This document shows, piece by piece, positions 1 to 64,000 of a stretch of DNA of 64,000 nt. Made by a program: the position numbers and the translations under genes. Origin of the DNA: Shewanella pealeana ATCC 700345 (lineage in GTDB: Bacteria; Pseudomonadota; Gammaproteobacteria; Enterobacterales; Shewanellaceae); assembly GCF_000018285.1 (NCBI RefSeq), contig NC_009901.1:1983001-2047000 (forward strand). Reading direction: 5' to 3'. Numbering within the stretch: position 1 is the stretch's first letter; the number at the start of each line of letters is the position of its first letter. Under the pieces are notes generated by a model that saw only the letters and a list, made by a program, of their open reading frames with translations, had not been told where the DNA came from and did not search any database.

Positions 1-1019
1 TTTTGGTCAGTTATTGGGTGTCGACTTCACTCGGTGGCGGCTTATGGGATATGTACATGGCCATCAAACGTTTGGCCGACGGTGATTTAAGTCAAAGACT
101 TAATTTCTTTGGTAAAGATGATTTTAGCCTTATTGCCCGTGAGATTGACCGAAGCGCCGATAATATGAGTGAGATGGTGCAGGCAATTTCACGCAATGCA
201 CAGACCCTTAATGAGGCGGCTGATGAGTTTACTCAGCAAGCGGGACATAGCGTAGAACTAACCGATTATCAGCATCAGTTTCTCGATACAGTTGCCGTCG
301 CCATGGCCCAGATGACGGCAGCGGTGGAAGAAGTTTCACACAGTGCTTCTAATACCTCAGATCAGACTCAGCAAAATGCGGCGCAGGCTGCCAATAGTCA
401 GACATTAATTACAGAAGCGGTTGCGCGTATTGCCGTGCTAAGCACAAAAATCTCAGAAGCTTCTGTATCGGTACAAGATCTGTCTCAAGCGGCGTCAGAT
501 ATTGGCGCGGTTGTGACAACGATCAACAGTATTTCAGAGCAGACTAATCTGTTAGCACTTAACGCTGCTATCGAAGCGGCGCGGGCTGGTGAGCAGGGCA
601 GAGGCTTTGCCGTTGTCGCCGATGAGGTGAGAACGCTTGCGAGCCGAACCCAGCAAGCGACGGTTGAGATCCAATCTATGATTGAAGGATTACAAACGGG
701 CACCGGCAAGCTTTCAAATATTACCAATGATATCGTATCGCAGGCAGATAAGGGCAGGGCGGCCATAGAGTCAGTAGGCCAAGATGTGGATAGTATGGCT
801 GAGTCTATCAGCATAGTATTTGATATGAGCTCGCAGATAGCGGCATCATCAGAGGAACAAAGCGCGGCTTCACGTGAAATTGCAACTCAGTTAAATGATA
901 TTCGCGCCCAGGCTGAAACGATTAAGCAAACGGCTCAGAGTTCGGTGGATCTGGCGACTAATTTGACGGATTCATCCAGAGGCTTAGAGCAGATTTTAGG
1001 CCAATATAAGATCAGCTAA
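1..1019 (+). CDS. Methyl-accepting chemotaxis protein, C-terminal part (5' end outside window)
   Basis: The reading frame is open from the left edge, so only the C-terminal ~338 residues are present. It begins at the end of a membrane segment, followed by a HAMP-like stretch ([17 protein letters not shown]) and a long helical signalling domain. The highly conserved MCP hairpin tip is intact ([20 protein letters not shown], continuing into [15 protein letters not shown]), which is the contact site for CheA/CheW. The protein is expected to sit in the inner membrane and report a ligand or redox signal to the flagellar chemotaxis system. The sensor domain is not visible, so the ligand cannot be guessed. 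No C-terminal pentapeptide tether (NWETF-like) is seen; the protein ends GQYKIS. Confidence 0.95.
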
Positions 1020-1102
1020 GGCTTATTTGCTTTGTAGTAATCGCTATTGTTGATAAATAAGATTGATGAACAAGTCTAATTGTTAAGCTTTTGAATATGT
1101 TA

Positions 1103-1132
1103 AAAAAATGCCAGCTATTGCTGGCATTTTTT
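1103..1132. terminator. Bidirectional rho-independent terminator between MCP gene and xthA
   Basis: An A-run, a stem AATGCCAG / CTGGCATT with a 6-nt loop and a T-run follow one another. The hairpin lies between two convergent genes and has A/T tracts on both sides, so it can serve both strands. Confidence 0.85.
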
Positions 1133-1184
1133 ATGTTGATCAGATTTGAATGAGCTAGCTTATAGCAATCAGCTTAAAGCTTAA

Positions 1185-1991
1185 TTAACTAAAAGTGCTC
1201 CAAATCGGCGCATGATCAGATGGCTTGTCGATGCCGCGTAGATCGTAATCAACATCCGACTCAGTGAGGCGCTCAGCCAATGTCTTGGTAGCCAAGACAA
1301 CGTCGATGCGTAGGCCGCGATTATCGACAAAGCCTTTACTGCGATAGTCAAACCAAGAGTAACGTTCACTACGCTCTGGGTGGAGTTCACGGAAGGTATC
1401 GACTAAACCCCAATCCATCAAGGTTTTTAGCCACTCACGCTCTTCCGGTTGGAAGCTACACTTGCCAGTTTTAAGCCAGCGTTTAGCGTTAGGCTCGCCA
1501 ATACCGATATCTAAGTCCACAGGAGAGATGTTGATGTCGCCAATAATAGCGATATCTTCGTCACTGCTGTGATATTCATTCAGATAAAGCATTAAGTCTT
1601 TGTAGAACTTACGCTTAGCCGGGTACTTGGTTTCATGGCTGATGTTATCGCCTTGAGGGAAGTAACCATTGAGTACGGTTAATGGACGGCCGTTTTCTTG
1701 GGTAAAGGTGCCCATGATCATCCGGCGCTGTGCATCCTCTTCATCGGTCGGAAAGCCTTTCTGTACCTTTATAGGCTCAAGCTTAGACAGCATGGCAACG
1801 CCATAATGGGCCTTACCGCCATGGTAATGCACCTTGTAGCCCATGGCTTCAACGTCAGCGAAAGGAAACGCTTCGTCATGCACCTTAGTCTCTTGCAGGC
1901 CGATAATGTCTGGTTGATGGCTATCAATCAGCGCTTGAAGTTGGTGCAGTCTTGCTCGCAATCCATTGATATTAAATGAAACAATCTTCAC
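1185..1991 (-). CDS. xthA: Exodeoxyribonuclease III
   Basis: 268 aa, the usual length for XthA. It is the Mg-dependent AP endonuclease and 3'-5' exonuclease of base-excision repair. Visible catalytic residues of the EEP fold are N7 (FNINGLRAR), E34 (GLQETK), D152/N154 (IIGDINISP) and H260 in the C-terminal SDHAPIW motif. It is the last gene of a leftward group yciB-yciI-xthA, starting 18 bp after the yciI stop. The ATG is preceded by an AAAGGACC-like ribosome site. Nothing is missing or unusual. Confidence 0.97.
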
Positions 1992-2009
1992 TTTATGGTC
2001 CTTTTAAAT

Positions 2010-2309
2010 TTACGGTAGCACAAGTTTGTAAGGCTTAACGATAACGCTTTCATATACGCCTGCAGCGATATAAGGGTCGGCATCGGCCCAGCGCTGTGCA
2101 TCTTCGAGTGAAGCAAAATCAGCAACAACAAGAGAACCGGTAAAGCCTGCTTCACCAGGATTTTCACTGTCAATCGCTGGGTGAGGTCCGGCAATCAGTA
2201 GACGCCCTTCGTCAGCTAAAAGCTGTAGGCGCGCCAAGTGATCGGCACGAACTGATAAACGTTTCTCTAGGCTATTTTCAATATCTTGCGATGAAATCAT
2301 GTACCACAT
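2010..2309 (-). CDS. yciI: YciI family protein
   Basis: 99 aa with the ferredoxin-like YciI/dimeric alpha-beta-barrel pattern: an N-terminal strand (MWYMISSQD), the central [23 protein letters not shown] segment with the family's conserved histidine, and [19 protein letters not shown] near the end. Biochemical role in most bacteria is not settled. Its ATG shares one base with the stop of yciB, so the two are translationally coupled. The pairing with yciB resembles the E. coli yci region. Confidence 0.93.
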
Positions 2310-2854
2310 TATTTAAGTTCCTTACGATCTTCTTCAGACATGTTTTTAAACAGGTAGACGACGGTTAACACGGTATTGATAAGCGTCAGTGCGGTTAAAC
2401 CAAATACCTTGAAGTTAACCCAAGTTTCTTGAGATAAGCTAAAGGCAACATAGATATTTACTAGGCCACAGACTACGAAAAAGCTGACCCAGTACCAAGT
2501 CACGCGAGCCCATATTTTATCTTCGACGATAAGTTCTTTACCAAGCATGCTCTTGAGCAGTGGCTTGTTCATTATCTGGCTAACACCTAAGGCGATGGCA
2601 AACAGGGCGTAGACTATGGTGACCTTCCATTTAATGAAAGAGTCGTCGTGCAATATGAGCGTGAGTGAGCCAAATACCGTCACCATCACAAACGTAATAA
2701 GGTGCATTTTCTCAAGCTTCTTATATAGCAGGTAGCTGATGACAAGTTGCAGTGCGGTTGCCGCGATTAACGCGCCGCTGGCAATATAGATATCGAAAAA
2801 TTTATAGACGGCGAAGAAAATGACAAGAGGTAAAAAGTCGAGCAACTGCTTCAT
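2309..2854 (-). CDS. yciB: Inner-membrane-spanning protein YciB (septation protein A family)
   Basis: 181 aa with about five hydrophobic segments (e.g. residues 3-20, 24-42, 52-70, 78-95, 120-150) and the family-typical start [19 protein letters not shown]. YciB/IspZ proteins are inner-membrane proteins linked to cell-envelope synthesis and division in enterobacteria; the molecular activity is uncertain. First gene of the leftward yciB-yciI-xthA unit. Length and start match the family. Confidence 0.95.
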
Positions 2855-3009
2855 AGGCTTGTATCAGTTTAAGATTCAAAAAGTGAGGCTGAGTGTAGCA
2901 TGCAAGTAGGCGGGGAAAAAGTGAAAGCCGATAGCATCGGCTTGGATTAGAGCGGACGTTATTAGCTTTGTTGTTTCGTTAAGCTAAAGTTTTGATGCGT
3001 GATATCTGA

Positions 3010-3315
3010 TTACTCTGCTAACCAATCATCAACCAGCTTTCGTTTCTTCTTTTTTAGATCATGTGAAGCCTTGTCTTCAATTTTTTGTAACTGATTCTCA
3101 GCATAGTCGCCCTTTTTTACGGTATTGATATTCGCTTGTACCTTATCCAGTTTACGTTCAGCTTTTTTTACCTGCTTCTTATACTGTTTTTTGGTTTTAT
3201 TGATGTCTCTATTTAGATGCACCGCTTGCTTGACAATATTTTGGGCAAAAACAGGTGTTGTTGTGGTGACCAGCGTCGAGAGTAGGCTCAGGGTAATAAT
3301 GAAGATTTTATACAT
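3010..3315 (-). CDS. Small secreted lysine-rich protein, unknown function
   Basis: 101 aa. A signal peptide is clear (MYKIFIITLSLLSTLVTTTTPVFAQ, cleavage expected after FA-Q). The mature part is strongly basic and helical, with heptad-like spacing (KKQYKKQVKKAERKLDKVQ ... KIEDKASHDLKKKKRK), suggesting a short periplasmic coiled coil. No catalytic motif and no cysteine. I do not recognise the family. It stands alone between yciB and a rightward gene. The ATG fits a signal peptide start, so coding is likely. Confidence 0.7.
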   Translation of the reverse strand: MYKIFIITLSLLSTLVTTTTPVFAQNIVKQAVHLNRDINKTKKQYKKQVKKAERKLDKVQANINTVKKGDYAENQLQKIEDKASHDLKKKKRKLVDDWLAE

Positions 3316-3538
3316 AAGATTATTCAGTTATGGGAGTGATAGGAGTGATGGGCATTATCTAAGCTGCAGCAGAAAGTTTGAATACTGCAATAAGCATAGT
3401 GGTTATAAGCAGCGGTAATTAAACGAATAGGTTTATTGTGTTATTGCCATAAGTGCAAAATTAGTTTTGCTTAAGCACTTGATTTAAACGGTTTAGGCCA
3501 TTAGGTTGGCGAGTGCAATAATAAACAAAGGAATGTAT

Positions 3539-3976
3539 ATGAAAGTGATAGGTTTAGCGATTTCTGCGCTGCTCTTCGTACCGCAAGTGAGTCAGGCTAA
3601 AAACATTTACGGTGAAGTTTTACTGACTGATGTCGAACCGAAAACACAAAAGGTTTGGCACAGAGAAGGCAATAAATCGCCCCACTATCCCGTTGCACTT
3701 GCTCAAGCAAAGTTGCAAGGATGCACCGTATTGTCTTTTGATATTTCAGAAGAGGGATACACTGAAAATGTAGAAGTTGTAAGTTCCATTCCGAATAAAC
3801 ACTTGGGCAAGTACACTAAAAAAGAGATTAAAGGTTGGCGTTGGCAGCAGTTAGATCCACTGCAAAGCGCGATGTCTGAAAAGAGAACTCTTAGATTTGA
3901 TTATTGTCTAGGGCTAGAGTCAGCTGAACAGTCATTAGCGCAATGTCAGCAGCAAACGCAATTAAATTGCGGCTAG
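3539..3976 (+). CDS. Periplasmic protein with a TonB C-terminal-like domain
   Basis: 145 aa from the ATG at 3539, which has AAAGGA six bases upstream; longer upstream TTG and ATG starts in the same frame fit worse. Residues 1-20 form a signal peptide ending VSQAKN. The central part (HYPVALAQAKLQGCTVLSFDISEEG ... VVSSIPN) has the YP..A...G.V...F.I...G pattern of TonB C-terminal domains, but there is no membrane anchor plus proline-rich linker. Four cysteines lie in the mature protein, three of them near the C-terminus, and may form disulfides. Probably a soluble periplasmic or cell-envelope protein; partner unknown. Confidence 0.75.
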   Translation: MKVIGLAISALLFVPQVSQAKNIYGEVLLTDVEPKTQKVWHREGNKSPHYPVALAQAKLQGCTVLSFDISEEGYTENVEVVSSIPNKHLGKYTKKEIKGWRWQQLDPLQSAMSEKRTLRFDYCLGLESAEQSLAQCQQQTQLNCG

Positions 3977-4033
3977 TCTAAAGTACTCACTCTTGTCACC
4001 CCAAACATTGATTTGAGGTGACAAGCTCAATGA

Positions 4034-5437
4034 TTACTTAAGTGTAACCCCTTGGTAAGTTTGGCTTAAGTTTGCCATTTCAACCGATGGAACAATCACT
4101 TTATCTTCGAGTAACAGATCGGCAACGCTCTGATCGAATGAACGATAATGTAGCTTGGTCTCTACGCTGTAGTCCGTAGTCCCTGCTGGCAAAGTGAACG
4201 GATACTTAACCGTTTTCGAGCCTTTTGCTGGGATGGTGTTTTGCACAGAGAAACTCGCGACTCGCCATGGTTTGTGCTCAGGTTTGCCGTGAACATCAAC
4301 CGCGGTATCTTGGAAAATGACCGTACCTTCTGGCAAAGCGTTATCGGCAGTTAATGAGCCTGAACGCAAGATCTCTTTACCCGCATTATCACGGATAATG
4401 ACCTCAAGCCAGATCTGGCGAATAAAGGTTAAGCTCGTAGGTAAGTCATGGCCCGCACGGCGGTTAAATACGGTAACTTCAAGTACTGGCGCAGTGCTAG
4501 TTCCTGATACCTTGGTTTCTAAAGCTGCAGCGGTTTTGAGGCGTTTAATGGCCTCATCGGCATGAGCCTGACCATTCTCCACACCGAGTAGTGGAGCAAT
4601 CACAGCATTACCACCCACAAACCCATGGTCGTGTACTAGGCCACGAGTTTTTCCTCCTAAAGCAGCCTTACCACCTAAGCCATGCTCTTTGAGTTGTTTA
4701 GCCGGTAGCATTTCATCAGCTACGCGAACAGCAGTTTCTACTGGCACCATATGGCAATCTTGACATTGAATATCAGCGGCTGCGTAAGGTGATTTTTTCC
4801 ATTCTTCATAAGTATGCTCTAAAGCAAAGTTATCGTGAACTGGATTAAACACGTTATGACAGTTTGCACAAAATTCAGACTTGGTATGCAGCTCTGAATA
4901 CTCGGCTTTGTGGCCGCGGGGCTTAGCATCATCAAACGGTCCGCGCTTAATTTTATCATTGGCAATAACCAGTGATGCGTTGCCATGCTCCGCTGTGGCG
5001 GTGTGCGTTGCGTTAGTGTCAACAACGCTATGGCATACTTCACAAGATACGCCCTGATTAGCGATAGCTTGAGTGGTAAAGCCGCCAAATTTTCCTGATT
5101 CAGACTTGAATTCCACGGTTTGGGTTACTGTGCCGAGTACGGTATGACAACCACCACAGAGATTTTTTGCTGCGCCATTAGTTTCCTTTTCACCCATTGC
5201 CCATTCCGCCTGGAATACTGGGTCGATAAATGCGATGGAGTGCATTGAGCCCTGCCAGCCTTGCCATTGGCGAGGGTGGCAGCCCTTACAGCTTTTTGCA
5301 TCTCGCCATTGTTTTAATTCGGGCTGTTTTTCTCCCTCCATACTCAAGTAGGAAGGAGCGAATGCCATCTCTTTTTCGGCATGTGCTAGCAAAGGCATAG
5401 CGCCTATTAGAACTAATGCTAGGTATGTCTTTTTCAT
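4034..5437 (-). CDS. Pentaheme c-type cytochrome (cytochrome c554-like)
   Basis: 467 aa. Signal peptide MKKTYLALVLIGAMPLLAHA, so exported and matured in the periplasm. Five CXXCH heme-attachment motifs are visible: CKGCH at 50, CGGCH at 94, CEVCH at 132, CANCH at 190 and CQDCH at 225, with extra histidines for axial ligation. Residues ~300-450 are beta-rich without cysteine, resembling an Ig-like module. The N-terminal arrangement resembles the cytochrome c554 group of multiheme electron-transfer proteins. Substrate cannot be told. It is a single-gene unit, divergent from rnm, in the slot where enterobacterial genomes have trpL-trpE. Confidence 0.88.
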   Translation of the reverse strand: MKKTYLALVLIGAMPLLAHAEKEMAFAPSYLSMEGEKQPELKQWRDAKSCKGCHPRQWQGWQGSMHSIAFIDPVFQAEWAMGEKETNGAAKNLCGGCHTVLGTVTQTVEFKSESGKFGGFTTQAIANQGVSCEVCHSVVDTNATHTATAEHGNASLVIANDKIKRGPFDDAKPRGHKAEYSELHTKSEFCANCHNVFNPVHDNFALEHTYEEWKKSPYAAADIQCQDCHMVPVETAVRVADEMLPAKQLKEHGLGGKAALGGKTRGLVHDHGFVGGNAVIAPLLGVENGQAHADEAIKRLKTAAALETKVSGTSTAPVLEVTVFNRRAGHDLPTSLTFIRQIWLEVIIRDNAGKEILRSGSLTADNALPEGTVIFQDTAVDVHGKPEHKPWRVASFSVQNTIPAKGSKTVKYPFTLPAGTTDYSVETKLHYRSFDQSVADLLLEDKVIVPSVEMANLSQTYQGVTLK

Positions 5438-5869
5438 TTTATTTTTTACTCGGTAACAAAGGGGGAACTCTTAATAGCCCAACTGCGTAATAAGCGATTA
5501 TTCGCGAGGCTTGATATATGCCATTTTGGCGAACGCATAGTAAGCAATTCTTTGTAATCAATCTGCCGTCTAACCGGCATAAACCCATTGAATTATCATG
5601 AATTTGTTGCGTTTGCTCAAGAAATTGAATAAATGAAATGTCTTAATTAGCGAGGAGGGATGCAGGTTTTAACTGAATGCAGAAAGATTATGTTAAAAGC
5701 AGGTTTGTTTAGGGGGATATTGAAAATCTTATATGAAGTAATAGTTTATTTATCACTTTCTAGTGAGTTGTTACTCCTTGGGGGCCAATATCGCTTTGGA
5801 TAGTTAGCTAAGAGTAAATTACTAAAAACCGGATTAAAATCACCTTTCATCGACAAACTCAAGTATCAT
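5438..5869. other. 432-bp intergenic region between cytochrome and rnm
   Basis: Divergent promoter region, AT-rich. I see no trp-codon-rich leader peptide or attenuator of the kind expected next to rnm when trpE is the divergent neighbour. No clear FNR palindrome (TTGAT-N4-ATCAA) was found, although TTGAATTATCAT occurs near 5590. No other feature is seen. Confidence 0.5.
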
Positions 5870-6748
5870 ATGCCCATGAACGATGAAAATATCACAGACT
5901 TTAAATTGGTTGATTTACATAGCCACACGACCGCATCAGATGGTCAATTAACCCCGTCACAACTCATTGAGCGCGCAATAAGTAAAGGCGTGCACATGTT
6001 TGCCATTACCGATCATGACACCACTGATGGCTTGATAGAGGCTCATGAGTTTAATCGAGCCCATGAGACCCCACTAGAACTGATTAATGGCGTTGAGATC
6101 TCTACTCGATGGAACAATTTCGATATTCATATCGTTGGGCTTAATCTTGATATCGATAATGTCGAGTTGGCCGCATTTTTAGTGAATCAACGTGAGTTAC
6201 GATCGAGTCGAGCCAAACAAATTGGCGAGCGACTTGCGAAGGCTGACATCAAGGGCGCCTATGAAGGGGCTAAAAGCTTCGCTGGCGATGCCGCTATTAG
6301 CCGAGGACACTATGCTCGTTGGTTAGCCGAACAAGGCTACGCGACCACTACGGCCAATGTGTTTAAGAAGTATTTGGCTCGAGGTAAGACGGGTTATGTG
6401 CCTAACAATTGGCAGGACATGGCTAGCGCCATTGAGATAATTCATCAAGCGGGTGGGGTGGCAGTGTTAGCGCATCCTAGCGGTTATAAGCTATCTGCAA
6501 AATGGCTCAAGCGTTTAGTTCGTGAGTTTAAAGAGTCGGGCGGCGATGCGATGGAAGTCGTACTCGGTCAACAAACAATAGACGATCGCAACAACCTGAT
6601 CGCGCTGAGCATCAAAAATGGCCTGACATGCTCGTTAGGTAGCGATTTTCATTTCCCAAGTAGCTGGATTGAGATCGGTAAAAATATGTTCCAACCCCAA
6701 GGAGTGGATTGGGTTTGGCAGTCAGATAAATGGAAGGTAGTACAATGA
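5870..6748 (+). CDS. rnm: PHP-domain 5'-3' exoribonuclease RNase AM (YciV/TrpH)
   Basis: 292 aa. The PHP metal site is complete: HSHTTASDGQ near residue 17, TDHDT near 48, GVEIST near 79, H..GHYA, LAHP near 201 and the C-terminal SDFH. In E. coli this protein trims 5' ends of rRNAs and removes short RNAs from the 5' side. Two in-frame ATGs lie at 5870 and 5876; neither has a strong ribosome site. Its TGA overlaps the ATG of yciO by 4 bp (ATGA), so the two are coupled. Confidence 0.93.
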   Translation: MPMNDENITDFKLVDLHSHTTASDGQLTPSQLIERAISKGVHMFAITDHDTTDGLIEAHEFNRAHETPLELINGVEISTRWNNFDIHIVGLNLDIDNVELAAFLVNQRELRSSRAKQIGERLAKADIKGAYEGAKSFAGDAAISRGHYARWLAEQGYATTTANVFKKYLARGKTGYVPNNWQDMASAIEIIHQAGGVAVLAHPSGYKLSAKWLKRLVREFKESGGDAMEVVLGQQTIDDRNNLIALSIKNGLTCSLGSDFHFPSSWIEIGKNMFQPQGVDWVWQSDKWKVVQ

Positions 6749-7365
6749 GTCAGTTTTTTTATATGCATGAGGAAAATCCTCAAGCACGCTTAATTAGTCA
6801 AGCCGTAAACGTGATTAAAACGGGGGGGGTGATTGTTTACCCGACCGATTCGGGGTATGCATTAGGCTGTTTGATTGGCGATAAAGATGCGATGAGTAAA
6901 ATTGCTCGTATTAGACAGATCGACAATGACCATAACTTCTCGCTTATGTGCCGTGATCAGTCTGAGCTTGCTACTTACGCCCGTGTCGATAATCAAGCCT
7001 ATCGTTTGCTTAAGCAAAATACACCGGGACCTTACACGTTTATTTTTATGGCATCGAAAGAGGTGCCTAAACGTCTGCAGAACCCGAAGAAGAAGACTAT
7101 CGGTATTCGTGTCCCAGACAACGTGATTGCGTTGGCACTGTTAGAAGCTCTAGGCGAGCCTTTGATGTCTACCAGTCTTATTTTGCCAGGCAAAGAGTTT
7201 ACCGAGTCTGATCCTGAGCACATTCGTGACATTCTAGAGCATCAAGTCGACTTGATTATTCATGGTGGTTATTTAGGCGAGAAGCCAACTACCGTTATCG
7301 ACCTATCGGATGGTGAAATAGAAGTCATTCGTGAAGGTGCAGGCGACGTCACGCCATTCCTCTAG
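6745..7365 (+). CDS. yciO: YciO/Sua5-family L-threonylcarbamoyladenylate synthase-like protein
   Basis: 206 aa from the ATG at 6745, whose MSQFFYMHEENPQARLI start matches the family; a further in-frame ATG five codons upstream is less likely. The Sua5/YciO/YrdC motif is present (GGVIVYPTDSGYALGC), as are KTIGIRVPD and the C-terminal PTTVIDLSDG...VIREGAGD. This fold makes threonylcarbamoyl-AMP in TsaC; YciO proteins share the fold but their main in vivo role is less clear. Coupled to rnm by a 4-bp overlap. Confidence 0.93.
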   Translation: MSQFFYMHEENPQARLISQAVNVIKTGGVIVYPTDSGYALGCLIGDKDAMSKIARIRQIDNDHNFSLMCRDQSELATYARVDNQAYRLLKQNTPGPYTFIFMASKEVPKRLQNPKKKTIGIRVPDNVIALALLEALGEPLMSTSLILPGKEFTESDPEHIRDILEHQVDLIIHGGYLGEKPTTVIDLSDGEIEVIREGAGDVTPFL

Positions 7366-7482
7366 AATTATCGCCGTTGTTAGTATTAGCGCTTGTTAAA
7401 ATCAAATGGCAACGGCAATTGCTTTAATCAAATAGCATTTACAGGTATAATCGCGCGTTTGCGAAAATAGAGGGTGTTACGG

Positions 7483-8271
7483 ATGGAGGGCGTTCAGCAA
7501 AAATTGCCTTTAGCCGTTGTTCGAGGTGAGCCGTTTAAGGTGATGCCGAAAGACCTTTTTATTCCTCCAGAAGCGCTGGAGGTTTTTCTAGAGTCTTTTG
7601 AAGGACCATTAGATCTTCTCCTTTATTTAATCCGCAAACAGAAGCTTGATGTTGTTGATTTGCCAATTTTTTCTGTGACGCAACAGTACCTAGAATACGT
7701 GAATTTACTTCAAGGTGCGCGTGTTGAGCTTGCAGCTGATTATCTGGTTATGGCTGCAACCTTAGCTGAGATTAAATCTCGCTTGTTACTGCCTAGACCC
7801 GAGATTGAGCTTGAAGATGAGGAAGATCCTCGGGCACAGCTAATCCGTCAGTTAAAAGCTTATGAGGTGATTAAAGAAGCGCAGGAAAAGTTAGATGAGT
7901 TGCCTAGGATGGAGCGAGACCTGTTTCAGGCCAAAGCCATTCCTGCTGACAACATTAAACCTGAGCTACTGCCTCCTGAGGTATCGCTTACCGAGATTGC
8001 TAGAGCATTTTCATCAGTATTAAAGCGTATTGAAGCAACTGAAAATCATCATGTGGTGCGGGAAGTCTTATCGACTCGTGAGCGTATGACGCAGATTTTG
8101 GCTAAGCTCAACGCCGAAACTTACTTGCCATTTGAGGCCCTATTTGAATTTGAAGAGGGGCGAAGTGGTGTGGTAGTAAGCTTCTTAGCATTGATGGAGC
8201 TGGTTAAGGAATTGCTGGTTGAGCTTGTACAAGCTGAGCCATTTTCAACTATACATGTTAGGGCGTACTGA
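7483..8271 (+). CDS. scpA: Segregation and condensation protein A
   Basis: 262 aa from ATG 7483, which has AGGG eight bases upstream; a GTG nine bases earlier is an alternative. ScpA is the kleisin that bridges SMC/MksB-type ATPases with ScpB in chromosome condensation. The family signature is present: FEGPLDLLLYLIRKQKLDVVDLPI and YLVMAATLAEIKSRLLLP, followed by an acidic linker and a C-terminal winged-helix part. Its TGA directly abuts the start of scpB. Confidence 0.95.
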   Translation: MEGVQQKLPLAVVRGEPFKVMPKDLFIPPEALEVFLESFEGPLDLLLYLIRKQKLDVVDLPIFSVTQQYLEYVNLLQGARVELAADYLVMAATLAEIKSRLLLPRPEIELEDEEDPRAQLIRQLKAYEVIKEAQEKLDELPRMERDLFQAKAIPADNIKPELLPPEVSLTEIARAFSSVLKRIEATENHHVVREVLSTRERMTQILAKLNAETYLPFEALFEFEEGRSGVVVSFLALMELVKELLVELVQAEPFSTIHVRAY

Positions 8272-8868
8272 TTGTCTCAGATAAATCCAGATCAGCTTAA
8301 ACAGTTAATTGAGGCTAGCCTATTTGTGCTGGCCAAGCCGATGACGATAAAAGCATTAAAAGAGACGGTATTGTCTAGTTTTAATGTGTCGCGGGCTAAA
8401 ATTAAGGCATGTATCGAAGAGTTACAGCTCGATTATGAAAATCGAGGTGTACAATTAGTAAAGGTTGCGGGAGGGTATCGATTTCAGACATTGGCTGAAT
8501 TGAGTCCTTTTTTACAGCCGCTATGGCAAGAGAAAGCACCGAAGTATTCGCGTGCAACCTTAGAAACCCTGGCGGTGATTGCCTACCGTCAACCTGTCAC
8601 ACGAGGTGACATAGAATTTGTTCGTGGGGTTGCGATTAGCAGCCACATTATCAAGAGTTTAAACGATAGAAATTGGATAAAAGTAGTTGGCCATAAAGAG
8701 GTTCCGGGTAGACCGGCACTTTATGCAACCACCACCGAGTTTCTAGCTTATTTTGGCATTGACAGTATTGCGGATCTACCGCCTCTGTCAGATGCCAAAT
8801 CATTGGACGCGCTGTTCCATGTTGAGAGCGGCGTGACCGAAAAAACAGAAGAGTCTACTAATGAGTGA
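8272..8868 (+). CDS. scpB: Segregation and condensation protein B
   Basis: 198 aa starting with TTG immediately after the scpA stop; no ATG alternative preserves the conserved N-terminus ([19 protein letters not shown]). Two winged-helix domains are expected; [23 protein letters not shown] is the hallmark segment. Works as a dimer with ScpA. Overlaps rluB by 8 bp, so scpA-scpB-rluB form one tightly coupled unit. Confidence 0.94.
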
Positions 8869-9733
8869 AAAATTGCAGAAAGTCTTGGCCCGTGCAGGCC
8901 ATGGCTCCCGTCGTGAGATGGAGGCATGGATTGCTGCAGGTCGAGTTAGTGTTGACGGCGAAATTGCAAGCCTAGGTGATCGCGTTGAATCTGACGCAAA
9001 GATCCGTATCGATGGCCGTACAGTTTCAATTCGTTCTGAAGAAGATGTGGTTTGTCGTGTTATTGCATACCACAAACCTGAAGGTGAAATCTGTAGTCGT
9101 AAAGACCCAGAAGGACGCCCAACGGTATTTGACCGTCTACCAAAAACTCGCGATTCACGCTGGGTTGCTGTAGGACGCTTGGATATCAACACATCAGGTT
9201 TATTGTTGTTTACCTCTGATGGTGAACTAGCAAACCGCCTAATGCACCCATCAAATGAAGTGGAGCGTGAATACGCTGTACGTACGTTTGGTGAAGTGAA
9301 TGACGCTTGTATCCAACGTTTACGCATGGGCGTAACGTTAGAAGATGGCCCAGCAAACTTTGACAAAGTTAAAGCTGCTGGTGGCGAAGGCATGAACAAG
9401 TGGTGGCATGTCAGCTTAGCTGAAGGCCGTAACCGTGAAGTTCGTCGTCTATGGGAATCTCAAGAGGTTCAGGTAAGTCGTCTTATCCGTATTCGTTACG
9501 GTATGATTGAACTGCCTAAAGCTCTGCCACGTGGTGGTTGGATTGAGTTGCCAATTGAAGAAGTTAACTACTTACGTAAAACAGCGGGTATGGAAGAGGA
9601 AACTCGTACATTGCTGGGCACTGATAAACACAGTGTTGCACGTAATAAAGTACGTAGCGCAAAAATCAAGCGCGCTGTACATAAGCATAAAGTTGCTACA
9701 GGTAAGCCAAAGCCAACGCGTCAGCGTAGCTAA
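8861..9733 (+). CDS. rluB: 23S rRNA pseudouridine(2605) synthase
   Basis: 290 aa. N-terminal S4 RNA-binding domain ([21 protein letters not shown]) followed by the RsuA/RluB catalytic domain with the active-site aspartate D108 in [13 protein letters not shown]. The basic C-terminal tail ([20 protein letters not shown]) is typical of RluB and distinguishes it from RluE/RsuA. Overlaps scpB by 8 bp. Converts U2605 (E. coli numbering) in the peptidyl-transferase region of 23S rRNA. Confidence 0.95.
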
Positions 9734-9779
9734 TTGCTAACCAGCCTATCGACTAGAGATAGTCGAACAAAACGCATTT

Positions 9780-9808
9780 AAAAGGCCGCTATTTTAGCGG
9801 CCTTTTTG
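9780..9808. terminator. Bidirectional terminator between rluB and yciK
   Basis: Stem AAGGCCGCT / AGCGGCCTT with a 5-nt ATTTT loop, flanked by A-run and T-run, between convergent genes. Confidence 0.9.
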
Positions 9809-9852
9809 TATATAATGTCTTGTCCTGAAATGTGTTTACAGTAAAGAGCAGT

Positions 9853-10590
9853 TTATTGCGCGTTTAACTGCTGACCATTTATATCTTTTGAGTCTTCACC
9901 CATTAGATACAGGTAAGTTGCCATGATCTCATCTGGTGCTTTTAGCGTTTGCGGATTCTCAGCCGGGTAGGCATTTGCGCGCATGCCAGTGCGTGTGGCG
10001 CCCGGGTTGATGCTATTAACGCGTACATTGGTATCTTCATATTCGTGAGCAAGAGATTGCATCATGCCTTCGGTGGCGAACTTAGAGATAGCGTACTCGC
10101 CCCAGTATGCACGTCCCTGACGGCCCACACTACTTGAGGTAAAGAGTAGCGAAGCACTTGGAGACTTACGCATCACAGGTAGCAGAGCCTTAGTCAGCAT
10201 GATCTCTGCAATGACATTAACCTGCATAACTTCATTTACCGTGCTCATTGTCATGTGCTCAAACGGACCCAATACACCTAATACGCTGGCGTTATGTAAT
10301 AGACCGTCTAGCTGACCAAACTGCTCTTCTATGGTGTCGGCCATATCTTTATAGTTCTGTTCAGTCGCACCCTTAAGATCAAGAGGAACAATCGCAGGAG
10401 TAGGGTAACCCGCTTGTTCAATTTGGTCATACACAGCTTCTAATTTCTTAACTGTCTTGCCTAACAAGATAACTGTTGCACCATGTTTTGCAAAAGCGAT
10501 AGCCGCGGCCTTACCTATGCCGTCTCCTGCGCCAGTGACTAAAATGGTCTTGTCTTTTAATAGATCTTTTGCTGCTTGATATTCCAACAT
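9853..10590 (-). CDS. yciK: YciK-type short-chain dehydrogenase/reductase
   Basis: 245 aa classical SDR: Rossmann motif TGAGDGIG near residue 20, HNAS (NNAG-equivalent) near 100, and the catalytic S-Y-K set with TSSS and YAISK. Closest to E. coli YciK from the start (KDLLKDKTILVTGAGDGIG) and the C-terminal YLMGEDSKDINGQQLNAQ. The physiological substrate is unknown. Monocistronic, convergent with rluB. Confidence 0.92.
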   Translation of the reverse strand: MLEYQAAKDLLKDKTILVTGAGDGIGKAAAIAFAKHGATVILLGKTVKKLEAVYDQIEQAGYPTPAIVPLDLKGATEQNYKDMADTIEEQFGQLDGLLHNASVLGVLGPFEHMTMSTVNEVMQVNVIAEIMLTKALLPVMRKSPSASLLFTSSSVGRQGRAYWGEYAISKFATEGMMQSLAHEYEDTNVRVNSINPGATRTGMRANAYPAENPQTLKAPDEIMATYLYLMGEDSKDINGQQLNAQ

Positions 10591-10852
10591 GAGTTAATAC
10601 TTCCTCAGAGCGCAAACGCCCGTCACTTCTAGAGTCGCTGATATGATAAACAGCTGTTTTAAACAAACGATTAATCTTTGCTCGCTCAATTACCGATTGG
10701 ATGTAACAAAAATGTAGCTAAGTCAATAATTTTACGTTAACTTGAACTCAGTTAAGGACTAACAATAAGTCCTCTTGGTCATACTCTGCTGACTATTGTG
10801 ACCAATTTCTAAGTGAAAACAAAATTATTACAACAAGATTTGGGGAAAAAAG

Positions 10853-13351
10853 ATGAAAAAACTCTTTTTGGGCGTAGCAATCACCTCTGCATTAGGTTTA
10901 ACCGCTTGTAGTGAAGACAGTTATAATGAATTAGTGGATAAAACTGAGCCTTTGGTTCCTCAGTCAGTTATCGTTTTTGATCCGGGAAATGGTGAGTTAC
11001 CACTACCCAATGATATTCTCTTTAGCGGCACGACCGATGGCACTATTAACATTCCTAAAAGTGATGATCCCACAGCGCCAAGTGAAGAGAACGGCGATTA
11101 TACTGATCCGAGTATCGCACTCGGTGCGCTAGATGGTTGGTCGACAACGGCGCCAATCAGTATTGAAGTCGCCCCAGCCATGGATAACGATGGCGCTATG
11201 CTGACGCTAAGTAAAGCATCGGTTGAGCAGCCTGGCGCAGTCAAGATGTTTGAAGCCACGGTTGGTGGCGCCTTATCATCGGATCCAGAGTGTAAAGCAC
11301 TGCCAGATATTACAGCCTGTAAGGTTGGCGCAGAGCTGCAGTTTGGTGTGGACTTTGTGAGCACCACTTCTGGTAATACCATCGTCATCGTTCCATTAAA
11401 GCCGCTTAAATCTAATCAATCTTATGTTTATGCTACAACCGGTCTTATCCAAGACTCTGCGGGTCGATCTATTTCTCCGTCTTCAACATATGGCTTATTA
11501 AAGCTTGATATCGAAACCAAGCCACTACAGACTCCCGAGCAACTCGCGCTGCAAGCGGCAGTAAACAGTTATGAAAAAGGTATGGCTGGAGCGGGAGTTG
11601 ACTCTGAATCAATAAGTTATTCAGGCCTGTTCACCACTCAGTCAGTCGCCGATGTGTATGAAGTATCAAAACTACTGATCGCAGGTGACCCTGACTATAT
11701 GCCAGAGTTTGTACAGATGCCAACAGACAGTGGCTATACATTAGCACAAGCTTTGATGATGCCAGAACAGCACCCAGCATATGAAGGTGCAAGTAAGGTC
11801 AATGTTTGGTCTGCTGCAATTAAACTACCTGTTTACGGTGATTGTTCATCTACTGAATGTCTAGATGCTGAAGGTAATCCAACGATTAATGGTATCTGGT
11901 CTGCGGCTTATGACAGCCCGGTCTCAGTGTTAAAAGCCCTTGAAAGCGGCACCTTGAGTCAAGAGAGCTATTTCACTCAAGCCATTGAGAATGGAATAGA
12001 GGATCCAATTGCTGCGCTGAGCGATCCTGCTCAACTGGCGGGTAAGCATTGGATGTTAGATGATGGCACTGCCGTTGATAAAGCAAGACACCTAACTAAG
12101 TTTAACCCCATTCCAGAGGTTAAAAATTACGAAGTAGTACCAGTGCAAATGACAGTGCCAAACTATGCGCCTGCTCCAGCAACTGGCTGGCCAGTGACAA
12201 TTGCCATGCATGGTTTAGGTGGCGGTAAAGAGATGGCGTTTGCTTTCGCGGGCACTTATGGTGAACTTGGCGTAGCCACAATCGCAATTGATATGCCACT
12301 TCACGGCGCTCGCTCATTTGGTAAGGGCTTACTGGTTCCTGGTGCTTATACTGTTTCGGCAACGGATCCTGCCTATGGTGCAGTTATTGGTGACGATGTT
12401 CTTTTCTCAATGGGTGACCCGTTAGCTTTCATTAATATCGGTAGTACATTGACTGTGCGTGATAACTTCCGTCAGGCGACATTTGATCATTTAGCCCTTC
12501 GCGCCGCGTTTACCGGTTATGCTGGCAAGCTAATGGAGTTACAAGCGCCTCAATTATTTGATATTAATAAATTTAGTGCTCAAGGCTTGAGTCTAGGTGC
12601 TATCGTTGGCACTAACTTTGCCACTTACGCTAGCACAGGCCTGACTCATCCATCTGGAGCTGATTTAAGCCACGTTTATAAACTTAATGCTACGTCACTC
12701 GTCGCCCCATCGGGTGGATTTGCTGGAACCTTTATCGGCTCAGCGACATTTGGTCCTATGCTGTTTGAAAACATAGTGGCGACAGAAGCATTTATGGCGT
12801 TAGTCGATGAAGCGAACAAAGATTTAGGTTATCTACCTGATACGCCTGAATACGATGCGTTAGTTAAGTCCGTGTATGATGCATTTTTACCGACATTTGC
12901 TTTTGCGGTTCAAACGGCTGTTGATAGTGCAGATCCGATTAACCACGCAGCTATGCTTAAGTCTACTGGACTTCCACTTCACTTAATTGAAGTTGTCGGT
13001 GATGGAGCAAACAGTCTTCCTGATCAGACACTACCTAATAGTGTTGCAGGTTTCCCTACTTCAGGTACAGAACCTTTGATTGCAAACCTAGGGCTTGCAT
13101 GTATTGATAGCACAACTGTTGGCTCAGGAGCTGTACGTTTCTCTAAAGGCCATCACAGCTCGCTAGTTGACCCATCGCCAGTTGATGGAGTTACAGATGG
13201 TTTTGAAGATATTGCAACGGTAGAGATGCAAACTCAGGCCGCTTTCTTCTCACACAGTGCAGGGATCCCTACAGCCGATAGCCCGACTATTTATCTAGGT
13301 CTAGTCACAGAGGAAGCTGCACAATATGTTGTGGCACCCTGTGCCCAGTAA
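10853..13351 (+). CDS. VolA/Pla-1-type extracellular lipase (lipoprotein)
   Basis: 832 aa. Lipoprotein signal peptide with lipobox LTAC (Cys19), so it is a lipid-anchored, probably surface or outer-membrane protein. Opens with the family-typical VIFDPGNGELPLPNDILFSG and has the alpha/beta-hydrolase nucleophile elbow GLSLG near residue 580, with MHGLGGGK (oxyanion region) near 450 and a late histidine region (KGHHSSL). This matches the VolA/Pla-1/cef lipase group; VolA of Vibrio is an outer-membrane lysophospholipase that frees fatty acids for growth. Substrate here is inferred only. Monocistronic, with its own terminator. Confidence 0.88.
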   Translation: MKKLFLGVAITSALGLTACSEDSYNELVDKTEPLVPQSVIVFDPGNGELPLPNDILFSGTTDGTINIPKSDDPTAPSEENGDYTDPSIALGALDGWSTTAPISIEVAPAMDNDGAMLTLSKASVEQPGAVKMFEATVGGALSSDPECKALPDITACKVGAELQFGVDFVSTTSGNTIVIVPLKPLKSNQSYVYATTGLIQDSAGRSISPSSTYGLLKLDIETKPLQTPEQLALQAAVNSYEKGMAGAGVDSESISYSGLFTTQSVADVYEVSKLLIAGDPDYMPEFVQMPTDSGYTLAQALMMPEQHPAYEGASKVNVWSAAIKLPVYGDCSSTECLDAEGNPTINGIWSAAYDSPVSVLKALESGTLSQESYFTQAIENGIEDPIAALSDPAQLAGKHWMLDDGTAVDKARHLTKFNPIPEVKNYEVVPVQMTVPNYAPAPATGWPVTIAMHGLGGGKEMAFAFAGTYGELGVATIAIDMPLHGARSFGKGLLVPGAYTVSATDPAYGAVIGDDVLFSMGDPLAFINIGSTLTVRDNFRQATFDHLALRAAFTGYAGKLMELQAPQLFDINKFSAQGLSLGAIVGTNFATYASTGLTHPSGADLSHVYKLNATSLVAPSGGFAGTFIGSATFGPMLFENIVATEAFMALVDEANKDLGYLPDTPEYDALVKSVYDAFLPTFAFAVQTAVDSADPINHAAMLKSTGLPLHLIEVVGDGANSLPDQTLPNSVAGFPTSGTEPLIANLGLACIDSTTVGSGAVRFSKGHHSSLVDPSPVDGVTDGFEDIATVEMQTQAAFFSHSAGIPTADSPTIYLGLVTEEAAQYVVAPCAQ

Positions 13352-13390
13352 TTTACATAAAATTACGCACAGTAAAACCTAGAATTGTGT

Positions 13391-13421
13391 AAAAAAAGAC
13401 CCAGCGAAAGCTGGGTTTTTT
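13391..13421 (+). terminator. Rho-independent terminator after the lipase gene
   Basis: A-run, stem ACCCAGC / GCTGGGT with a GAAA tetraloop, then six Ts. Confidence 0.9.
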
Positions 13422-13501
13422 ATTGCCATGTTTTATTGGTAAATAGACTGCTAGAATAGCTCCAAATTGAAGAGAGTGAATTGGTCTAGCTGGAGAGTAT
13501 T

Positions 13502-14530
13502 TTGGAATTCCTGTACGAATATGGTTTATTTTTGGCCAAAGCGGTCACTATCGTCGCTGCGATTATTGCGGTAGTGATTGTTGTCTTAGCGTCTTCTATG
13601 AAGCAGAAAGCTGAAAAGGGCGAGCTTAAGTTAACCAACCTAAGCGAAAACCTAGCATTATTGAAGCATGACTTAAAAGAAGAGTTATTATCTAAAAAAG
13701 CATTCAAGGCCTATGAGAAGCAATTAAAGGCTGACGAGAAAGCCAAAGAGAAAGAGCAAAAAGATCAGGTTGAAGAAGCTGAGCCTAAAGTGTTTGTTGT
13801 CGACTTTAAAGGTAGCATTGATGCTGGCGAAGTGGCATCACTGCGTGAAGAGATCAGCGCTATCTTAGCTATCGCAGATAAGGGCGATGAAGTTATTGTT
13901 AATGTTGAGAGTGGCGGTGGCATGGTTCACGGTTACGGTTTGGCATCTAGCCAGCTTGACCGTTTAAGACAGGCTGAGATCCCTCTGACTATCTGCGTTG
14001 ACAAAGTGGCCGCCAGTGGCGGTTATATGATGGCCTGTGTTGCCAACAAAATTTATTCAGCTCCTTTTGCTATCGTAGGTTCTATCGGCGTGGTGGCTCA
14101 GGTACCTAACTTTAATCGTTTATTGAAGAAGCACGATATCGATTATGAGCAACACACAGCAGGTGACTTTAAGCGTACTCTGACTATCTTTGGTGAAAAT
14201 ACCGATGAAGGGCGTGAGAAGTTCCAAAAAGAGTTGGAAGAGACTCATGTGCTGTTTAAAGCGTTCATTGCCAAGTACCGTCCTGATTTAGATCTTGATA
14301 AAGTGGCGACAGGTGAGCATTGGTATGGCCAACAAGCAATTGAGCTTGGCCTTGTCGATGAAATCGCCACAAGTGATGATGTCATCATGAAGCTTGCTAA
14401 TGAGCGTACCGTGATTAAGGTGCAGTATCAGCTTAAGAAAACATTATCAGATAAAATTGCCCATGGTGCATCACTATCTTTTAATTCTATTTTCAATAAA
14501 TTTGCTGAGAAGAACCAGCCACTCAAGTAA
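13502..14530 (+). CDS. sohB: Membrane-associated S49 peptidase SohB
   Basis: 342 aa from a TTG start with TGGAGAG upstream; this start gives the N-terminus MEFLYEYGLFLAKAVTIVAA that matches SohB. One N-terminal membrane segment (residues 10-31), a charged linker, then the S49 domain. Catalytic dyad is visible as S172 (AASGGYMMA) and K224 (GDFKRTLT), 52 residues apart as in bacterial signal-peptide peptidases, plus GSIGVVAQ. A periplasm-facing protease whose E. coli homologue is a multicopy suppressor of htrA defects. Confidence 0.94.
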   Translation: MEFLYEYGLFLAKAVTIVAAIIAVVIVVLASSMKQKAEKGELKLTNLSENLALLKHDLKEELLSKKAFKAYEKQLKADEKAKEKEQKDQVEEAEPKVFVVDFKGSIDAGEVASLREEISAILAIADKGDEVIVNVESGGGMVHGYGLASSQLDRLRQAEIPLTICVDKVAASGGYMMACVANKIYSAPFAIVGSIGVVAQVPNFNRLLKKHDIDYEQHTAGDFKRTLTIFGENTDEGREKFQKELEETHVLFKAFIAKYRPDLDLDKVATGEHWYGQQAIELGLVDEIATSDDVIMKLANERTVIKVQYQLKKTLSDKIAHGASLSFNSIFNKFAEKNQPLK

Positions 14531-14552
14531 TTGAGACTCGGTTTACCACCAG

Positions 14553-14580
14553 AAAAAACCTGCACTTTGCAGGTTTTTTT
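14553..14580 (+). terminator. Rho-independent terminator after sohB
   Basis: Stem AAACCTGCA / TGCAGGTTT with a 3-nt loop and a long T-run. It marks the last chromosomal-core signal before the accessory island. Confidence 0.92.
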
Positions 14581-14635
14581 ATGCTTAGAATTAAGTGGGT
14601 TAATTAGCTATGCCATTACACTAGAACCATAATTC

Positions 14636-15025
14636 GTTATTGGACAAAAGTGACTTAAAGTTTTTAGTTCGAAAACCTCTAAAGCGTTTTAAGCAATCAA
14701 GCGGTGCTTGATAAAAGTCGTGGCGCTTCGCCCACACCCGAGCAAGGAGGACTGCTCGTCCTTATCCTCCTTGCATCCACCATGACGCCCCGACGAAGTT
14801 ACATGCATTAGATACGAGCCTTATACTTATTCGAAATAGTCTAACGCTTCCGATGGGGCATCCTGCCCCGCGAAAGCTATGCCCACATCCATGTGGGCAT
14901 TACGACTATTTCTTCAACGTATTTCGGCAACTTCGATGGGGAAAGGGTGTTTTCTGCAGGCCTAAATGCGCTATTAGGGTTTTGAGTTATGACTATAGCC
15001 CTAGCTCGTTTTTGGACAAAAGTGA
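14636..15025. repeat. Hairpin-rich MITE-like element bounded by 18-bp direct repeats
   Basis: Bounded by GTTATTGGACAAAAGTGA (14636-14653) and GTTTTTGGACAAAAGTGA (15008-15025), 17/18 identical. Between them lie several perfect inverted repeats: 14742-14751 with 14765-14774 (10 bp), 14855-14860 with 14864-14869 (6 bp), 14879-14888 with 14891-14900 (10 bp, 2-nt loop), and an outer pair 14833-14841 with 14904-14912 (9 bp) enclosing the last two. No convincing gene. Behaves like a structured non-coding mobile element or structured RNA; which of these is inference. Confidence 0.6.
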
Positions 15026-15062
15026 GCTAGGAATTTGATTTTAAGCATGTCAATTAGATGTG

Positions 15063-15164
15063 CACTAACGCCCTTATAATAAGTGAACCAAGCGCTGGCG
15101 GGCGATTAGCACAGCAAACGGCATGACAGCCTTGAGTGAGTCTTGATTTATAAGCTTGTTAGCC
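15063..15164 (-). repeat. Integron attC site 1
   Basis: Read on the minus strand it begins with the R'' core GGCTAAC (15164-15158) followed by AAGC, and ends with GGGCGTTAGTG (R' core at 15069-15063). Imperfect dyad symmetry lies between, with the central GCCCGCCAGCGC segment. It follows the 3' end of the 99-aa cassette ORF. The R'' matches the complement of the core that starts the same cassette (GTTAGCC at 15549), as expected for a cassette attC. Confidence 0.8.
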
Positions 15165-15186
15165 ATCTCTGACTATTTCAGATATA

Positions 15187-15486
15187 TTAAGTAATGAAGA
15201 ACCAAACAGCCCCAAATACCAACCAACTAATAGCCAGCATTCGTAATATCACTGTGTAATATGTGCTAAATTTAAAACTGAATGATATATGATTTAATAA
15301 CAACATTATTGGTATTATTAGAATATCATAATTGCCATACCTGTACGGATTCGAAGAATCAAGACTTATACTTAACGTCCAAAAAAGGTATAACAATAGA
15401 ATAGTGAGAAAGCCAAATTTATATATTTTATTTTCTGCAATCAGTCCTTTAGGTTTTTCCGTAAAAATAGCGATTAGTTTCTTCAA
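15187..15486 (-). CDS. Integron-cassette ORF 1: small membrane protein, unknown
   Basis: 99 aa starting at a TTG with AGAGGGA upstream. Three hydrophobic stretches are visible: residues ~28-46, ~55-72 and ~80-98 (SWLVFGAVWFFIT). AT-rich codon use unlike the flanking core genes. It lies alone between attC 1 and attC 2, in the orientation expected for a gene cassette (attC at its 3' end). Family not recognised; function unknown. Confidence 0.65.
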   Translation of the reverse strand: MKKLIAIFTEKPKGLIAENKIYKFGFLTILLLYLFWTLSISLDSSNPYRYGNYDILIIPIMLLLNHISFSFKFSTYYTVILRMLAISWLVFGAVWFFIT

Positions 15487-15542
15487 CTCTTAGTCCCTCT
15501 AGATTCAATCTTAAATGGAAATTAAAACGAATTCACAATAGT

Positions 15543-15646
15543 GGCTAACGCCCACGTTAAGGGGCTTTTTATTAGTTTGCTAAAGTTGTGTAACGAAGCG
15601 AAACCGAGCAAACTGTAAAAAGCCCCGCTTTAGTTACTTGTTAGGT
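15543..15646 (-). repeat. Integron attC site 2
   Basis: Minus-strand reading: R'' ACCTAAC (15646-15640), long arms GCGGGGCTTTTTACAG...AAAAAGCCCC that pair, and R' GCGTTAGCC ending at 15543. The stop codon of the 110-aa cassette ORF lies inside the R'' side, which is common in cassettes. The arms AAGCGGGGCTTTTTA and TAAAAAGCCCCTT give the folded single-strand structure that integrases recognise. Confidence 0.88.
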
Positions 15647-15966
15647 GCCTTATGCGATATTGCATTGATAATTAGTGCTTTATCGTTAATTAACACCTCA
15701 ACAACTTCTGCTGAAAGAAGGTTTTTGTCTTTTTCTTTTTGTGTCATTTCAGTCTCAAAACCATTTTCTAAATATTTAATAGTGTTGATATTTTTAATGT
15801 TGAGATTATTTGAATTAAAGTGATTTACGATTAAAGCACTTAACGAATCAATTTTTAGCTCTTTCATTGAAGCTTCAGAATATTTTGTAACTCCTTCAAC
15901 GGATCCGCTAGCTTGTATGTTAAAGCTAATACATAATAAAAATAAACTAATAATAATTGCTTTCAT
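15634..15966 (-). CDS. Integron-cassette ORF 2: exported small protein, unknown
   Basis: 110 aa with an AAAGGAAA ribosome site five bases before the ATG and a signal peptide (MKAIIISLFLLCISFNIQAS). The mature part is ~90 residues, mixed charge, without cysteine or recognisable motif; it likely works in the periplasm. The last codons (KAPNK) and stop are read from attC 2. AT-rich, cassette-type gene. No family recognised. Confidence 0.75.
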   Translation of the reverse strand: MKAIIISLFLLCISFNIQASGSVEGVTKYSEASMKELKIDSLSALIVNHFNSNNLNIKNINTIKYLENGFETEMTQKEKDKNLLSAEVVEVLINDKALIINAISHKAPNK

Positions 15967-16023
15967 TTTGATTTCCTTTTCTTTTCAGTTATAGCATTGC
16001 CAGAATTAGCAACACCCGTTGAC

Positions 16024-16151
16024 ACCTAACGCCGTGTTAAGGGGCGAAATACACTACGCCCCAGAACTAAAACTTTGTGATTAAACACTTAATTCAAATT
16101 TGACGCAAAATCGCCAAGCGTTTTGAGTCCCTCTTAAACACTTTGTTATGT
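16024..16151 (-). repeat. Integron attC site 3
   Basis: Minus-strand reading: ACATAACAAAGTGTTTAAGAG at the R'' end (16151 downward) and CGCCCCTTAACACGGCGTTA at the R' end (to 16024). Both ends closely resemble the Vibrio-type attC (VCR) ends AACAAACGCCTCAAGAG and CCCCTTAGGCGGGCGTTA, as remembered. The R'' GCACATAAC is the exact complement of the core that opens the same cassette at 16541 (GTTATGTGC). Confidence 0.9.
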
Positions 16152-16187
16152 GCGAAATATTATGACCGACTCGGCTGCACCAAAAAT

Positions 16188-16499
16188 TTAGCGAATCACC
16201 TTAAACCTAATAAAATACAAGCTATTTTCGGTGGGGTAAATCTTGCGCAATATCCACTTGAGCATAAACACAAACGGTAAGTTCTCTGCTTTAGCATGCT
16301 CTCGGTTTAACTCTGCGAATTTTACAGGTTCTACGCCTAGAATCTCGATATCGCAGATTTTTCTACCTTCTTCATGAGTGCTCGCTTCAAGAAGTTGTCC
16401 GACATAATAGTGACTCTCCGTTTTATCACGAATCGTAGCTACCTTTTTACCCGAGGTTATCTGTCGTTCCATACGTTCGAAAAAAGTTATTTTATCCAA
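16188..16499 (-). CDS. Integron-cassette ORF 3: YqfB-like ASCH-domain protein
   Basis: 103 aa from a TTG with AGGG eight bases upstream. It matches the ASCH/YqfB pattern: ITFFERMERQITSGKKVATIRD near the N-terminus (E. coli YqfB has [22 protein letters not shown]), then a beta-rich core, LNREHAKAEN, and the C-terminal FIRFKVI. E. coli YqfB hydrolyses N4-acetylcytidine; ASCH domains in general bind RNA or modified nucleosides. The conserved K and T of KKVATIRD are present. Function in this host is inferred. Confidence 0.8.
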   Translation of the reverse strand: MDKITFFERMERQITSGKKVATIRDKTESHYYVGQLLEASTHEEGRKICDIEILGVEPVKFAELNREHAKAENLPFVFMLKWILRKIYPTENSLYFIRFKVIR

Positions 16500-16534
16500 T
16501 AAGTTACCCTACTATCTCAAAACGCGCTTCTAGC

Positions 16535-16705
16535 ACATAACAGCTTATTATCCAGCGCCTCGGATAAATCCCTGCACTTTATTAATTTACATCAAAGCTA
16601 GCAGCGTAACTCGTTGATGTAAAGAAGTTAACCCTCTGGAATTAACAAAATTACAACTTACCATCCCGCAAAGTAATGCAGAACATTTATCGGGTCTCTT
16701 GTTAG
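16535..16705. other. Right border of the cassette array: cassette core site and possible attI/attC remnant
   Basis: ACATAAC at 16535-16541 (GTTATGT on minus) is the leading core of cassette 3. To its right there is an inverted repeat TTTACATCAA / TTGATGTAAA near 16592-16624 and a second core-like GTTAGAT at 16699-16705. This could be a degenerate attC or attI. No integrase reading frame is found here. Confidence 0.4.
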
Positions 16706-16830
16706 ATTAAATCGGAAACCTAGCTGTATGATAAGTAACTGTTATTTCAAATGTTAAAAAATTATCGATGCAACTATTTCACTTTCTAGCATCGATAAAT
16801 CTGTCTCATTCATCAAGGTCATTATACCTG

Positions 16831-16875
16831 TACAAAATTACCTTAAATAAGCGCACGAACTATCCCGTGTAGATA
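16831..16875. repeat. Interspersed repeat copy R1, left part (split by the IS)
   Basis: AAATAAGCGCAC...CCCGTGTAGATA aligns with AAATAAGTACAC...CTAGTGTAGATA at the start of copy R3 (near 20194-20229). The rest of the copy continues on the other side of the IS from about 18196. Confidence 0.6.
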
Positions 16876-16941
16876 ATTGGACTCCCCACTCTTTAATTCG
16901 TTACGGTATAAGTCAATTCTCACGAGATTTCGGAGTTTAAA

Positions 16942-17979
16942 ATGAAAGGTACGATTGTTGGCGTTGATCTGGCTAAAAATGTAATTCAAGTTTGTGTCTT
17001 CACAAATAACAAGGTGCACTCAAATACTGAAATGACACCGAATGAATTTATCGACTGGCTGGCTAACTTTGCCACCGTAACCATCGTGTTCGAAGCTTGT
17101 GGAATGTCTAATTACTGGAAACAAAAAGCAATGACGTTTGGCCATGAGGCTAAGTTAATTTCAGCAAAGTTAGTCTCAGCTGTCAGGCAAAATCAAAAAA
17201 CAGACAAAAATGATGCTTTAGCGATTGTTCAGGCGGCACTCTTGCCCGAGGTCAACTTCATCACGGGTAAATCAGTCGAGCAGCAGCAACTGCAATCTAT
17301 TATGAGACTACGAGAGCTGGCTATTAAACAAAAAACGGCGATGACTAACCAGCTCACTTCATTATTAGCAGAGTTTAATCTGATGACGTCAACCAAACAT
17401 GGCGGCTTACGCGGTGTGATTGAATCAACGTTAGAAGACGCTGAAAATGATTTTTCTTCTGAGTTTCGTAACGCTCTTGCGGCGGCCTGGCAACAGTATT
17501 TAGCTGTCGTCACATCTATAGCAACTTATGACCAGTGCTTGGAAAAGTCACTTAACACTCATCCTGAGGCTAAAAAACTATTAAAAATTGAAGGGGTGGG
17601 TACTCTCAATGCTATTAATCTTTATATCGCATTAGGTTGCGCTGATATTGGTGTTGTTTCCACAGGAAAAGATGCATCTGCCTGTATTGGATTAACGCCG
17701 ATTCAATATTCTTCAGGTGGAAAGGCCAAACTGGGGTCCATAGGAAAACACGTTAAGAATAGCATTCTCAGAAGCCAGTTAATCACAGGTGCGTTGTCAG
17801 CGGTTAGTCAAATGGTCAAAAGAGAACCCAAAACGACGAAGGAGCGCTGGGTTCAGGCTTTGGTTGAGCGACGGGGTAAGAAATGCGCCGCGGTGGCGTT
17901 AGCCAATAAGACGGTCAGAACTGCCTATGCCATGCTTACACAGGGTACAGAATATAAAGCAGAGTTAATTTCAGCGTAA
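16942..17979 (+). CDS. IS110-family transposase
   Basis: 345 aa, full length. N-terminal DEDD (RuvC-like) domain with D at GVDLAK, E at FEACG and the KTDKNDA motif; C-terminal transposase-20 domain with IEGVGTLNAINLY and GLTPIQYSSGGKAKLGSIG, whose serine is the expected nucleophile. RBS TTTCGGAG before ATG 16942. IS110 transposases act with an element-encoded bridge RNA that specifies donor and target. The gene is intact, so the element may be active. Confidence 0.93.
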   Translation: MKGTIVGVDLAKNVIQVCVFTNNKVHSNTEMTPNEFIDWLANFATVTIVFEACGMSNYWKQKAMTFGHEAKLISAKLVSAVRQNQKTDKNDALAIVQAALLPEVNFITGKSVEQQQLQSIMRLRELAIKQKTAMTNQLTSLLAEFNLMTSTKHGGLRGVIESTLEDAENDFSSEFRNALAAAWQQYLAVVTSIATYDQCLEKSLNTHPEAKKLLKIEGVGTLNAINLYIALGCADIGVVSTGKDASACIGLTPIQYSSGGKAKLGSIGKHVKNSILRSQLITGALSAVSQMVKREPKTTKERWVQALVERRGKKCAAVALANKTVRTAYAMLTQGTEYKAELISA

Positions 17980-18181
17980 AAGCGTTCAAACAACAAAAAT
18001 GCACAATCGAAGATTAAAATCAGCCAGTTAAGGTAGCCCGTATCAAAGAGTCTTGAACTCGTCGTGTAGAATTATCAACTGGTTCGCGTAAATATCATAG
18101 AGCCTGAGTTCGCTACTCAATTGAGAGCTCGTACATAAGTTCGCATTTATTCTTTAAGAGTGCCTGTTTGTTGTTGACACA
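17980..18181 (+). ncRNA. Candidate bridge RNA region of the IS1111-type element
   Basis: The ~200 nt between the transposase stop and the right inverted repeat carry no reading frame. IS1111-group elements are known to encode their bridge RNA in this right non-coding end, whereas IS110-group elements use the left end. Length is right for a bridge RNA. Boundaries, loops and guide segments were not resolved; the call rests on position and family knowledge. Confidence 0.5.
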
Positions 18182-18195
18182 GGGGAGTCCACATA

Positions 18196-18485
18196 AGATA
18201 CGGCTGCGGGCTTCGATTTCAGGGTGAGTGATAACGAAGTTATCAAGCTTTCGAACGAGAGGCTGGATGCCGAACTGGCCTTTAAACACGGATATTGTTT
18301 GTCATCGCAGAGTTTACAGGGAACCTTTCCGTTATAAAGAAGTGCAGCGTCTCGCAGAAGTGACTGCACATACCTCGCTGGAGGCGATTGATAACCATGA
18401 AGCGAAAATGTAGAACACACTCCCCCGTAGCAACAAGCACAAAGATAAATGTAATCAGCCTTCATTCGAAGGCTAACCAACTTTG
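18196..18485. repeat. Interspersed repeat copy R1, right part
   Basis: Shares long near-identical blocks with R3: CAGGGTGAGTGATAACGAAG from 18220, TCAAGCTTTCGAACGAGAGG, GATGCCGAACTGGCC, CTGGAGGCGATT, AAGCGAAAATGTAGAACACA, and the hairpin AGCCTTCATTCGAAGGCTAA. A minus-strand reading frame across this copy resembles one in R3 only because the DNA is repeated; I do not regard it as a gene. Confidence 0.85.
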
Positions 18486-18498
18486 GGGCAAAAGCTAT

Positions 18499-18603
18499 TC
18501 ACCACAGAGGACACGGAGATCACGGAGAAGATCAACATCGAGGCCTGTAAAGCTCTTCATCTTTACCTCCGTGAACTTGGTGAAAGCACAGCACTCCGTG
18601 GTG
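18499..18603. repeat. CCACAGAGG-type REP hairpin repeat
   Basis: CACCACAGAGGACACGGAG at 18500 and CACTCCGTGGTG ending 18603 form an interrupted long inverted repeat, with inner arms CACGGAG (18512-18518) and CTCCGTG (18567-18573). This ACCACAGAGGACACGGAG word is a widely scattered bacterial intergenic repeat. A degenerate right half (CTTAGTGAAAG...CTTCGTGGTAGAG) also trails copy R3 near 20555-20585. Confidence 0.75.
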
Positions 18604-18662
18604 AGATTAGTGCTTTGTAAAAAATGAAGTTAACGTTAAATTTAAGCGTTAGCTAAACACAC

Positions 18663-18967
18663 TTTGGGGCATTTCCAATTTAGCAATAGAACCAGTATGT
18701 CTAAGCTAAAACACCAATTACGCACGCGGGCTTCGATGATAGAGCCGTGCAATGACATCCACGTCACTACGGAATTTATGAATCAGTTCACATCAGATTT
18801 CATTCCAGAGCTTACTGGAGTTATTCTTTCATGAACCAAAGCAACGTCTGCACATGCCCGGTGGAGGCGAGTGATAGCTATTAAGCTAGCAAGCAGAAAT
18901 AGCTTCATCGTAGCCCAAGGAAAAAATAACCTACCTTCATCGAAGGCTAACTAACTTTGGATGTGCG
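18663..18967. repeat. Interspersed repeat copy R2 (degenerate)
   Basis: Starts TTGGGGCATTTCC like R3, then ACACCAATTAC, GCGGGCTTCGAT (as in R1), TCTGCACATGCCCGGTGGAGG, and ends CTTCATCGAAGGCTAACTAA. The middle part differs strongly from R1 and R3. No gene within it. Confidence 0.65.
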
Positions 18968-19233
18968 ATTTGTTAGGCCTCAATCAACGCCAATCTATAT
19001 AATTATCGTCAATTGTTGAAGCACCGAAAGAACGTAATTTTTATGCAAAAAAACTGAAGCTAAAACATAACTTAACTCAGCATATAGCCTCGGCTTCCCC
19101 CATGAATTCTCAGAAGCTAATAAACTCCACCCAACCACTTATTGTCGACATTATAGTGGGAATTCATAGTATTTATGTGACAAAAAGGCTAGCCCAACGT
19201 AAGGTTGTCGACAAAACAACAAAAGGGAACTTT

Positions 19234-19935
19234 ATGAATTTATACAGCACGCTTGGTTTTTTGAACACAATCTTTATACTCATTAGCTTAATCGGTGTAT
19301 TTTCTCAACTACAAAAAATATGGAAGAGAAAGAAGGATCTAGAAACAAAAGATAATAGTTCTGAACTACTATCTTTAAATCAATTCTCGGTAAGTTTTTT
19401 GGCCTACTTTTCGTTTTTCATCTACGGGTATAGTATCGAACCATTTAACCATTATATCGTTTGGCCTCGGCTTATAGCATCATTACTAGTGGGTCTTATA
19501 TTATTTGAAATTTGGCAAGACCGAAAAAATAAGTCATCTACAGCTTGTTTATCAGTTGCTATAGCGATCTTCATTCTAGGTAGTTTAGGGCTTAGCTTTG
19601 GTAACATTTATACCGACGAAAGCAAATTAATTTCAAGTAGCCTAATTGTTGTTGTCACCTTGCTAATTGCTCAAGGCTATTATCACCAGATTATGTTGAT
19701 TGCTCGCTCAGGACAAACAGGAGCTGTCGATCTAAGAATGAGTCAATTCATTCTAATGATGGATATCTCAACTATAGCTTTTGCTCTCAGCATGGGATTG
19801 AGCGATGGTTGGCCGTTATTCGTTCTTGCAACAGTCAGTGGAATTACTAAACTGAACATCATGTTCTTATTTCGCTGGGTTAGGCTAAGTAAAACCGCTC
19901 AGCAACGTAGAAATGCATATTTAGCATTAACTTAA
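19234..19935 (+). CDS. PQ-loop-like multi-span membrane protein, unknown function
   Basis: 233 aa from the ATG at 19234 with AAAGGGA upstream; the frame is open for another 44 codons upstream but those lack a ribosome site and membrane character. About seven hydrophobic segments. Two similar units are seen: GVFSQLQKIWKRKKD...LSLNQFSVSFLAYFSFFIYG and GYYHQIMLIARSGQTGAVDL...QFILMMDISTIAFALSMG, which follow the PQ-loop pattern (x-Q-x-x-K/R...S/D...F...YG) although the prolines are replaced. PQ-loop/SWEET proteins move small solutes; no substrate can be assigned. AT-rich, isolated between repeat copies R2 and R3, so probably acquired. Confidence 0.65.
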   Translation: MNLYSTLGFLNTIFILISLIGVFSQLQKIWKRKKDLETKDNSSELLSLNQFSVSFLAYFSFFIYGYSIEPFNHYIVWPRLIASLLVGLILFEIWQDRKNKSSTACLSVAIAIFILGSLGLSFGNIYTDESKLISSSLIVVVTLLIAQGYYHQIMLIARSGQTGAVDLRMSQFILMMDISTIAFALSMGLSDGWPLFVLATVSGITKLNIMFLFRWVRLSKTAQQRRNAYLALT

Positions 19936-20157
19936 CAACAGCATATTGCGGCTTTGTTTCCTAAATTGAATTAACGAACAAAGCCCTCAAATATTCGATC
20001 TCTTAACAGCTAAGTAAGTTTCAGACGAGTGTGAAAAGGTGAAAAGCGGGTATTTATGCCTAACCAAAAATAATCAGCAATTGTCATTTATCGATTAGTA
20101 AAAGTAGGTCAACTGCCTTTTTACTTATCAGTAGTACTTATCGCCAGTAACACGTAA

Positions 20158-20591
20158 TGGGGGCATTTCCGTGTTAGGTACCAGACAATACAAATCCAAA
20201 TAAGTACACCAATTACCTAGTGTAGATACAGCTGAAGCCGTCGAAAACAGGGTGAGAGATAACGAAGTTATCAAGCTTTCGAACGAGAGGCAGGATGCCG
20301 AACTGGCCTTTAAACACGGATGTTGTTTGTTTTCGTTGAGCCTACAAGGCCAGTTCAGTTCCATACTGAATTTGGCATTCCCTCCGTCCATGGAGGTTAG
20401 ACGTACTAGCGGCGTGCTTCAGAAGTGTCTGCACATCCCCCGCTGGAGGCGATTAGCAACCATGAAGCGAAAATGTAGAACACACTTCCCCGTAGCCACA
20501 GCTCAGAAAAAATGTAATCAGCCTTCATTCGAAGGCTAACTCACCTTGTTGTACTTAGTGAAAGTCTAGCGCTTCGTGGTAGAGTTAGCCT
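20158..20591. repeat. Interspersed repeat copy R3 (uninterrupted)
   Basis: The only copy that can be read through. Begins GGGGGCATTTCC, runs through TACACCAATTACC, GTGTAGATACAGCTG, CAGGGTGAGAGATAACGAAG, TCGAACGAGAGGCAGGATGC, CTGGAGGCGATTAGCAACC, AAGCGAAAATGTAGAACACA and AGCCTTCATTCGAAGGCTAA. A related fragment (TAGCCTTCATTCGAAGGTAA) sits at 21960-21979. Confidence 0.85.
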
Positions 20592-20869
20592 GTAGCTGAA
20601 TATGTAAACAATTCAGTGGCTAAGAAATTAGGGCTTACCTGTGGGTAAAGTGAAGCCTTATGTTAGGAACGAGAAGCATGGAAACTCGGACATGACGAAA
20701 CAACATCCATGTTTAAAGCCCTGTTCGGCATCGAATGAAGGAACATATTCGCATATTGTTTGTTACCAATAAGGCCCTAGGTTTGCCGAAGGGGTTTAAC
20801 TTATGCGGTTTATTTGGTATATTTTATACAATGAGTTCTATGTGATGTAATTTTTAATAAAAAGGTAAT
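20592..20869. other. Right edge of the accessory island
   Basis: No gene and no further copy of the repeat. A TATTTTATACAAT promoter-like stretch lies around 20818-20832, suitable for the downstream aldolase gene. The 222 bp from 19936 to 20157 likewise show nothing I can name. Confidence 0.4.
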
Positions 20870-20872
20870 ATG

Positions 20873-21841
20873 ATGGAAACAAATAACACAGATTGGCGCT
20901 ATACGGTTATGCCGGCCGTGTTTACATGGCTAAAAGAGTCAGAATCCGGTGCCGTTGAAATAGACCTTGAAGCAACCCAAAAATACGCTGCAGATATTTT
21001 AAACGTGCAAGGCAAGGGCGGAAGCAGAATGGGGGGGCTTGTTGGCTCTGGCACTCTAGGTGAGAATAGCTACCTAAGCTCTGATCAGCGTCTTTCTTTA
21101 CTTAAAGCCCTTTCTGATGTTGCTAAACAATATAATGTTCCATTAATCAGTGGCGCTGCGGCAGAAACTAAAGAAGATCTTGCCAAAATCGTTACAGAAC
21201 TTGCGACGGTTGGCGTGGATACCGTGATGGTGATGCCACCAAAAACTAAGGAAGCTCCTTCTGATGAAGACATGTACGCGTACTATGAGCTTTCTGCAAT
21301 AGCTGCAAAAGAGGCTGGCATAACAATTATGCCTTATAACAACCCTGATGCAGCCGGATATCATGCGCTTTCAACAGATATTCTTAGAAAACTTGCTGCT
21401 CTACCTGAAGTTACGGCTCTTAAAATATCGACGACAGATGTTTCAACTATTGAAACGCTGATGTTAGAGAACAAAGATTTAAAAATTCTGGCAGGTGTTG
21501 ACACTGTAACTGTACATGCAGGACTTGCTGGAGCATGCGGTGGCATTACAGGCGTAGGTTGTGTATTCCCAAAAGCCAGTGTATCTATGCAAGAGTATGT
21601 TAATAATGGAGAATGGGCTGAGGCAAACAAAATTTCTCAGGCTATGAATTCTATATCCTATCTTGATGCTCAGCCATTGCTTATGGAATATCTTAAGTTT
21701 GCTTTTGGAATTCACCACAATGACGCTGATGGCGGTCTTCGTACCCTTGGTAAGAAGTTAACTCAAGAGCAAATTGATGATGTCCGCGCAAGATATCTTC
21801 TAGCGAAAGAAAGACTTGAAGTTCTGGGTTTAGCTGACTAA
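20873..21841 (+). CDS. Dihydrodipicolinate synthase / N-acetylneuraminate lyase family protein
   Basis: 322 aa (ATG 20873; a second ATG directly precedes it). Class I aldolase TIM barrel: GTLGE at 60-64 in place of GTTGE, YNNP with the proton-relay Tyr155, and Schiff-base Lys184 in ALKIS. AGVDTVTVHAGLAGACGGITG follows as the (beta/alpha) end motif. The active site is complete, but this is not a typical DapA by sequence, and the dap pathway genes are not nearby, so substrate (pyruvate plus an unknown aldehyde or keto acid) is open. Monocistronic with its own terminator. Confidence 0.85.
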   Translation: METNNTDWRYTVMPAVFTWLKESESGAVEIDLEATQKYAADILNVQGKGGSRMGGLVGSGTLGENSYLSSDQRLSLLKALSDVAKQYNVPLISGAAAETKEDLAKIVTELATVGVDTVMVMPPKTKEAPSDEDMYAYYELSAIAAKEAGITIMPYNNPDAAGYHALSTDILRKLAALPEVTALKISTTDVSTIETLMLENKDLKILAGVDTVTVHAGLAGACGGITGVGCVFPKASVSMQEYVNNGEWAEANKISQAMNSISYLDAQPLLMEYLKFAFGIHHNDADGGLRTLGKKLTQEQIDDVRARYLLAKERLEVLGLAD

Positions 21842-21861
21842 TCCTTTCAAATCTTCAAAAA

Positions 21862-21890
21862 GAGAAAGCTCCGTTTTACGGGGCTTTTTT
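21862..21890 (+). terminator. Terminator after the DHDPS-family gene
   Basis: AAAGCTCCG / CGGGGCTTT stem (one G-U pair), TTTTA loop, T-run. Confidence 0.82.
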
Positions 21891-22071
21891 GTTTGCCTTC
21901 GGAATTTAAAAGCGTGCTTAATTTAGAGTGGCTTTCAAGATATTCCTTTTTAATTCTTCTAGCCTTCATTCGAAGGTAAGCATGTTTTTTAAGCTTAATT
22001 TCATAAAAGGCTATTAATTCTTATTTAGATCCGCTAAAAATATTGTCACCTTTCAACTGTTATTGAGTGTA

Positions 22072-23100
22072 ATGCAACAAGCCTGTAGCTATAAACCGCA
22101 TATGAGAGTCGGCGACCAATCCTATCCAGCCTATGAACTGAAAAACCTCATAGGTTACCTTAAGTTGTATTTTTCTCATGAGCTTGTTGAGCAGCTTTAT
22201 ACTGATATTGGAATCGGTGAAGCAGAGCTCATGCTGAGTCAACATGTGTATGTGTGGCAGGTTGATTATGCCATGAGTTACATTCGTAACTTAACTCAAG
22301 ATGCTGAAGTGGCGGCCAAGGCCGCATCGGCTTATAAGGTTAACGATCTCGAACCCTTGTTGCCCCATTTAGCCCAATTTAAGACGTTAGGTGAATGTTT
22401 GCAGTTTGCCGTTTCTCACCCAGAATTGGTTGGCAGTTTTTCTGATACCCTACTTAGAAATAATGATGGCTGTTTGCACGTCAGATGGTTAAACACCAAT
22501 CGTGTCGATATCGAGCGATACAGCTGCCAATTTCAGCATAGTGTCTGTTCACTGTTAGCCTTTGCTAAGGAGCTGACAGGTGAGGCGATAAGCGTCTCAC
22601 ATCTCGCCCTTGCTGAGCCTTATCGTGAAGCTAAATTTTTAACGGCGCAGTCGGGAACTGAGATCGTATTTGATGCGGAATTTTTCGAGTGGTCGATTGA
22701 ACACCGCTACCTAGCGCTACCCATTACCTTTGAGTTTGTTGCTGAGCAGGGCGAGCGTTGTATTGATAACTCACGCTCCTATATTGCAGAGCTATTGGCG
22801 ATTCTACGACAGCAAGCCCCTGCATTACCAAACATGGAGGAGATGGCTGGCTTGCAAAATATTAGCGCTAGAACCTTAAGGCGTAGATTGGCCGCTGCCA
22901 ACACCAGCTACCAGAAACTGGTGGACCAAGTGCGCTGTCAGATGGCGATTGACTTGATTCTAACTAGCGACTATTCAATCGATGAAATTTCCGATCTCAT
23001 GGGGTTTGGCGATGTTAGCCATTTTAGACAGAGCTTTAAGCATTGGATTGGTCATCCCCCCGGACACTTTCATAGGCTTAATCGCCCTTTAACGAATTAA
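22072..23100 (+). CDS. AraC-family transcriptional regulator (arabinose-binding-domain type)
   Basis: 342 aa from ATG 22072 (a TTG three codons earlier is possible). The ~230-residue N-terminal domain resembles the OruR/ArgR-type sensor domain of AraC regulators (SYIRNLTQDAEVAAKAA...PHLAQFKTLGECLQFA). C-terminal double HTH: NISARTLRRRLAAANTSYQKL and DYSIDEISDLMGFGDVSHFRQSFKHW, followed by GHPPGHF (PxxFR-like). No effector predicted. It converges with the heme lipoprotein gene and is not obviously linked to it. Confidence 0.88.
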   Translation: MQQACSYKPHMRVGDQSYPAYELKNLIGYLKLYFSHELVEQLYTDIGIGEAELMLSQHVYVWQVDYAMSYIRNLTQDAEVAAKAASAYKVNDLEPLLPHLAQFKTLGECLQFAVSHPELVGSFSDTLLRNNDGCLHVRWLNTNRVDIERYSCQFQHSVCSLLAFAKELTGEAISVSHLALAEPYREAKFLTAQSGTEIVFDAEFFEWSIEHRYLALPITFEFVAEQGERCIDNSRSYIAELLAILRQQAPALPNMEEMAGLQNISARTLRRRLAAANTSYQKLVDQVRCQMAIDLILTSDYSIDEISDLMGFGDVSHFRQSFKHWIGHPPGHFHRLNRPLTN

Positions 23101-23117
23101 AGGGCGCAGTCATTACT

Positions 23118-24305
23118 TTATTGCTGACAATTACCAAGCTCAGGCGCCATTTCATCAATCCACAGCTCTATGAGTGCTACAGCGTCTGTATGAGCTATGC
23201 TACGGCCTATTGGCGGCATTCTATCTTTAGGCTCATTGAGCTCTTGCCTGTAAACCACAATAGAGTGTTCACCATCTGCGGGAATAATGTCATAGGACAA
23301 ACCCTTTGCGCCGCCATCCCACCCCGGCGGCTGCTTACAAATACCATACTCGAAGCTGGTATGGTCCACGTAAAATCCCAGCCTTAATCCTGAAATGCTG
23401 GCAAAACCTTGTGGGTTATGGCAATGGGCGCAGTTAATATCTAAATATCCTTTTGCCCTGATTGTTAATGGTGCAGACTCATCAAATATATCATAGGCTT
23501 TGCCAACTTGTGCAAGCTCAGGCAGGTCCGTGAGCAGACCGAGTTGTTGCCATAACATTAGCTGATTAATCTCACTGCCTCGATAAGACACAGGTCTATT
23601 GAGTAGGTGAGCCTTTAAGCCAATGGGATCAATACTACTGCTATTATCACCACCCGTTTGATGACAGAGCTTACATTCGGCTCGACTCGGAACATGGTAA
23701 GCAAAACTTTGGCTCTCGCCTTTGTGGTTAAGGGTATGAGCTATATCCATACCAGCTTGTTGAAGAGTCGCTTCGCCGTCTTGCCAGATGTAAGGCAGCG
23801 TCGTCCAGCCTGCCTCTCGGTGGATCAGTAGTCGTGTTTCAATTAATACTTCATTACCAGCACCCGTTACCTGTGTATCGAAAGGCAGGGAAAAGGTTTT
23901 GACTAATACCGTCCCCACTGGCATATCGAACGTCTCTGTGGCGTTATAGCTAAGGCTTTTGCCTTCAGGCACATAGATGAAGCGGTGTTTACTGGCGTAG
24001 TTAGAGAAGAGTTGAGTCGATAATTGATACGGGACTCCAGGTAAAATGGGAGAGCTAGTTGGAATGCTTGAGTCGACAAACAGACCATACTGGGCCAATG
24101 ACTCACAATCCTCATTCATTAAGGCGTCCCAGTTTACCTCGCTGGTGCTCGCTTCGCAGGCGGAGCTCGGATCGGGTGTTGGGTCAGGAGTGGGATCAGG
24201 AGTCACGCTCGGCACTTCGCCTTGAACAGCTGTGTCAGCTTGTTCATCTGAGCCACCACAGCTAATTAACGACATAAGTAGCATAAGTAGAGTTAGTTTA
24301 CGCAT
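23118..24305 (-). CDS. Diheme-motif lipoprotein of the HNE_0200 family (TIGR03806-like)
   Basis: 395 aa. Lipobox LISC (Cys16), then a low-complexity PDPTPDPTPDP spacer. Two CXXCH motifs: CKLCH at 211 and CAHCH at 292, so probably a periplasmic or outer-membrane c-type heme protein. Signature stretches are PYQLSTQLFSNYASKHRFIYVPEG, LIETRLLIHREAGWTTLPYIW and KDRMPPIGRS. This family is known to pair with, or be fused to, a parallel beta-helix protein; here the neighbour 24456-27110 is exactly such a fusion, and this gene is a second stand-alone copy. Function unknown. Confidence 0.85.
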   Translation of the reverse strand: MRKLTLLMLLMSLISCGGSDEQADTAVQGEVPSVTPDPTPDPTPDPSSACEASTSEVNWDALMNEDCESLAQYGLFVDSSIPTSSPILPGVPYQLSTQLFSNYASKHRFIYVPEGKSLSYNATETFDMPVGTVLVKTFSLPFDTQVTGAGNEVLIETRLLIHREAGWTTLPYIWQDGEATLQQAGMDIAHTLNHKGESQSFAYHVPSRAECKLCHQTGGDNSSSIDPIGLKAHLLNRPVSYRGSEINQLMLWQQLGLLTDLPELAQVGKAYDIFDESAPLTIRAKGYLDINCAHCHNPQGFASISGLRLGFYVDHTSFEYGICKQPPGWDGGAKGLSYDIIPADGEHSIVVYRQELNEPKDRMPPIGRSIAHTDAVALIELWIDEMAPELGNCQQ

Positions 24306-24352
24306 ACATCACCTACGGCTGTTATACCAATTTGAATTGATTCTAGAGTTAG

Positions 24353-24380
24353 AAAAAGGCCGGGAGTCCCCGGCCTTTTT
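24353..24380 (-). terminator. Terminator between the two heme-lipoprotein genes
   Basis: AAAAAGGCCGGG / CCCGGCCTTTTT hairpin with T-runs on either strand, just downstream of the fusion gene and upstream of the shorter paralogue. It implies separate transcripts. Confidence 0.85.
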
Positions 24381-24455
24381 ATCGATAAGAGCGTTTATGG
24401 CTCTTAGTTTTTGATACTAGCTGTGCAAATTAGCAGTGCAAATTAGCTTTGCATG

Positions 24456-27110
24456 CTAGTTAGAGCAGCTTGCTTGAGGTAGGCGCTTAATCCACTCGTT
24501 GATAAGGGCGACACCCTCTGCGTGAGATAAGCTACGACCAATCTCTGGCATTCTGTCACCTGGATCATTTGTCTCCATTCTAAAGTGCAGAATCGACTCC
24601 TCAGGCTTACCCGGTACGATATCGTAGCCAAGTGATCCACCGCCATAAGCGACGGGAGACTTACAGGTACCGTGAGATAGACCCGCATCTTCATCGTAGG
24701 CTCTCCAGTACTCAAGTTTCAAACCTGTGTTAGAGGCATTACCTTCAGGACGGTGACAATGGGCACAGTTGATGTCTAAGTATCCCTTAGCCGTGTTCAT
24801 CAGTTCAGTGTCAGACATTGCGGCAAGGTTGATCTCATCGCCATCGTTATAGGCTGGTACTGCATCAACATTTGCTAGCTCTGGTACGCCTTGCAATATG
24901 CCAGCTGCTTGCCACTTTAGTAGCTGGTTCATGGTGCCATCACTATAGGTGTAATCCTTATTGAGGTTACGAGCCTTAGTGCCGATAGGGGCGAACTTAG
25001 CAGGGCTGTCAGCATCGGCTTTCAACTGATGGCACTGTTTACACTGGTTCATGCTTGGTACGACATAGTCAAACTCCATGTCTGTGCCATTGTGCATGAC
25101 GCTTTTACCTTGGATAGCTCCAGCTTTAGCTAGTACAGCGTCAGATTTTTCGGCATTCCAGACATAGGGGAGGGCAGTCCATCCGGTTTCACGCTTGATC
25201 AATAGGCGAGTTTCAACCAGTTCTTCGTTCGCAATGCCACGTTTGTTGGTGTCAGCTGGTAGAGCGAAAGACTTGACGATAACGCTACCTACAGGGAACT
25301 CGAATGACTCGTGCTCTGAGTAGCTGGCTTTTTGACCTTCAGGTACAAATACATAGCGATACTTACTCGAATAATCGGTAAATAGCTGGGTATTCATATC
25401 GTAAGGCATACCGCCCGAGTTGGGCGCATCCGCAGGGTTCTTCATGTCAGCGAATAGATTGTAGTCAGACAGGTTAGGGCAGTTGGCTTTTAGTAATGCG
25501 TCCCAAGAGGCATTAGAGCCCTCGGCCATACACAGACTAAGATCGCCATCACCATCTAGGCCACCTTCGTTTTCGCCGATGCTGCCACCGCCGCCAACTT
25601 GATTACCGCCATCACAGCCTTCGGTTTCGTCATCGACGCCACAACCGAAGATTTGCTCTCCAAAGGTCACGGTATGTACAGGCAGACTCACCTGCTGGCA
25701 ATCCATGATGTCGCTTTGGGTTTTCTCAAATAGAAATTCAGGGCTGGCCATATCGGTATTGTCATTTGCGTATAAACGTCCAAACGAGACATCACCATTA
25801 TTGCTGGCACAGATATTATCGCTACCATCTGCTGCAAATGGCAGTTCTTTAAGCCCTAAATAAGCCGCAGTACCATTGTTAGAAAGTAGTTCACCTAAGC
25901 CATCGTAAAGTACTCCAGGGAACTGACCGTGGGTAAACAGGTAGCCTTTGATAATATCATCGATAAGATAACCGTTTGGCTTTTGGCCATAGCCTTCAAT
26001 CACATTATCGTGAATATAGATATTGCGTGGGGTTGGACGCCAGCCATCTTCGATGGGTTGACCTGGCTGGCCATAGTTGGCGACAAAGGTTGAGATATCA
26101 GGTTCGGCGATGAAGAAACTTGAGATAGTTACACCCATGGTATCGTGGTTGGTTATCTCGTTGTTGAAGATCTCCACGTCATCGGTCGAGAGGATAATCA
26201 TACCGGTTCCGGGCGGAACAATATGAACCCCAGCTGGGTTGGCTGAAGCGTTAGCAAAGTTTTTAGTATTGTTGTCAAAGATCTTGTTATTGAATATACG
26301 TACGCTCGAGCCGTATCTGTGGTTACCAATAGGTAAATCGAATACCAAAATACCACCGGTATTGCCCATGGCTTCGTTGTCATAGACATCGGCGTATTTT
26401 GAGTTTTCAATCTCAATACCAGCAACGTTTTCTTTAGCGATATTGCGACGCACCACAATATATTCGGATTGACCCACGTAAATACCTGCATCGGCACTAC
26501 CACGAACATAGGTGTCTTCGATAAGAATGTTTTCACATTCTACCGGGTAGAGGCCGTATGCACCGTTGCCTTCATCCAGCTCACCTTCCCAAACAGTCGC
26601 TAGGCGGCGAAGGATGATGCCGTTGGTGTTTTTAAGCTTAATGCCGTTGTTCTTGGCTTCATTTACCGACAGGTCTTGAATGATAATGTTGAGCGCGTTC
26701 TGAACAAAAATACCGTCGCCCGAGTTAGCTTTAGAGAAGTCTAGAACCGTCTCTTCCATGCCGTAGCCCATGATAGTCACGTTTTTTGCGTAACTGCCGT
26801 CGCCGTCTACATCGCCATCAAATAGGAGTGTCGATGCAATTTCAAAGTTACCTTTTGGCAGCACAATGACATCGTCACTCTGTGCGTTGATCAAGGCTTC
26901 TTGAATACGTATGGTTAAGTTTTCACCCGCTTCAATCATGATGGCACCATCAGGGAAGGTAGGGCCGGGTTCTGGCGTCGGTGCGACAACAGCAGTGTCA
27001 TCTTCGACTACGTTGGGTTCGTCATCGTCTGATGAACAAGCTCCTAGGCTTATTGCTACAGCACTGGCTATCAAGGTAGGCATAAGCCATGAAGGTTTCT
27101 TGTTGAGCAT
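24456..27110 (-). CDS. Beta-helix / diheme-motif fusion lipoprotein (TIGR03805-TIGR03806 type)
   Basis: 884 aa with lipobox SLGAC (Cys25) and an acidic linker. Residues ~60-430 form a right-handed parallel beta-helix: repeated N-G-I / I-x-V-x-x-N turns such as NALNIIIQDLSVNEAKNNGI and AGIEIENSKYADVYDNEAMG. A glycine-rich linker (~510-520) leads to a ~370-aa C-terminal domain homologous to the neighbour, with CKQCH at 690 and CAHCH at 782 and the same LVETRLLIKRETGWTALPYVW block. Known families of this pair have unknown function; beta-helix folds often bind or cut polysaccharides. Confidence 0.88.
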   Translation of the reverse strand: MLNKKPSWLMPTLIASAVAISLGACSSDDDEPNVVEDDTAVVAPTPEPGPTFPDGAIMIEAGENLTIRIQEALINAQSDDVIVLPKGNFEIASTLLFDGDVDGDGSYAKNVTIMGYGMEETVLDFSKANSGDGIFVQNALNIIIQDLSVNEAKNNGIKLKNTNGIILRRLATVWEGELDEGNGAYGLYPVECENILIEDTYVRGSADAGIYVGQSEYIVVRRNIAKENVAGIEIENSKYADVYDNEAMGNTGGILVFDLPIGNHRYGSSVRIFNNKIFDNNTKNFANASANPAGVHIVPPGTGMIILSTDDVEIFNNEITNHDTMGVTISSFFIAEPDISTFVANYGQPGQPIEDGWRPTPRNIYIHDNVIEGYGQKPNGYLIDDIIKGYLFTHGQFPGVLYDGLGELLSNNGTAAYLGLKELPFAADGSDNICASNNGDVSFGRLYANDNTDMASPEFLFEKTQSDIMDCQQVSLPVHTVTFGEQIFGCGVDDETEGCDGGNQVGGGGSIGENEGGLDGDGDLSLCMAEGSNASWDALLKANCPNLSDYNLFADMKNPADAPNSGGMPYDMNTQLFTDYSSKYRYVFVPEGQKASYSEHESFEFPVGSVIVKSFALPADTNKRGIANEELVETRLLIKRETGWTALPYVWNAEKSDAVLAKAGAIQGKSVMHNGTDMEFDYVVPSMNQCKQCHQLKADADSPAKFAPIGTKARNLNKDYTYSDGTMNQLLKWQAAGILQGVPELANVDAVPAYNDGDEINLAAMSDTELMNTAKGYLDINCAHCHRPEGNASNTGLKLEYWRAYDEDAGLSHGTCKSPVAYGGGSLGYDIVPGKPEESILHFRMETNDPGDRMPEIGRSLSHAEGVALINEWIKRLPQASCSN

Positions 27111-27361
27111 AGCGTCTCCAAAATTATTTTTATTATGCGACTACTAGATTGCACTGGCGTACAAGATAAGCAATGTGAAATGTGGACAACAATTCATTAA
27201 CATTGTGTTATCAATTGTTTTTTTTGGACGGATTAAACGAAGTGGAATGGCTTAACTACTGAAAAATAATGTGAACAAAGTCACATTAAAACGCGCGTAT
27301 GGAAATGTAGAGAACTAAAAAATCACTTCAACAATTTACCGACTAGTGACTGGTATAGTGG

Positions 27362-27402
27362 GCAAAAAAAAATCCCTGCCATGGCTCATAGCAGGGATCT
27401 TG
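27362..27402 (-). terminator. Terminator downstream of the DUF481 gene
   Basis: On the minus strand AGATCCCTGC / GCAGGGATTT with an 11-nt loop, then nine Ts. The remaining ~250 bp up to the fusion-gene start are AT-rich and show only promoter-like sequence. Confidence 0.85.
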
Positions 27403-27456
27403 TTTGACGTTTAAGCTTTGCTTACCTGTGTTTAAACTTAAGGTGAAGCAACGAAA

Positions 27457-28558
27457 TTATAGATCGATACCAAAACCGACTATAAACTGATAATCGTCTT
27501 GCTTAGGCATAAAGCCGCTAGAGTCTGGCTGTGGATTATTGATGCGGTCCCAAACTACAGAAAGGTCTAGGTCAAACATGCTGGTTAACTCTATCTCTAG
27601 CGTTGCAATAGCATGATGAGTGTAGCCACCCGATTTTTCATTACCATACTGGATACGGTATAGGGTGTTGAAATCGATATCGCTGGTGATCTCGGTATCA
27701 TAAACCGTTTCAATTACCATGGCGGCACTACCATCATCAATTTTCTCGCCCTCAGCTACTTCATCAAAACGCGTGTAGGTATATGCAGGACCGCCACTGA
27801 TACTCCATTCGGTTTTGGAGTTATCTATGATGTTATAACCGAGAACCGAGTGTGGTTCGATAATCGATGTTTGAGAAGGGATCTTTATAGATCTCAGCAA
27901 ACACAGGTCTTAGGTAGAATTGCTTTGAAATAAACCAGTCAAAGTTAGTGTTGATACGGTGATTATTGATGCGGTTTTCGCCATCGGTCTTAGAGTAGTT
28001 ACCGATATAATCTAGGTTAAAACGCGACTCTGTGGTGCGGCGAATGGTTTTGGCCAGTGCGCTATAATCGATTTGATCTGTATTACCACTGCGAAAATTG
28101 GCACCTAAAGTTATCTTACTCGACCAATAGTTGGCTTCCGATTGATCGCCGGCAATAATCGTCATGATTTGTGAGTTATCGAACTCTTCACCATTAATAT
28201 ACGACTTACCATTTTCTACCAGAAGGCGGCCTGTTTTAGTACTAAGATCGGTGAAACCTATGCTGACTAGTCGGCTACTCTGTAGTACTTTTACGTCTTC
28301 CCAGTCGATATAGAGAGTATCGAGTTCATCACTTTCAAACTCTAACTTATCATCATAAAGGTTTTTAATTTCGCCTTTTAAGAGTTCCAGTGAAGTCAGT
28401 TGTAACCAATCGTATTTTACATCTGCCGGTGGATAAAGATCCGCCGGTGTTACTGACTGCTGAGGAGTGACTTGTGTGGTTGTGATGTCTTCTGCAGAAA
28501 ATGCAGAACTAGAGTAAATAGCCGCAAGGCAGGTCGCGGTGATAAGTGTATAGCGCAT
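27457..28558 (-). pseudogene. DUF481 (YdiY-type) outer-membrane protein gene with a frameshift
   Basis: The first frame (28558 to 27833) gives 241 aa: a signal peptide (SSSAFSAED), a small N-terminal domain, and the start of a DUF481 barrel (WSSKITLGANFRSGNTDQID ... PVFAEIYKDPFSNIDYRTTLG). It stops at once, and the rest of the family sequence (LGYNIIDNSKTEWSISGGPAYTYTRF ... FIVGFGIDL) continues in another frame to 27457. The break is in a CTCGGT-T-CTCGGT repeat near 27838-27850, consistent with a small deletion between repeats. Either a recent pseudogene or a sequence error. Family members are salt- or envelope-stress-linked barrels of unknown role. Confidence 0.85.
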
Positions 28559-28694
28559 CTGTTATTCCATTAAATCGTCCTGAATTACAACTGTCCTATG
28601 GCTGACTTTATTATGTTGAGATCAGCTTTGAATAAGATACGAACTTGCGTGTCAGGTTAAGTATTAAACAATTGGTACAATGATTTAATGATGA

Positions 28695-29324
28695 TTATAA
28701 AGCCTGCTCAAACCATGGCAACATAAACTCGGCAATTGCTGGTTGCGCTTTTTGATTAGGATGGATGCCATCTCTTTGCATTAAAGTTGAATCCGTGACG
28801 ATTTGCTCCATGAAAAATGGCATCAGGGTAACCCCATGCTCTTCTGCAAGTTCTTTATAAACAGTACTAATTTGCGATGCGTATCTTGGGCCATAGTTAG
28901 GTGGCACCATAATTTCGCTCAGCAAAATTGTGATCTGCTGAGCTTTGGCAAGCTCAATAATTTTTGTAAGATTGTTTTTCAATTGCTTCGGGGGAAAACC
29001 ACGCAAACCATCGTTGCCGCCGAGTTCGACTAATAGCAGCTTAGGCTGCGCAGAATCAAGCAGTGCGGGTAGTCTACGCAAACCGCCAGCCGATGTTTCA
29101 CCGCTCACCGAACCATTTATGATGCTGTGTTCGGGCATTTTTTCTCGTAATAGTTGTACCCAACCTTGATCTTCAGGCATGCCATAACTTGCACTTAGGC
29201 TATCACCTAGGATTAATATAGGGGCAGCATTCAGCCCAAAACTGCTGAAAACCAATAATAAGAGCAAACCGCCGAGTCGGTTTTTGAAGTCGAAGAAGGA
29301 TCCTATGTCTGAAAATAGTGCCAT
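28695..29324 (-). CDS. tesA: Multifunctional acyl-CoA thioesterase I / lysophospholipase L1
   Basis: 209 aa SGNH hydrolase. Blocks I-V are visible: GDSLSASYG (nucleophile Ser), SGETSAGG, ELGGNDGLRG (Asn) and DGIHPN (Asp/His). A signal peptide with K14/R16 and a leucine-rich core ends FGLNAAP, so it is periplasmic. The start overlaps the divergent ybbA coding region by 20 bp. Later in-frame starts would remove the positive N-region, so this start is kept. In E. coli tesA is likewise divergent from ybbA-ybbP. Confidence 0.92.
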   Translation of the reverse strand: MALFSDIGSFFDFKNRLGGLLLLLVFSSFGLNAAPILILGDSLSASYGMPEDQGWVQLLREKMPEHSIINGSVSGETSAGGLRRLPALLDSAQPKLLLVELGGNDGLRGFPPKQLKNNLTKIIELAKAQQITILLSEIMVPPNYGPRYASQISTVYKELAEEHGVTLMPFFMEQIVTDSTLMQRDGIHPNQKAQPAIAEFMLPWFEQAL

Positions 29325-30048
29325 AACCGTAAGTCACCTAGTTAAATCAGTTGTTACTCAAGAGGGAGAACTGACTATCCTCAACGGCATTAATATGGAT
29401 GTCAAGCATGGCGAGAGTGTGGCTATCCTTGGACCTTCCGGTTCAGGTAAATCGACCTTGCTCGGATTGCTTGCAGCACTCGACTCACCATCGAGTGGTT
29501 CAATAAAGCTCGATGGTGTCGCGTTAGAACAGTTAAACGAAGAGTCGAAGGCTGCACTGCGAAAGCAAAAAGTGAGCTTTATTTTTCAGTCTTTTATGTT
29601 GGTCGATACATTAAATGCGCTTGAGAACGTGATGCTGCCAGCCGAGCTCGCTGGTGTGGCTAAGGCGAAAGAAAAGGCCGAGGCCATGCTAGAGCGGGTG
29701 GGCTTAAGTCATCGACTGACTCATTTTCCGAATCAGTTATCTGGCGGTGAGCAGCAAAGAGTGGCGATTGCCAGAGCCTTTATTTGCGAGCCTAAGGTGC
29801 TGTTTGCCGATGAGCCGACAGGGAATCTAGACTCGGCCAATAGCGATAAGATTGCCGACATGCTGTTTGAGCTGAATCGAGAGAGTGATACGACTTTAGT
29901 ACTCGTCACTCATGATATGGAGCTTGCGAGCCGCTGTCAGCGCCAATTCATCATGGATTCAGGCCGCTTGAATGAAAAACTTACTGAGCAGCCGCTTAAC
30001 CTGAAAACGGCTACAGAGGTAACAGAAGAGGCTAGCGCATGGAGTTAA
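29305..30048 (+). CDS. ybbA: ABC transporter ATP-binding protein YbbA
   Basis: 247 aa from ATG 29305 with AAGAAGGA just upstream (a TTG seven codons earlier is possible but lacks this). LolD/MacB-type ATPase: Walker A GPSGSGKST, Q-loop FIFQSFML, signature LSGGEQQRV, Walker B VLFADEPT, H-switch VTHD. Overlaps ybbP by 10 bp. Together with YbbP forms an FtsX/MacB-like exporter or mechanotransmission complex; substrate is not established. Confidence 0.92.
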   Translation: MSENSAITVSHLVKSVVTQEGELTILNGINMDVKHGESVAILGPSGSGKSTLLGLLAALDSPSSGSIKLDGVALEQLNEESKAALRKQKVSFIFQSFMLVDTLNALENVMLPAELAGVAKAKEKAEAMLERVGLSHRLTHFPNQLSGGEQQRVAIARAFICEPKVLFADEPTGNLDSANSDKIADMLFELNRESDTTLVLVTHDMELASRCQRQFIMDSGRLNEKLTEQPLNLKTATEVTEEASAWS

Positions 30049-32492
30049 GTTTAGCTTGGCGATTGTTTAAGAGGGAACTATCTCAGGGGCAACTGTTGTT
30101 GATCATTCTTGCTATTACCTTGGCGGTATTATCGGTGACAGGCCTTGCGAGTGTCAGCGAGCGTTTGCAGTTAGCAATTAATGGTCAGGCGTCTAAGTTT
30201 ATTGCAGCCGACCGCATTATCGATTCGCCCAATGAGATAAACCCTCAAGTGCTGCAGTTAGCAGACAAAAATGGTCTCTCTCGCGTTGGCAGCATGCAGT
30301 TCAACTCTATGGTTTATGCTGGCGATGCATTCCAATTGGTCACAGTAAGAGCGGTTGAGCAAGGATACCCACTCAAGGGGGATATTGAGCTAAGTGGCGG
30401 TAAAGCTCAGGGCTTACCTAAGGCCAATACCATTTGGTTTGAAACTCGCTTAGGCGGGCTATTAGGTTACCCCGAGCAGATTGAACTCGGTAATGCTAAC
30501 TTTGCTCTATCTCAGGAGATCATTCGCCTTCCTGATGCGGGCTTTAATCCGTTTGCGTCATCTCCCGTGGTGTTGATGCGTATCGAAGATGTGGCGCAAA
30601 CTCAAGTGATCCAGCCTGGAAGCCGCGTCACCTATCGATACCAGTTTACCGGTGATAGCCAGCAGCTAACGGCATTTGAGCAACAAGCAAAGCCGCTGCT
30701 GAACACTAGTCAGCGCTGGGTCGATGTGCAATCTGGGGACTCGCCAATTGCAGGGGCTGTAAAACGTGCAGAGCGATTCTTATTGTTAGCCAGTCTGTTA
30801 GGTATTGCGCTTGCCTGTGCGGCCATAGGTATTGCAGCGCAAAGATACTGTCAGCGCCATTATGACGTGGTGGCCATGCTGAAAACCTTTGGCGCTTCGG
30901 CGAAGCAGATACGAGTGCTATTTGGTACGCATCTGCTGCTGGTTACCGCCGTTGGCGTGGTGCTTGGCTTGTTAGGAGGTTTTGCCCTTGATAGGGGGAT
31001 CACTGCATTCTTACCGGCAGAGATAGCTTCATATTCGCCACCGATTATGCGGCCAATTATGCTTGGTTTAGGCACTGGCTTTATCAGCGCCTTTATGTTC
31101 TCGGCATACCCACTAATGCGCTTGTTGGCAATTCCGCCTCTAAGGGTGTTACAACGTCAGCTAGAGGGGCTGCAATTAGGCATGTGGTTGCATCTTATTT
31201 TAAGCCTGAGTGCTATGGCACTACTGGGTTACCTCTATTCACAAAGCTTGGCATTAACCTTAACCGTTGTTGCAGCGGTATTGCTGCTTGGCGTGTTATT
31301 GAGTGTATTGGGCTTTTTCATGATCCGTTTGGGCCATAGTGTCGGCATGAAAACCACTAATCCTTTGCAGCTGGCGCTCGCAGGCCTTAGACGCCGAGCC
31401 AAACAAAATGCGGTACAACTGGTCGGATTTAGTAGTGCCTTAGTATTGCTGCTGACGATTTTGGCGCTAAGGCAAGACTTGTTACAGGAGTGGCAAAAGC
31501 AGCTACCTGAAAACTCGCCAAATTATTTCTTGGTTAATATTGCGCCAGAAGAAACGCAAACAATTTCAGACTTCTTGGCGCCTCACCTGAAATCATCACC
31601 GATTATTTATCCTGTCATTCGCGGTCGTTTAACCGAGATAAATGGTGAGGAGTTGATCTCTAGCGCGCAAAAGCAAGATGGGCTAGAGGGGAGAGTCGGG
31701 ATTTCCCGTGAGCTTAACCTAACCTATCAAGAAAGCTTACCGCCCAATAACGAGATCTTAGAGGGCAGCTTTAATCAAGATAAGTTTGATGTCTCGGTAG
31801 AGTCTGGCGTGGCAGAAAGGCTTGGCTTATCGATAGGCGACAACTTAACTTACACCATAGATAACCAATCGCTAACGGTTAAGGTTGCCAGTATTCGCGC
31901 GGTGCACTGGGAAACATTGCAACCCAATTTCTTTATGATTTTTACAAAAGAGGCGTTAGCATCCTTTGCCTATACCTCGATGTCGAGTTTTCACTTAGAT
32001 GACTCTCAACGAGGGCTTATTCTGGATTTGATCAAGCAGTTTCCGACTGTATCTATCATTGATGTCGGCGCGATGGTGAGTCAGCTCAGGCAAATAATCG
32101 ATCAAGTCTCACTGTCATTGTCTCTGGTGTTGGTCTTAGTGTTGCTGGCGAGTGCGCTCGTGATGATAGCGCAAACAGAAGCGGGCATGGCGACAAGACA
32201 AAGAGAGCTTGCGGTATTGCGTACCTTTGGCGCATCTGGATGGCTGCTGCGCGCTGCTACAGGGCTTGAGTTTGCTTTGTTAGGGACCATAGCGGGTATT
32301 TTAGCGGTGGTTGTCGCGGAGTTCACTCTATACCTGTTAAAGACTCAGGTGTTTGAGCTTAATGTATACATGCATTGGCCGTGGTGGGGGATAGCTCCGT
32401 TATGTGGCGGTTTGGTGGTTGCTTTGCTGGGAATATGGCGTTGTAGGCAACTATTAAATAAGTCCTGTGGTGAGTTACTTAAAGCGCACTAA
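30039..32492 (+). CDS. ybbP: ABC transporter permease YbbP (FtsX family)
   Basis: 817 aa with two FtsX repeats and about ten membrane segments: one N-terminal (~20-38), groups of three at ~245-365 and ~700-810, and a central pair at ~385-430 plus one at ~455-475. Periplasmic domains lie at ~40-240 and ~480-690. The typical FtsX string VVAMLKTFGASAKQIRVLF occurs in the first repeat and LAVLRTFGASGWLLRAATG in the second. Length and arrangement match YbbP. Coupled to ybbA by overlap. Confidence 0.92.
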   Translation: MELSLAWRLFKRELSQGQLLLIILAITLAVLSVTGLASVSERLQLAINGQASKFIAADRIIDSPNEINPQVLQLADKNGLSRVGSMQFNSMVYAGDAFQLVTVRAVEQGYPLKGDIELSGGKAQGLPKANTIWFETRLGGLLGYPEQIELGNANFALSQEIIRLPDAGFNPFASSPVVLMRIEDVAQTQVIQPGSRVTYRYQFTGDSQQLTAFEQQAKPLLNTSQRWVDVQSGDSPIAGAVKRAERFLLLASLLGIALACAAIGIAAQRYCQRHYDVVAMLKTFGASAKQIRVLFGTHLLLVTAVGVVLGLLGGFALDRGITAFLPAEIASYSPPIMRPIMLGLGTGFISAFMFSAYPLMRLLAIPPLRVLQRQLEGLQLGMWLHLILSLSAMALLGYLYSQSLALTLTVVAAVLLLGVLLSVLGFFMIRLGHSVGMKTTNPLQLALAGLRRRAKQNAVQLVGFSSALVLLLTILALRQDLLQEWQKQLPENSPNYFLVNIAPEETQTISDFLAPHLKSSPIIYPVIRGRLTEINGEELISSAQKQDGLEGRVGISRELNLTYQESLPPNNEILEGSFNQDKFDVSVESGVAERLGLSIGDNLTYTIDNQSLTVKVASIRAVHWETLQPNFFMIFTKEALASFAYTSMSSFHLDDSQRGLILDLIKQFPTVSIIDVGAMVSQLRQIIDQVSLSLSLVLVLVLLASALVMIAQTEAGMATRQRELAVLRTFGASGWLLRAATGLEFALLGTIAGILAVVVAEFTLYLLKTQVFELNVYMHWPWWGIAPLCGGLVVALLGIWRCRQLLNKSCGELLKAH

Positions 32493-32512
32493 TATAATGT
32501 TAACTTGTCATC

Positions 32513-32541
32513 AAAAAGGGATAGCTTAGCTATCCCTTTTT
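32513..32541. terminator. Bidirectional terminator between ybbP and the yfcH-like gene
   Basis: Near-perfect palindrome AAAAAGGGATAGC / GCTATCCCTTTTT. Confidence 0.88.
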
Positions 32542-32580
32542 GATTTTTAATCTGTCAGCCGTTTATTTAGCAGGGTAATA

Positions 32581-33486
32581 TTAACTGAATAACTGTTTGA
32601 ATGCGGCCTCAAGCTCTGGGTACTTAAACTCGAATCCCGATGCCAAGGTGCGTTTAGGCAAGACATATTGCCCTTCAATTAATAGGCTCGACATCTCACC
32701 TAGAATGAGTTTTAAGGCAAATGCCGGCACCGGAATAAAAGCCGGTCGATTGAGTGCCTGGCCAAGGGCTTGGGTAAACAGACTGTTGCTAATTGGATTG
32801 GGGGCGCAGCCGTTATATACGCCCTCACAATCAGGGTGATTGAGTAGGTGGATGAACAGGTTAACCAGATCGGTTTGATGGATCCAACTCATGCCTTGCA
32901 TCCCATCGGCAATTGGGCCGCCAAGACCTAATTTAAATGCCGGGAGCATCTTAGCCAAAGCGCCACCATGAGTGCCAAGTACCAGTCCAATACGAATAAT
33001 ACATACTCGGGTCTGCTCACTCTTTGCCTTTAGTGCGCCATCTTCCCAGCGATGACAAACTTGATGGGTAAATTCAGATCTATTAGTACGACTGGGCTGA
33101 TAGCTCTCATCGACACTGTTTTGCTCTTGATTACCATAATAACCTACGGCAGAGGCGCTTATCAGGGTATGAGGTGGTGTGGCGCTTTTTAGGATCAGTG
33201 AAGAGAGTTGCTCGGTGATCGACCAACGACTTTCGCAGATAGCAAGCCGTTGCTTTCCGGTCCAGCGTTTTGAGGCGATGGGCTCTCCGGCCAAATTAAT
33301 AACCGAATCGAAGGTATCTAAGTCGTTGAGTTCATCCAATGAATTTAAATAACGATGCTTAGCGCCCAGTTTAATGGACGCATGCAACGGATCACGGCTG
33401 AGAATGGTTAATTGATGTAGAGGTGCTAGGGCGCTGACCAGTTGTGTACCGATAAATCCACTGGCGCCAGTCATTAATATATTCAT
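32581..33486 (-). CDS. yfcH: TIGR01777-family NAD(P)-dependent epimerase
   Basis: 301 aa from the ATG at 33486 (a TTG six codons earlier is less likely). Rossmann start MNILMTGASGFIGTQL, then INLAGEPIASKRWT, the family-specific SASAVGYYG (Ser/Tyr active-site region), WEDGAL and IRIGLVLG. C-terminal DUF1731-like block (GEMSSLLIEGQYVLPKRTLASGFEFKYP). Adjacent to folX as in E. coli. Substrate unknown. Confidence 0.92.
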   Translation of the reverse strand: MNILMTGASGFIGTQLVSALAPLHQLTILSRDPLHASIKLGAKHRYLNSLDELNDLDTFDSVINLAGEPIASKRWTGKQRLAICESRWSITEQLSSLILKSATPPHTLISASAVGYYGNQEQNSVDESYQPSRTNRSEFTHQVCHRWEDGALKAKSEQTRVCIIRIGLVLGTHGGALAKMLPAFKLGLGGPIADGMQGMSWIHQTDLVNLFIHLLNHPDCEGVYNGCAPNPISNSLFTQALGQALNRPAFIPVPAFALKLILGEMSSLLIEGQYVLPKRTLASGFEFKYPELEAAFKQLFS

Positions 33487-33547
33487 AGGCTCAAATAGAT
33501 ACAATGTAAGTTAAAGGTCTTGCTGTCAGCACGCTAGATTGTGACTG

Positions 33548-33919
33548 TTAAAGCGGTGCTTTTTGATAGCACAGCTCTAGTGAGACAGAATCTGCAAACC
33601 GCAGCGCGTATGGCTTGTCAATTTCGACCTTGGCAAAATCAACCCACGGATGTTCACTTGCGATCTCCAATACTTGGCCTGTCAGGTTTTCAAGTAAAGA
33701 AAAGCGGTTGTTTTCAACTAAAGCAATGATCTTTTTCGTAATCGTGCGATAATTCAGAGCATCATCCATATTGTCACTGTTTCTGGCCTTATCTGCACAG
33801 TAATGAATAACAGTATTTATGGTGACATCTTGCTTATTTTGTATTTCGTCTTCTTTGATCCCAATGTAGGTGCGTAGCCTTAGGTTTTTTATACGGATCA
33901 CGGCGATTTCTGGTTTCAT
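33548..33919 (-). CDS. folX: Dihydroneopterin triphosphate 2'-epimerase
   Basis: 123 aa from the ATG at 33919 (frame extends further upstream without good start). Matches Fol[82 protein letters not shown]. The active-site glutamate and lysine of the DHNA/FolX fold (E.D and VEIDKP) are present. Converts dihydroneopterin triphosphate to dihydromonapterin triphosphate. 61 bp upstream of yfcH in the same direction. Confidence 0.93.
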
Positions 33920-34008
33920 ATAAAACGATGTCCCTATTGCAGTGTATGTTAGAAGCAGTTTATATAACCCTATCAATATTATAGTGAATCAAGAAGGATT
34001 TTATTGTA

Positions 34009-35157
34009 ATGAGACGATTTGAGAGTCAAGGCGTAGCCTTTAAAGGCTTCGCTATTTCAGCGTTTATTGTTGTTATTTTAGCGGGTATTAAAGCCGCGAG
34101 CCCGATTGTTGTGCCTTTTGTACTGTCAGTGTTTATCGCAGTGATCTGTAATCCAATGATCAGTTGGATGACGCGTCACCGTGCACCCCGTGGTCTGGCC
34201 GTGCTGTTGCTGATGGTTTTTATCGTGTTGATGGGGTTATGGCTAGCCTCGGTGGTGGGGACTTCGATTAATGAATTTTCGAAACAACTGCCATTGTATC
34301 GCGATCAATTAATTGAGCAGTTTTCCTGGGTTGTAGAGAAACTAGCGGCGTTTAATATTCAAATCTCAAAAGAACAGATTTTGGCTTATTTTGACCCCGG
34401 CGTAGCCCTGTCGATGACCACTAACATGTTGTCAGGCGTGGGTAGTGTGATGGCAAACTTGTTCTTAATTATTTTGACCGTAGTCTTTATCCTATTTGAG
34501 TCGAATGGATTCTCGACCAAGATGCACCTAGCGTTAGACGATCCAGATATGCGCTTAAAGCAGGTTGACCGATTCTTAAATTCTGTTAATCAATATATGG
34601 TGATTAAGACGTTAGTCAGCTTAGCTACGGGCCTTATTATTGGTGTTGGTCTTTACTTTATCGGTGTCGACTATGCCTTGTTGTGGGGCGTTATCGCATT
34701 CCTGTTTAACTATATTCCAAATATTGGTTCTATTATTGCTGCAATTCCATCGGTACTGTTGGCGTTTATCCAATTAGGCCCTGGAGCTGCTGGTGGGGTT
34801 GCGTTGTTGTACTTAGGTACAAATATGGTGATGGGCAATGCGGTTGAACCACGATATATGGGTAAAGGCTTAGGCCTGTCTACCTTAGTGGTATTTCTAT
34901 CATTAATCTTCTGGGGCTGGTTATTAGGATCAGTTGGCATGTTGTTATCGGTGCCATTGACCATGATTGTTAAAATCGCCTTAGAATCTAGCTCAGGTGG
35001 CCGTTGGTTAGCAGTATTACTTGGAGACGATGTATCTGAAGAACAGTTACAAGTAGCGAAAGTTATCGCTAATGCTCCAGTGGAGAGTAAGCAGCTAGAA
35101 AACTCTCAATTAGAGCAATCTCGAGTAGAGAGCGAGCAGCAAGACAGTAATTCGTAA
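34009..35157 (+). CDS. AI-2E family permease (YdiK/PerM-like)
   Basis: 382 aa, eight likely membrane segments, with the AI-2E/UPF0118 hallmarks: ASPIVVPFVLSVFIAVICNP near the N-terminus, a soluble helical linker at ~85-140, and the C-terminal LLWGVIAFLFNYIPNIGSII and GWLLGSVGMLLSVPLTMI. ~35-residue glutamine/serine-rich tail. Family members export autoinducer-2 or act as Na+/H+ antiporters; which applies is unknown. Followed after 12 bp by the methyltransferase gene. Confidence 0.88.
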   Translation: MRRFESQGVAFKGFAISAFIVVILAGIKAASPIVVPFVLSVFIAVICNPMISWMTRHRAPRGLAVLLLMVFIVLMGLWLASVVGTSINEFSKQLPLYRDQLIEQFSWVVEKLAAFNIQISKEQILAYFDPGVALSMTTNMLSGVGSVMANLFLIILTVVFILFESNGFSTKMHLALDDPDMRLKQVDRFLNSVNQYMVIKTLVSLATGLIIGVGLYFIGVDYALLWGVIAFLFNYIPNIGSIIAAIPSVLLAFIQLGPGAAGGVALLYLGTNMVMGNAVEPRYMGKGLGLSTLVVFLSLIFWGWLLGSVGMLLSVPLTMIVKIALESSSGGRWLAVLLGDDVSEEQLQVAKVIANAPVESKQLENSQLEQSRVESEQQDSNS

Positions 35158-35169
35158 AAATAGTGAAAA

Positions 35170-36090
35170 GTGAGTTTGATGCAGTTATTTATTGAAGCAG
35201 TAAAGCAGGTTGATTTTCCTGAAGACGTGACTCGTTTATTTCATGGGCGAGGAGGGCGTTTTTCTGGCTGTGAACACTTGTGTTTGGATTGGTATTCACC
35301 TGTGGTGCTATTGACCAGTTTTAAGGTATTAGAAAGTGCAGAGCGTGATGCGTTATGTGCGGCTATTGAGCAGCGTTGGTTTGAGCTTAGAGGCGATGAG
35401 CCGCTCAATCTGGTTTTTCAATATCGTCGTGGCGGTGAAACTCACACCGAAATACTTAAAGGTGAAGTCCCAGTAAAGCATATCGTAACTGAAAATGGTG
35501 CTTGTTTTCAGGTGCATTTGTTACGCGGTCAAAACCACGGCTTATTTCTAGATATGGCAAACGGTCGTCAATGGGTACGTGAACACAGTGCCCAGAAGAA
35601 AGTACTGAACCTATTTGCCTATACTTGTGGTTTTTCAGTTGCAGCACTGCAAGGTAAAGCTGATGAAGTTGTGAATATCGACATGAGTAAAGGGGCGCTG
35701 TCTATTGGAAAGCAAAACCATATACTCAACGATTTCAAAGCTGGTGCACGCTTTCTTGGTCATGACATATTTAAATCATGGGGTAAGCTGACAAAGTTAG
35801 GGCCTTATGATTTGATTATTGCCGATCCACCAAGCAATCAAAAAGGCAGCTTTGTTGCGACTAAAGATTATGCTCGTTTGCTCAAGAGACTTCCTGAGTT
35901 GTTAAGTGATGACGGCGATATGCTGCTTTGCTTAAATGCGCCAGAGTTGAGTATCGAGTTCTTAATGGATCAGGTAAAAGAGTACAGCCCAAGCCTAGTG
36001 TTTTGTGAGCAGCTTGAAAATCCAGCTGTGTTTGCAGACGTGGATCCTAACAAAGCCCTTAAAGTGCTGCGATATCGAAAGCAGTGCTAG
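35170..36090 (+). CDS. SAM-dependent methyltransferase, RlmI/RlmK-like
   Basis: 306 aa (GTG 35170, or ATG 35179). Rossmann methyltransferase with KKVLNLFAYTCGFSVAALQG (motif I), NIDMS (acidic residue for SAM ribose), and IIADPPSNQKGSF (motif IV, DPP-S/N). This resembles 23S rRNA m5C/m7G methyltransferases of the RlmI/RlmKL group, but there is no PUA or THUMP domain. Likely a shared transcript with the upstream permease. Confidence 0.82.
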   Translation: MSLMQLFIEAVKQVDFPEDVTRLFHGRGGRFSGCEHLCLDWYSPVVLLTSFKVLESAERDALCAAIEQRWFELRGDEPLNLVFQYRRGGETHTEILKGEVPVKHIVTENGACFQVHLLRGQNHGLFLDMANGRQWVREHSAQKKVLNLFAYTCGFSVAALQGKADEVVNIDMSKGALSIGKQNHILNDFKAGARFLGHDIFKSWGKLTKLGPYDLIIADPPSNQKGSFVATKDYARLLKRLPELLSDDGDMLLCLNAPELSIEFLMDQVKEYSPSLVFCEQLENPAVFADVDPNKALKVLRYRKQC

Positions 36091-36111
36091 CTAGTTAAAG
36101 TGAGTTTCTTG

Positions 36112-36140
36112 AAGGCCAAACATGATGTTTGGCCTTTTTT
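36112..36140 (+). terminator. Terminator after the methyltransferase gene
   Basis: AAGGCCAAACAT / ATGTTTGGCC stem followed by six Ts. Confidence 0.9.
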
Positions 36141-36304
36141 ATGGCTTATCTTGTTGGTATATTTTTTCGACGTTAAAAAGCCCCTGTTAAGTATTTTTTT
36201 GAATTAAAAACTGAAAGTCTTTCATCTTGCATGACGTTTTGACTGGTTATTTCATGGTTTTATGTGAGTTTTAGCTGTTTTTTGTATCGCATTCTGAAAG
36301 TTTT

Positions 36305-36334
36305 TTGTAAGTCGGTTGGCAAAGCTGTTATAAT
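36305..36334 (+). promoter_or_regulatory. Sigma-70-like promoter for the 32-aa ORF
   Basis: TTGTAA (36305-36310), 18-bp spacer, TATAAT (36329-36334) lie 110 bp before the small ORF, leaving a ~100-nt 5' UTR. The -10 is a consensus match. The UTR holds no evident riboswitch fold. Confidence 0.5.
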
Positions 36335-36443
36335 CGCCATTAAAGACAATGCATAATTGGCATGTTTTAAAAAAAGGCAAAATGTCACACTATTGATGAC
36401 ATGCCTTTGTCCCCTACACCTTAATCAAAGATCCGGAGTCATT

Positions 36444-36542
36444 ATGGAAATTCAGGAATATGAAGGCGCATATTACCAACTACAAGATGAGATGTTAGAG
36501 TCTCTACCAGTTGAGATGGATGAAGAAGCATTTTTAGATTAA
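36444..36542 (+). CDS. 32-aa acidic small protein
   Basis: Begins at ATG 36444 with CCGGAG seven bases upstream. Sequence MEIQEYEGAYYQLQDEMLES... is strongly acidic, tyrosine-rich at 6-11 and ends MDEEAFLD. No membrane segment. It has a plausible promoter upstream and two terminators downstream, so it appears to be its own transcription unit. The frame is open upstream, but the codons before ATG 36444 lack a ribosome site. No family recognised. Confidence 0.6.
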   Translation: MEIQEYEGAYYQLQDEMLESLPVEMDEEAFLD

Positions 36543-36558
36543 GGAAAATCGCTTAAAG

Positions 36559-36613
36559 CCAGTAGATACTGGTTTTAATACTAAAATAGCAACCACTTGG
36601 GTTGCTATTTTTT
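36559..36613 (+). terminator. Tandem terminators after the 32-aa ORF
   Basis: CCAGTAGATACTGG followed by TTTTAAT (36559-36579), then AAAATAGCAACC / GGTTGCTATTTTTT (36583-36613). The second can also work for the convergent lipoprotein gene. Confidence 0.8.
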
Positions 36614-36656
36614 GTTAGGGGCTTGAAAGCGTCACTGCAGAGTATACCTGTTGGTA

Positions 36657-37121
36657 TTAACCGTTCACCTGACGTTTCTCAGGCATGATCTCGACTATTA
36701 TCCATTTATCATTGCGTTTATGTAGGCGTATAGTCCGATCATCAATCCAATCCTGGCCACCGCGTAGTCCTTTAATTTTTACTATGACAGTCACATCGTC
36801 GGTAAACTTACGAAAGAAATCGATATCAACTTCATCAACTTCAAGCTGTACATCTGTCATCGATAGGTTTAATACATAGCGCTGTACCGATGAGGCAATA
36901 TAATAGTGGCCTAAGATCTCTTTGAGCGAGTCATTGACATAGAGTTTGGCTTTTTCTACATCCCTATCAACGTAAATGGCGTTTAAAAAGCCCAGAGAGC
37001 TTAACTCGGGTGAACGAAGTGATACCTTATCTGAACTGTGTGTATCATCGCTATGCTGTTCTGAGGGGCTACAAGCGGCTAGCGTTAAAAGCACTGCTGC
37101 AAAAAGTACAGATTTAATCAT
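36657..37121 (-). CDS. Small lipoprotein, unknown function
   Basis: 154 aa. Lipobox LAAC (Cys17) after MIKSVLFAAVLLTL. The mature part has a serine/acidic spacer and an NTF2-like pattern: residues 45-75 (FLNAIYVDRDVEKAKLYVNDSLKEIL) helical, then beta strands to a C-terminal RNDKWIIVEIMPEKRQ. Comparable small lipoproteins are common in Shewanella. Function unknown. Single gene. Confidence 0.8.
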   Translation of the reverse strand: MIKSVLFAAVLLTLAACSPSEQHSDDTHSSDKVSLRSPELSSLGFLNAIYVDRDVEKAKLYVNDSLKEILGHYYIASSVQRYVLNLSMTDVQLEVDEVDIDFFRKFTDDVTVIVKIKGLRGGQDWIDDRTIRLHKRNDKWIIVEIMPEKRQVNG

Positions 37122-37253
37122 AATATCGAAGATAATGAATTTTATGCAGTATCACGATTATTGTAGATTAACGCAAGATTTTCATTTTGATCGAGTGAAA
37201 AGCTTGACCTCGAGAAAGATCTAAGGCATATCTGTATGAATAACTTATTTAGG

Positions 37254-37276
37254 TTATCCACAGAATCTGTGGACAA
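37254..37276. promoter_or_regulatory. Inverted pair of DnaA-box-like 9-mers
   Basis: TTATCCACA is a full match to the DnaA box TTATNCACA; TGTGGACAA is its near-complement (TTGTCCACA, one mismatch). Could be a DnaA-binding site or simply a dyad TCCACAGAATCTGTGGA. No replication genes are close, so not an origin on present evidence. Confidence 0.4.
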
Positions 37277-37697
37277 GTATGTTGACGACTATTTTTAACT
37301 TGGGTAAGTTGCTGATATATAAAAAGTAAATCTGCTGGTTATTTTTTGTCACATTTCTGCGTAATGCTGTTTCCCCTTAAATTTGTCTCCCATAGCCCTT
37401 CGATATTACGCCCGGTAAAGATCTAGCGATCATTTAGCGTACACTCTCTGCTAGTGCTCTTGTGTCTTGGATATTACTGCTTTCGATAGTTTGGTTTTGT
37501 TATAGCAGTTAACCCTTTATTTCTGTTGTTACTAAATTTCTGCTAGATCTGTTTGAATCGATTAGCTGTGTGAGTATTTATAGCAATCAGTATAAGAAGA
37601 GACTGTGGCGTCAATAGCTAAAAGAATGGTTGTTCCCTTGTGAAGCTATTCAACGCAGAAGTCGTTATCGCTAACTAAAGGCGTAGTCGTCAGATAC

Positions 37698-37726
37698 AAA
37701 AAAGCCTGCGTCAGCAGGCTTTTTTT
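37698..37726 (-). terminator. Terminator downstream of pta
   Basis: AAAAAAGCCTGC / GCAGGCTTTTTTT, 4-nt loop; T-run on the minus strand as well. Confidence 0.9.
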
Positions 37727-37750
37727 CAAGGATTAAAACAAACGGGCTAA

Positions 37751-39898
37751 TTAAGCTTGTTCGTTTTGTGCCGCTTGAATCGCAGTTAGAGCGATAGTGT
37801 AGACGATATCGTCTACTAGCGCGCCGCGTGATAGATCGTTCACTGGCTTACGCATACCTTGAAGCATAGGACCAATAGAGATCAAATCAGCACTACGCTG
37901 TACCGCTTTGTATGTTGTGTTACCCGTGTTTAGATCTGGGAATACAAATACTGTCGCTTGACCAGCTACAGGGCTGTTAGGCGCTTTAGAGCGAGCAACG
38001 TTTGGCATCACTGCCGCATCGTACTGTAGTGGACCGTCGATCATTAGATCTGGACGTCTTTCTTGAGCAATACGAGTCGCTTCACGTACTTTATCTACGT
38101 CAGAACCTGTACCTGAACTACCTGTAGAGTAACTGATCATTGCAACACGTGGCTCAATACCGAATGCAATTGCAGATTCTGCAGATTGAATCGCGATATC
38201 GGCTAACTGCTCAGCGCTTGGATCTGGGTTAATCGCACAGTCACCGTAAATGTATACTTGATCAGGCATTAGCATGAAGAAGATAGAAGATACTAAGTTT
38301 GAACCTGGTGCAGTTTTGATTAACTGTAGTGGTGGACGAATTGTGTTAGCTGTAGTGTTAACCGCACCAGAAACAATACCGTCTACTTCACCTTGAGCAA
38401 GCATCATAGTACCTAGTACCATGTTGTCTTCTAATTGCTCTTTAGCAACAACTTCAGTTAGGCCTTTACCACGACGTAGCTCAAGCATAGCTTCAACGTA
38501 ACGGCTACGAGATGCTTCAGGATCAACGATTTCAACGCCGTCGCCTAATACAACACCTTGCTGGCTTGCAATACGTTCGATCTCTTCGCGGTTACCTAAA
38601 AGCACGCAACGGGCAATACCACGTTCAGCACAAATAGCTGCAGCTTCGATAGTTCTTGGCTCGTCACCTTCAGGTAGTACAACTGTCTTACGCGCAGCAC
38701 GAGCAAGTTCAGTTAACTTGTAACGGAATGCTGGTGGCGATAAACGGTGTTCACGTGGTGAGTTCTTAGTGATGCTTTCAACCCAGTTTTGGTCGATATG
38801 GCTAGCAACAAACTCTTGTACTTGTTCAATACGTACAGCGTCATCTACAGGCACTTCGTGATCGAAACGCTGGATATTTAAAGCTGTCTGCCAAGTGTTA
38901 GTATCGATTAAGAATACAGGTAGACCAGTTTCGAAAGCTTGTTCACAAAGCTCCATGATCTGTGGCTCAGGCTCATAACCACCAGTTAGTAGCAATGCGC
39001 CGACTTTAACGCCGTTCATTGATGCTAAACATGCTGATACGATAACGTCTGAGCGATCGCCTGAAGTCACTAGTAGTGAGTCAGTTTTAATATGAGTAAC
39101 CATATTAGGGATGCTACGTGCACAGAAAGTCACTTTACGCATACGGCGAGTGTTCATCTCACCAGCGTTGATGATTTTAGCGCTTAAGTGCTTAGCTAGA
39201 TCTGATGCACGAGGTGCAACAAGGTCTAGGTTGTAAGGCACGCTACCTAAAATACGTAGTGGGCTCTTACCTGGCAGCTGGAACATGCTTGCCGAATCAG
39301 GGCGTGGCATTTCGTCGTGATCAAATACTTCAGATAAATCAGGACGTGCACGGCCTTCGTCATCTACTGGCGCGCCAATTTTGTTGACGATAGCACCAAT
39401 TAGACGTTTGTTTTCAGAGCCACCCCAAGAGTTATGAGAAATCTCTAGGCGGTTCATTAATGCTGTTGCACTTTCGTTGCCAGGTGTAGCAACAAAAATG
39501 ATGTCTGCATCAAGTGCTTTAGCGATTGCATGGTTAACATCGCTAGAGAAAGGATGGTTACGAGTTTGAACCAAACCTTCAACGATCAAAGTTTCTGTAT
39601 CATCAGCACATTCAGTAGCGCGAGCAATAATCTGCTCCATCAACACGTCAGTTTGATCAGCACGAATTAGCTTTTCTGCGTGTTCCATCTCGAATGGCTC
39701 AAGTGGATTAACGGTTGGAGACTTGCTCAAAATTGTCGTAGAGCGCTCTGGACCATTGTCGTTTGGACGTTGTTGGGCGATTGGCTTGAAAAAGCGTACT
39801 TTAACGCCATGGCGCTCAAGTGCACGAACCATACCTAGGCTGATGGAAGTTAAACCAACGCCAGTACCCACTGGAATGAGCATAATGTTACGAGACAT
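37751..39898 (-). CDS. pta: Phosphate acetyltransferase
   Basis: 715 aa from the ATG at 39898 ([20 protein letters not shown]); longer in-frame starts do not match the family. Three-part long-form Pta: N-terminal P-loop-like domain (~1-220, GTGVGLTS), DRTGG domain (~225-350), C-terminal PTA domain (~390-715) with [36 protein letters not shown] and [18 protein letters not shown]. Interconverts acetyl-CoA and acetyl phosphate. Follows ackA on the same strand, 102 bp away with an intervening hairpin. Confidence 0.97.
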
Positions 39899-39960
39899 AT
39901 TGACCTCTTGAAACTCGGTGATGCCATACAAAGTATGACTAAAATCTTTACTGCGCTAAC

Positions 39961-39987
39961 TGCAGCTAATACTGAGTATTAGCTGCA
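39961..39987 (-). other. Intercistronic hairpin between ackA and pta
   Basis: Near-perfect 27-bp palindrome TGCAGCTAATACT / AGTATTAGCTGCA with no T-run on the coding strand. Likely an RNA-stability or partial-attenuation hairpin rather than a full terminator. Confidence 0.6.
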
Positions 39988-40000
39988 TTTTCTTGCATTA

Positions 40001-41197
40001 TTACTTGATTAGCTCGATTGCGTCTTGCGCAATAACCCACTCTTCATTAGTAGGGATAACCATAGCAACAGTACCTTCGTCGGTAGTGATCTGGCCACCG
40101 TTACCGAAACGAGCTGCAGCGTTACGCTCTTTATCAACGTTGAAGTTGAAGATCGCTAGAGAGTTAAGTACTTTCTCACGGATTAGGTCAGAGTTTTCAC
40201 CGATACCGCCAGTGAACACTACAGCGTCAAGACGCTCTAAAGGTACAGTGTAAGAAGCGATGTACTTAGCTAGACGGTAGCAGAAGATTTCTAGTGCTAG
40301 CGTAGCGCCTTTATGACCACTTCCGAAACCTTCTTCGATGCCACGGCAATCGTTAGTAAGCTCAGAAATACCTAGCAGACCACTTTGCTTGTTCAGTACA
40401 GATTCAACTTCATCTAGTGTGTAACCTAAACGGTTAACTAGGTGGAAGATAACTGAAGGGTCAAGGTCACCACAACGTGTACCCATTACCAAACCTTCTA
40501 GTGGAGTTAGACCCATAGAAGTATCAACACTCTTACCGCCTTTAATAGCAGTAACTGATGCGCCGTTACCTAGGTGAGCACAAATGATGTTTGTGTCAGC
40601 TTCGTCTTTACCTAGTGCAGCAGCTGCTTCGCGGCTGATGAATAGGTGGCTAGTACCGTGCATGCCATAGCGACGGATCGCGTTTTCGCGGTATAGCTTG
40701 TATGGAAGTGCGTAGATGTATGCTTTTTCTGGCATAGTCTGGTGGAACGCAGTATCAAACACGGCTACTTGTGGTAGGGCAGGGAATGAAGCTTGCGCAG
40801 CACGAATACCGATTAGGTGAGCTGGGTTGTGAAGAGGTGCTAAAGTTGCACAATCTTCAATACCGTGAATAACTGATTCGTCAATAATTACTGAGCGAGT
40901 GAACTTCTCACCGCCGTGTACAACACGGTGACCAATTGCTTGGATCTCTGCTGCGATTTCTGGGTGAGCACCTAGAATGTCGTTAACAATGTATTCAACT
41001 GCTTCTCTGTGAGCAGTGAAAGCACCTAGGCTCGCTTCACTCTTTTGGCCGTTAACTTTCCACTTGATTCTAGAATCTTCTAGACCAAAACACTCAGCTA
41101 GACCTGAAATTTGGTCATCGCCAGTAAGCGCATCAATAACGGCAAACTTTAGAGATGAACTACCACAGTTAAGCACCAATACTAGTTTGTGTGACAT
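40001..41197 (-). CDS. ackA: Acetate kinase
   Basis: 398 aa from the ATG at 41197 ([20 protein letters not shown]). ASKHA-fold kinase: N-terminal NCGSSSLKF phosphate loop, [54 protein letters not shown] and TGGIGENS. Makes ATP and acetate from acetyl phosphate; with Pta and Pfl it gives substrate-level ATP under anaerobic pyruvate use. First gene of ackA-pta, divergent from yfbV. Confidence 0.97.
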
Positions 41198-41383
41198 GTT
41201 TAAACCTTTCGCAATAAATGGTGAAGTCGTCTGACTCACCGAATAACAAAACTTCATATGGCAACTATAGCCGAAGTCGTAAAGTATGCTCTTTTAAGGA
41301 GCAAAATTTGTGTCTTACTCAGTGCTAGCCCTTGGGACAAGCTGAGTGTTTATGCTAAAGTTAGGCTGTATTATTATTTATAG

Positions 41384-41836
41384 GTGCCATCTTTGAGCAT
41401 TCAAGTTCTCAAAACCTTAGGTGTAGGTCGTCGTTATATGAAGACCTGGCCTATGGTTCGACAACTCAGTTATTACTTTCCTGAGTATCGCGTTATGCGA
41501 GCCACTAAACTTGCATTGCCGTTAATGCCATTTTTGGCTTTATTAGCGGCAGCAAGCCAGTTATACCTACATGGCTGGAGTTATTTACCCCAAGCGATAA
41601 CGATTGCATTGTTCTTTATCAGTTTACCTATACAAGGCTTACTCTGGTTAGGTTGGCGTTCTCGCCACCCTTTACCGTTATCTTTACTCGACTGGGGCAA
41701 CCAGTTATCAACTAAGTTAATGCAAATGGGCATTCACTGTCAGCCGCTTGGTGCTAAGGCGTGTTATTTCGATATGGCGCTAATTCTAAAAGCGGCCTTC
41801 GAACGCCTAGATGCCAGCTATTGGGAAGAGCTCTAG
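41384..41836 (+). CDS. yfbV: UPF0208 membrane protein YfbV
   Basis: 150 aa starting at GTG 41384. Two membrane segments (residues ~45-65 and ~70-90), flanked by the family-typical RRYMKTWPMVRQLSYYFPEYRV and QGLLWLGWRSRHPLPLSLLDW, ending ALILKAAFERLDASYWEEL. E. coli YfbV sits in the same place beside ackA-pta and has been linked to Ter macrodomain insulation. Convergent with pflA. Confidence 0.92.
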   Translation: MPSLSIQVLKTLGVGRRYMKTWPMVRQLSYYFPEYRVMRATKLALPLMPFLALLAAASQLYLHGWSYLPQAITIALFFISLPIQGLLWLGWRSRHPLPLSLLDWGNQLSTKLMQMGIHCQPLGAKACYFDMALILKAAFERLDASYWEEL

Positions 41837-41861
41837 CTGATTGTTCTAATATTTTACGCGG

Positions 41862-42602
41862 TTAATAAACCGCGTTCATTCCCATATCGGTAAAGACTTT
41901 CTTAATTTGTTCCATGGTTTCAGTACTTGGCGGTGAGATATTATTAAGCTCATAATCCATACCCATGGCTTCCCATTTATGCTTGCCTAGCTCGTGGTAA
42001 GGGAGTAACTCGACCTTTTCCACGTTTTTCATTGGTTGAATAAATTCAGCTAAGGCTTGTGCTGATGGGATATCGTCGGTGTAACCACCAACAACCACAT
42101 ATCGAATCCATGCTTTTTGCCCACGCTTGTGCAAGTGTTCTGCAAACTGCAGCGTACGCTGGTTACTGACATTAGTGAGATCAATATGCTTTGCATCATC
42201 AATCTGTTTAATATCGAGCATCACCAAATCTGTGTTATCGAGTAGTTCATCGATAATCGGTGTGTGTTTACGAACAAAGCCGTTGGTATCGAGACAGGTA
42301 TGGATACCTTCTTTCTTACAGGCTTTGAAAAGTTCAGCTACGAAATCAGCTTGGATAATCGCTTCTCCGCCGCTTGCGGTCACACCACCGCCACTGGCTT
42401 CAAGAAAAGGTCGATAACTAATGATTTGACTCATTAAGTCATCGACTTTCATTTCTTTACCACCGTGTAAGTCCCAAGTGTCGCGGTTATGGCAGTATAG
42501 GCAGCGCATTAAGCAGCCTTGCATAAAGGTGATAAACCGAATGCCAGGACCATCTACTGTTCCAAAAGATTCTATTGAATGAATCCGACCGATAACTGCC
42601 AT
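41862..42602 (-). CDS. pflA: Pyruvate formate-lyase-activating enzyme
   Basis: 246 aa radical-SAM enzyme. The [4Fe-4S] motif [12 protein letters not shown] (CX3CX2C) is at residues ~30-41, followed by [12 protein letters not shown] (SAM contact) and VMLDIK. It generates the glycyl radical on PflB. Same length as E. coli PflA. Second gene of pflBA; its stop lies in a small GCGGTT..AACCGC hairpin shared with the convergent yfbV. Confidence 0.97.
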
Positions 42603-42616
42603 TTAAACTCCTGTTT

Positions 42617-42646
42617 AGCTGATGCTTGCTTAAGCTAGCATCAGCT
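42617..42646 (-). other. Intercistronic hairpin between pflB and pflA
   Basis: Perfect 10-bp stem AGCTGATGCT / AGCATCAGCT with a 10-nt loop, without a T-run. Probably reduces pflA relative to pflB or stabilises the pflB 3' end, a usual need because PflA is catalytic. Confidence 0.6.
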
Positions 42647-42666
42647 CAATCGACACTTAATTAAAC

Positions 42667-44949
42667 TTACAGACCTTTAGTGAAGGTACGGGTAATAACG
42701 TCTTGCTGCTGTTCTGGTGTTAGAGAGTTAAAGCGTACTGCGTAGCCAGAAACACGGATAGTTAGCTGTGGATACATATCTGGATTAACCACTGCATCTT
42801 CAAGCATTTCGCGGTTCATAACGTTAACGTTTAAGTGTTGACCACCTTCACGGTTCTCGTTGTGAGCGAAGTAACCATCCATAAGCGCTGCAAGGTTTGT
42901 CTTACGTGCATCATCATCTTTACCTAGTGCGTTAGGTACGATTGAGAATGTGTAAGAAATACCGTCTTGAGCGTGAGCAAATGGTAGTTTAGCTACAGAT
43001 GTTAAAGAAGCGATAGCGCCTTTTTCATCACGACCGTGCATTGGGTTAGCACCTGGAGCAAATGGTGCACCAGAGCGGCGACCGTCAGGTGTGTTACCTG
43101 TCTTCTTACCGTAAACCACGTTAGAGGTAATGGTTAAGATAGACTGAGTTGGGATCGCGTTACGGTACATCTTCATGTTACGGATCTTCGCCATGAAGCG
43201 CTCAACCAATTCAGTAGCGATATCATCAACACGTGAGTCGTTGTTACCGAACTTTGGATAGTCGCCTTCGATGTCGAAGTCTACAGCAATACCGTTTTCA
43301 TCACGGATTGGCTTAACAGTTGCGTACTTAATCGCTGCTAGTGAGTCAGCAGTGATAGAAAGACCTGCGATACCACAAGCCATAGTACGACGTACGTCTC
43401 TGTCATGAAGAGCCATTAGTGCTGATTCATAAGAGTACTTGTCGTGCATGAAGTGGATAGCGTTTAGTGCAGACACATATTGTGTAGCTAACCAGTCCAT
43501 CATAGTGTCTAAACGACCCATAACGTCATCATAGTTCAATACTTCGTCTGTGATTGGCGCAGACTTAGGACCGATTTGAGCGTTAAGCTTTTCGTCAACA
43601 CCGCCGTTGATAGCGTAAAGCATAGTCTTGGCAAGGTTTGCACGCGCGCCGAAGAACTGCATGTGTTTACCAACAACCATTGGGCTTACACAACAAGCGA
43701 TAGCGTAATCGTCAGATTCGAAATCTGGACGCATTAGGTCATCGTTTTCGTACTGGATAGAGCTAGTATCGATAGATACTTTAGACGCGTACTTCTTGAA
43801 GTTTAGCGGTAGTTGCTCTGACCATAGAACCGTGATGTTTGGCTCTGGGCTAGGACCCATGTTGTACAATGTGTGTAGGAAACGGAAGCTAGACTTAGTA
43901 ACCAATGTACGGCCGTCTAGACCCATACCAGCGATAGACTCAGTAGCCCAGATTGGGTCGCCAGAGAATAACTCATCGTATTCTGGAGTACGTAGGAAAC
44001 GAACCATACGTAGCTTCATTACGAAATGGTCAACCATTTCCTGAGCTTGTTGCTCAGTGATCACGCCATTCTTGATGTCGCGTTCAATGAAGATATCTAG
44101 GAAGCTAGAAGTACGACCTAAAGACATAGCCGCGCCGTTCTGGCTCTTAACTGCAGCTAGGTAGCCGAAGTAAGTCCACTGGATAGCTTCTTGAGCGCTA
44201 GTCGCAGGTAGAGAGATGTCGAAGCCGTAGCTTGCTGCCATCTTCTTCATTTGACCTAGTGCTTTGTGCTGCTCAGCAATTTCTTCACGAAGTTGCATAG
44301 TGTAAGACAAGTTTTCGCCAGTTTCGAAATCAGACTGAAGAGAAGTGAACTGAGCAAACTTGTCCGCCATTAGGAAATCAATACCGTATAGCGCTACACG
44401 ACGGTAGTCACCAATGATACGACCACGGCCGTATGCATCTGGTAAACCAGTCAATACGCCAGACTTACGACAACGCATGATTTCTGGAGTGTAGATATCA
44501 AACACACCTTGGTTGTGTGTCTTACGTAGCTCTGAGTATACGTATTTTACGTCAGCGTCTAGTTCACGGCCGTATGCAGCGCAAGAACTTTCAACCATAC
44601 GAATACCACCGTTTGGCAACATAGCGCGCTTAAGCGGAGCTTCTGTTTGCAGACCAACGATAGTTTCTAGATCTTTAGTAATGTAACCAGCTTCGTGAGA
44701 AGTGATTGTTGATACGCGAGATGTATCAAAATCTACAGGAGCGTGAGTGCGGTTCTCTTCCTTAACGCCAACCATAACTTTGTCCCAAAGTTCGGTTGTT
44801 GCTTCAGTAGCACCAGCAAGGAAAGACTCGTCGCCTTCATAAGGAGTGTAGTTAGCTTGAATAAAGTCACGCACATTGACTTCAGTTTTCCAATCGCCAG
44901 CGGTGAAACCTTCCCACGCGGTTGCAAACTGTTCAGTTTTTTCGGTCAT
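42667..44949 (-). CDS. pflB: Formate acetyltransferase (pyruvate formate-lyase)
   Basis: 760 aa from the ATG at 44949 ([20 protein letters not shown]), the exact length of E. coli PflB; a longer in-frame start 49 codons upstream is rejected. Catalytic cysteines C419/C420 ([11 protein letters not shown]) and the glycyl-radical Gly735 in RVSGYAVRF are present. Splits pyruvate and CoA into acetyl-CoA and formate under anoxia. A PdhR-type palindrome lies 213 bp upstream of the start codon. Confidence 0.98.
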
Positions 44950-45161
44950 CGTACTATTACCTTCTGTTTGAGATAAGGTTATTGGGTATCGATATAGGCT
45001 CAAAACGAGGCGTGCGATACACCAATAGTTAAGTCTTAAACGCCCCAACAGGCCAAAGGCCTCATAACGCTTGGTGCGTTTTCGAAGTGAATTCACTTCA
45101 TATAATCTGTTTGGTTTGTAAGTCTTTCATTCCTCAGCACTCATCTCTGGCTGAAGGCTAA

Positions 45162-45178
45162 AATTGGTAAGACCAATT
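45162..45178. promoter_or_regulatory. PdhR-type operator upstream of pflB
   Basis: AATTGGTAAGACCAATT, a perfect dyad around a 3-nt centre, matching the PdhR consensus ATTGGTNNNACCAAT. PdhR is the pyruvate-sensing GntR repressor. The same 17-mer recurs at 47234. Confidence 0.75.
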
Positions 45179-45470
45179 AACCATGAGTATATTAACATAA
45201 GCAGAGATAAGCTGCATCTTAATACGGTTAGTTTGGCCTGCAATTTTTAAAAACTGTCGTCCATGCATCAGTTTTTAACCAAAACGGTATTTGGTTCTAA
45301 CACTAATGTCTGTTGCAAGAACAGTGATAGCTAAATAAGTTATCAACAATTAAACATTTGGCCAAAATCACCAACAATCACACTTTAAGGTGTTTGCTAG
45401 CCGTTTGATGACAAAGTGTTTTAATATGTTCTGCTACCTATTATCGGTAACATTGATGATAGTGTTAGGA

Positions 45471-45495
45471 AGCGAGAAGAGTCACTCTTCTCGCT
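45471..45495. other. Hairpin downstream of the DUF3360 gene
   Basis: AGCGAGAAGAGT / ACTCTTCTCGCT dyad 8 bp after the stop codon. There is no T-run on the minus strand, so it may be a weak or rho-assisted terminator. Confidence 0.5.
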
Positions 45496-45502
45496 ATCTA
45501 TT

Positions 45503-47035
45503 TTATAAAAGAGCTGGGATACCAGTGATCATACCCACTGCAAGCATAGCCGCTAAACAGATCACAAAAGCAAGACCTGGAATAACGATACGGTCAACCA
45601 CAGATAGTGATTTAGCACGCTCTTTGTCACCGATCAGTCCGTTATTGTCTAGGAACATAGTTAATGCCCAAGCCAGAACTGGGTTTGCAACAAACGCGGC
45701 AAAAATACAGATACCGGCAGATTGGCTGCTCTTAGTGTCCTTCACCATCTGCATACCCGCTTCAAGTAGAGGCAAGAATACGCCAACAAGTAGTGCGATA
45801 GACATTACTGGTTGCCATACTGCGATATCCATAGGGTAACCAATAATAGCGACGATGATACACAGGGTACCCAGTAAGATTGCACCAGCAGGAATTGGAC
45901 GTTTTGCCGTTGCTGCAGGGATCATATAAGTTCCCCAAGATGAAGTAATGTTACCACCACCTACAGCTGTACCAACGATTTGACGCAGTGAACAGGTAGT
46001 CATAGTGTCATCAACGTCCATTAATACCTTCTCTGCGCCTTTAGGGTAGTTAAGCTCTTGGAAAATACGGTGCCCTAAGAAGTCTGGAGACCACATAGCA
46101 ACGGCCAAGATTGCAAAAGGTAGAGAAGCAATGAAATGTTGTAGGTTAGGTAAGCCTAACTGCCAACCATGTTCCGTAGAACCCCACCAGTACACAGGGT
46201 TTAGGTTCGGAATCCCAGGCTCAGTCACAAATTGTAGATCTAGGCCTGCACCTAAGCCGAATGCCATCGCTACTGCAGCAATAGAACACAGTGGAATTGC
46301 TAGCCAACGCTTACCAATCTTTGCTAAAACGGCATATAAGACCACATTGGCAAGTAAGATAAAGAAGGCTACATAACCTAAGCTGTAATCCAGGTTATGT
46401 TTAGACTGTAGGTTACTAGCCCAATCAAATAGAGAACTAATTTGACCTTCAGCGCCCATAAAGCCAAGGAAGACTAATAGGCCGCCTGCAACCCCGCTGC
46501 TGGTCAGGTTGACTAAGCGAGAACCACCTTTTACATAGCTTAATATGAGACCAAACACGCCCAGTAAGATCGCCAGAGCTAATGGATGTGCGCCAGCCAA
46601 GGCAATCGCACCGATAAGAGGGATCATCGGGCCATGGTTACCAGCTAAGTTAGCTTTTGGGTTAAAAAAGCCTGAGCTGAGGATACAGAATAGTAGCGCT
46701 GGAATAAGCATTTCAACACGAACAACCTGAGTCGCAAATTCTGCGCCTAGGTTAATATGATCCCATCTTTCGCTAAGACCCGCAGCCCAAGCTGCCATAA
46801 CGGCCGAGTACATAACGGTAATACCAATAGTACCTGCAATAGCTGGGACAAAATCTTCCCATTCAAAACGGAAATCACGACCTGGAAGGTTTAGACCCCA
46901 ACGTCTAGGCTTCATGATTTTCAGCTCATTGTCTAAGTACTCTTCACGAGTTTCAAACTCAGACGCTGGACGGTGAAGCTCGCGATAAGATTTCGTCGAG
47001 TCTTCCATTTGTTCGTTTTTCACTGTTTCTGACAT
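45503..47035 (-). CDS. DUF3360 family multi-span membrane protein
   Basis: 510 aa with ~60 N-terminal cytosolic residues and 11-13 membrane segments. Residues ~115-165 (GFFNPKANLAGNHGPMIPLIGAI) and ~345-365 (VGGGNITSSWGTYMIPAA) look like the half-helix regions of SulP/NCS2-fold transporters. I recognise it as the DUF3360 group found in Shewanella and Vibrio. Transport of an organic or inorganic anion is inferred from fold resemblance only. A PdhR-type operator identical to that of pflB lies 199 bp upstream, which points to pyruvate or fermentation metabolism. Confidence 0.75.
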   Translation of the reverse strand: MSETVKNEQMEDSTKSYRELHRPASEFETREEYLDNELKIMKPRRWGLNLPGRDFRFEWEDFVPAIAGTIGITVMYSAVMAAWAAGLSERWDHINLGAEFATQVVRVEMLIPALLFCILSSGFFNPKANLAGNHGPMIPLIGAIALAGAHPLALAILLGVFGLILSYVKGGSRLVNLTSSGVAGGLLVFLGFMGAEGQISSLFDWASNLQSKHNLDYSLGYVAFFILLANVVLYAVLAKIGKRWLAIPLCSIAAVAMAFGLGAGLDLQFVTEPGIPNLNPVYWWGSTEHGWQLGLPNLQHFIASLPFAILAVAMWSPDFLGHRIFQELNYPKGAEKVLMDVDDTMTTCSLRQIVGTAVGGGNITSSWGTYMIPAATAKRPIPAGAILLGTLCIIVAIIGYPMDIAVWQPVMSIALLVGVFLPLLEAGMQMVKDTKSSQSAGICIFAAFVANPVLAWALTMFLDNNGLIGDKERAKSLSVVDRIVIPGLAFVICLAAMLAVGMITGIPALL

Positions 47036-47233
47036 AATTTCTCATTCTCCGAGAAGAACATAGTGATTCATCTAATGCGATGACAACTTTTAGTGGTCCT
47101 TGAGTATTAACTTTAGTATTAGGCGCTCGCTTAGCTGCACCATTTACTGAGTTAACTTACCTGCACAATGTGACAAAAACAGGAAACCTGATTTTGTCGG
47201 CTATACAGTTGTGTTCCCTTACAATTTTAATTT

Positions 47234-47250
47234 AATTGGTAAGACCAATT
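47234..47250. promoter_or_regulatory. PdhR-type operator upstream of the DUF3360 gene
   Basis: AATTGGTAAGACCAATT, identical in all 17 bases to the site before pflB and matching the PdhR consensus. Located ~200 bp before the DUF3360 start codon. Confidence 0.75.
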
Positions 47251-47798
47251 TACCTTATAAATATTAACACATAGGGCGACCGTCTTCATTAAGTATCAAT
47301 ATTATTGAATTAGGTGTTTAAGCTATTTGAGATCCAGTTAACAACTTATATAGGGATCGCTAAACAAATAAGGAGGCGGCATATATATTGCAAAGGCTTG
47401 CTGTCGCGGTTTTGCATGCATCTGCGATACATGGTCGAAAATGGGTTGCTTTTGCGTGCCTAATCACACCCTTGCCTGTGTGTGCGATCCGGCCTGGTGT
47501 TGTGGTGCCGCGGTGTGTGCCCCTGGTCACACTTATTCGTTTTTGGCACTTAATAGTTTAGATAGCTAACTTGGTTTTTCCATCTTTAGTCCTGCAGTCA
47601 TTAAACTTCAAAAATGCTTATACGATCACGAAGTTTGCTGTTATCAAGCTCGACACATCCAAAATGCTTTCATTGTGTTAACCCGTTGTTAATTTTTGGG
47701 TGGGTGCAACCTGCGCCTAAGTCGCTGTAAAATAAGACTTTGCCGTCTTCCTCCCTCATATGTGTGAAACCTTAAATTAACCGCAGGTATCAAGAAGT

Positions 47799-47812
47799 TT
47801 GATACCAATCAT
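47799..47812 (+). promoter_or_regulatory. FNR/EtrA-type site upstream of focA
   Basis: TTGATACCAATCAT matches TTGAT-N4-ATCAA at 9 of 10 defined bases. It lies ~145 bp upstream of the focA start, a fitting place for anaerobic activation by the Shewanella FNR homologue EtrA. Confidence 0.6.
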
Positions 47813-47901
47813 GATTATTATCAAATTTTATCGGTTGGTATTTCTAAATATACTTGTGAGCACCAAATAACGGTTAGTTGATATAAAGGAGGAATAGAGT
47901 A

Positions 47902-47955
47902 ATGAAAATAACAGACTTCTACGTTTCTAGTTGGAGTGGAATAAATGGCGTCTAA
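47902..47955 (+). CDS. 17-codon leader ORF overlapping the focA start
   Basis: ATG 47902 is placed six bases after a near-perfect Shine-Dalgarno (AAAGGAGGAA, 47886-47895). It encodes MKITDFYVSSWSGINGV and stops with TAA at 47953-47955, 11 bases inside focA. The strongest ribosome site in the region therefore serves this short frame, not focA. Suggests translational coupling or a leader peptide; no codon bias for attenuation is seen. Confidence 0.55.
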   Translation: MKITDFYVSSWSGINGV

Positions 47956-49426
47956 TCAAGTGGTTAAAGAACAGGTGCTAGTAAACCCTTTACAGCAAAG
48001 AGCTGAGAGCCCCAGAGCCGAACTACTAAGTCTATACCAACATGCCGAGTATTATGGCAAGGCAAAGGTGATTAAATCGGCATGGCAGTCCTTTGGTTTA
48101 GCTGCATTTGCTGGTGCTTTTATTGCCTTGGCGTTTGTTTTTTATATCACAGTGACAACGGGAAGTGATGGGTCGTGGGGCTTAGTGCGTCTAGCGGGGG
48201 GACTCGCATTTAGTTTAGGTCTGATGTTAGTGGTTATCTGTGGCGGCGAGCTTTTTACCAGTACCGTTCTGAGTAGCGTTGCCTGGGCTCAAAAGCTTGT
48301 TACAACACGAGACCTTATTAAATGTTGGGCTCGAGTATACCTAGGTAACCTCATCGGCGCCGTGATCATGTTGAGTTTGATTATGTCTGCTCGAATGTAC
48401 GAACTCGACGGGGGCCAGTGGGGGATCAATGCACTAAAAATAGCACAGCATAAGCTGCACCATAGCTGGGGGCAGGCCTTCGCTCTCGGTGTGTTGTGCA
48501 ATATGTTGGTTTGCTTGGGCGTGTGGATGACTTTTTCGAGTCGTGACGCACTTACCAAGGCGATCTTACTTATGCTTCCCGTAGCTATGTTTGTCAGTAG
48601 TGGTTTCGAGCACAGCATTGCGAACCTGTTTATGGTGCCTCTTGGGATCACCATCCATCAGTTTGCCGATCCCGCCTGGTTTGAAGCGCTAAACATTAGT
48701 CGCGATACGTTTGCGGATCTGACTCTTAGCAATTTTATTTTTAGTAATCTTATTCCTGTGACCTTAGGAAATATCGTCGGTGGTGGCGTTTTTGTTGGCT
48801 TAGGCTACTGGCTTATCGAAAAGTCAGATCAAAGCGCGAATGCTTCTTTTACTCATCGTGTACCAAAACTTGAAACATCGGCTCAAATACATCAAATACC
48901 AACTTCTGGAGTACTCATCAAAATGCCTAAAACAATAAAAAAACTATCAGTAAAAGATCTTATGGATCCAACGCCACTGACTCTCTCTTCTGAGCTGTCT
49001 GTCTATGCTGCGTTGAGCTTACTTGCAGAAAATGAGTGTCGTAGTGCACCAGTCCTCGACGAAAAAAAGCGTTTGCTTGGTTTTATCTCACAGCAAGATC
49101 TACTTCGTAGCCTTTGGTCTGAAGAGTTTGCCAGAGGTGTTTCATGTAAGGTTAGTGATCTGATGCAAACGGAGGTGATGACGTTATCGCCACAGGACTC
49201 AGTTGCTGAGCTGATAGAGTTAATGGTTGTCGATAGAAGTAAGTTATTCCCGGTGAACGAGCAGGGGATCTTAACAGGGAATACTTTTAAAAGTTATGAG
49301 GAGCGACTACGCAGTGCGTCGCCAAATAAGCCTAGTGTTTTTCCTGTTTTAGATAATGGCCTACTGTGTGGGGTGATCACGCGTGAGGCGATAGCCAAAA
49401 AAGTGTGCGACATTTATAGAGTCTAA
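47945..49426 (+). CDS. focA: Formate/nitrite transporter FocA fused to a CBS-domain pair
   Basis: 493 aa. Residues ~25-295 are a FocA-type FNT channel with six membrane helices; SSGFEHSIANLFMVPLGI carries the central gating His223 (E. coli H209). Residues ~320-490 hold two CBS modules (VKDLMDPTPLTLSSELSVYA and VSDLMQTEVMTLSPQDSVAE), which usually bind adenine nucleotides. Typical FocA is ~285 aa, so this is a fusion that could gate formate flow by energy charge. Its own ribosome site (GGAG at 47933) is modest; the leader ORF overlaps it. Located next to pfl as expected. Confidence 0.9.
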   Translation: MASNQVVKEQVLVNPLQQRAESPRAELLSLYQHAEYYGKAKVIKSAWQSFGLAAFAGAFIALAFVFYITVTTGSDGSWGLVRLAGGLAFSLGLMLVVICGGELFTSTVLSSVAWAQKLVTTRDLIKCWARVYLGNLIGAVIMLSLIMSARMYELDGGQWGINALKIAQHKLHHSWGQAFALGVLCNMLVCLGVWMTFSSRDALTKAILLMLPVAMFVSSGFEHSIANLFMVPLGITIHQFADPAWFEALNISRDTFADLTLSNFIFSNLIPVTLGNIVGGGVFVGLGYWLIEKSDQSANASFTHRVPKLETSAQIHQIPTSGVLIKMPKTIKKLSVKDLMDPTPLTLSSELSVYAALSLLAENECRSAPVLDEKKRLLGFISQQDLLRSLWSEEFARGVSCKVSDLMQTEVMTLSPQDSVAELIELMVVDRSKLFPVNEQGILTGNTFKSYEERLRSASPNKPSVFPVLDNGLLCGVITREAIAKKVCDIYRV

Positions 49427-49445
49427 ATCTTTAGGCTAAAAAGAT

Positions 49446-49479
49446 AAAACGGGACGATGATTATCGTCCCGTTTTTTTT
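49446..49479. terminator. Bidirectional terminator between focA and the LysR gene
   Basis: AACGGGACGAT / ATCGTCCCGTT with a 4-nt loop and eight Ts. Confidence 0.9.
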
Positions 49480-50383
49480 ACTTCTTTATCTGCCGATTAC
49501 GGCACAATCTTTTTGCCTCTGTGATAAGACAGTCCCGTAAAGGGTTTTCACCTGAGTCTGCCCGCCAGATGAAGGAAAGGTGACGCTGCATGTTAATTTG
49601 GGGGGTAGGCAGGATAACCAACTCACCGCTAGCAACTTCCTTCTCAACATCCAGATAGGGTAGGCTGCTAATATATTGTCCATTTTTAACTAAAGCCTTT
49701 AAGACCGGAACCTGTTCGTATTCCTTCCACACATTAAGCTTTTCGATAATACCGTGAATAGCCCCTTCGAATATTCTTCTTGTTCCGGCACCTTGCTCTC
49801 GTAAAACCCATTTTGCTTGCTCTAGTTGAGATAAACTAGCGCTTGCATGTTTGGCATAGGGGTGATTGGGTGATGAAATGACTACTAGGTGATCATCAAT
49901 CCACTTCTCTTTATGTAATCTAGAGTCGTCATTTCTCCCCTCAATAATCCCGAGATCGAACTCATAGTTGAGTAAGCCTTCAATCACATTTTCGGTGTTT
50001 TCTACCGAAAGTTCTATTCTTAGCTCAGGAAAATCAGTATCAATTCTACTGATGAGTTCTGGGATCAAATGTTCAGCAGCGGTTTGGCTTGAGCACAACC
50101 TGAATTGACCGCTAATAAGGTGCTGTTCATGAAGACCTAATTCGATATGTTGGGCCTCTTGCAGTAAGCGTCTCGCTTTGGGACGTAACCAGTTTCCCCA
50201 ATGGCTTAATGTTAGCCGATTTCCTTGGCGGATAAACAGTGGACGCCCTAGCAGATTTTCCAATTGTCCAAGCGACATACTGACTGCCGATTGGGTCATC
50301 GATAATTTTCTTGCTGCAGCACTGACACTTTCTAGGCTCGCTACGGCGTCAAAAACGGTGATTTGCTTGAGTGAATACTTCAT
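49478..50383 (-). CDS. LysR-family transcriptional regulator
   Basis: 301 aa from the ATG at 50383 (MKYSLKQITVFDAVASLESV); a longer start exists but lacks the family N-terminus. Winged HTH (SVSAAARKLSMTQSAVSMSLGQLENLLGRPLF) and a substrate-binding-like domain with LREQGAGTRRIFE, close to the YeiE/CysB-like anion-sensing LysR group. Effector is unknown. Convergent with focA; target genes not evident. Confidence 0.9.
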   Translation of the reverse strand: MKYSLKQITVFDAVASLESVSAAARKLSMTQSAVSMSLGQLENLLGRPLFIRQGNRLTLSHWGNWLRPKARRLLQEAQHIELGLHEQHLISGQFRLCSSQTAAEHLIPELISRIDTDFPELRIELSVENTENVIEGLLNYEFDLGIIEGRNDDSRLHKEKWIDDHLVVISSPNHPYAKHASASLSQLEQAKWVLREQGAGTRRIFEGAIHGIIEKLNVWKEYEQVPVLKALVKNGQYISSLPYLDVEKEVASGELVILPTPQINMQRHLSFIWRADSGENPLRDCLITEAKRLCRNRQIKK

Positions 50384-50798
50384 CTGTATACCTACGGCTT
50401 CCCTATATGAAAATAACGACAATTGAAACTATCAATAAAATTGATGGTTCAGGCGTCGATTTTAAAGTGTGTATAGAGGTGTAACAAGTAGAGTCAGGCT
50501 TGCTATAGTAGAAGTTAGAGCAACCTCACCCTTTTTAGGTAGATAGCAGATGACTTAAGTTTGTATTAAAGTTTTTTCTCGGTTTATCTGTGGGTTACGT
50601 ATTTCGTATTTTTAGATTACGGAAGTGGATAAGCGGGCTTTTTGCATTTTTACTGTGAGTTGATGCAATTATCTTGGTACTCTTTTGACTCCTTATCATG
50701 TTTCTGATTTTTGCTTTCAAGCTGTGTCTAGCATCTTATGCCATTATTGATTAAAATTACCCGCTTGAAAATCCATTCTTAGCTGTGACCTTCCACTT
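50384..50798. other. 415-bp intergenic region between LysR gene and yhdT
   Basis: Divergent promoter region, AT-rich. No repeat, operator or small gene is recognised. Confidence 0.5.
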
Positions 50799-51002
50799 AT
50801 GAGTTTGCTGACCAAAATCTCATTAATACTAACTTTTAGCTACTTTGCCTTCTGGTGTTTTGGCCCCCTCTGGCTCAATGAACTGGGCAATTGGTTTGGC
50901 TTACCCCTGTGGTTTTGGTTTTCCTGTATCTGCGCGCCGCTTCTATTGATAGTGAGTCTTAGCTTTTTGCTCAGCAAAGTTGTAGAGAATGACGATGACT
51001 AG
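50799..51002 (+). CDS. yhdT: YhdT family small membrane protein
   Basis: 67 aa with two membrane segments (LILTFSYFAFWCFGPLW and WFWFSCICAPLLLIVSLSFLL) and an acidic C-terminal VENDDD. Matches YhdT (DUF997) that precedes panF in enterobacteria. Overlaps panF by 14 bp. Likely a partner or folding helper of PanF; not proven. Confidence 0.88.
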   Translation: MSLLTKISLILTFSYFAFWCFGPLWLNELGNWFGLPLWFWFSCICAPLLLIVSLSFLLSKVVENDDD

Positions 51003-52428
51003 TCTGTTGCCTGTGTTAATTTATCTGGTTTTAAGCTTGGTTATCACTCGAGTCTGGAGTGCGCGTCAATCTCAGCAGCTCTGTGACGATAAAGCTCAGC
51101 GCTTCTTCATTGGTGGTGCTTTTCTTAGCGGCCCATTATTAGCATTAACTCTGGTAGCAACCTATACCAGTGCTGGTTCGTTTATTGGTGGTCCAGGAGC
51201 GGCTTATAAATTCGGTTTGGGGTGGGTTTGGCTAGCCGTGATCCAGGTGCCAGTGGTTATTCTTACCTTGGGTGTGTTAGGGCCTAAGTTTCTCGCGCAA
51301 AAAAAACAATACAGCACCATTATTGAATGGCTAGACCACCGTTTTCAAAACAACTGGTTAAGTGCTATTGCCATGTTGAGCTTGGTCGTTGGTTTTGTGG
51401 CGATGATCTCGGTGCAGTTTATTGGCGGCGCACGATTACTCTCTGGCGTCACTGGGATCAGCTATGAATTAGGTTTAGGGGTATTCGTGCTTACGGTCTT
51501 AGCCTATACCTTAACCGGTGGTTTCAGGGCGGTCGTACTCACTGACGCTTTGCAAGGCATGGTGATGCTATTGGGATTAATCATCCTATTGCTCGTCATT
51601 CTTACTCAGCCCGACCTAAGCGCTCAACTTGCTCAGCAGACCGCTAAAACGCCGCAGTTATTAAGCCCTCATGGTGTTGATGACTTTTTAGGCTGGCCTA
51701 TGATGTTGTCATTTTGGGTGTTAATTTGCTTCGGCACTATGGGATTGCCGCATACGATTGTTAGGCTGCTGGCGGTTAAAGATCGCCAGTCATTAAAAAA
51801 AGGCATGCTTTGGGGCACCATAATCTGCTTTTTGATGACACTGCTTCCGCATTTGTGTGGCTTCCTCGGTCGGGCGCTGTTTCCTGACTTAACGGTACCC
51901 GATCAGATAATGCCGACCCTAATCGCTCAGCTCATGAGCCCATTTTGGGCGGGTATTTTACTCGCCGCACCGATAGCCGCAGTTATGTCATCAGTTGACT
52001 CTATGTTGTTACAGTCGGCAGTGAGCATTGTGCGTGATGGCATGGTCAAAGCTAGACCACAGATGGGGGCAACTATACAGGTGCGTTTGACCCAAGTGGT
52101 GATGCTGCTTATTACGGCATTAGCCTGCTTCTGGGCTGTAAAGCCTCCGGATATGATTGTATGGATTAACCTAGCTGCCTTTGGTGCCCTGCAAGCGGTA
52201 TTTTTATGGCCTATCATAGCGGGATTATTCTGGCCAAGTGTTAATGGGCATACGGCTCTAGTTGCTATGTGCAGCGGTATGGTTAGCTATTTAACTCTTC
52301 AGTTGCAGACACCACTGATTTTCAACATACATCCGATTGTTCCCGCATTGCTATTTTCGTTACTGATGTTGGTTACTAGTCACTTAATTAGCAAATCCTT
52401 TGTTAAGGGTTCTATTGAAACTCGTTAA
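50989..52428 (+). CDS. panF: Sodium/pantothenate symporter
   Basis: 479 aa, solute:sodium symporter family with ~13 membrane helices. Conserved stretches include ATYTSAGSFIGGPGAAYKFGLGW, the SSS signature (GGFRAVVLTDALQGMVM) and FGTMGLPHTIVRLLAVKD. Imports pantothenate with Na+. Starts at ATG 50989 inside yhdT (ATG 50995 also possible), so coupled to it as in E. coli. Confidence 0.93.
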   Translation: MTMTSLLPVLIYLVLSLVITRVWSARQSQQLCDDKAQRFFIGGAFLSGPLLALTLVATYTSAGSFIGGPGAAYKFGLGWVWLAVIQVPVVILTLGVLGPKFLAQKKQYSTIIEWLDHRFQNNWLSAIAMLSLVVGFVAMISVQFIGGARLLSGVTGISYELGLGVFVLTVLAYTLTGGFRAVVLTDALQGMVMLLGLIILLLVILTQPDLSAQLAQQTAKTPQLLSPHGVDDFLGWPMMLSFWVLICFGTMGLPHTIVRLLAVKDRQSLKKGMLWGTIICFLMTLLPHLCGFLGRALFPDLTVPDQIMPTLIAQLMSPFWAGILLAAPIAAVMSSVDSMLLQSAVSIVRDGMVKARPQMGATIQVRLTQVVMLLITALACFWAVKPPDMIVWINLAAFGALQAVFLWPIIAGLFWPSVNGHTALVAMCSGMVSYLTLQLQTPLIFNIHPIVPALLFSLLMLVTSHLISKSFVKGSIETR

Positions 52429-52507
52429 AATTGATGGCAGCCTTGGCTAGCCAAGGGCCAGCCATTGGTTTATATTTGCCGCCATATAATAATAAAATGG
52501 TGGCGAA

Positions 52508-54052
52508 ATGGACCCTGTTAACTCTTTTAATACGCTTGAGGATCAGCCTGTTACTGCAAAAGTAACGTGGAAAATGCCTGATACCTTAGTCATTATCTTC
52601 TTCGTTGCCATTGCTGCGGCCCTTCTGACTTACTTTGTACCTATTGGTTCTTTTCAAACTCAAGATGTTACTTACGTTGTGGATGGAGTGGAAAAGAGCC
52701 GTAGTGTGATAGATCCCGATTCCTTCGCCTACGAGATCAACGATAGCGGCGAGCCTATACTACAACCCGTTGCGTTTTTTGAAGGACACGGTGGAGTAGG
52801 CTTCTTTAACTTTGCCTTCGAAGGACTGGTGTCAGGCTCTAAATGGGGCAGCGCCATTGGCGTCATCATGTTTATGCTCGTTATTGGTGGTGCCTTTGGC
52901 ATAGTGATGGCAACGGGCACCATAGATAACGGTATTTTAAAGCTTATCGATCGCACCCGCGGCAACGAAGCGCTGTTTATTCCAGTGATTTTCACTCTAT
53001 TCTCTCTTGGCGGGGCCGTATTTGGTATGGGGGAGGAGGCTATCGCGTTTGCGATTATTATCTGCCCGCTGATGATCCGCTTAGGTTACGATGGCATTAC
53101 TACAGTGATGGTGACCTATGTTGCAACTCAGATAGGTTTCGCTTCGTCTTGGATGAATCCCTTCAGTGTCGCTATCGCCCAAGGGATCGCTGGCGTACCT
53201 GTGTTATCGGGTTCTGGTATGCGTTTTGTTATGTGGGCCAGTTTTACCCTGATGGGGCTTATCTTTACCATGCGCTATGCCGCTAAAGTTAAAGCGACTC
53301 CTACGCATTCTTTTAGTTTCCAGAGTGATAGCTACTTTAGAGAAAATCTAAAAGATTCCAAACTGGAAAGCCGTTTTAACTTCGGTGATATCTTGGTATT
53401 GCTCACCATTTTCGCAACGGTTGCGTGGATCATCTGGGGTGTGATTGCCAAGGCTTGGTTTATCCCCGAGATTGCCAGTCAATTTTTCACCATGGGAATT
53501 ATTGTCGGCATTATTGGCGTTGTTTTTAAGCTTAACAATATGGATATTAATACCGTGGCGAGTAGCTTTAAGCTGGGCGCCGCGACTATGCTTGAACCTG
53601 CCGTTTTGGTGGGGTGTGCGTCGGGGATCTTGTTGTTGCTTGGGGGCGGTGATGCCTCAACTCCCAGTGTGCTTAATACCATACTCAGTAAAGCGGGGGA
53701 GTTTATCGGTCAGCTACCAAGCGTGATGTCTGCTTGGTTTATGTACGTGTTCCAATCGGTGTTTAACTTCTTTGTGACTTCAGGCTCAGGGCAGGCGGCA
53801 CTCACCATGCCATTAATGGCACCCCTTGCCGACTTGGTTGGCGTGACTCGCCAAGTGGCAGTGTTGGCATTCCAATTAGGCGATGGCTTTACTAACATAT
53901 TGGTACCGACATCGGCATCCTTGATGGCAACATTAGGCGTGTGTCGTGTTGACTGGGGGCAGTGGCTTAAGTTTATCTGGCGCTTTATGCTGACACTGTT
54001 TGTGGTTTCAAGTGCAATCGTGATCGGCGCGCACTACATGGGCTTTAGTTAA
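52508..54052 (+). CDS. yfcC: YfcC family C4-dicarboxylate/anaerobic carrier-like transporter
   Basis: 514 aa, 12-13 membrane segments, PF03606 (DcuC/YfcC) pattern: WKMPDTLVIIFFVAIAAALLTYFVPIGSF at the start, GGAVFGMGEEAIAFAIIICP, GFASSWMNPFSVAIAQGIAG and TSGSGQAALTMPLMAPLADLVGVTRQ. E. coli YfcC may carry amino acids or dicarboxylates; substrate is not certain. Separate from panF by 79 bp and perhaps co-transcribed. Confidence 0.88.
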   Translation: MDPVNSFNTLEDQPVTAKVTWKMPDTLVIIFFVAIAAALLTYFVPIGSFQTQDVTYVVDGVEKSRSVIDPDSFAYEINDSGEPILQPVAFFEGHGGVGFFNFAFEGLVSGSKWGSAIGVIMFMLVIGGAFGIVMATGTIDNGILKLIDRTRGNEALFIPVIFTLFSLGGAVFGMGEEAIAFAIIICPLMIRLGYDGITTVMVTYVATQIGFASSWMNPFSVAIAQGIAGVPVLSGSGMRFVMWASFTLMGLIFTMRYAAKVKATPTHSFSFQSDSYFRENLKDSKLESRFNFGDILVLLTIFATVAWIIWGVIAKAWFIPEIASQFFTMGIIVGIIGVVFKLNNMDINTVASSFKLGAATMLEPAVLVGCASGILLLLGGGDASTPSVLNTILSKAGEFIGQLPSVMSAWFMYVFQSVFNFFVTSGSGQAALTMPLMAPLADLVGVTRQVAVLAFQLGDGFTNILVPTSASLMATLGVCRVDWGQWLKFIWRFMLTLFVVSSAIVIGAHYMGFS

Positions 54053-54132
54053 CTATTAGATTTAGTTAATAGTATTCAGTTAGTAATGGTATTCAGTTAG
54101 TCCCAATTCTAGAACAGCAGTGTTTAAATCAT

Positions 54133-54161
54133 AAAAAACGGCATCCTTGGATGCCGTTTTT
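54133..54161. terminator. Bidirectional terminator after yfcC
   Basis: AAAAAACGGCATCC / GGATGCCGTTTTTA with a 2-nt loop. Confidence 0.92.
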
Positions 54162-54214
54162 ATTCTCATAATTGAAGGCCGATAATTTTACCTTCAACAA
54201 GCAGTTTAATACCG

Positions 54215-55207
54215 TTAACTCTTAATCATTGCTGTGCTGGCAAGAATACTCGATTTGTAATGGACCAAATATCTGAACGCTACATAGCCAACCACAAGTG
54301 TCGCTATGATTAACTCAACTTTTGCCGTGATCAGTAGGTCAAAAGATAAGGTGCTCATACCGTATGTGGCGACAAGCCAATGTACAGTCTTAAACAAAGC
54401 GGTTGCACCAATAACCATTGGGAAGGTGAAAGCCGCATATCCTGGTGAAAATGGCAGTCTGAGTAAGTGAAAGAAAGCCAGATAGATAACGCTGGTCATC
54501 AAGAGTGCGAGAGTAAGCAATACCCCTACGACAATGATTGATGGCTCACTGGATATGGTTAAGTATCCTGCTAAAGATAAGCTCGCTGGTGCGGCTAGAA
54601 TCGCGATAGTGGGTTTTGCTGCATCGGCAATTGGCTCACAGAAAATCAATCGATAAAGCATAACGGGTAGCATCACCAGATAACTCACCATACCAAACGT
54701 GAGAATTGCATCGGCTAGCCATTGATATTGCATTTCAGAACCGTGAGGGAATGAGACTGCTGCAACGATGATCCCGATAGGCGGTACGAACCAACTTGGT
54801 ACCATATGATCAAGCTTAAAGTCGATGGCGCGGTAATAGACAAACATAGATAAGAACACAATATGAATGGCGATAGCGACCAGCCATAATCCCACTGCCA
54901 CGGCGTGATTAAATTGCCCAAGAGCTGCCGATACCACCATCAGTCCCATTGCAAAGGTGGGAATAACGCTGCCAACGACGGGATGAGTGAGTTCTTCAAT
55001 GAGCACTCTTGGGTGAAGCACAAATTTCATCACTAACATAAGTAGCATCACAGCAGCGATTGATGCGCCGACTAATTGGCCATTACCATCCATGCTAGGC
55101 ACCATACTTTCCCATGCCCAGCCTAAGCTACCGATAGCTAAAGCCAGTCCTGCCATAGGACTTGGTAGGCGTGACACTCTGTGTCTTAGTTTATTGTTAG
55201 TCGTCAT
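54215..55207 (-). CDS. TDT-family (TehA/SLAC1-like) transporter
   Basis: 330 aa with ten membrane segments. Start VSRLPSPMAGLALAIGSLGWAWES and LRLPFSPGYAAFTFPMVIGATALFK match the TehA/exfoliative-toxin/SLAC1 family (anion channel fold). Family members in bacteria are linked to tellurite or C4-dicarboxylate or sulfite passage. Substrate unknown. Shares direction with the downstream-placed methyltransferase gene but is separated from it by 175 bp with a tandem repeat. Confidence 0.85.
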   Translation of the reverse strand: MTTNNKLRHRVSRLPSPMAGLALAIGSLGWAWESMVPSMDGNGQLVGASIAAVMLLMLVMKFVLHPRVLIEELTHPVVGSVIPTFAMGLMVVSAALGQFNHAVAVGLWLVAIAIHIVFLSMFVYYRAIDFKLDHMVPSWFVPPIGIIVAAVSFPHGSEMQYQWLADAILTFGMVSYLVMLPVMLYRLIFCEPIADAAKPTIAILAAPASLSLAGYLTISSEPSIIVVGVLLTLALLMTSVIYLAFFHLLRLPFSPGYAAFTFPMVIGATALFKTVHWLVATYGMSTLSFDLLITAKVELIIATLVVGYVAFRYLVHYKSSILASTAMIKS

Positions 55208-55340
55208 TACGTTTTCCTCGAACCAATCTTTATGCCGCTATACTATTCCGTTCGCTTGATAATTAAAATTGAAGTTAAATTAAGCTTAGCTTCAATTTAA
55301 TTTAACCTTGAAATACAAACGTTAAATTTTAGCCCGAGTG

Positions 55341-55382
55341 CTAGTGATTGAGCTCTAGTGATTGAGCTCTAGTGATTGAGTT
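55341..55382. repeat. Three tandem copies of a 14-bp unit
   Basis: CTAGTGATTGAGCT at 55341-55354 and 55355-55368, and CTAGTGATTGAGTT at 55369-55382 (13/14). The array directly abuts the stop codon (55383-55385) of the methyltransferase gene. Length suggests a slippage-prone tandem repeat. Confidence 0.95.
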
Positions 55383-56456
55383 TCAAGGTTTGAGCTTGCA
55401 ACGTAGCAAGGTATGGCCAAGGCCGATATTGTCGATATCTTCATCGACGAACAGTCCTGCTTGACTGATCAGCTTGAGCAAGGTTTTACTGTGATACATG
55501 CGGCTGTTGCCATTGGCGATAGCAGTAAAATATAGCGAGGTCGCGTTGACGCAATAGGCGCCAGCTTCAAAGGGTTGACGATCCCAAAACGTTTCTAAGA
55601 TACAAAGCTCACTGCTAGATGTCATAACCGATGCGGCGCGTTTTAAAATGCTGAGGATTTCAGACTCTGAGAAGCAGTCTAAGAACTGACTCATCCAGTA
55701 GAGATCACCATTTTCACAAAATGCCTTAGTTTCATCGAGTAGATCGGTAACGAAAGGTTTAATTCTCTCAGAGACTCCAGCTTTTTGAGCATTTTCCATA
55801 GCAACATGCAGTTGTCCTGGCAGGTCCATGATGGTCACTTGAACCTGACTGTCAAAGCCTGTGCAGGCGAGAGCCCATTTACCGGTATTGCCACCTACAT
55901 CGACAATTTGTTTAGGCTTAGATTGAAAGATAAGTGGCAACAAAGACTCAAATGCATGATCTGAGTAGTAGTGATCGAATTCAAACCAGCTCTTTTTTAT
56001 TTCATCGGGTAATTGGCTCAATCCAGGGTAGATGGTTTGCCAATCGCCTAGGCTAGCTAATCCTTTTGGTTTGCCTTCAATAAGCGATGCCTCTAACTCA
56101 AATAGGCCCTGATAACAGACATCATGAGTGAAGTTAAGGTTGGTCTTTGCCATATCATCATGTAGCAGAAAGTGGCCAATCTTATCGAGCACGTATTTGT
56201 CATCATTGAGATACAGTAGCCCCATACTTAGGCCCATATCCACAAGTACTCCTACGGCATATTCAGATAGCTTTGATTGCTGGGCTAATTGGCTAAGGCT
56301 ACTGCCGGCGTTACCGCTGTCAGAGATAAACTGCAGTAAGTTAAATTTTAATAAGCAGCGTGCAACCTGAAAACTTATGGGAGCAAAAGCGATTTTTTGT
56401 GCTTCAAATTTTGCGTCAAATGCACTGATCGAGAGGGGAGAGCGATAAAAAGACAT
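55383..56456 (-). CDS. Class I SAM-dependent O-methyltransferase-like protein
   Basis: 357 aa. An N-terminal winged-helix dimerisation part (residues ~25-100, CLLKFNLLQFISDSG...LSEYAVGVLVDMGLSMGLL) and a Rossmann domain with VDVGGNTGKWALAC (motif I) and DLPGQ (motif II), as in hydroxyindole/COMT-type O-methyltransferases. The catalytic His of that group is not obvious near SQFLDCFSESE (the usual position reads H.W..). Substrate unknown. Upstream of it lies the divergent TetR regulator, likely its controller. Confidence 0.82.
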   Translation of the reverse strand: MSFYRSPLSISAFDAKFEAQKIAFAPISFQVARCLLKFNLLQFISDSGNAGSSLSQLAQQSKLSEYAVGVLVDMGLSMGLLYLNDDKYVLDKIGHFLLHDDMAKTNLNFTHDVCYQGLFELEASLIEGKPKGLASLGDWQTIYPGLSQLPDEIKKSWFEFDHYYSDHAFESLLPLIFQSKPKQIVDVGGNTGKWALACTGFDSQVQVTIMDLPGQLHVAMENAQKAGVSERIKPFVTDLLDETKAFCENGDLYWMSQFLDCFSESEILSILKRAASVMTSSSELCILETFWDRQPFEAGAYCVNATSLYFTAIANGNSRMYHSKTLLKLISQAGLFVDEDIDNIGLGHTLLRCKLKP

Positions 56457-56628
56457 AAGTTAAACCAAGGTAAGCTTAGAGAGTATTAGTGGAGACAAAT
56501 TTTACATGTTACAGTTTGTTAATTGTTTGAACTTGATCCGACTTCACGCGGTTAAATGTGACTTTAATCGCCTCTAAGTGGGGTTAGACCATATTATCTG
56601 GATATTTATTAGTCTAAAGGGAAGCGTT

Positions 56629-57306
56629 ATGTTTGTACCTCTGACCTATGTCGGACATCAGTCAAACCGTAGCGATGGCCAAGCACGCCGTATTGAAATA
56701 TTAGAAGCAACATTACGCTTAATCGTAAAAGAGGGGATCCGCGGGGTTCGTCATCGCGCGGTCGCTACCGAAGCTAATGTGCCATTGTCGTCAACAACTT
56801 ACTACTTTAATGACATTAAAGATCTCATCAGTGATTCGTTAACCTACTTTGCCGAAAAGACGCTGTGGATGAATAAGGCGTTAGAACATAAGAGTTACGC
56901 CTTGGTTGAGAGTGTGAGGCTAGAACAACAGACGGCGGATGAGTCGCAGATGAAGGCGTTTATTATCGACAATCTCAGTCAATTTATCTGTGAGCATATT
57001 AAAGATCAGTTAGCTCATCGAGACGACAGGATTTTGGAGGTCGCGTTTCATGAAGAGGCGTTACGTAACCCGCAATTGGCAGCGGCAATCACTGCATTAG
57101 ATAAAACCTTTCTAGATAGTATTAAACATTTTTTTGCTGATATGGGGTCAATTTCGGCTAATGCTGACGCACATCAGGTGTTAGCTATAATTAAACTGCT
57201 CGAGTACCAGTACCTTATTCGAACAAATATCGATGATCATGCTTTGCTAGAGATAGTCAGCTCAACGGTCTCGCATATTGTGATGGCAATAAAAAACCCA
57301 AGCTAA
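56629..57306 (+). CDS. TetR-family transcriptional regulator
   Basis: 225 aa from ATG 56629 with AAAGGGA upstream. HTH near the N-terminus (RRIEILEATLRLIVKEGIRG ... RHRAVATEANVPLSSTTYYFNDIKDLI). The C-terminal ligand domain is unlike well-known members. Divergent from the O-methyltransferase gene with ~170 bp between, so local control of that gene is the natural guess. Confidence 0.88.
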   Translation: MFVPLTYVGHQSNRSDGQARRIEILEATLRLIVKEGIRGVRHRAVATEANVPLSSTTYYFNDIKDLISDSLTYFAEKTLWMNKALEHKSYALVESVRLEQQTADESQMKAFIIDNLSQFICEHIKDQLAHRDDRILEVAFHEEALRNPQLAAAITALDKTFLDSIKHFFADMGSISANADAHQVLAIIKLLEYQYLIRTNIDDHALLEIVSSTVSHIVMAIKNPS

Positions 57307-57322
57307 GGCTTGGGTTTTTTAT
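57291..57322. terminator. Bidirectional terminator between the TetR gene and cysK
   Basis: AAAAAACCCAAGC / GCTTGGGTTTTTT, 4-nt loop, overlapping the TetR stop. Confidence 0.92.
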
Positions 57323-57337
57323 TAAACATGGCGCAAA

Positions 57338-58306
57338 TTATTGAACGTTTTCAGCGTCGCTAAATTCACCTTGAAACAGTACTGAAGATAAGTAGCGTTC
57401 TGCAGCAGAAGGTAAAATAACCACAATGTTTTGCCCTTCAAATTCAGGCAATGCAGCGATACGGTTAGCTGCCACAACGGCGGCGCCTGAAGAAATACCC
57501 ACAAGGAACCCTTCTTCTTTCATTAAGCGCTGAGCCATCTCGATAGACTCTTCATTGGTTACGGCTTCAACACGATCGACAAGATTAAGATCTAAATTGC
57601 CAGGAATAAAACCAGCGCCAATACCTTGGATTTTGTGTGGTCCAGGTTGTACAGTTTGGCCCGCAAGCGTCTGCGCAATAACTGGTGAGTCTGTTGGCTC
57701 AACCGCAACCGAAGTGATCGCCTTGCCTTGAGTGTTCTTAATGTAACGGCTAACACCGGTAATGGTGCCACCTGTACCTACACCGGCAACAACAACATCG
57801 ACTGCACCGTCGGTATCATTCCAGATCTCTGGGCCGGTCGTTTTCTCATGAATTTCTGGGTTAGCAGGGTTGTTGAACTGCTGCAGTAAGACGTACTTTT
57901 CTGGGGCAGTCTGTCTGATCTCTTCAGCCTTATCAATCGCGCCTTTCATACCTTTAGCGCCATCGGTGAGTACAAGATTTGCACCAAGGGCTTTGAGTAA
58001 CTTTCTACGCTCTAAACTCATGGTGTTTGGCATAGTGAGGGTTAACTTATATCCGCGAGCAGCGGCAACATAAGCGAGTGCGATACCCGTGTTACCCGAT
58101 GTCGGCTCAATGAGCTCTTGCTCCTGAGTGAGAATGCCTTTTTTCTCAGCATCCCAGATCATATTGGCACCGATACGGCACTTAACGCTGAAGCTTGGGT
58201 TACGCGCTTCTACTTTTGCAAGCACTCTACCATTACTTACGCGGTTTAGGCGGACAAGAGGGGTGTTACCAATTGTTTGTGAATTATCTTCGAAAATTTT
58301 GCTCAT
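57338..58306 (-). CDS. cysK: Cysteine synthase A (O-acetylserine sulfhydrylase)
   Basis: 322 aa PLP enzyme. Lys42 in NPSFSVKCR binds PLP, TSGNTG near 69-74 is the substrate loop, [10 protein letters not shown] holds the PLP phosphate. C-terminal [11 protein letters not shown]. Adds sulfide to O-acetylserine in the cytoplasm. cysZ ends near the right edge of the window, as in the E. coli cysZ-cysK neighbourhood, but here several genes separate them. Confidence 0.96.
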
Positions 58307-58543
58307 GGGTTGCTTGCTCCTTTAAATGCACAGCTAAATCATAATAGGCTTTGGCAGCAATAGAAGTGATAGTTTGTTCTTCGTTATTCTATTTAGTTAT
58401 TAAAGGGTTTGCTGTTATTCATAAAGGGCGGGTTCGCTGGGGATATGCCGTGTTAACATAATGTTACTTAACTAAGCTGCCCCGATTTTATTTCCTTTGC
58501 AAGTGGGTTTTAGGCGGGGAAATGCAGATAAAGAGAAGAATAG

Positions 58544-59818
58544 ATGAGCCAACAGCAGATAACTAAACATGACGATCCTAAGACATGGGTAACGCCTTTT
58601 GCCTTCGATCTTGATCCTAATATTCTTTATATGCCATTAGCAAGTCCATCCAAACGCGGCTTAGCCATGTTGATTGATGGCCTCTTAGTCGCAGTCTTAG
58701 CCGAAAGTGCCGGCTGGATCTTTATCCTACTGGTGCTCGGTACTCTTTTGATCCAAAAGCAGAGTAAAGCAGTGGGTAAGTTGTTTAAGTGGGGGTTGTA
58801 CTTGCTGATGCTAATCGGCTTGATTTCGGCGTTAGTAGGCTACTTTGGTGACGTCACCTCAAACTTGAAAACAAGTAACGCAGATAGTGATAGCAATATA
58901 GTGCTACCAGAAAACGACAAAGGTGGTTTGGCTACTCTGGCTGAAATAGCGGGTTACGTGCCCGCAGTTATTGTCGCGAGTCAATGTGAAGATTTTGCCT
59001 GCGCACAAATCAATATAGAGAAGGTAGAGACTGCATTATCGTACTCAAGCCTCAATGCTGAAGAGCAGAGCAACATTATTAATGAGTTAGTGGTTGAACT
59101 GCCATTAACCGCAGCAGAAAAGCAGCAACTTTATGTAACAAAAGAGCCGCTCGCTGCCGTTTCTGTAGAAACTGACATCGAAGCGAGTGCAGATATAAGC
59201 TCTGATCCGCGTACGGTTCCAAACAGCGATAAAAATAATGATACAAGCAGTCAGTCACTCGACTTCAGCAGTAAGGTGGAGCCTGCGCTTAGCACTAGTC
59301 CTGTTGTTGCAGCATTAGAAACTCGAGTGCATGAGCTTGAACAAATAGCGGCGAAGTTAGAGCAAGATATAGAAGAGAAAAATGCCGCCAAAGAGGGGGA
59401 GATCTTTACTAACAGCGAAGAGACGACTAGTCCGTTGGCATGGTTAAATGGATTACTTAATGATCTCGGCTTGGGTTTTGGCTGGGCAGCTTTCTATTTT
59501 ACCGTGTTTACAGCATGGTTCGACGGTCAAACTCTAGGCAAGAAACTGTTTGGCATCCGTGTCATCCAACTCGATGGCGTTAAAATTTCACTCTGGGCTG
59601 CATTTGGTCGCTATGGTGGTTATGCCGCAGGGTTTACTACGGGACTGTTGGGCTTCTTTCAAATCTATTGGGATGCCAATAGGCAGGCTATTCAAGACAA
59701 GATCTCTGCAACGGTAGTAATCGATGTACGCAAGAGTAAGCATGAAGCAGCGCAGGAACATGCACCTATTGATAACATCTCTAATAACTTATCAATCGAA
59801 AGTAGTGCAAACATTTGA
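58544..59818 (+). CDS. RDD-domain membrane protein with a long internal insert
   Basis: 424 aa. RDD-type membrane helices with the arginine-aspartate signature (SKRGLAMLIDGLLVAVL at ~37-53) are separated from the second half (WFDGQTLGKKLFGIRVIQLDG at ~323-345) by ~200 residues, partly serine/acidic low complexity and a predicted coiled coil (~265-285). ~5 membrane segments. RDD proteins are of uncertain role; some are Na+/H+ antiporters. Confidence 0.82.
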   Translation: MSQQQITKHDDPKTWVTPFAFDLDPNILYMPLASPSKRGLAMLIDGLLVAVLAESAGWIFILLVLGTLLIQKQSKAVGKLFKWGLYLLMLIGLISALVGYFGDVTSNLKTSNADSDSNIVLPENDKGGLATLAEIAGYVPAVIVASQCEDFACAQINIEKVETALSYSSLNAEEQSNIINELVVELPLTAAEKQQLYVTKEPLAAVSVETDIEASADISSDPRTVPNSDKNNDTSSQSLDFSSKVEPALSTSPVVAALETRVHELEQIAAKLEQDIEEKNAAKEGEIFTNSEETTSPLAWLNGLLNDLGLGFGWAAFYFTVFTAWFDGQTLGKKLFGIRVIQLDGVKISLWAAFGRYGGYAAGFTTGLLGFFQIYWDANRQAIQDKISATVVIDVRKSKHEAAQEHAPIDNISNNLSIESSANI

Positions 59819-60016
59819 CATTAGCTATACCGTTTTTTATCAGTAAGCATTAAGCTTGTCACCAATAAGAAGCGCATAAAACAATATGCGACGGGATCAA
59901 TTTCCTATTTCAACATGCAAACTTAGCTCAATTAACTCCGGTTATTTGTTATCGAGAGTCTGATAAGTGGCTCGCGAAGTGAGGTGGAGAAACTATATAG
60001 GAACAAGGAGAAAAGT

Positions 60017-61219
60017 TTGCGGATTCTAGTGGTCGAAGATAGCAAAACGGTTTCGCGGGTGATGCGCCATTTGCTTACTCAAGAGCTGAGTTGTGAGGTG
60101 GATGTTGCGCCAGATATGGGCAGCGCAAAAGAGTTGCTGGCCCAAAATGAGTACTTTGTCGCGATTACAGATCTGAACTTACCAGATGCTCAAGAGGGAG
60201 AGATTGTTAAGTTTGTATTGGCAAAACAGATCCCCTGCATAGTGTTAACCGGAAGCTGGGATGCCGAGCAACGAGAGCGTTTACTTCAGCTGGGTATCGT
60301 TGATTATGTCTTTAAAGAAAATCGTTTTAGCTATGAATATACTGCCAAGCTGGTTAAGCGTTTACGCCGCAATCAAAGCGTAAAGGTACTGGTTGCCGAT
60401 GACTCGCTTGTGAGCCGTAAATTTATCCGAAGTTTATTGGAGCAGCACCTTTTTCAAGTCATCGAGGCTGACGATGGTATTTCAGCGTTAGAAACCCTTA
60501 ATGATAATCCAGATATCAAACTACTTATCACAGATTACAATATGCCTGGCCTAGATGGATTCGGGCTTATTATTAAAGTTCGTGAACAGTTTAGTCGTGA
60601 AGAGTTAGTGATTATTGGCTTATCGAGTGACAGTGATGAAAGCCTCTCTGCCCGTTTTATCAAAAATGGCGCAAATGATTTTCTACAGAAGCCTTTTGTC
60701 CACGAAGAGTTTCACTGCCGGGTGTTGAACACGTTAGATGCACTGGACATGGTGACACGGCTTTGGGAGCAGGCAAACCTAGATTATCTGACTAATGTTT
60801 ATAATCGCCGTTATTTCTTTAATTTATACCAAGAAAAGCTAACGGAAATTGCGCAGAAACAGGGGACACTGTCTCTGGCATTATTGGATATCGACTTTTT
60901 CAAGAAGGTAAACGATAGCTATGGTCATGACGTGGGTGATGAAGTCTTGATTGAGTTTTCCAATCGATTACAGCAATCTTTCTCACAGCACTTTAACGTT
61001 GCACGTATTGGCGGCGAAGAGTTTGTGGTCGGATTTAAAGGCCTTAACGTCGAAAAGGCTTATGCGCTATTAGATAGTTTTCGTATGCAGCTCGAAGCCA
61101 ACCCCATTGAAACCTCTAAGGGCATGCTGAATATTAGCGTGAGTAGTGGAGTGGCGGAGTTTACCCATACAGAAAATGTTGATGAGCTGCTTAATCGTGC
61201 CGACATAGGCTTACTATGA
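60017..61219 (+). CDS. Response regulator with two REC domains and a GGDEF domain; C-terminus frameshifted
   Basis: 400 aa from TTG 60017, which has AAGGAG six bases upstream; the frame extends to a GTG at 59984 without this. REC1 (residues ~1-115, ILVVEDSKTVSRVMR; acceptor Asp in TDLNLPD), REC2 (~127-245; LITDYNMPGLDGFG), GGDEF (~258-400) with GGEEF and the D/Y before it (LALLDIDFFKKVNDSYGHDVG). Expected to make cyclic di-GMP. The frame stops after RADIGLL, but the family ending YEAKSAGRN is found in the next frame up to a TAA at 61263-61265, so one extra base (C near 61214) truncates about 17 residues. Confidence 0.88.
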   Translation: MRILVVEDSKTVSRVMRHLLTQELSCEVDVAPDMGSAKELLAQNEYFVAITDLNLPDAQEGEIVKFVLAKQIPCIVLTGSWDAEQRERLLQLGIVDYVFKENRFSYEYTAKLVKRLRRNQSVKVLVADDSLVSRKFIRSLLEQHLFQVIEADDGISALETLNDNPDIKLLITDYNMPGLDGFGLIIKVREQFSREELVIIGLSSDSDESLSARFIKNGANDFLQKPFVHEEFHCRVLNTLDALDMVTRLWEQANLDYLTNVYNRRYFFNLYQEKLTEIAQKQGTLSLALLDIDFFKKVNDSYGHDVGDEVLIEFSNRLQQSFSQHFNVARIGGEEFVVGFKGLNVEKAYALLDSFRMQLEANPIETSKGMLNISVSSGVAEFTHTENVDELLNRADIGLL

Positions 61220-61292
61220 GGCTAAATCGGCTGGACGTAACCTAGTCTGTATTGCTGAGTGTTAATTGGTTTCTGTGCTAGATAAAGAAGAT

Positions 61293-61318
61293 AAAAGCAG
61301 CCAAATGGCTGCTTTTTT
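61293..61318. terminator. Bidirectional terminator after the GGDEF gene
   Basis: AAAAGCAGCC / GGCTGCTTTTTT with AAAT loop, between convergent genes. Confidence 0.9.
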
Positions 61319-61343
61319 CATTATGACGGAACTCACTGGAGCG

Positions 61344-63680
61344 CTAGAGTAACCAGGCGTAGCTGACTTTCATAAAGTAGGTTTCTTCAGTCTTCATCAA
61401 TGAGTCGATGGCGTCATCGGCTTTTATACCATCGGAGTAACCTAAATAAAATACACTTTGTGGGTTGAGTTTATAGCCGTAGAGGATCTCATTACCTAAT
61501 TGCTGATAGTGCTCATTTGGCGTGCTGTATCGATACAAGCTGGGATCGCGTTCGATATCGGTGTAGACACTCGAAATGCGAATAAAGTTGTGAATATCGA
61601 TATACCAGCTAAGGCGTAGGTCACTTAAGTTTGCAGTAAATAAGCGGCCGTCATCCACGTCCATTGTGCGGTACACATGGGATAGATCCAGTGCAATAGA
61701 ATCGGTGACTTTCCAGTTGATACCTGGGTTAAACATCACCTTTGTGCCTAGCTGATCATTGGCAAAATCGATGTCATCGCCATAGTTGATATCCAGCTCT
61801 AAAAACAGTGTTCGGCTGGGCTTAATATTGGAGTAGAACCAGCCCATGGTCTCGCTGAACATCTGCGTGTTACCGTCAATGGCGAGTGAGGCACCGTTGT
61901 GACGCCTACCAACTCGGTCGCGATTAACTAGACCAAAGGCGGTGTAGCTTTGCCACTGGCCTTGAAATTCCATTTTAGCTTCGGCCTCTTGCTCTAACTT
62001 TTCACCGGCTTGGTTATGGCTAATATCCCAATCGCCACGCAGCTCTACTTGGTTAAAGAATCCTGATTGCGGATACCAGGTGTAGCCACCGCCGGCAACA
62101 AATTTTGTAAAATCCACATTCTCTACGAAACCGAGATCGGCCCGAAAGTCTTCGCCAACTGATAGGTATTGAGCGAACACGTCCCAGCTACGAGTTTCGT
62201 GTTGATATTTAAGTAGATACATATCATCACCGAAGGCACCTTGTTTGTTAGTGCGTAGCACGCGCTCATTAATGCCACAATTGTCAAGATCACAGTTGTT
62301 CTGCGGTAAACAATCATCGTTGCTGCAAAACGCTTTATAAAGATCGCTGGGGTACTCTGTATCCGATAGTACATACTGGGCAGCGAAGGTATCATGTTCC
62401 GTTGGCTGGTATTTAGCATCGAGACTGGTGACATAGTTATGGTAATCATCACTCTTCTTGGCCGTCACTAACGCGCCAATTGACAGCGGTTTACCCAGAT
62501 CTAAGCGATAACGACCTGCGAAATTTTGGCTCTTGTTATCGATACTCGCGATGTCAGAACTTAAGTTACCTGGCACCAAAAAGTTGGTGTTGGTGTCATC
62601 AGTGATTAATGTCGCAAATGTATGGTCGCCGACTTTACTGGTCAGTTTGAGACCGTAATCTGGCGCGACAATATTACGGGTATGCAGCAAATTTAGCTGA
62701 GTATCGAAGTAGTCTTTATTATCGAGAAAAAAGGCGCGTTTCTCTGGATAAAATAGCGCGAAGGTCGAGTTAATATCTAACTGGCCCGCATCGGCTTCGA
62801 CTTGAGAAAAGTCAGGGTTAATCGTGGCGCTGAGTAGGGTACTGGGGGTGATCCCCCAACGCACGTCTAAGCTAGGCTCAATGTTATTCTCACTATCCCA
62901 ATCACTGTTCTCTTTATGGGGGCGTCTACTATTACGATTAACCACGAAGGAGGGGGTAATTTGTAAGTCGTTACCCTGTTGGATATTGGCAAGGCCAGTT
63001 GCGACTCCTAACTGGCAGAGTTGACAGTTATTATCTCTATCTATCTGATGGCTTGAAATGCGATGTTCTTCGTTTCTAGGGTAGAAACGAATAAACTCTA
63101 CTCCCCATTTTTGCTCGCTCTTAGGAGCAAAGTTAAGCAGTCTTAAGGGGAGCTCTATCTCTACTTGGTAGCCTGTGTCGGTTCGCTTGGCTGCGCTGTA
63201 CCAAATACCATCCCAAGCATCGCTCTCACTACCTGTTAGCTCGTTTTCTATCGAGTCCATTTGTACACCATAGGCGTTGACAAAAAACTGATAGGCTAAT
63301 CTGGCATCATTGAAGGTATCGAGCTTTATACCAACAAGATCATCCCCCCAGACGCTGTCTCTGTCACTTAAGTTAGCGCGAATATGTTCAGGGTTGGGAT
63401 CTTGTGCGCTAAAGGCCAAGAATAGGCTCGATTCGGTGGCATAGACTTTAACCTCAGTTTGCACTGGCGCGGCAATGTTTTCGCCGGGGCGAGTCTCAAA
63501 CTGTAAATTTGTCGTCGCGGCTTGCTGCCATTGAGGCTCGTTAAATTCGCCATCGACTTGAATTGCACCCTCAAGGGTAGGGATATGAATATTGAATTGA
63601 GATGTTTGCCCGGCATGGCTTGCACTCGAGCTAAAAGCACTAAAGAGGAGTGCTAAGGGTAAAAAGCATTTTTTTATCAT
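61344..63680 (-). CDS. DUF5916 outer-membrane protein with N-terminal CBM9-like domain
   Basis: 778 aa. Signal peptide (MIKKCFLPLALLFSAFSSSASHAG). Residues ~30-230 are a family-9 carbohydrate-binding-like domain (IQVDGEFNEPQWQQAA ... NAYGVQMDS). The rest (~240-778) is a many-stranded beta-barrel, with alternating WxxxY/F strands up to the C-terminal aromatic YAWLL. A cysteine-rich periplasmic or surface loop (CSNDDCLPQNNCDLDNC, ~436-452) is unusual for a barrel. Function unknown; may bind a glycan or metal. Confidence 0.88.
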   Translation of the reverse strand: MIKKCFLPLALLFSAFSSSASHAGQTSQFNIHIPTLEGAIQVDGEFNEPQWQQAATTNLQFETRPGENIAAPVQTEVKVYATESSLFLAFSAQDPNPEHIRANLSDRDSVWGDDLVGIKLDTFNDARLAYQFFVNAYGVQMDSIENELTGSESDAWDGIWYSAAKRTDTGYQVEIELPLRLLNFAPKSEQKWGVEFIRFYPRNEEHRISSHQIDRDNNCQLCQLGVATGLANIQQGNDLQITPSFVVNRNSRRPHKENSDWDSENNIEPSLDVRWGITPSTLLSATINPDFSQVEADAGQLDINSTFALFYPEKRAFFLDNKDYFDTQLNLLHTRNIVAPDYGLKLTSKVGDHTFATLITDDTNTNFLVPGNLSSDIASIDNKSQNFAGRYRLDLGKPLSIGALVTAKKSDDYHNYVTSLDAKYQPTEHDTFAAQYVLSDTEYPSDLYKAFCSNDDCLPQNNCDLDNCGINERVLRTNKQGAFGDDMYLLKYQHETRSWDVFAQYLSVGEDFRADLGFVENVDFTKFVAGGGYTWYPQSGFFNQVELRGDWDISHNQAGEKLEQEAEAKMEFQGQWQSYTAFGLVNRDRVGRRHNGASLAIDGNTQMFSETMGWFYSNIKPSRTLFLELDINYGDDIDFANDQLGTKVMFNPGINWKVTDSIALDLSHVYRTMDVDDGRLFTANLSDLRLSWYIDIHNFIRISSVYTDIERDPSLYRYSTPNEHYQQLGNEILYGYKLNPQSVFYLGYSDGIKADDAIDSLMKTEETYFMKVSYAWLL

Positions 63681-63832
63681 TTGTTGTAATTGTTATTGTG
63701 CTGTTATTTGTTGCGATTGTGCCAGATTTAAGCCTCTGTTTGGACAGTAATTGCTAGAGGATATTGTTACAAAGCTTGTCGTGGTAACCATTTAGCGACA
63801 TTACTTATATCGGATAAGACGCGTTCAGATAC

Positions 63833-63860
63833 AAAAAAGCCATGTCGAGACATGGCTTGG
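63833..63860 (-). terminator. Terminator downstream of cysZ
   Basis: AAGCCATGTC / GACATGGCTT with a 2-nt loop; six Ts follow on the minus strand. Confidence 0.88.
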
Positions 63861-63891
63861 TTATTTAAATGAAGATGCTTCGCTTTAAGCG

Positions 63892-64000
63892 TTATTCAGG
63901 CGCTATCGCATCGTTCTTATAGGCGGTGCGATATTTATCAACCCACATGGCAGTTGCGCCACAAATAGCCACAGGCATCACTACAAAGTTAACGATAGGG
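63892..64000 (-). CDS. cysZ: Sulfate transporter CysZ, C-terminal part (continues beyond window)
   Basis: Only the last 35 complete codons and TAA are in view, running off the right edge. The translated end (NFVVMPVAICGATAMWVDKY and then RTAYKNDAIAPE) matches the CysZ C-terminus, which in E. coli reads MPVAVCGATAMWVD. CysZ is an inner-membrane sulfate/sulfite permease for cysteine synthesis; cysK is 5.6 kb away in the same direction. Confidence 0.85.
   Translation of the reverse strand, partial: PIVNFVVMPVAICGATAMWVDKYRTAYKNDAIAPE

Follow-up and report, generated by a model that had tools for sequence, protein, structure and literature searches.

An integron cassette array without intI in Shewanella pealeana is headed by an attI-like platform of a dispersed Shewanella family

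Clusters of attC sites lacking an integron integrase, termed CALINs by Cury et al. (as cited in extracts of PMC9024848 and PMC8618304), have been reported in most Shewanella strains (PMC9229058, in extract). Off-target insertion, loss of intI, and rearrangement are given as their three origins in the available part of PMC8618304, and judging from that part and from extracts of PMC9024848, decay, off-target insertion, or rearrangement is the customary explanation for CALINs, with attI unsought outside class 1. Because IntegronFinder detects attI in class 1 only (PMC9024848, in extract), attI-bearing arrays would simply be classed as CALINs. Two further arrangements deserve comparison. CALINs of Xanthomonas at fixed loci away from intI occupy recurrent chromosomal positions in several species, and no attI is mentioned at them in the extracts of PMC12444791; the Delta-attI-type cassettes are attI-derived sites outside the usual place, namely pieces of attI that act as cassette sites in mobile integrons (PMC12901181, in part). 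Within the accessible portions of the open-licence PMC literature, we found no description of integrase-less arrays with attI as a dispersed, partly orthologous set.

The array described here lies in a 64-kb stretch of the S. pealeana genome (the whole of this stretch is hereafter called the window), on a chromosome-sized contig of 5.17 Mb. With three attC sites, cassettes, and no intI nearby, it is a CALIN by definition, and it differs from plain CALINs in carrying an attI platform, as judged by homology. Unlike the Delta-attI-type cassettes, this attI heads an array at a chromosomal locus. The array resembles sedentary chromosomal integrons in that its attI is homologous to that of a complete integron in another Shewanella genome (copy G116:C7), that it has a LexA-like box, and that its attC sites share one orientation; it differs from them in having no intI in cis and in that several attI platforms occur per genome, at different loci. 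Of the features of an integron, an attI homologue at the first cassette and cassettes whose core matches R'' are present, and intI is absent. Mobile integrons are defined by location on a plasmid or known transposon; the window array is on the chromosome-sized contig, and a megablast of positions 14600-16950 against 72,556 plasmid records gave no match. We consider it probable that this is an intI-less integron, composed of an attI docking site, remains of the intI-attI intergenic region, and three genuine cassettes, as one of a set of orphan platforms dispersed in Shewanella and served by IntI in trans. We read it as such, and not as attC sites severed from their platform, because an attI of a dispersed family stands directly upstream. 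The original prediction of a stranded integrase-less cluster is thus borne out as to the CALIN, whereas "stranded" describes it incompletely.

All three cassettes lie on the minus strand, where leftward ORFs of 99, 110, and 103 aa had been proposed. Cassette 3 (16030..16541) holds an ORF at 16188-16499, whose 103-aa product matched N4-acetylcytidine amidohydrolase (NF003443; 115 bits, cut-off 93), in agreement with its earlier label as ASCH/YqfB-like. Cassette 2 (15549..16030) carries an ORF at 15634-15966 for a 110-aa protein with a signal-like N terminus (by eye), and cassette 1 (15069..15549) an ORF at 15187-15486 (TTG start) for a 99-aa, membrane-like protein (by eye); a Pfam search returned no match for either. 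Relatives of the cassette 2 protein (49-51% at the amino acid level) are encoded by the ORF that comes first after the orphan attI in three other regions (L144, L214, and L132).

The attC sites were sought with R1, a covariance model of 43 attC sites adjoining intI in other Shewanella genomes, the window sites being excluded. Its seeds came from 20 arrays with 69 candidates, of which 4 spurious ones were removed by eye and the rest restricted to lengths of 96-128; the final 43 were drawn from 14 of the 20 arrays, and counts of outer-helix pairs in R1 are partly circular because seeds were picked partly by stem score. Simple attC scans were too strict or noisy and were kept solely as a source of seeds. 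Independently of the original reading, R1 recovered exactly the three attC sites that it had named (E 2e-12 to 7e-11): attC3 (16024..16151, minus strand; 61.4 bits, E 1.9e-12), a long site that we take to resemble the Vibrio repeat; attC2 (15543..15646, minus strand; 55.5 bits, E 5.3e-11), with a partly mismatched L box; and attC1 (15063..15164, minus strand; 55.1 bits, E 6.7e-11). The fourth best of the five matches over the 64-kb window drops to 16.5 bits (E 0.14). The proposed cassette logic also holds throughout, with the leading core being the reverse complement of the cassette's own R'' in 3/3 cassettes, cassette 2 included (GTTAGGT with ACCTAAC). Among relatives, attC from intI-linked arrays (e.g., L053) share up to 87.8% identity with attC1; for attC2 the highest value is 92% (in L243, a region with intI), and the long sites of L049 share about 73% with attC3. 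Rfam gave zero matches to the window at gathering level; a sok-like match overlapping attC2 scored 18.8 bits, below the gathering value of 59.

Single-strand folding gave a mixed picture. When folded freely as single strands, attC2 and attC3 beat shuffles (z -3.0 to -4.0), and attC1 did no better than shuffles (z -0.04 and -0.83). R-box pairing in the bottom strand was good in attC1, poor in attC2, and moderate in attC3, with probabilities of 0.92, 0.02, and 0.21, respectively (10th percentile across 44 seed sites, 0.43). Interior-shuffled sites matched the observed pairing in 5/100, 96/100, and 10/100 cases for attC1, attC2, and attC3, respectively. Going by modelled R-box pairing, attC2 looks weak and attC3 under average. 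For the extrahelical bases, the bulges agree with the R1 alignments of the three sites.

Directly upstream of cassette 3, positions 16541-16841 are, by homology, an attI platform; the interval first proposed (to 16541) covers the three cassettes and stops where this attI begins. The putative attI core of about 88 nt (16538..16624, minus strand) terminates in GTTA at the cassette junction (G at 16541) and can be aligned to 24 other copies. Beyond it, the leader (16542..16841, minus strand), which appears to be a relic of the intI-attI intergenic region, is common to other orphan attI copies to about -300 and is 81-88% identical to nine other long-leader copies. A degenerate LexA-like box (AGGT-N8-ACAG; 16828..16843, minus strand) is followed by TATAAT (16821-16826, minus strand); CTGT-N8-ACAG is retained in 9 of the 14 copies in which the box was read and is changed in the window copy. 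A promoter scan for Pc gave 2 candidates against a shuffle mean of 2.4, no excess.

The sequence upstream of cassette 3 recurs, up to the junction, at 2 other places in its own genome and is present in 22 of 129 genus genomes (this one and 21 others), copy numbers in this comparison being lower bounds as the best 6 candidates per genome were scored. Across 30 aligned copies, conservation covers the final ~88 nt, and divergence begins directly past GTTA. One of them, G116:C7, is flanked by a complete intI on one side and six attC on the other, and the 88 nt are therefore taken to be attI; the window core is 81% identical to this attI over the last 87 nt. Compared with G116:C7, mean identity amounts to 0.87 in the last 40 columns and drops to about 0.5 beyond, and among the orphan copies compared it is 0.82-0.89. 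From -300 to -83, resemblance to the G116:C7 intI-attI region is blockwise (LexA-like box, TATAAT, hairpin, and CGATAAATGTTCT block; by eye).

We also built a sequence-only model, R2, from 25 attI copies, the window copy among them, so that the window match is by construction. On 36 other intI-linked loci, R2 gave 7 matches, all weak (L059-L063, L233, and L234), the strong match being G116:C7. The matches in L059-L063 fall at the attI place beside intI, and there is a weak match too at the attI place by the broken intI of the window's own genome (L010), these together scoring 13.0-16.6 bits (E 0.005-0.065). A second attI type was noticed by eye in that genome, where the 3.47-Mb array has kept, without intI, the part of the broken 3.20-Mb integron that reaches from the LexA-like box to attI.

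A census with R2 (E ≤ 0.01; best 34 candidates scored per genome) found at least 59 sites in 32/129 genus genomes, with up to six each. In an even draw of 295 genomes from the order, which included some Shewanella (best 15 candidates per genome), at least 5 matches were obtained at E ≤ 1e-4, every one in this genus. Forty-four sites reached at least 42 bits, and larger regions were examined for 39 of these, including the window and the complete integron L129, with a contig end cutting six of the 39 on one side. At 19/39 sites, an attC (E ≤ 0.01) followed on the same strand no more than 2.5 kb downstream; an attC on the opposite strand was seen at none, and one upstream at 1. At 20/39 sites, no attC was found at this threshold within 2.5 kb, and the 1.5-kb flanks of four of the 5 left-out sites (L108, L109, L110, and L112) yielded none at E ≤ 1. 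An ORF of at least 55 aa begins within 152 nt of attI at 38/39 sites, compared with 356/780 random places, and the attI copies are followed by many different ORFs across sites. Past the first ORF, an R'' that matches the leading core exactly was found at 18 of 33 sites (five non-GTT junctions and one site without an ORF being left out), against a mean of 1.9 and a maximum of 7 in 1000 shuffles of the cores. IntI similarity was seen at 1/39 sites (L129), a distant recombinase (34%) at L218 being left out of this count; intI could not show at the first L204 site, L210, and L211, which lie less than 420 nt from a contig end on the intI side. Genome G116 combines one complete integron with five further attI sites, four of which head 6, 3, 5, and 1 attC; at the fifth, no attC was detected. 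In some regions, sites occur in series: L137 has attC upstream of attI within one array (5682-5785 and 6623-6709), and L131 and L204 each have two attI in tandem on one strand, as if attI-led arrays had been stacked.

Some of these sites are orthologous between species. At locus alpha (3592k in the window's own genome, G116:C3, G102:C4, and G077:C44), the attI and both host flanks are held in common, and the first ORF differs: the own genome has a lipoprotein-like gene of 163 aa there, G077 a gene of 204 aa, and both G116 and G102 a relative of window cassette 2 with 107 aa; the attC of the 163-aa-ORF cassette is cut, with the R'' side alone visible. At locus beta (G029, G056, and G068), the first ORF has 433 aa in G029 and G068 and 467 aa in G056, the downstream flank being visible in G068 and the upstream one not. 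At both alpha and beta, the sequence changes exactly at the attI junction. Locus gamma (G068 and G108) is not as clear, as neither genome yielded an attC next to attI; G068 has an extra attI with an acetyltransferase-like ORF, which G108 carries at another attI (92% over -86..+569). At these orthologous orphan sites, intI is absent in every genome where the place is visible. Beside the orphan attI at 3592k, a REP-associated tyrosine transposase-like gene was noticed by eye (L138, ~7759 onward).

The claim that the window holds no integrase was upheld, the 5 TIGR02249 matches of the genome all lying outside it. No match in the 5.17-Mb genome exceeded the TIGR02249 cut-off, and what was found were intI fragments and other sub-cut-off tyrosine-recombinase matches. 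Genome-wide, R1 located at least 21 attC (E ≤ 0.01) in 9 places (best 150 of 1639 candidates scored), and the intI fragments, 1.2 and 0.75 Mb distant from the window array, comprise a truncated N-terminal piece at 3199314-3199622, adjoining attI and a cassette, and, next to the 2.75-Mb array, a piece of 31 aa. Across the genus, intI was matched at E ≤ 1e-40 in 85/129 genomes and above the cut-off in 77/129. A full intI is present elsewhere in G116, G102, G077, G056, and G029; at E ≤ 1e-40, there is none in the window's own genome, G068, or G108.

Dispersed platforms whose cassettes differ exactly at the junction would be best fitted by action of IntI in trans. An IntI encoded at another site would have inserted and exchanged cassettes at an orphan attI, through attI x attC recombination with attC as a folded bottom strand, and the first cassette may be expressed from a promoter within or close to the leader. 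The cassette differences could also have arisen before intI was lost, or via homologous exchange of flanks. A wider proposal, to which we give somewhat less than even credence, is that of a distributed integron, in which several intI-less attI docking sites at fixed loci have persisted through speciation, hold individual sets of cassettes, and are served by one or more IntI in trans; the window array would be one such site, now without an intact IntI. As only intI fragments were found in its own genome, the array is probably frozen at present and would be expected to lack mobility until an IntI is acquired.

The host gene next to the array (13502..14530, plus strand), presumably sohB, served as locus marker, with a match in 118/125 genomes, this one included. 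Between it and the array lies a dispersed repeat (14640..15030; at least 46 genome matches, best 40 of 56 candidates scored) with a 99% copy at 1420447-1420837; a TwoAYGGAY RNA match lies inside the repeat (14805-14929, minus strand; 37.9 bits, below the gathering value of 43). On the other side, upstream of attI, is an IS110-family element (16854..18224, plus strand, as delimited by the stretch in common with other copies), whose transposase (16942-17979) scored 262 bits against NF033542 (cut-off 140). The genome has 3 near-identical copies (all 27 candidates scored), the others at C1:3474555-3475925 and C1:3591237-3592600, and each stands upstream of an intI-less attI; repeat-like sequence was seen past the right end of the copies. 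The idea that IS110 had cut the LexA-like box was dropped, as both IS-bearing copies of the window attI type share the changed box and the IS begins further out than the box.

With IS110 and repeats occupying the place where intI would be expected, a leader that extends to the intI promoter region, and two arrays with intI fragments (3.20 and 2.75 Mb) in the same genome, an ordinary decayed integron might be supposed, in which a complete integron beside sohB lost intI in place and nothing acted in trans. We hold this to be unlikely. No IntI-like sequence occurs at the window, nor at 38/39 attI-like sites (3 cut by a contig end), and orphans with different upstream flanks lose similarity at about -300 to -313, short of the intI start (~-340); orthologous orphan sites are without intI wherever visible, yet their cassettes differ. 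In five copies (L133, L137, L141, L202, and L203), the shared sequence extends to -470 or -730.

Spread of leader and cassettes together as a MITE-like or IS-borne element is, in our judgment, distinctly unlikely. An array framed by inverted repeats or MITEs is known as an integron mobilisation unit, and none of the 13 pairs of inverted repeats (at least 14 nt) in 14530-18600 frames the window array. Although several copies occur per genome (three in G116 agree at 98-99% across their final 313 nt and a fourth at 91%), the leader is common to the copies and the cassettes are not, and some loci are orthologous between species, which argues against such a unit despite the dispersed repeats close to arrays and the position of 3/3 IS110 copies upstream of intI-less attI.

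The sohB locus is occupied differently among relatives. In G107, it holds a copy of cassette 1 (94.8% nucleotide identity) and an ASCH cassette (73.5% at the amino acid level) in reversed order, and attC are found there in G102 and G029 too; attI was not recognised at this locus in these three genomes. In G080, G098, G001, G034, and G048, sohB is followed directly by a gene matching window 21985-22009 onward. Off-target capture, by which an IntI acting elsewhere placed the cassettes at a secondary genomic (attG-type) site, has a precedent in reported attG insertion (Loot et al. 2024, as cited in extracts of PMC12901181 and PMC12444791) and would suit G107, with cassette 1 and no recognisable attI, but is very improbable for the window, where the junction is preceded by an attI homologue common to 24 other copies that lead into many different ORFs, and the target is attI-like, whereas an attG target is neither attI nor attC.

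Under the preferred reading of an integron without intI, the array bears on how CALINs are viewed. If many of them carry attI, arrays without an integrase may function as platforms that can be reloaded in trans at the first cassette position; the counting of integron content would then change, and an attI model combined with orthologous loci would provide a direct test of CALIN origin.

Other observations concern the surroundings of arrays elsewhere. Near the broken integron, an ORF (L011, 14545-15384) resembles what we take to be a chromosomal class D beta-lactamase, and beside the broken integron (L002, 190-1170) lies a REP-associated tyrosine transposase-like gene (NF047646; 42.6 bits, cut-off 80). 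In the window's own genome, two stretches 1.9 Mb apart, C1:2295768-2307000 and C1:4221124-4232356 (L124 and L127), are 100% identical over 11,233 bases, the identity reaching the edge of the compared region on one side, and each holds the same attC array.
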